Source of the DNA: Ectocarpus siliculosus
Lineage: Eukaryota; Sar; Phaeophyceae; Ectocarpales; Ectocarpaceae
Direction of reading: 5' to 3'
NCBI GenBank assembly: GCA_000310025.1
Contig: FN649748.1
Coordinates: forward strand, 3,879,430-3,902,043
Length of the DNA stretch: 22,614 nucleotides
Shown in pieces: positions 1-22,614 of the stretch. Below the pieces are notes generated by a model that saw only the letters and a list, made by a program, of their open reading frames with translations, searched no databases and was not told the origin of the DNA. Made by a program: the position numbers and the translations under genes. The stretch's first letter is position 1. Every line of letters starts with the position of its first letter.

Positions 1-180
1 GCCCCTTTTTTTTTTTTTTTTCCCTTTTTTTTTGTTTTTTGGTCCCCCCCCCCCCCCCCCCTCTCTCTTTTTCTTTCTCTCTCTCTTTCTTTTTCTTTTT
101 TTCTCTTTCGGTATCTTTTTTTTTTTATCCCTTTCTGTTTCCCCCCCCCCCCCCCCCCTCTCTCTTTCTCTCTCTCTCAC
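1..180. repeat. T/C low-complexity block at the left edge
   Basis: Runs of T, three long C runs and (CT)n stretches fill this segment with no complex sequence between them. Apparent reading frames through it encode only Pro, Ser, Leu and Phe and are artefacts of base composition. On the minus strand it reads as a (GA)n/G-run tract directly after the candidate donor at 186. It may be an intronic microsatellite or the ragged edge of an assembled contig. Confidence 0.9.
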
Positions 181-186
181 ACACAC

Positions 187-288
187 CTGGTGGTATCAAA
201 GGCAGAAACGAGGACGGGCAAGGCGCTCTTTTCCAAATCGGGCGCGGCTTGCCCTTCGAGGATGCGATCGAGCAGCTCGCGGGTTGAT
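187..288 (-). CDS. Candidate internal exon of an unidentified minus-strand gene
   Basis: Read on the minus strand, an acceptor-like CATTCACAG is followed by 102 bases open in one frame (one base, 33 codons, two bases) and then the donor-like AG|GTGTGT. The peptide runs from STRELLDRILEGQ to LVSAFDTT. It has a balanced, amphipathic composition typical of a folded domain and unlike the neighbouring random frames. The phase is 2 on both sides, so its skipping or inclusion would keep the frame. I do not recognise the family. No partner exon with matching phase was found in 289-5100, and the next exon downstream would lie beyond the left edge. It could still be a chance open frame. Confidence 0.35.
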
Positions 289-1338
289 CTGTGAATGTTC
301 ACTACCCCCGGTAGAAGGTTCCGAGAAAAAAGAGACGACCAGACGATGGGATTCCTGCGTATGCAGATATAGGCGCGCGTGCCAATCCGCGAGTGCCCGT
401 CCGGAGAGACACCGAGCGGCGGAAAGTGGGACAGGGATTCAACCTGGGTCGTACGCTCTTCGACTAGTACTGCATGTACGAAATTTGTACCACGAACTTC
501 GAACGAAATAAAATCGTAGTTCGGTGTCGGGGCATCGGCTCTCCACCTGCAAGACCACGACAAAAACACTACATCTCCGTGAGAGGAAAATTGATCGTGG
601 TGGTCCGCCAGATAGTTCTCCCGCACGCACGAAACCGACCGGAGTTGACCCCGAGGCCCGTGTTGTCGTCTGCCATGAGGTAGTGAGATAGCACGCCCCC
701 CCCACCTACAGAAGGTGATATTTTTCCTCGCAGTAAATGGCTGGCCCAGCAGATGAGGTGGACCAGGCAAAACCCACACAAAGCCAGCCAACACATTACG
801 AAGCGGCCTCTTTCAGAAACAAGGAAAAATATTCCGAAGCAGGCTACCATGTCGGGCTTCTCGATGTCCCCGTAGTTGTGTACACTACATTGTAGTTAAT
901 TTTGAACCGAAAAAATGGTGGCTGTCACTCAAGCCTACCTTAGTTTTCAACCGCACGAGCAGAGCACGGAGGTGGGAAGGCAAGATACGCACCTGGCCTC
1001 GGCTCTCTCCATCGTCTCTCGCAGCTTGTCCGTCTCCATCGTCTACGATCCGTCATCCGACATCATCACGACAGGGACAAGGATCATCAGCATAAGGATC
1101 AAGATCCGGGGGAAAAACAGCCTCGACAACGGGGGGCGGGATGATGGGGCCTTCACGAACCGCAACCTTCGATACATACATGTAAACGAACGCGGGACGC
1201 CCCCACGACTTGCAGCCTGCGCTCTCGAGACCGGTTTCCTTGCCATTCACAAGCAGCATGCGGTTTAGTCCAACAAGAATGCCAACCACGATCTTGTTCC
1301 CAGCCAATACCGTGAAAGTGCGGGCGAACGCACAGCAG
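289..1338. other. No supported gene
   Basis: Several overlapping frames of 70-205 codons occur on both strands, but none has recognisable motifs, consistent splice sites or protein-like composition. A 52-codon plus-strand frame (737-895) preceded by an acceptor-like TTCCTCGCAG was considered and not called. Confidence 0.5.
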
Positions 1339-1344
1339 GTGTGC

Positions 1345-1517
1345 AATCGATATTTTTAATGCTCGATTGCTCCATAACCAATGCCGCCAACGCCGAAAAT
1401 GGTGGGGGTGGTTTTGGACAGATCTCGTCGACAGCTATAATTTCTGAATTTCCTTGCACGTGTCCGGTGGGGTTTCCGCGCTTTTCGTTGCGGAGCAATC
1501 GATCTTAAAAAATCGGT
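1345..1517. mobile_element. Diverged copy of fold-back element family F (copy 1)
   Basis: The left arm (1345-1373, ending GCTCGATTGCTCC) is matched in inverted orientation by the right arm (1492-1517, GGAGCAATCGATC followed by an A-rich stretch and ATCGGT). Between the arms, about 1389-1437, lies GCCGAAAATGGTGGGGGTGG and CTCGTCGACAGC. The same core is found in the copies at 3229, 14224 and 16829. No coding capacity is seen, so it is a non-autonomous element. The outermost part of the terminal repeats has eroded. Confidence 0.5.
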
Positions 1518-2303
1518 CTCACAAAAACCCGCATTTTGCGTTCACCTCGCATTTTCACGGTCACATGCACGACCCTCGCTATTAGCACAGAACCCACGCA
1601 GCAAAGTGGTCGCTCACCGCTGCCCAGAGGACGGCCACCAGCGCTCCGGCTGGAAAAAAAGAAAGCATTGCAGACCACAAGCATCAGGGCACCCACAGAA
1701 CGGAACAGTTGCGGGATAATCAATCGCTCCGCATATTGTACCGTTGCAAGCAGTGGTGTTTTACCGATCATCAGCGTTGGCGCCCTGATCGGGGAGTTGG
1801 TGCGGAACCCGAAAAAACAGGGATAGAGGACTTTTGCTGGATTTGAGAACGGGGATGGTTGAGCACAGAGTTCCGAATTCTATTGTTTTTCTCGCCCGCC
1901 TCCGCCCCTGAAGTCAAACAACGGTTTCTCAGTTGGGGCGCAATTGCGTGCCACAGCACGTGGCGTGAACCGAGGAAAAATTTCGAGCTGGAGATGAACA
2001 ACAACCCCCGTACAGAACGCGGTCCCACTTAGAAAACTTACGCGCAACATGTGTGTGGGGTTCAACCAAGCTACATTGTCCCGCTCGTGGCGTCTACAGC
2101 AGTATGCCAACAGCAAGAGCCCAAACGTAGGACTGCAGTTGGATTTCGCGTCCACCTCCCGACTATGTCAGCGTCCGCACAGATCGGCAAACTCGTACCG
2201 TGGGGCTGTGTTCGTAGCAGTTTGTTGCAGTACAAGTTCGATTCCCGCATGAGGAGCGGAGCAACAAGCACCGGTAGGTTTGGCGCGAGCGGGGACAGGT
2301 TGC
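1518..2303. other. No supported gene
   Basis: Only short overlapping open frames on both strands are present, without family motifs. GTTCGATTCC at 2236-2245 resembles a tRNA B box but has no A box or cloverleaf around it. Confidence 0.5.
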
Positions 2304-2488
2304 CTAAGATACCACACACCCTGGACCGATTTTCAAAGCTCGAGTATTCCACGACGAAGAGGATGCAGAAACGAAACGATACCTTTTCGGAAAGCTTAAG
2401 ACGACTTCAATGCCGCCGTCTTCGGCGCTGCCACTCTTTCTGCTGTGGAGAAACCCACATTAGCTTTGTAAATCGGTCCAGGAGGTGG
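2304..2488. mobile_element. Fold-back element family F, copy 2, both arms present
   Basis: The left arm starts CTAAGATACCACACACCC and continues TGGACCGATTTTCAAAGCTCG. The right arm at about 2462-2488 (AGCTTTGTAAATCGGTCCAG then GAGGTGGGG) is its inverted counterpart. The interior is unlike that of copies 1 and 3, so the terminal inverted repeats define the family better than the core does. A 179-codon plus-strand frame (2051-2590) runs through the element and is not thought to be a gene. Confidence 0.65.
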
Positions 2489-3228
2489 GGGGGAAAAAAA
2501 TGTCCAAGATGTGGAACCTATATTGCTGTGTACGGCAATTCCTCCGACGATGATCACGGGTCTTTGCATACGAAAACTGTAAGCAATTAGCCTGGCACCT
2601 AGTTATGTGACCAATGCATGCAGCTTTTTTCGTTGACACGTGAGTGTTTTCTGGTGCACATGGGGAAGACGGACGTCCTCAACAGCAGCGGACACACGGA
2701 CTGTATGCGTGCGTTCCAGAACGGTCGCCAGACCTACCTGCAGCTCGAACGCTGTGTCGAACTCTGCAATCTTTCGCTCCGTAGTTCGTTGATAGAGACA
2801 CACTCCATACCTCCCACACAAAACAAATTAACCAAAGAGGACCGACGACCCACCGCCCTGGATCGCACTCGAGGACATGTTTCGCAATCAACCGGCTGAC
2901 ACTGAATCCCTCCGATCAATGAGTGAGGTTGGAAGAGATTAGACTATGCTCAATCCCTCACCGGAGCTCCCTGAAACTTTGGCGGGAGATAGCCCACTCT
3001 CGACCAAAGCGCACACAACGCCAGCGTGGCACCATAGCCCAAGCCAGCTTGAACTTAGGGCAAGGCTAAATGGTCCCTCGCCTAGCCACTCCCTCAGGGT
3101 CCCTGATGCCATGCCTGCTTTGGAAAGCTGCTGCCGAGCTGACATGCATCAGAGAATGCACTGCAGGGGGCGACGCACTCCGGATTACAGTTAGAGAGAA
3201 GGTGGGGTGAGGTTGGATACGTAGGTTG
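2489..3228. other. No supported gene
   Basis: Short overlapping frames only. No repeat, RNA gene or exon-like segment with paired splice sites was recognised here. Confidence 0.5.
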
Positions 3229-3428
3229 CATAAGATATCACACCCTCCGGACCGATTTTCGAAGCTCGATTTCTCGGCAAGAAAAATCATTGACGGTGCC
3301 AAAAATGGTGGGGTTGGAACCGCCTTGTTGAGAGCTTTCCGAAAACATAGCTTTTGATTTCGTCACCCTCTTCATCGTGGAGTAACCGAGCTGTGAATAT
3401 TGGTCCAGGGGGTGTGATATCTTACGCA
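3229..3428. mobile_element. Fold-back element family F, copy 3, the most complete
   Basis: The left arm begins GCATAAGATATCACACCC and the right arm ends with GGGTGTGATATCTTACGC, near-perfect inverted repeats. They extend inward through CCGGACCGATTTTCGAAGCTCG on the left and its diverged complement on the right, so the whole 200 bp could fold into one hairpin. The core contains GACGGTGCCAAAAATGGTGG and GGTTGGAACCGCC. There is no open frame for a transposase. The structure is that of a miniature inverted-repeat element; the mobilising transposase is unknown and no clear target duplication is visible. Confidence 0.75.
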
Positions 3429-3779
3429 TCCACCGGTAAGTATATTGAGGTTTACTCGTTGTGGCTGGGCTGGCTCTTTTTTCCATATCTTTCAGTGTCG
3501 CATGTGCATGATACATTTTTCCCATTCCCCCTTTGAAGTTCACCCCTCCGCACGAAACCGGAACCTCTACAGGGGAGAGGGTGATTGCGTCCCACGTGAT
3601 ATTTCTGATTTGGGGAGCAAGTGCGGGGGTGGACTTGGTTCCGTTGGTAGACTATATGCGTGGTGTGGATAAGGGTAGATACCTTAGAAGGTGGGGCTAC
3701 GAGTTTAGTCCATGTCTTGGAGGAATATATTTGATTTCTAGAAAGAAGGTGTACCCCCTTTTCGGGGTAGTTGGCTTGT
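3429..3779. other. No supported gene
   Basis: An 82-codon plus-strand frame spans 3533-3781, but it has no recognisable motif and runs into the next repeat. Nothing else is supported. Confidence 0.45.
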
Positions 3780-3907
3780 GACCACGGAAAGCTTCCGCGT
3801 CAGTTGGACCGGCGGACATTATTACAAGGTACTGAGCAGAGACCGGAACAACAGTGTTTTGTAATGTGAATACATACATACAGTAGTAGAACAACAACGA
3901 CAAAAAC
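3780..3907 (+). repeat. CAA-tailed interspersed repeat family S, copy 1
   Basis: It opens with GACCACGGAAAGC, then TCCGCGTCAGTTGGACCGG, then GAGACCGGAACA, then a T-rich stretch with ATGTGAA, and ends in an ACAACAACGACAAAAAC tail. The same order of blocks occurs at 6915 and 14125. A body of about 90 bp plus a simple-repeat 3' tail is the build of a SINE. The CGTCAGTTGG block only loosely resembles a tRNA A box, so RNA polymerase III origin is not shown. Confidence 0.6.
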
Positions 3908-5111
3908 GCTTCTCCTGCTGTACGGGAGCCTCGAGCTGAACGATTTGCTCTCGTTTCGTGTCGGGGGCAGTTCGCCCGACCTTGGTTGCAAATGTCTTTG
4001 TGTTATTTCGTTTAGGCTTTCGAAGGCGAGGTGCTTCTCTTGCTCTATCTAGCTGGATAAAGCAAGCAGTCTCCGTCGACGGATTTGAAATAATATAATA
4101 CTGCTGCTGCTGCGCTACTCCTCACGTTCGCGTCTATCTACTGTGTGTAGAAGGTGTATCTGGTTGTGTGGAAGGGACTTGTAGACATGAGCCAGGACAG
4201 CAGTACTTAGGTCAGGTGTCCGACGACAGCAAGGCCAAAAATGCATGCTCCATTTTCGTGTTCACCCAACGGAAACATCAATTCTCGTGGTGATGGTCGA
4301 CTACGATCATTTGAAACAATCTATCGCAGGCACTCAGCGCATAGAGGCAGTTGTACCTCATCTCTTACCGCCACCTGCCCTCAAAAGGGGGTCGTATGTT
4401 TGCCTCCGTACATGTACTTCCACGTACGAACCGAGGGTATAGTATCAATCGTGACTTTAATCTTCCGACCGATAACCTTGCTTTTTCATGTGTGAATGTA
4501 GAACTCATCTCGTTTTCGAGGTTACGCATCGAGTGTACCCTTTTTTAGGATAGAAGAGACTAAACGGTGGGACGTCGTCGGCAGCTGGCACACCACGACA
4601 TCTACACACAAACGCGTAGTAATGGCATACGTAACCGCACCAAGTTGAGGCAAGGGGGGGGGGTTCAAGCGACGCCATGACAACGACGACGGCATGTGGA
4701 GGTTTTCACCGCAACACCACACATACGTTTTCTAGTGTTCAGCGGCCTGAATGTGGATGATCCCCCTTGTCTGTGGTTGGTTTGTTCACTAGGATGAACA
4801 AAGAGGTCACCCGACCCCGCAGCGTGTGGTTTCGCTGTTTGCCGGTACATGAACGTGCATGAAGAGTTTCATAAAACACTACATAAAAGAGTAAGCAATA
4901 CGCGAAAATTATCATTGGCCGAACGAAGACTATGCACAACACATGACCAAAATCTCCACTTTGTTCGCTGCCACAAAAATGTCGCACAAGCTGGGCACGC
5001 AAAAACCAACTAAAGCGTTAAAAAAAAGAAGTACACCATCAACACACACCCAACAATATCGCTACACGTAGTAGGCGCCCCTTCCACACAAACTTACAGT
5101 AATCTACGTTA
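3908..5111 (-). other. 3' flank of GOT1, probably including its 3' UTR
   Basis: No gene is supported between the repeat at 3780-3907 and the GOT1 stop codon. A CTG trinucleotide run lies near 4102-4114. Part of this segment should be the GOT1 3' untranslated region, transcribed leftward, but I cannot place the polyadenylation site. Confidence 0.45.
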
Positions 5112-5273
5112 CTACACAGGCGCTCGTCTCCCCCTACTGCTAGAGCCCGCGAGCTTGTCCACCAACGCGGAAACAACCGGAAGGTTGAGGAGGTTGCCGA
5201 CCACGGGCGTTGCTCGCAATGCTTGGACCGCGATGGGAATGAAAGGCCCGAACAGGTTGAGAAAACCAACCAC
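5112..5273 (-). CDS. GOT1: GOT1 exon 3 with stop codon
   Basis: It follows CATGCCCAG, encodes 53 residues (VVGFLNLFG to RRAPV) and ends in TAG. It carries the conserved TPVVGNLLNLP segment and a basic tail. The opposite strand is open for 164 codons (5155-5649), which is a shadow of this exon. Confidence 0.93.
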   Translation of the reverse strand: MVGFLNLFGPFIPIAVQALRATPVVGNLLNLPVVSALVDKLAGSSSRGRRAPV

Positions 5274-8200
5274 CTGGGCATGGACGAGGGGGGAAATGTA
5301 CGTAGGCAGACCATGGTTGGAAAAGGACGGACAAAGATACTATTGTAGCAGCAACAGGAGGAAAGACAAGGAGGAAAACTGTGGAACGCGTGTCTACTAT
5401 GAACTACTACAAAGATTTGGTCGTGTTTGGGCTCGGGGGTTCATGCACGGATGTTCCACGCCGGTGACGTTCACAAGTACGCACGTCACTACTTTAAGTG
5501 CGTTTGAAGTATGCAAATCTTTCGGCATAGCTATGTGTGAGTCACTGCAGCAACGTTGTGTCCGTTGTTCACGGCATGTTGGAACACAAGTTTCACGGAG
5601 GTATGTTGTGCACTGGGTACTCAAACGGCCAACGGGAGGCAAGGACTAAAGATTGTTCCAATAACAGCGTGAAATTGCGTGGCCTATCACACCAATCCTT
5701 AAACCAACAACGGCTTCACTTACGGTGGAAAGGGCCACTACGTAGAGCAGCGTGGTGTATCACAAGCTTGAGTCTACGGCAAACGAAGCTATGTAAACAC
5801 AAGTGTAGACTATATTAGAGTAAATGGCAACGGAGTAAGCCGATCTAACGTTCCTGCTTTGCGTACATTGAGCTGATTGCAGTAATGTCAGATGCTGAAA
5901 CCGGACCCAACCTGGTAAGTCTCGACCGCAATAACACGGGCACGGAACGCAAAAAACAGTGAAACTCCGGCAATACATGCCAGCAGATATCGAGAAAAAA
6001 CTCTTGGACATGAACGAGACTGAAACAAGCCGCACAATCCGAGAGACCCTCGACTTTTTTCTCGCTCTTTCTCACCTGAAATCCCATCCCAATAACCGCC
6101 CAGTTGAGGAATACGAGCGCGACCCCGCCGAAGAAGCATAGATTGCCCCGCACTTGTTTCCGTTTGAAGAAGAACACGAACGTTCGCCTCGTCCCGATGG
6201 TCATCGTTATTCCTGCCAGGAAAAGCACGTCGCCTGGTGTGCGCACGCGCACCAAGCAAGAAATGCGGCAACGACGACAAGGGAGAGAGAGGGACAGGAA
6301 AGGCATGTGTCGAGGATCTGGCCGGAGAAAACCTGCTGTGTTGAAGGAGGTTGGGCACTTCGCGCAACAGTCGTGGCTCCGATATAAGAAGGTGGTGGGA
6401 CGAAGGCCCTCGACCCTCTTATATCGGAGCTCCCTCTTGTGCCGGATTAAGAGAGTACTCAAGTATACTATAGATGGTCGAGTCCGTGACAACCGATTTC
6501 GACCCTCTTATATCGGAGCCACGACGGTACACCGGTAATGGCCCAAGCAGCTGGATACGAAAGGTTGCAACAACGGGATTCCGTGCATACCTATGCATAC
6601 GAAGGGGGGTGACGACCTCCAAGTCCGAAGAAAGATTAAGAATACACGACGTTCAACAATCCCGTGAGCAGTTCCGCGCATCCATGCCCACGTTTCGAGG
6701 CAGAGGGCATGCGAACTGCAGCAGATATTTCGTGCGGGGTCACCGCAAAAACTTAAACTTTCCTTTCTTTTCTTTTTCATTCTTTGGTACCTCGCATAGC
6801 ATGTAGAGTCGAGCGGAGGATTCTAGACTATCTGTCGTTGATTTCAATTGACCTGCGGGCCCTTCGGGTCCATTGCATTTTATTCGAATACCTTTCGTGG
6901 GTACGTTGGCCTGCGACCACGGGAATCGACCGCGTCAAGTGTTGGACTAGTACGGACAGAGGAAGGTGCCGGGTAGAGAGAACGGAACGGTTTTTAACGT
7001 GAAGACAACAACAACAACAACAATAGCTGAAGTTGGCCTCATCGGGGAACATGCGCCGTCGAGACGTGTGTTTTGCTTGGGAACTGCCTGATCGTACAAG
7101 GTGTGAAAAACGAACTCAGAGGTTCAGCGGATTGTCCGCGGGCATAAAAACGTTCTTCAGCAAGGAACTTTGGAGGTCCTGTTTGGCTGCCGCTTGCTTC
7201 GACGAGTCGGTCGCGCACCAATCTTCACGCCACCACGGCTGTGCGCGTACTTCCACAACCAAATTTGGTAGGTGTGCAGAGATCGCGTCTTCTTTCTGAG
7301 TCTGGTTAGTCACGAGTACCTCTAGTTGAACATAGTCATGTGATTACCGTGGGTATTTTTCCGTTGACGGTTGGATTGGGTACCAAAAAACTGTGCAGCT
7401 GTAATGAAATGTAGACGTCGGCAAGATAGAAAATGAAAGTCTGACCCCGTCACCCGACTCGACTTGAAAAACAGCAACAACAGCAACAACATTAGCAACA
7501 ACGACAAAACAATCGACGAACACCAGTGAACCAATTGTGGTCAGAAAATACACAGCTGCCGAATGGTGTTGTTGTCAGAGGTTGGCCTTTTGTCGATGGT
7601 TCCGCACCCTCCAAAAAAATTAGCGCCTCCCAGTGCACCACCGCCCGCGTTACCCTCGACACTATTTCCATGACGAATACTGTAGAAACTTAGCAGCCCA
7701 TGTACACGAAAGGCTTAACCCCTTTGGGTCTAGGCTGGACTGTCAGATTTTTTTTTTGCGTCGAAAAAAAAAATTAGAGCGAGAGCGAGCGGGAGAGAGA
7801 GAAGTGCAGAGAAAGACACCAGTGTACTTCTGCACACGCAACAGCTACCTCCAACTGTAGGCCATGAGAGAAGCCGGCGACAGGGTGGTGGCCACGGACA
7901 GGGTTGTAGAAGGGTTGATGGGTGGTCGCGCTGCGGTCAGTAGGGCAGGTTAGCTGTGTAGACTTTGAAATGATCAGTCGTCTAGCTGCCTCAACTAGTC
8001 TATTTTCGGTATATTGTAAATGATCAGTCCAGAGAGGGCAAAATGATCAGTGAAGACCCATAGCTGGTATTTGTACTTCTGTACTTCTCTGTTCTCTGTC
8101 CCCCCCCCGAAATGTGCCCTGCCAGCTCTCTAGAGCTCCTGTGTTTTTCAAACAACATGCACATCCACCAGCACACACCTGTACCTCGTGGTTTCCTAGG

Positions 8201-8486
8201 TTCGGGCGAGGGTGGTATGTGTGGCGCTACGAGTGCGGATGTGCTGAAATGTTTTACTCGTCTACAGCAGTAGTAGTAGTGTTGTTGTAGCGTTCGTTGT
8301 AGCTGCCTACACAATGACTGCTGGATCTTGGGAACGATTTTCAAATTGTTGGTAACCACGATATCCTCGATATCTGGGCTTCGGCAGGGATTGCAATACC
8401 CCTCCCGTTTGCTGCCCTCTGCTCTTTGCAGCAGCAGTGGCTTCCTACGTTCGGGCGAGTGTATGTGTGGTGCTGCGAAAGAACAC

Positions 8487-8517
<31 letters not shown>

Positions 8518-9369
8518 TGCACACACGCGTTCATTGACATGTGCATACGTTGAGAGATTCATGATTTGGCATTGATTGGCCCCATTCCCATTCCCGAGAC
8601 CTTGATATTACCCGCCGCTGTCACTGAAGTCTCTTCATTGGTCAGCCGGTTAGCGCGGGTCCTAATAATCTAGACACACCTACCTATGGACTTGCCAATA
8701 CACGGCGCAGGGCGGCAACTCCACGACTTGCCACTACACCAGCATTTGCAAAAGATCAATCAATGATCAGTGAGAACGCCTGAAGACTCAAAAGGGTTAA
8801 GCCATTGTTGCTCACAGGAAACAAAGCAGCAGGGAATCGTCGTGTGTTATGCCAGGCAATGGCCTCTCTCCCCGGCGCTGCTTGGGCAAACAAGTCGGCG
8901 GCTGACAACGGCTGACCCGAATCGGCGAGATACATGTACAAAGGTGCGCTGGCGGTGCGGCAAATCGAAATACCGTTCTTGTTGACACGTTTCAAGGATG
9001 AGCTCCAACCAATGCACCTTGCATCAAGGTACAGAAGATCAAACTCAGCAATCCCCCCCCCTATTTGAATGAGATGCGATAAATAAATTAATTAAGTCAT
9101 ACGCAGCTGTCATCCGTACGCAAGAAAGTAAGCACCAGATGCCGAACAGGGAAGACTTAGTACATACACAAACACCCCCGGAAGGATAGATTGCAAGCGT
9201 AGAGCGGTACACAGAAACGTTTATCTCTAAACTGCCAACCGCATTAATTCACGCCGCACGCACCGATTGCCAGCAGTCCGGGGTTGAATAACATCATCAC
9301 CCCGAGCAGCAGGAATATCCCACCAAGCGCCAGCAAGCCCATCCCTATTTTTCTGTTATCAGACATCAT
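5112..9369 (-). CDS. GOT1: Golgi transport protein GOT1, three exons
   Basis: This is a small tetraspan membrane protein of ER-Golgi vesicle traffic; the yeast and human relatives (Got1p, GOLT1) act at early secretory membranes. Exons 9369-9264, 6233-6076 and 5273-5112 join in phase (1, then 0) to give 141 residues, close to the 138 of the yeast and human proteins. Family hallmarks in order are DNRKIGMGLLALGG, GLLAIGDVLFLAG (across junction 1), TRRTFVFFFKRKQVRG, NWAVIGMGFQ, then GFLNLFGPFIP and TPVVGNLLNLP near the C-terminus. Four hydrophobic segments lie at roughly 8-28, 31-49, 66-85 and 89-107. The start is the first of two adjacent ATGs (9369, 9366); the frame stays open upstream, but the family begins here. 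Donors are GTGCGT and GTGAGA and both acceptors are CAG. Intron 1 is 3030 bp and repeat-rich. It is divergent from the UGT-like gene starting at 9805. Confidence 0.95.
6076..6233 (-). CDS. GOT1: GOT1 exon 2
   Basis: It follows ACACCAG and starts GCGACGTG, completing the split Gly codon and continuing DVLFLAG. It holds the conserved basic loop between helices 2 and 3 and ends TTTCAG|GTGAGA in phase 0. Confidence 0.93.
6371..6524. mobile_element. Miniature inverted-repeat element in GOT1 intron 1
   Basis: The ends are inverted repeats of about 21 bases: TCGTGGCTCCGATATAAG at the left and CTTATATCGGAGCCACGA at the right. The right-end sequence CGACCCTCTTATATCGGAGC also occurs once inside (6411-6430). 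The element is therefore either a nested or partly duplicated copy, or one whose subterminal repeat is part of its design. It has no coding capacity. The flanks (CAACAG and CGGTAC) show no obvious target duplication. Confidence 0.65.
6915..7023 (+). repeat. CAA-tailed interspersed repeat family S, copy 2
   Basis: Its blocks match copy 1 in order: GACCACGGGAA, CCGCGTCAAGTGTTGGAC, GAGAGAACGGAAC, GTTTTTAACGTGAAGAC and a clean (ACA)n tail ending near 7023. It lies in GOT1 intron 1, antisense to that gene. Confidence 0.6.
7472..7510. repeat. Imperfect (CAA)n tract
   Basis: CAGCAACAACAGCAACAAC continues with interruptions to about 7510. It may be the tail of a further, badly diverged family S copy, since TTGAAAAAC precedes it, but the body is not recognisable. 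Confidence 0.5.
8188..8478. repeat. Two related segments about 250 bp apart
   Basis: The segment at 8188-8232 (TTCCTAGGTTCGGGCGAG followed by GGTATGTGTGGCGCTACGA) recurs diverged at 8437-8478 (TTCCTACGTTCGGGCGAG followed by TGTATGTGTGGTGCTGCGA). Both lie in GOT1 intron 1 in the same orientation. They may be an old local duplication or the ends of a degraded element with direct terminal repeats. Confidence 0.5.
8487..8519. repeat. (TATG)n microsatellite
   Basis: About eight tandem ATGT/TATG units lie in GOT1 intron 1. Confidence 0.9.
9264..9369 (-). CDS. GOT1: GOT1 exon 1
   Basis: This exon encodes residues 1-35 and the first base of Gly36, including the first transmembrane helix and LLAIG. 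It ends GGCAATCG|GTGCGT, so intron 1 is phase 1. Without splicing, the frame stops at 9244. Confidence 0.92.
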
Positions 9370-9804
9370 CCTGCTGGTGCTGGTGAATGTGCTCCGTTCG
9401 CCCGTTATCGCTAAGCCCGTTTGCTGTGCGCTGCTGCCGCTGCTGGCGGTGTATTGGAACAAATCCCTGGCTTGGGTGCAAAACCGTCCGAAGTCCTTTG
9501 CAATTTTCGCCTGCCACGGCAATGAAGAGTGCGTATAGGAGTGTGACCGAGGCTGATGCTCGCTCTGTGTCGCTCGCAAAGGCCTTTTATCTTCTCACCC
9601 AATGAGACTGCGCCACTTGCTTGCACATATCGGCGGTGTCGGTGGGGGGCATCGATAGACTGGATAATGTCATACCCGGGTATCCAACGGAAAACGTGTG
9701 ACGGGGCCCCTGGACCGACGAAGACCATACGGGACTGGCGCCTGGCTCCACGTGATTCAGCACGAGGGCACGAGGGCTGAGGGGCACTCATCTCGTGATC
9801 CCTT
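9370..9804. promoter_or_regulatory. Intergenic gap between the divergent GOT1 and UGT-like genes
   Basis: This 435-bp interval lies between the two start codons, so it must contain both 5' untranslated regions and at least the core promoters, assuming no upstream non-coding exons. A weak TATA-like AGATAAAAGG faces GOT1 at about 9583-9592. I see no confident core element facing the UGT-like gene. The role is inferred from position only. Confidence 0.5.
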
Positions 9805-10088
9805 ATGCGCACAAAGATAGCCCGCAAAGATGGTGGGGGTAAACATCAGCGCCGAGAGGCCCTCCCTGAGGTCCGAGCGGGGCTGGTCCTGGTGAAGAGC
9901 AAAGATGTCGGTCGATCTCGACGTCCTCGCAGAACCTGGGTGCTCCCAGTGCTGCGCGTGTTGGCCTTGGCCGCGTCAATGCTCTGCCTCACTCCCACGG
10001 GTGGCATGGTCACAGGGATGTCGAAGATGGATGCTTGGAGCGCAGGTTCCGGGCCCGAGCAGCAGCACGAGGATCGTCGGCCGACCGG
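9805..10088 (+). CDS. UGT-like gene, candidate exon 1 with signal or anchor segment
   Basis: The first ATG after an in-frame stop (TGA at 9796) opens a frame of 94 codons plus two bases. A basic stretch (RSRRPRRTW) precedes a hydrophobic run (VLPVLRVLALAASMLCL, about residues 47-63), as expected of a signal peptide or anchor. The donor GG|GTGCGT leaves phase 2, which the acceptor at 11740 fits exactly. Against it, the region before the hydrophobic run is unusually long and non-conserved, so the true start could differ. Confidence 0.45.
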
Positions 10089-13000
10089 GTGCGTAGCGGG
10101 TGCAGCAGCGTAGGTTTTTTGCCCCGCGCGTGGTTGAATCCGTTTTTCTCGTCCTGGCTGTAACGCACTGACTTTTTTACGACACACATTCCTTTGTTTG
10201 GCGGGTAGCCGAACAGGACCGTCGATAGATCGTATCGGTGGCCCTCCCACGCGGCATCACGGGTGTCTCTTGCGTCAGGCTTTCATGCTAAAATGAATGC
10301 ACGGTGCTGTGTGTTTTTTTGCCGCGTCCGCCGAAACGAGAAGGTCGATCTATTTTGTTACCATACCGTCGCTGGGCACACCGCGCTGCTTTTTTGGTCC
10401 ACCAAACTCCGGAATGCATGTACAAGTACACACCCAGCAGGGCACCCGAGCAGAAACATGTGCAAGTCGTTGCTTGCTGTTGTTACGTTTTAGACGCACG
10501 TCTGTCTCAAGCTCTAGTCGGCGAAATGGTGCGGGCATTTCGGTCATCCGCGGCAGTATCAGATTCTGTAGGCAGCAAGCAAGAAGAAGATTTGATTCCC
10601 AAGGAACCTTCCAGGTTTGGAAGTTTCGCTAGACGATGACGGTTATGTACCGATTCGAGCGGACCACTGCTCCCAGCAAAATGCAGGTACACGGCTGTAC
10701 ACGGCTGTACACGGCTGCTGGGTGTGTGCGGTTGTGGAGTGGGTCGTAGACAAAGAACTACGAGATAAGTCGTCGCTTACTTACTGGCACAGCACGTTTC
10801 TGGACGAAATAAAGCATGACGACGAGTGTTAAGTGTTGCGCTCGTTGTCGTCGCGTCTTGTCAAAGGCACATATCACAGCAGTCTACAGTACATACTTGC
10901 AGCCCATGTTGTCTCTCCATCGTTCGTTGGTTGAAAATTGAGAACTGACTGAGGCCACTTTCCGGGCAGTGGAAGCTGGTAGAAGACCAAGCAGCGGCAG
11001 TAGCACGGGGCTCATGACTTGTTTGAAGAAATCGGGTTCTTACGTTTCGGCGATTTCTGCAAATCCTCCCTTATGGTATATCGAAGCCGCCGCTACTGCT
11101 GCAATGCTCTTGCAACTTGGTCTCTTTGAGATGGTGGGGATAACCGGAGCATAACATAACGACAAGCTTGGACAAGCCGAAATGCTTCGTGTTTAAACAT
11201 TTCTTCTAAATTGTGTCTACTCATGAGTATGCATATATACCATTGCTGTGACAAACGGGTTTGACTCTCTTATCTTCGTACTCCTGTCTCTGATCTCGCC
11301 ACTGCTGTAACGGTGTTGTCAACAAATGGATCGGAGAAAGCGTGAAAGGCACAGCAGTAGAGCGTAAGCTGGCACGTGTTGCACATATGCGGTCGTTCGT
11401 TGGTTGCGTCGCACCTATCAATAGCACGGGCCGTACGAGCACCAGGCCCAGCCATCTAGGTATGTAGATGCCTTTGGTCCACATCGATTCACGGCATCTA
11501 AACAACTATGTTACCGGTTCGACATCTGGATGGGTTTTGTTGGTTCGCATCGATTCACCGCATCTAAACAAAATGTTAATCGTGTGCGACATTTAAATGG
11601 CTTTGGTTCACAGAGATTCACGGCATCTAAACAACTGCGGAGTATGTATCAGTTTCGACATCTACATGCCTTTGGCTCACACCGAAGCATCTTAACAGCT
11701 ATGTTTACGTTTGCTTCGTTTCCGACGGTATTATGTGTAGCGTCTGGGGGCAGCAGCAGGAGCACGTGGTCTTCGTCGGGGTCCCTGAGGAAACCGCGGT
11801 GCTTCCGCTCAAGGCGCTGGCGCAAGAGATGATTGGGAGAGGCTACCGTGCCAGCCTCGCTCTGCCCCACGGATTCCAGGCCTGGTGAGTGCATGAAGGG
11901 GGTGGAGGGCACGATGATGCGATGGTGGCTTTGAGGGTAGGCATTCCGTTGGTGAGACAGCGTGTCTTTGGTCAAAGAGTTTGCAAGAGTATCGTCATAC
12001 CGCTGTGTAGCAAAACCTACGCAAATCGAGCGTCGGTTGTCCGATCTCACTCTGTCCTTCTGTGTAGCACATCTACACAAGATGATCAAGGTGTGTCCAG
12101 TGCCCCCATTCCAACCATATCCTTCCATGCCATCACTCGCCTCTATTTTAGACCCCCTTGCTATTTCTGTGTTGTGCTCTGCCTTTCTTCCTTGCTCTCT
12201 CTCCCCCTCTGCCTCTCTATCGCTGGCCTGTCTCCGCCGTCCCCCACGTAATTTTGCCGTTTCACATATCACCGACGCTGTTGTTCCGCTTCAACCAGGG
12301 TGGAAGACATCCCCGGTCTTTCCTTCCTCTCCCTCAAGCCCACCGGCGGGGCCCCCAACTCCAACGCCACCACACACAGCCACGGGACCCCCGCAACAAC
12401 TCCGCAACACCACCTAGCAGCAGCGGCGGGAGGAGCAACGGCGATTACAGACGCTGAGGAGCAGCAGCAGCAGCAGCATGCCCCGTCTCCGTATGTCGCC
12501 CACCCTTGCCCCGCGCGCCCCCCGCCCACCAACGGGAGAAGGAGGCCTTGTTCGGGGGAGGGGCTCGGGGACGCTTGGGGGGGGGGGGTCGGCGGCGGGT
12601 GGGGCGCCGGGCTCGGTATCTGGAGGGGGGTGAGGGGGAGCTTGGTGGGGGCGAGGGACTTTTTCGGGCACCTGAAGACGTACCTCGGGTTTTACCTCCG
12701 GGAGGAGGCGGTGATGTACGCCCCTTTGTTAGAGGTGAGGTGCTGGGTGTGACGGTGTTCTGCATGCACATGAAGTTTTCCCGTACACAGCCGTAACGGT
12801 TTGTGCGTGCGTACCAGTGCACCTGTATAGAGTAGTCGTCCGTAGTTTTCAGTCCGGTTTATGTGACCTCAGGCCGGTTTATGTGACCTCGGTGTGGTCG
12901 ACCATAGTTTGCGGCCCGTGTGTTCGGGCAAGGCAAATGGTTCCAAGGTTCCAGATCTGAATCGATGTCGCTGGGTACAGAGAAGTCCAGAACATGAAAA

Positions 13001-13921
13001 TCCTGATGCCTTCATTTGACGTTAGATTTTCACTTAGATAGTGACCGACTTCTGAAGTTAAACGTAACGCTACAAGCATTGCGGGCTGGTTGCGAAGTCG
13101 TGGCTGAAAGAAGTGTTCTACTGCATCATAGTGGTTATCGCACGGGGTTGGCGTTTGTGGCTTGGAGTTTAAAAGAGACGGTAGAAGGGATTGCGAAGTG
13201 TTTCTGCATTCATTCCCGCATACCATGTGACAGGAGTACGATCAGACGATACTCGCATCCGCATTAGAGCGACACCGCGGCAAAAGTGTAGACACGCAGT
13301 GAATGCTGCTATCGGGCACTGGCTAAAATGGTGCTCCCGGCTACCCATCGAGAGCTGTTGATGGGATGATGGGGGACTCTCACTGCTAATTCCAAGCACG
13401 TGTGTGCCACATCGGATATGAGCAGAAAGCCTCGTTCCCGACCCAGGTTCTCCCCTCGGTTTTATTTCAAGTGATTCGAATAAGCTACACGGGTAGTTAC
13501 CGGCCAAACGGGGCGGTAAGCAACAACGGCGGTGATTTTCCCGCTACACCCGGGGTAATACTCTGCGGTGCCCCATTTCACACAGACGCGTGGACACACA
13601 CATACAGAGATGACACGTTTTCTGGACGCGATAGTAAAACTTGACCCTGCTTCAATTATATTTCTTGTGTGCGGACAGGCTCTTCGGCGGGACCCTCCCG
13701 CCCTCGTCATTGCCGACCGGAGAGCATCGGCGGCGTTCCGAGCGTGCTCGAGGCTAGGCCTGCGCTGCGTCGTGAACAGCGCGGGGCTGCTGGGCGACCT
13801 CGATCGGCCGCCAAACTCTATCCCCGCTCCCTACACTGGTGAGGGCGATGACACCGCGGTTGAAGTCGTTGTGTTTTCACCAGACAACATTGTAATGTTG
13901 TAGTTATGTGAAGACAGCATT

Positions 13922-13966
<45 letters not shown>

Positions 13967-16900
13967 CACCATTGTTAGAATTGTTAGATTAATGTCACCA
14001 TCATCACGATATTGTAATAACTCAATCTCGTATTGTTTTCACTGCGGATGTGAGTCGGGAGGGGCAACGTGCAGGAGTTTTTCGAAGTGTTATCTATACC
14101 CTGTTTAGGTACACAGGTGCCGTTGACCACGCAAGACATCCGCGTCAGTCGGACCGGTACGGGTATTATATGGAAGAGACCGGAACAGTTTTTATTTTGT
14201 GAAGACAACAAATAGCAACGAGAAGCTCTCGACGAGGTGGTTGTCGTTCCACCTTCAGCATTTTCGGCACGGTCACTGCTGCTGTTGCTGCAGATTGTAA
14301 TCGAGCTTTGATGGTCGGTGTAGGGGGGGTAGTATCTCGCATATTCATCCTACGGTGCTCACCCTGACAAATGGTCGTGCGAACACAGCTGGAGCTCGGC
14401 GTCGTACTGTGCACGATTGATCTCCCTCCCGCTTCGTTCCATGCTAATCTTGTTTTGTGCCTGTGCTATCCCCTTTTCGTGGTCTTCAGGTTTCCCGTTG
14501 GAGGGTCAGACGATAGGACAGCGGGTGCACAGCAGCCTGTTTCGCCTGGTGCTCGCTTTGTCGAGGATGCAGGCAAGTCTTGCTGCCGCACCACCGGCGG
14601 TGTACATATCGTTTCTGCTGATGAGTGGCGTTGGGTGCTTCAAGTGAACATTGAATGTAACTCGGGTGAAGTTGTAGCCGCTGCTTGTGAATCAATTTGT
14701 CAAGCACTACAATTGTAGTAAGGCGGACACCCGTACCATGGCGGGTACCCTACCCTGCACTGCTTTTTTTTAACCAGCTTGATTTCTCCCTATCACGCGG
14801 TTTTTGCGGGCCGGTTCACCGGCGCTATGAGGGGACTGTAGGGAGTGTTGTAGACGCATCAACCGTTCACACGGGGTCATACAAGACAGAGAGTGACGTT
14901 CCGACAACGTGCATGGTGACTTTGGTCAACGCTGATGCTGTCGAATTGACGAGTGCTTCTCATCGGATCTGCATGGTATCGCCGTGCTTGCTTGCTTTTA
15001 TTGCTTCTTCTCTTATCCTTTTTTTGGTCTCTTGCTTTTTTCTTTTTGTCCTTTTTTTTTTTTTCACCACGATAGGCGGCTCGCGAGGCTGACCACGACT
15101 TAGCCTCGTGGGCGAACGACCGGCCAGTTTTAGGCTCCGAAGAGGGCCCGCATCATCACCACCATCAAGATCATCACCACCACCATCAGCAAGACCCAAG
15201 GTCGTCCACCGTGATGGCTCTGGGCAACAGCTGCTTTGGCAGCTTGGAGTATCCTCGAGAGCTTCCCGCGAGAGTGCATATGGTGAGCATTGTACAAGAC
15301 ATGATTGTTGTTGGTGGTGGTGGCGGTGGTTCAAAGTAGAAAAAAAAATACTGGCAACAAAAGCAAAGGAATTCCGAGCTTACACTCCGCGTGTGTGACC
15401 CGGGCTCGTGAGTCAAAACACATGTTTCCGGAAGGTGTATGGGTCGTTGGTACGAAACGAAGAGGCTGTACACAGTACAGACGCATGAAGAACATTGTTC
15501 TTTTTGGTTCGTTCAGGTTCGCTGAGCTGTTCGAGCTTGAGAAACGTCACTGATGGCAGCTGCTAGGCGATTCACACCAACACATGATATGCTTTCATCT
15601 TGCGTCACGCCTTGATAACACTACCACTATACCCCACTCCGGAGGCGTGCCTTGCAACTTAAACAAAAGTATATCCACTTACTGAAAAATACTTCACCAC
15701 GTCCCTTTCGACTGAGGTTATATCTCGAACGGGTAGTCTTTCTGTGAGGTTACGTTTACTTTCTAAGAAGTATGTTAACGTAAATAACGGCTCCATGACC
15801 GCTGTACCGTCCAGGTGGGTCCGTTATGGATGTCTTCATGGACGGTTGACGACCAAAACCATTTCAACGGCGGACATCGGAGCGAGGGTCACTTCGCGAG
15901 TGGCCATCACGGTAACACCGGGGCCGGTTCTCCTGCCAAAAGCAAGAAGAGCAAGGATGACGACGGCGGTGCCAAAGGAGGTGGTGGCGCCGCTACCGCG
16001 CGGAAAGGTTTTGCTAGAGATACGGCGGCGATGGAGGGCGGGGACGGGACGGCGAGAGGGAACGAGGCGCTGGAGGACGTTTGGTCCTGGTTAGAGCCGG
16101 TGAGCGTGTTTGTTGTTGGAGTGGCACGTTGGGAGAGTTGTGGCCGGTCGACAAGGGTTTCATGTACGTAGGCATGTTGACGTGCATGCGTCTACATATG
16201 TATGTGCAGGTGGATTTATTGTTAGGATCGACCGCGATAACCGTCTGACCGATGAAAATACGCCAGTGTGTGTGTGCGTGTGTTTTGTAACGATATCGTC
16301 GTCCGTGGTGTCTGGTCAATCTCTCGTGAGATTGCTTGCTGGTGCCGCTGCTGGGAACCCCACCCGGGTCGCGGCGCTACGGGGAACCTGCGCTTGCTAC
16401 AGCAGCGTTGGCTGTAGCTGCTTGACCCTGCAACCTTATTTTTGCAATGGCGGCCATGTCCGACTCCGTTCCTAGATTCGCATACTCGGTCGAATGCTTG
16501 TTTACTAAAGCCGCTTGGACTGCTGTTGTTGATATTTTTGGTGTCGACTAGTCTACCAATTTTCTCGGTCTGTTTGTCTACAACCCTCGCCGGTGGCGTC
16601 TTCGAGCTGAAATATAGAATCATACTCTAGGGTAGTCGCGCGTACTCACATATGCTGGAGGGGCTTTAGGTATTTGGGCGCTCGAGCACACATGCAATGG
16701 GCCTTAATGTTGACGCTGCCATCGGCCCCTTTTGTTTTGTTTTTTTCCTCGTCTTCAAGAATGTGATCGCTCGGGCTCTAAAACGACGGAATATTTGTAG
16801 AGTTCGCCTTGGGCGTCTACTGCATGTGGCGTAAGATATCACACCCCCTGGACCGGTTTTCATCGCTCGAATACTCGGCTGCAAAACCAGAATGACGGTG

Positions 16901-19900
16901 CCGAATGGCGGCCTTGGGGAGCCGCCTCGTCGAGAGGTTTCCGTCGGTGATGTTGATGCCGATTCGCCTCTGTCTTGTGTCTGTTGGCGTTGTTGATGCC
17001 GTTTCACCTCTGTCTTGTTGCCTGTTGATGATGCCGTTTCGCCTAACCGCAGTACCTTCAGCATTCATGGCGCGACCTCGTGCGTTGCTCATGTTTTTGT
17101 CCGCTGCCTTGTTGAATGCTTGGGTGTATCCAGGAGGGCGTGGGCGAAGATGACGCTGCCCCCGTGGTGGTTGTGCAGCTCGGCTACGGGGGAGGGTGGG
17201 CGTGGGGCGTGTCGCCGGATGCCGCAGTGGGAGGCAGCGAAGGGGAAGATGGAAGTGGCGCCCGGCCGTCTTGGAAGGCTTTTCGTGAAGAGGTGGGAGG
17301 GGGGGCGTACTCGTGTTTGGCATGAGATCATTGACCACACGTGCTCGAGAGGACAGGGGGGGACGTTTTGCTCGTTTGCGGTATTCGCTTGGAATGCAGC
17401 TGGCGAAATCTTTTACATGTTCGTACCGATGTGTCTCTCTCTCGGCCGTCTTGTTTGGCTTTGGAAGGACCAAGAGTCCCAGTGCACCAACGGGAGCTCC
17501 GTTGCGCAAAGAAGTGACGAAGCCAACACGAAACACACATTCGTGTGCTAAATATGTGGAGATGGAGATGATCTTTAGAACGGGTCCCGTCTCCCCAATA
17601 CGTATCTTGTCTTTCGAGGGCGATTAACTCCTTCTGTTTGCGTTGGCGCGACGAAAGATTTCTGATCTTGGTTTCACAGTCGTCTTTCTTGAAACGTTCT
17701 CTCTCTTTCTCTTCCTCCCTCTCTATCTCTTCTCTCTCTCCCCCCCCCCCTCTCTCTCTCTGTGTGTCTCTCGCTCGTGCGTGATTCGCTGGTTGGCTGC
17801 TGTATCTACTTCACGCCATTCTACTACCACCAGACGGCAACGCAGCTATCGGCGGTGGGATGCCGAACGCTCTGGCTGGACCACCGCCCATACCCTGACC
17901 ACCGTAGTCAGCCCAGCGAGGATCAAGACGAAACCGCCGCTGATGAACCCAAGAACGGTTCCGGAGACCATTCCGCGGAACGTTCCGCCGTAGGCCGGAG
18001 TTCTTTGTGGAAGCGATATACGGAAGGATCGGAACCACCAAAGACTACGCCGTTGCCTTCGAGTGCTGGCGGAATGGAGGAAGACGCCGAGCTGTTGGCG
18101 GCCGGCGGCGGTGATAGAAGGACGGGCCCCCCGCTTGGTGGATGGGAGTTGCTGGACGGGAGGCAATCTTTATTGTTTTTTGACGCGGAGGGGATGGTGG
18201 CCTCCTCCGAGTCCGAGTGGCTGTTGAGGTGAGCCTAATGGACTCCTTCGTTCAACGGCTCTTCCTGTCTGTTGTTTCCTTTCATGTTGAGTATGTTTAT
18301 TTTATTAAACCTACGAAGACCTGCTGTTTGTAACGACTTCTGTTTTGTTGTTTTGTCGCTACCGTCCCGGCCTGTCGCATACACCACGCAGCAAGAAGCT
18401 CTCAAACCCGAACGTACGGAATGGTGTCAACAGTCGAACCCTTGCCTCTTTTTTGCCTTCGCCGCTTTGCCAATCAGCCTTGCGTCCATCGACAAAAACA
18501 TGAGTGATACGCCGCGGCTATCAGCCACAGTAGTGGTCCCTGTGTAAGGCCTCATTCAACATGTCCAGTGGCCCTTTTAAAGGCCGGTGAAATCGCGTGA
18601 CACAGATGGAACACTCAAGTTGTTTAAGGCCTCATTAATATAAGGCCAGTCGCCCTGAAAAAGGCTGGTGAAATCGCGTGACACAGATGGAATATTCAAG
18701 TTGACTCACACTCTGAGTAGCAGTAGGTGCCCGGTATTCGGCCAGCGAAATTCCTTGGCACTATTGACCCTTATACCGGGACCACTACCCTGTGCAAGGG
18801 AGATACAATATGATCTCTACATACAGCAGTAGTCGATATGTAAATAATACCATAGGATAATGTTGCTACGCATAGCAACGACAGTTAAGGGCAGGAAAGG
18901 AAGAGAGACTGTTGGAAACATGAATGAGGAAGGAAGAGGTGGCATCGACGAGAGCAATTTTTTCGACCCAGCTGATCGTCCACGACACAAGCAAGCGCCC
19001 GAGAGTACCCGCAGATAAGAAAATATCCGTGAAAACAGACACGCTCAAAAAAAGTTCCAGAAATAATATATATGGTGGCTGGGTGAGAGTTTTTTTTTTC
19101 TATTCGCAATTTCGGGGACGCCATATAGAACTACACTCATCCCTCGGTTGAAGACACCATTTTGAGGACACTCCCCCGATTAAGGACAGCTTTTTTTTCA
19201 CAGGCATGGTGGCTCGCAGAACGTATGTACAACATTAGACGGGGTATCGACCTTAAGGACACTTCCCTGGCTTATGGACATCTGTTTAAACGAAAATCCA
19301 TGTGTGTCCTAAGTCCTTACCCGAGGGACGACCGTACACTCCAAGACTCAAAGTAGTGAAGGCAAGGGGACGATGGAAGCAGCCACAATATGCAAAGGGA
19401 ACCGAAACGAAGGCGAGTAGTTCGCTAAAACGTAGAAGCCTCCGCAGACTGCCGTTTCTGTCTTTAGTCCGGAGAGTGCCTTAGCACTGTCCCCTCACGG
19501 GGGTCGCAGATCATGGCCTTTTGAAACACTGTCTGTTTTTTTTTCAGCCGCACTGAGACTGAGGTCTTTCCATTGTTCGGCCGGTTTTGCGCGGTCCATG
19601 GTATCAAACACACGCACAGAGACACACACGGTATCCAGTTTGCTTTCGAGGGAAACATACAGATACAGGTATCTTCTGCCCCCTTTCGGTATGTATGGGG
19701 GGGGTGGCATGACCGATGCATACTCGACGCTGAAAACAACCCTCCCTAGGAAGGGATAGGGGATAGAATTTCGAGAGAGTGCGGTCTTGATTATAATAGT
19801 GATACCATTTACTTAAGTATTTATTTTTGTTGTATGTTTTTTTTGTTCTTTTTCCTTGCCCTCGCGTACCGAGTCGGGAGCGGTGGGCTCTCTGTAGTTG

Positions 19901-22580
19901 TCTCGTGCTGATTCATTGACCTCATTTGTCGGAACTATTTTTATTCGCGGCGCCTCCGACTCTTCGTGTCCCGTGCCAACAGCGATCAATACTTGGGTCC
20001 ATTGTTATTGTGAAGCTTACTGCCAACTGGTTCTCTGCCCTGTCAGGATTACGAAAGTCGCAATTGTATTTTGGCGTTTGCATCAGTGAGAGAGAGAGAA
20101 CCAATCGCCCTCTTCAGGGATGTGTCCCTTTCCAAAGGCCGTCGCCATTAATTGTCCCATTGTTTGTTATGCAGCGTGTTTTGCTTTCGTCTCGTCATAA
20201 CATCTCATGTGAGCGTGTGAGTTCTTTCCATTTGAGATTCAGGGTCATGTCTCACCGGCTTGTGAATGGTCATATTTTAGTACCAGACGCCAATGATTTT
20301 CTGTTTCTCTTACATTTTTAGTTACAGCGTTTCCCACCGGGTTGCTACTGACTGCCTTCATGACGGACGGCATGTTCGCTCTGTTGCATTCGTATTTACA
20401 GCTCATGTTTGTGTGTATGATGGTCTTCATCACATACGGCAATGCTTCCTTTGTTTTGTCTCAACATAGCACAATGAGTCCATCTCTATGGTTTTGTGTA
20501 TTTTTTCTTTCTTTACTGCAGAATCATGTCCCACCGGCTGGTGACGGTTTTGGTGACGGATGGCGACCTCCGCTCTCTCCAGACGGCCCTGTGGCATGGG
20601 AAACCTTCCGTGGTGCTACCGACGTCACCAGACCAGGTCAGGCACGAGGCAGACATAGGCCTGAATGTGCTTGGTACCTATGCACGTGTATCAGCGTCTC
20701 ACGGGGCCCCTCTTCGTTGTATTGCTTTCAGTGTGGCCCTATGGTAGTGCGCTAGACACGAGAAATAGTTGGGATGGGCTCTTCGCCTTGGTTTGACTGT
20801 GATGTCTGTAGAGGCCGAGACAGGGCCACCGGACAAAAGGGGGTTCTGTACGATGGGTACTCCGACATAGCGGTCCCCCCTAAATAGTGTGAAGCGCCGA
20901 TACGAGGGCACCAAGCAGCAAGATTGTTTGACCGATTCCATTCAGTTCAGTTGGAATACGCCGCTGTCGAAGAAACATCCCACAATAACGGTGAGTAATG
21001 GTTGGTTTGTCCACAATTGAAGGGCATACATTGCCACCGTCTTGCGCCATTCAGTATATAGCGGCGGTCCCCTCACTAGCGGCATTGAATGCGTTTGACA
21101 CCACAATAGATACCTCTGTATCGGGGGAGTACCCGCTGTATACCGGCGCCTGTGCTTTTGGGCGTCTGCCTAAGATGTTGCTGGATTTCAGCAGGTTGCT
21201 GCTCTGGTGCAGCTCGAAAAATTGCGGTCCGATAGGGCACCCTTTGTCTGCACGTTGCACATAAGCATACCTTCCCTGCATTCTCTCTCTCACCTCTGAT
21301 CCGGAGGATCTTCGGAAGAAAGATCCTTGTTTGACACCCCCACTTCCCGCGTAACGTGCTTACCTCCCTCTAATTTTTTTCAACCAACTTTCGGCAGGAT
21401 ATTCCCATGCCACCATGCGTGTATACCTACCCCTTGTGTTTGACGTACCTGCTCACCGCGTAACGGCCGTCCCTGCCTTCTCTTTCGTGCCATCGCCGGA
21501 CGCGTGTGTTTGGCGCCGCGGGACAGAGGGAGGCGGCCGCCCGTTTGGCGCACAGCGGGGCAGGAGTGACTTGCCCTCCACCTTGCAACGCCACCAGCCT
21601 CACGGCCGCCGTCGTCGACGCACATGGCGCCGACATGCGGCGGGGGGCCCTCAGGTCTAGCGCGGCTCTTCACGAGGCGGGCGGGGTCGGTCGTGCGGGA
21701 GATTTGGTGAGATAGAAGTAGATCACGGCGGTTCTTTTTTTATTGTTGGTGTTGAGCTCTTTTCCGACGTGTTGGAGAATGTCTTCTTGTTGGCTGCTAA
21801 CGTGTAATTGGCAGTGTTGGCCTGTGAAGACGAAGGGCTTGCTTGCTATTGGTGGATTCGGGGGCTCCGGTGTATGTATGGGGGGCCCACTTGTTGCTTG
21901 TTGTGGTGTAGGGGGAACCTTTGATTTGGTTTTGGGGGCCCGCCTTTTGTTTGTTGCGGTATACAAGTAGAGGGGAGAGCCTTCGTGTTTGGGTTAGGGG
22001 GCCCGGTTTGTTTTGGTGTCAATGCACGGCGTAATTACGGCCAACGCAGTTTGCTCCAGCCTTCACATACTCCCTACAACTCGTGATATGTATGTGGAGG
22101 CTGATGATCCCGCGCTTGCTGCCAAACGCTGTTGTTTGTCCGCTTCCCTGGCCTGACCGCTGTCGCCTTGTTAAGCTGGAAAACGAGCTCCGGACCCACC
22201 TGGCTGCGACCGCGCGGCGCCTGGGCTGTCCTCACGGAGACCCTTCCCTTTGGTGGGGGGTCGATGACGATCGTGATGGTGATGGTGATGGTGATGGTGA
22301 TGTGCCCTCCTGGTGCTACCGCCGCCGCCGCCGTGAAGAGGAAGAAGAAGACCCCAGCGAAGACGACTGGTTCTCGTGGGAGCTGGGGGCGGAAGAGAGG
22401 TTCCCGCCCTCGCAAGGTTACGTTTCGGAAGGCTTGTCGTGGTTCCCGGACGACCCCGAGTGGGTCTGGAGAGAGATGTCCTGGCTTCAGAGGCACCTCG
22501 TTGACGTGTACGCCGTGTACGGAGCCCTCGTGATGGGCGTCGGGCTGCTCATGAAGCTCACGTGGAACCTTGTCTGGTGA
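9805..22580 (+). CDS. Divergent membrane-anchored UDP-glycosyltransferase-like protein, about 12 exons
   Basis: Exons: 9805-10088, 11741-11884, 12299-12734, 13679-13838, 14490-14572, 15076-15282, 15815-16099, 17134-17292, about 17834-18228, 20522-20636, 21527-21706, 22176-22580. They join in phase to about 950 residues, against 450-550 for usual GT1 (UGT) proteins. Family order is clear: HVVFVGVPEETAVLP (103-117), LVIAD and CVVNS, AGLLGDLDRPPNSIPAPYTG, FGSLEYPRELPARVHMVGPL, APVVVVQLGYGG, VTDGDLRSLQTALWHGKP, SPDQ, GAGVTCPPPCNATSLTAAV, and a C-terminal membrane helix. GT1 enzymes move sugar from a UDP-sugar to small acceptors, and the membrane-anchored ones usually sit in the ER. Here three key residues differ: Ala114 stands at the catalytic His, Asp731 at the His of THGG and Thr739 at the nearby Glu. 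Excess length comes from low-complexity inserts. Least sure are exon 1, the start of exon 9 and the last residues. Activity is uncertain. Confidence 0.85.
10688..10717. repeat. Three tandem copies of TACACGGCTG
   Basis: The 10-bp unit repeats exactly three times, within intron 1 of the UGT-like gene. Confidence 0.9.
11462..11725. repeat. Minisatellite, about four units of 61-69 bp
   Basis: Each unit begins ATGCCTTTGG or a variant (starts near 11469, 11530, 11597, 11666) and contains CACATCGATTCACGGCATCT followed by AAACAA and TTCGACATCT. The units differ by small insertions and substitutions, and the last one is truncated. The array runs to within about 15 bp of the acceptor of exon 2. Apparent reading frames through it are by-products of the repeat. 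Confidence 0.8.
11741..11884 (+). CDS. UGT-like gene exon 2, N-terminal Rossmann strand
   Basis: After ATGTGTAG the exon completes the split Gly and reads GQQQEHVVFVGVPEETAVLP, then the helix LKALAQEMIGRGY and strand RASLALPHGFQAW. In active UGTs the stretch PEETAVLP corresponds to P-x-x-G-H-V-x-P with the catalytic His; here that position is Ala114. The donor is TG|GTGAGT, phase 2. Confidence 0.85.
12299..12734 (+). CDS. UGT-like gene exon 3 with long low-complexity insert
   Basis: After TTCAACCAG the first base completes Trp143 and the frame reads VEDIPGLSFLSLKPTGG, matching the family's W-V-E-x-x-G-L-x-F segment. About 85 residues rich in Thr, Pro, Gln (CAG x5) and Gly follow, then the family's helix (GARDFFGHLKTYLGFYLREE) and MYAPLLE. 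The donor is GAG|GTGAGG, phase 0. An earlier GTGAGG near 12629 is possible but would lose the conserved helix. Confidence 0.8.
12852..12891. repeat. Two tandem copies of a 20-bp unit
   Basis: CCGGTTTATGTGACCTC repeats twice with a 20-bp period, in intron 3 of the UGT-like gene. Confidence 0.85.
13679..13838 (+). CDS. UGT-like gene exon 4
   Basis: After GCGGACAG it encodes ALRRDPPALVIADRRASAAF, then ACSRLGLRCVVNS, then AGLLGDLDRPPNSIPAPYT and one base of Gly. This is the classic UGT segment in which a D-x-V-I-A-D strand leads to a helix, a V-V-N strand and the proline-rich acceptor loop. The donor is CTG|GTGAGG, phase 1. Confidence 0.88.
13922..13964. repeat. (AAC)n microsatellite
   Basis: About 14 AAC units follow GTGAAGACAGCATT. 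That lead-in resembles the GTGAAGAC junction before the tails of family S, so this may be the tail of another, unrecognised copy. It lies in intron 4 of the UGT-like gene. Confidence 0.9.
14125..14220 (+). repeat. CAA-tailed interspersed repeat family S, copy 3
   Basis: It opens GACCACGCAAGACATCCGCG, continues TCAGTCGGACCGG and GAGACCGGAACAGTTTTT, then TTTTGTGAAGACAACAAATA. It is closest to copy 1 at its 5' half and to copy 2 at its tail junction. It sits directly against a half copy of family F in intron 4. Confidence 0.62.
14224..14346. mobile_element. Half copy of fold-back element family F (copy 4, inverted)
   Basis: In this orientation it shows the core AGCTCTCGACGAGGTGG, then ATTTTCGGCACGGTCA, and one arm (AATCGAGCTTTGATGGTCGG then GGGGGGTAGTATCTCGCAT). 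This is the reverse complement of the layout at 16829. The second arm is missing; the family S repeat lies where it would be expected. Confidence 0.6.
14490..14572 (+). CDS. UGT-like gene exon 5
   Basis: After GGTCTTCAG two bases complete Gly342 and the frame reads FPLEGQTIGQRVHSSLFR, then LVLALSRMQ. This is the short amphipathic segment after the acceptor loop in UGTs. It ends ATGCAG and the following bases are GCAAGT, the consensus of a GC-type donor. A GT donor with the right phase is not seen, and reading on would stop at 14645. Confidence 0.75.
15076..15282 (+). CDS. UGT-like gene exon 6 with His clusters and the interdomain motif
   Basis: After ACGATAG the 69 codons read AAREADHDLASW, then two runs of five His separated by Gln-Asp (residues 395-399 and 402-406), then ALGNSCFGSLEYPRELPARV and HM. 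The FGSLEYPR block is the conserved strand before the interdomain linker of UGTs. The donor is ATG|GTGAGC, phase 0. Confidence 0.88.
15815..16099 (+). CDS. UGT-like gene exon 7, interdomain linker with charged insert
   Basis: After CCGTCCAG it continues the family motif as VGPLWMSSW. About 70 residues follow that are rich in Gly, His, Lys, Asp and Ala (SKKSKDDDGG, AKGGGGAATARKG), ending EALEDVWSWLEP. The corresponding linker in typical UGTs is short, so this is an insertion and probably disordered. The donor is CCG|GTGAGC, phase 0. Confidence 0.85.
16829..16945. mobile_element. Half copy of fold-back element family F (copy 5)
   Basis: It opens GCGTAAGATATCACACCCCC and TGGACCGGTTTTCATCGCTCG, and continues GACGGTGCCGAATGGCGGCC and GCCGCCTCGTCGAGAGG. 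The second arm is absent; a minisatellite starts at once after the core. Confidence 0.65.
16952..17045. repeat. Minisatellite of about three units, 32-40 bp
   Basis: Units beginning GTTGATGCCG start at 16952 and 16992, with a partial third at 17024 carrying an extra GAT. CCTCTGTCTTGTTGCC is the other conserved part. It lies in intron 7 of the UGT-like gene, beside the family F half copy. Confidence 0.75.
17134..17292 (+). CDS. UGT-like gene exon 8, start of the C-terminal domain
   Basis: After GTATCCAG the frame reads EGVGEDDAAPVVVVQLGYGG, the family's V-V-Y-V-S-x-G-S strand and glycine loop with Gly-Tyr-Gly-Gly in place of Gly-Ser. A Gly/Glu-rich stretch and RPSWKAFREE follow. The donor used here is GAG|GTGGGA (phase 0), weaker than the others in this gene; the frame would otherwise stop at 17323-17325. 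Confidence 0.68.
17697..17762. repeat. Pyrimidine tract, (CT)n with a C run
   Basis: About 65 bp consist almost wholly of C and T and include ten or more consecutive C. It lies in intron 8, 70-150 bp before the candidate acceptors of exon 9. Confidence 0.9.
17834..18228 (+). CDS. UGT-like gene exon 9 (start uncertain)
   Basis: The secure part is SSLWKRYTEGSEPP (the family's V-x-W-K strand) through a Gly/Ala-rich stretch to GWELLDGRQSLLFFDAEGMV and SESEWLL, ending AG|GTGAGC in phase 2. Phase-0 acceptors in frame exist at 17833, 17845 and 17911, so 26 residues near the start are in doubt. The opposite strand is open and hydrophobic (17846-18166), a mirror of the acidic codons here. The usual W-x-P-Q sequence before the THGG region is not recognisable. 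Confidence 0.7.
18546..18703. repeat. Tandem duplication with an 80-bp period
   Basis: Copies start at 18546 and 18626 with AAGGCCTCATT. Both contain GGTGAAATCGCGTGACACAG and CAAGTTG, with about 10 differences between them. It lies in intron 9. Confidence 0.9.
19134..19334. mobile_element. TA-flanked miniature inverted-repeat element
   Basis: The left end CACTCATCCCTCGGTTGAAG and the complement of the right end CGGTCGTCCCTCGGGTAAGG agree at about two thirds of positions. Both ends are flanked directly by TA. TA target duplications and a CCTCGG-type end are typical of Tc1/mariner-pogo derivatives. No transposase frame is present in the 201 bp. It lies in intron 9. Confidence 0.55.
20522..20636 (+). 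CDS. UGT-like gene exon 10, nucleotide-sugar motif
   Basis: After TTTACTGCAG one base completes Arg718 and the frame reads IMSHRLVTVLVTDGD, LRSLQTALWHGKPSVVLP and TSPDQ. This is the UGT donor signature, in which V-T-H-G-G and S-x-Q-E-A-L normally bind UDP. Here Asp731 replaces His and Thr739 replaces Glu, while Gly744, Pro746 and the closing Asp755-Gln756 are kept. The donor is CAG|GTCAGG, phase 0. Confidence 0.9.
21527..21706 (+). CDS. UGT-like gene exon 11
   Basis: After GCGGGACAG it reads REAAARLAHSGAGVTC, so the junction makes D-Q-R-E-A-A-A-R, as in the family. PPPCNATSLTAAVV, then ADMRRGALRSSAALHEAGGV and GRAGDL follow, the two C-terminal helices of the UGT fold. The donor is TTG|GTGAGA, phase 0. 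Confidence 0.9.
22176..22580 (+). CDS. UGT-like gene exon 12 with C-terminal membrane anchor
   Basis: After CTTGTTAAG the frame reads LENELRTHLAATARRLG, an acidic insert with an Asp-Gly repeat (from GATGGT repeats near 22270-22303) and an Arg/Glu run, then ERFPPSQGYVSEGLSWFPDD. It closes with a hydrophobic helix (VDVYAVYGALVMGVGLLMKL) and TWNLVW. An alternative acceptor at 22049 would add 42 unconserved residues. The stop TGA overlaps CTG|GTGAGA, which could itself be a donor, so a further exon beyond the window is possible. Confidence 0.82.
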   Translation: MENELRTHLAATARRLGCPHGDPSLWWGVDDDRDGDGDGDGDVPSWCYRRRRREEEEEDPSEDDWFSWELGAEERFPPSQGYVSEGLSWFPDDPEWVWREMSWLQRHLVDVYAVYGALVMGVGLLMKLTWNLVW

Positions 22581-22614
22581 GAAAGAGAGAGAGAGAGAAA
22601 CGGGGGGGGGGGGG
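22581..22614. repeat. (GA)n and G run at the right edge
   Basis: After the last codon come about six GA units and a run of twelve G to the end. It resembles the low-complexity sequence at the left edge and may mark a contig boundary. Confidence 0.85.

Follow-up and report, generated by a model that had tools for sequence, protein, structure and literature searches.

The gene at positions 9805-22580 of the window (the whole 22,614-nucleotide stretch of Ectocarpus siliculosus DNA that we analysed) is, on the data of one genome, a good candidate for a UGT pseudoenzyme. With moderate confidence we favour the reading that its predicted product is a retained, membrane-anchored pseudo-glycosyltransferase of GT1/UGT type. 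This reading is supported by a frame that stays open over all the exons, with usable splice sites, and by the concentration of changes in the active-site columns. The first-pass annotation had proposed a pseudoenzyme that is retained, or else an enzyme working by a different mechanism or with a different donor, and this interpretation is, overall, partly supported.

Gene structure and family assignment

We re-assembled the twelve exons from the sequence (Table 1). They join to 2853 nt, that is 950 codons and one stop, with no internal stop among the 950 codons and every exon junction in phase, in agreement with the earlier description of twelve exons joining without frameshift. Ten of the introns are of the GT-AG type and one, after position 14572 (14572-14573), is GC-AG; its donor, CAG/GCAAGT, is otherwise good and matches the consensus at 8 of 9 positions. 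The donors of the 11 introns used score 6-8 of 9; of all 1538 GT sites in the window, 51 reach 7 of 9 or more. The GC content of the model is 0.68, 0.54 and 0.71 at the first, second and third codon positions, the last value standing against 0.46-0.53 in the introns. A hydrophobic stretch lies near each end of the protein, which suggests that the product of this gene is an endomembrane protein.

The exons and the frame of the span first annotated as 9805-22580 stand, but 22580 is not secure as the 3' end of the gene. We observed that the stop TGA overlaps CTG/GTGAGA (cut after 22576), which matches the splice-donor consensus at 7 of 9 positions, within the range of the donors in use, and that the genome consists of N from the base after the last one of the window (22614), for 9,857 bases, to the end of the piece examined (L003:45-9901). 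This run of N may be a gap or sequence that was withheld. Exon 12 may therefore not be the last exon, and further 3' exons are possibly hidden.

A repeat about 50-100 nt long is also dispersed over the window, in copies that are about 75-85% alike (2299-2359, 3225-3285 and, in intron 7, 16826-16886, with an inverted partner at 3333-3431). Tandem repeats occur in intron 1 (11468-11636; 66 nt, 2.6 copies) and in intron 9 (18541-18703; 81 nt, 2 copies).

Table 1. Exons and hydrophobic segments of the gene model, in window coordinates
Feature	Position	Strand	Residues	Content and basis
Exon 1	9805..10088	+	1-95	N-terminal region; assigned by frame; start codon predicted
Hydrophobic, signal-anchor-like stretch in exon 1	9931-10014	+	43-70	Kyte-Doolittle maximum 1.93 over 19 aa
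Exon 2	11741..11884	+	95-143	First GT1 N-terminal strand-loop-helix; ORF match without gene model, E=1.3e-4
Exon 3	12299..12734	+	143-288	Remainder of the N-domain start and long low-complexity insert; assigned by frame
Exon 4	13679..13838	+	289-342	'PPALVIADRRAS'; carries Asp301 at 13715-13717
Exon 5	14490..14572	+	342-369	GC-AG intron next; assigned by frame
Exon 6	15076..15282	+	370-438	'...FGSLEYPRELPARVHM', end of the N-domain; His/Gln-rich insert; weak profile match
Exon 7	15815..16099	+	439-533	'VGPLW' domain linker, then low-complexity insert
Exon 8	17134..17292	+	534-586	Likely first C-domain strand 'PVVVVQLGYGG'; assigned by eye
Exon 9	17834..18228	+	587-718	C-domain stretch and low-complexity insert; assigned by eye
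Exon 10	20522..20636	+	718-756	Donor-binding signature 'VTDGDLRSLQTALWHGKPSVVLPTSPDQ'; ORF match without gene model, E=0.0025
Exon 11	21527..21706	+	757-816	Last GT1 helices 'REAAARLAHSGAGV...EAGGVGRAGDL'; ORF match without gene model, E=6.9e-6
Exon 12	22176..22580	+	817-950	Acidic linker and C-terminal hydrophobic segment
C-terminal hydrophobic segment in exon 12	22494-22562	+	923-945	Kyte-Doolittle maximum 1.91; no tail beyond the segment in the model

Comparison of the C-terminal domain with the PDB gave a match to CalG2 (E=3.5e-5). With plasmid GT1 genes, the best three of seven records (two from Nostoc and one from Streptomyces) matched at E=6e-6 to 5e-5; six of these records, H6 being left out, make up the plasmid set used below. 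A profile built from six named bacterial GT1s scored residues 726-824 at 55.7 bits, and its match to the N-terminal part of the spliced protein is weak (7.6 bits). Judged by these similarities, the C-terminal domain is GT1-like beyond chance. We then ran a six-frame scan on 1129 ORFs of at least 30 aa (shorter exons escape it), drawn from four further pieces of DNA as well as from the window, with a profile built from the six plasmid genes and 39 of 79 bacterial loci. Three ORFs of the window fell within HMMER's inclusion threshold, and these are exons 2, 10 and 11. Since the scan finds them without the gene model, it gives independent support to the model. The rest of the N-domain was assigned by likeness, by eye and by comparison with the C22 gene, a UGT-like gene of the same genome. 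The GT1/UGT fold claimed by the first-pass annotation is upheld by the CalG2 match, the profile score and the exon 2 ORF, which covers the Rossmann-type start of the N-terminal acceptor domain.

Curated Pfam models applied to the whole protein gave 18.1 bits for PF06722 (cut-off 31.7) and 14.7 bits for PF00201 (cut-off 19.5). An exon-wise search of the whole genome (189 Mb, 492 contigs) for both families, with E up to 10, gave no match at the window for either. The gene is therefore highly diverged, a state which is compatible with relaxed constraint. In the same genome, the light-harvesting family PF00504 gave 87 matches, with arrays on C92, C232, C488 and C16, many of them with identical scores, as expected of a photosynthetic eukaryote; genome size, GC content and the style of the introns might point to a brown alga.

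Residues of the active site

In GT1 enzymes the catalytic His acts as a base, a loop of the C-domain cradles the UDP diphosphate and a Glu contacts the UDP ribose. In a gap-free alignment, Ala114 (GCG, 11796-11798) stands at the position of the catalytic His; the window protein reads PEETAVLP where its relatives mostly have GH, two residues and Pro. Asp731 (GAT, 20559-20561) takes the place of the THGG His and Thr739 (ACG, 20583-20585) that of the ribose-contacting Glu. All three replacements, which had been noticed in the first reading of this DNA, are thus confirmed at their codons. Two conserved Gly are changed as well, to Thr113 and Asp733 (20565-20567), so that the donor loop is TDGD instead of THGG at 730-733 (VTDGDLRSLQTAL versus TH[AG]G...EAL or similar in the relatives). 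Asp301, which presumably stands at the place of the catalytic-dyad Asp, is kept, and so is the pair Asp755-Gln756 (20631-20636).

The comparison set consisted of 85 bacterial relatives, namely the six plasmid genes and 79 of the best 80 of at least 568 relatives, one locus being left out as it had no ORF with the pattern. The pattern used to choose the 79 loci requires the His and Gly of the loop and accepts, where the Glu stands, either Glu or Asp and nothing else. In this set, drawn from the best 80 of at least 568, the catalytic His and the Gly before it are each kept in 82 of the 84 sequences with a letter there, the loop His and Gly in all 85 (79 picked by the pattern that contains them) and the ribose Glu in 84 of 85 (79 picked by the pattern that allows Glu or Asp). 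This selection leaves the catalytic His and its Gly as the two residues whose counts do not depend on the pattern. Five of the six active-site columns (113, 114, 730, 731, 733 and 739) are changed in the window protein, versus 5 of the 21 other conserved columns, which means that 16 of these 21 are kept. For this clustering among 27 conserved columns the Fisher test gives p=0.015, with a grouping made post hoc and columns that are not independent. The change of 'LGS' to 'LGY' and the missing 'PQ' had also been considered as evidence; they were dropped since the C22 gene departs at the same places (LGR and LPH).

Earlier, much weight had been put on the catalytic His alone. This was too strong: human UGT1A4 (Pro) and UGT2B10 (Leu) reportedly lack this His and are yet active, forming N-glucuronides. 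The replaced donor-site residues are a stronger argument than the lost catalytic His.

We looked at the other UGT-like loci of this genome, keeping in mind that genome searches may overlook UGT members, as the family searches overlooked the window gene itself. The C22 gene (L090/L001, partly modelled) reads YGHAMP, SHCGMG and QEAL, and thus retains the two His, the two Gly and the Glu. A gene on C17 (YGHAKP, THCGMG, YECA) also keeps the three key residues. Two fragments, L091 (C17:5640201) and L092 (C3:2730303), which we take to be of the sterol-glucosyltransferase type, read HHGGSGTT, with the loop His and without the Glu. Altogether, the loop His is present in 4 of the 4 loci read, the Glu in 2 of 4 and the catalytic His in both loci with a read N-terminus. 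A loss of these residues general to the UGTs of this genome was considered and rejected, because C22 keeps them all, as does the C17 gene, and the sterol-type fragments keep the loop His.

No close copy of the window gene was found in its own genome: the whole-protein search returned 12 matches, all of them its own exons, and the C-domain search found two of its exons again, along with weak matches on C2 and C100. The C2 match had no UGT motif on reading, and neither had, by eye, a weak PF06722 match on C4 (L093). A C-domain scan of viral_contigs gave 29 pattern matches, none of them a relative. Around the donor loop, C22 and the window gene are identical at 15 of 41 positions (36.6% over 41 aa), a distance too great for C22 to be of use for dN/dS.

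Origin of the replacements and possible function

The residues could have changed under weak constraint in a recently relaxed or dying gene whose visible lesions are yet to come. The low family scores, the genome family searches that missed the locus, the long low-complexity inserts and the lack of a close copy in the genome are consistent with this. On the other side, the model has no lesion in any of its 950 codons or 22 splice sites, and most of the other conserved columns are kept. We also applied a neutral model in which 3.5% of random substitutions create stops and 44 splice-site bases can be hit in addition; it assumes that the splice model is right and misses any lesion hidden by a chosen intron. 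Under this model, the probability that an unconstrained copy is still intact drops to 5% at about 0.021 substitutions per site without indels, and at 0.009 substitutions per site with one indel per ten substitutions. The replacements at positions 114, 731 and 739 cannot be reached with fewer than 3, 1 and 2 base changes, respectively; for six or more changes to fall within these nine sites at a divergence of 0.021, the probability is about 6e-9. Since so many changes are implausible before the frame breaks, the exchanges date from a time when the frame was still maintained, or from before any constraint was lost; this bears on the past of the gene and is no sign of current selection. Neutral decay is unlikely to be the source of the three replacements, in line with the earlier claim that simple decay is not the cause, and at least six base changes in three key codons are too many for a short neutral drift. 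A gene that began to decay only recently seems to us rather unlikely.

The protein could also be a working enzyme whose mechanism or donor has changed, which we consider unlikely; it would use Asp301 or another base, or none for an N- or S-nucleophile, and its TDGD loop would bind another donor. The kept Asp301 and Asp755-Gln756 agree with this proposal, as do the two human enzymes that reportedly act although they lack the catalytic His. Furthermore, the Glu is not universal: an Asp replaces it in L006 and the sterol-type fragments of this genome read HHGGSGTT. Against it, both the base and the residues of the diphosphate loop are lost, acids are placed at the diphosphate site, and the loop His and Gly occur in all 85 bacterial relatives (79 pattern-picked, from the best 80 of at least 568). 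A literature search at the level of titles and beginnings of abstracts found no GT1 enzyme lacking all three residues. A special form of this proposal takes Asp731-Gly-Asp733 for a DxD-like metal site bridging the nucleotide diphosphate, with Asp301 as the base, which would make the protein a metal-dependent GT1 enzyme. GT-A glycosyltransferases, which are unrelated, bind their metal through a DxD signature, so such an enzyme, if real, would have re-invented the GT-A solution inside the GT-B fold; we regard it as highly improbable. The gene model itself may mislead, either because other exons restore the normal motifs or because two genes are fused in it. The insecure 3' end would fit this, and so would a look-alike of exon 10 in intron 9: positions 20245-20265 resemble the start of exon 10 (20522-20544) with an alignment score of 17, the best of 60 shuffles reaching 16. 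This copy has, by eye, no open frame through the motif and is a marginal case, either a relic of exon duplication or chance. In the six-frame scan of ORFs of at least 30 aa, which shorter exons would escape, no second exon with a normal motif was found; the three exons named above were the only window ORFs within the inclusion threshold, and two further ones (E=3.1 and 5.3) lie on the opposite strand and outside the motif. In addition, the introns flanking exon 10 sit 1 and 3 bases from modelled C22 introns, the first differing in phase. An artefact of the model is, in our opinion, quite improbable.

For the retained pseudo-glycosyltransferase that we prefer, Asp731 and Asp733 would put two acids where the UDP diphosphate normally sits, Thr739 would remove the ribose contact and Ala114 the base. 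With these acids and the lost contact, ordinary UDP-sugar binding should fail, and the protein would then be kept for a non-catalytic role. By analogy with known systems, the likeliest role may be at the membrane, where the protein would pair with a working UGT or an enzyme of glycan synthesis, as a hetero-oligomer, an anchor or an inhibitor; our second choice would be a lipophilic ligand held in the N-domain. Against a pseudoenzyme, the kept Asp301 and Asp-Gln pair are as in an enzyme, and this leaves some doubt.

If the gene is kept across sister species, it would be a clean natural UGT pseudoenzyme encoded as a separate gene, and would allow the role of a UGT scaffold without chemistry (partner control, anchoring, ligand holding) to be asked in algae. 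Should the protein prove to be active, the set of residues regarded as required by GT1 enzymes would have to be revised. Our literature search found no GT1 pseudoenzyme in algae at the level of titles, and no algal UGT function at that of titles and beginnings of abstracts; GT1 as a whole word had no match in a paper on brown algal matrix genes (PMC11468063).

Comparison with known systems

The window protein resembles the UDP-glycosyltransferases (CAZy GT1, PF00201) with a C-terminal membrane anchor in its ordered N- and C-domain stretches, the 'VGPL' linker, the PSPG-like donor loop, the DQ end, the closing helices and the C-terminal hydrophobic segment. Unlike them, it has the catalytic His, the loop His and Gly and the ribose Glu replaced, scores below the family cut-off and carries long low-complexity inserts. 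Its best structural and plasmid matches, in the C-domain, are to the bacterial macrolide/enediyne-type GT1s (PF06722; CalG2, oleandomycin glycosyltransferase), whereas it is eukaryotic, predicted to be membrane-anchored, devoid of the active-site residues and below the cut-off of that family too. The C22 gene presents similar segments in the same order (FGFEYP...TGPL versus FGSLEYP...VGPL in the window, then ADQ and the closing helices), has introns near the donor loop 1 and 3 bases apart from those of the window gene, and shows by eye a hydrophobic stretch downstream, outside its gene model. In contrast to the window protein, it keeps the His of GHAMP, the His of SHCG and the Glu.

Human UGT1A_i2 is a splice form without the membrane end, and not a separate gene with replaced residues. 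It is a UGT-type protein without substantial activity, which hetero-oligomerises with active UGTs and suppresses them (PMC5075577); the inactivity of the window protein is predicted. Unlike the window protein, UGT1A_i2 keeps a potential UDP-glucuronic acid site (PMC5075577). In zebrafish, every Ugt5 protein retains the catalytic His (PMC2819257), and the passages considered in PMC8781437 do not state the residue of UGT2B10. Some plant homologues of glycosyltransferases serve as anchors or helpers of a working enzyme; they belong to other families and offer an analogy only: GAUT5, GAUT6 and GAUT7 target GAUT1 to the Golgi (PMC7533613), and IRX9 functions without its supposed catalytic residues (PMC4132061).
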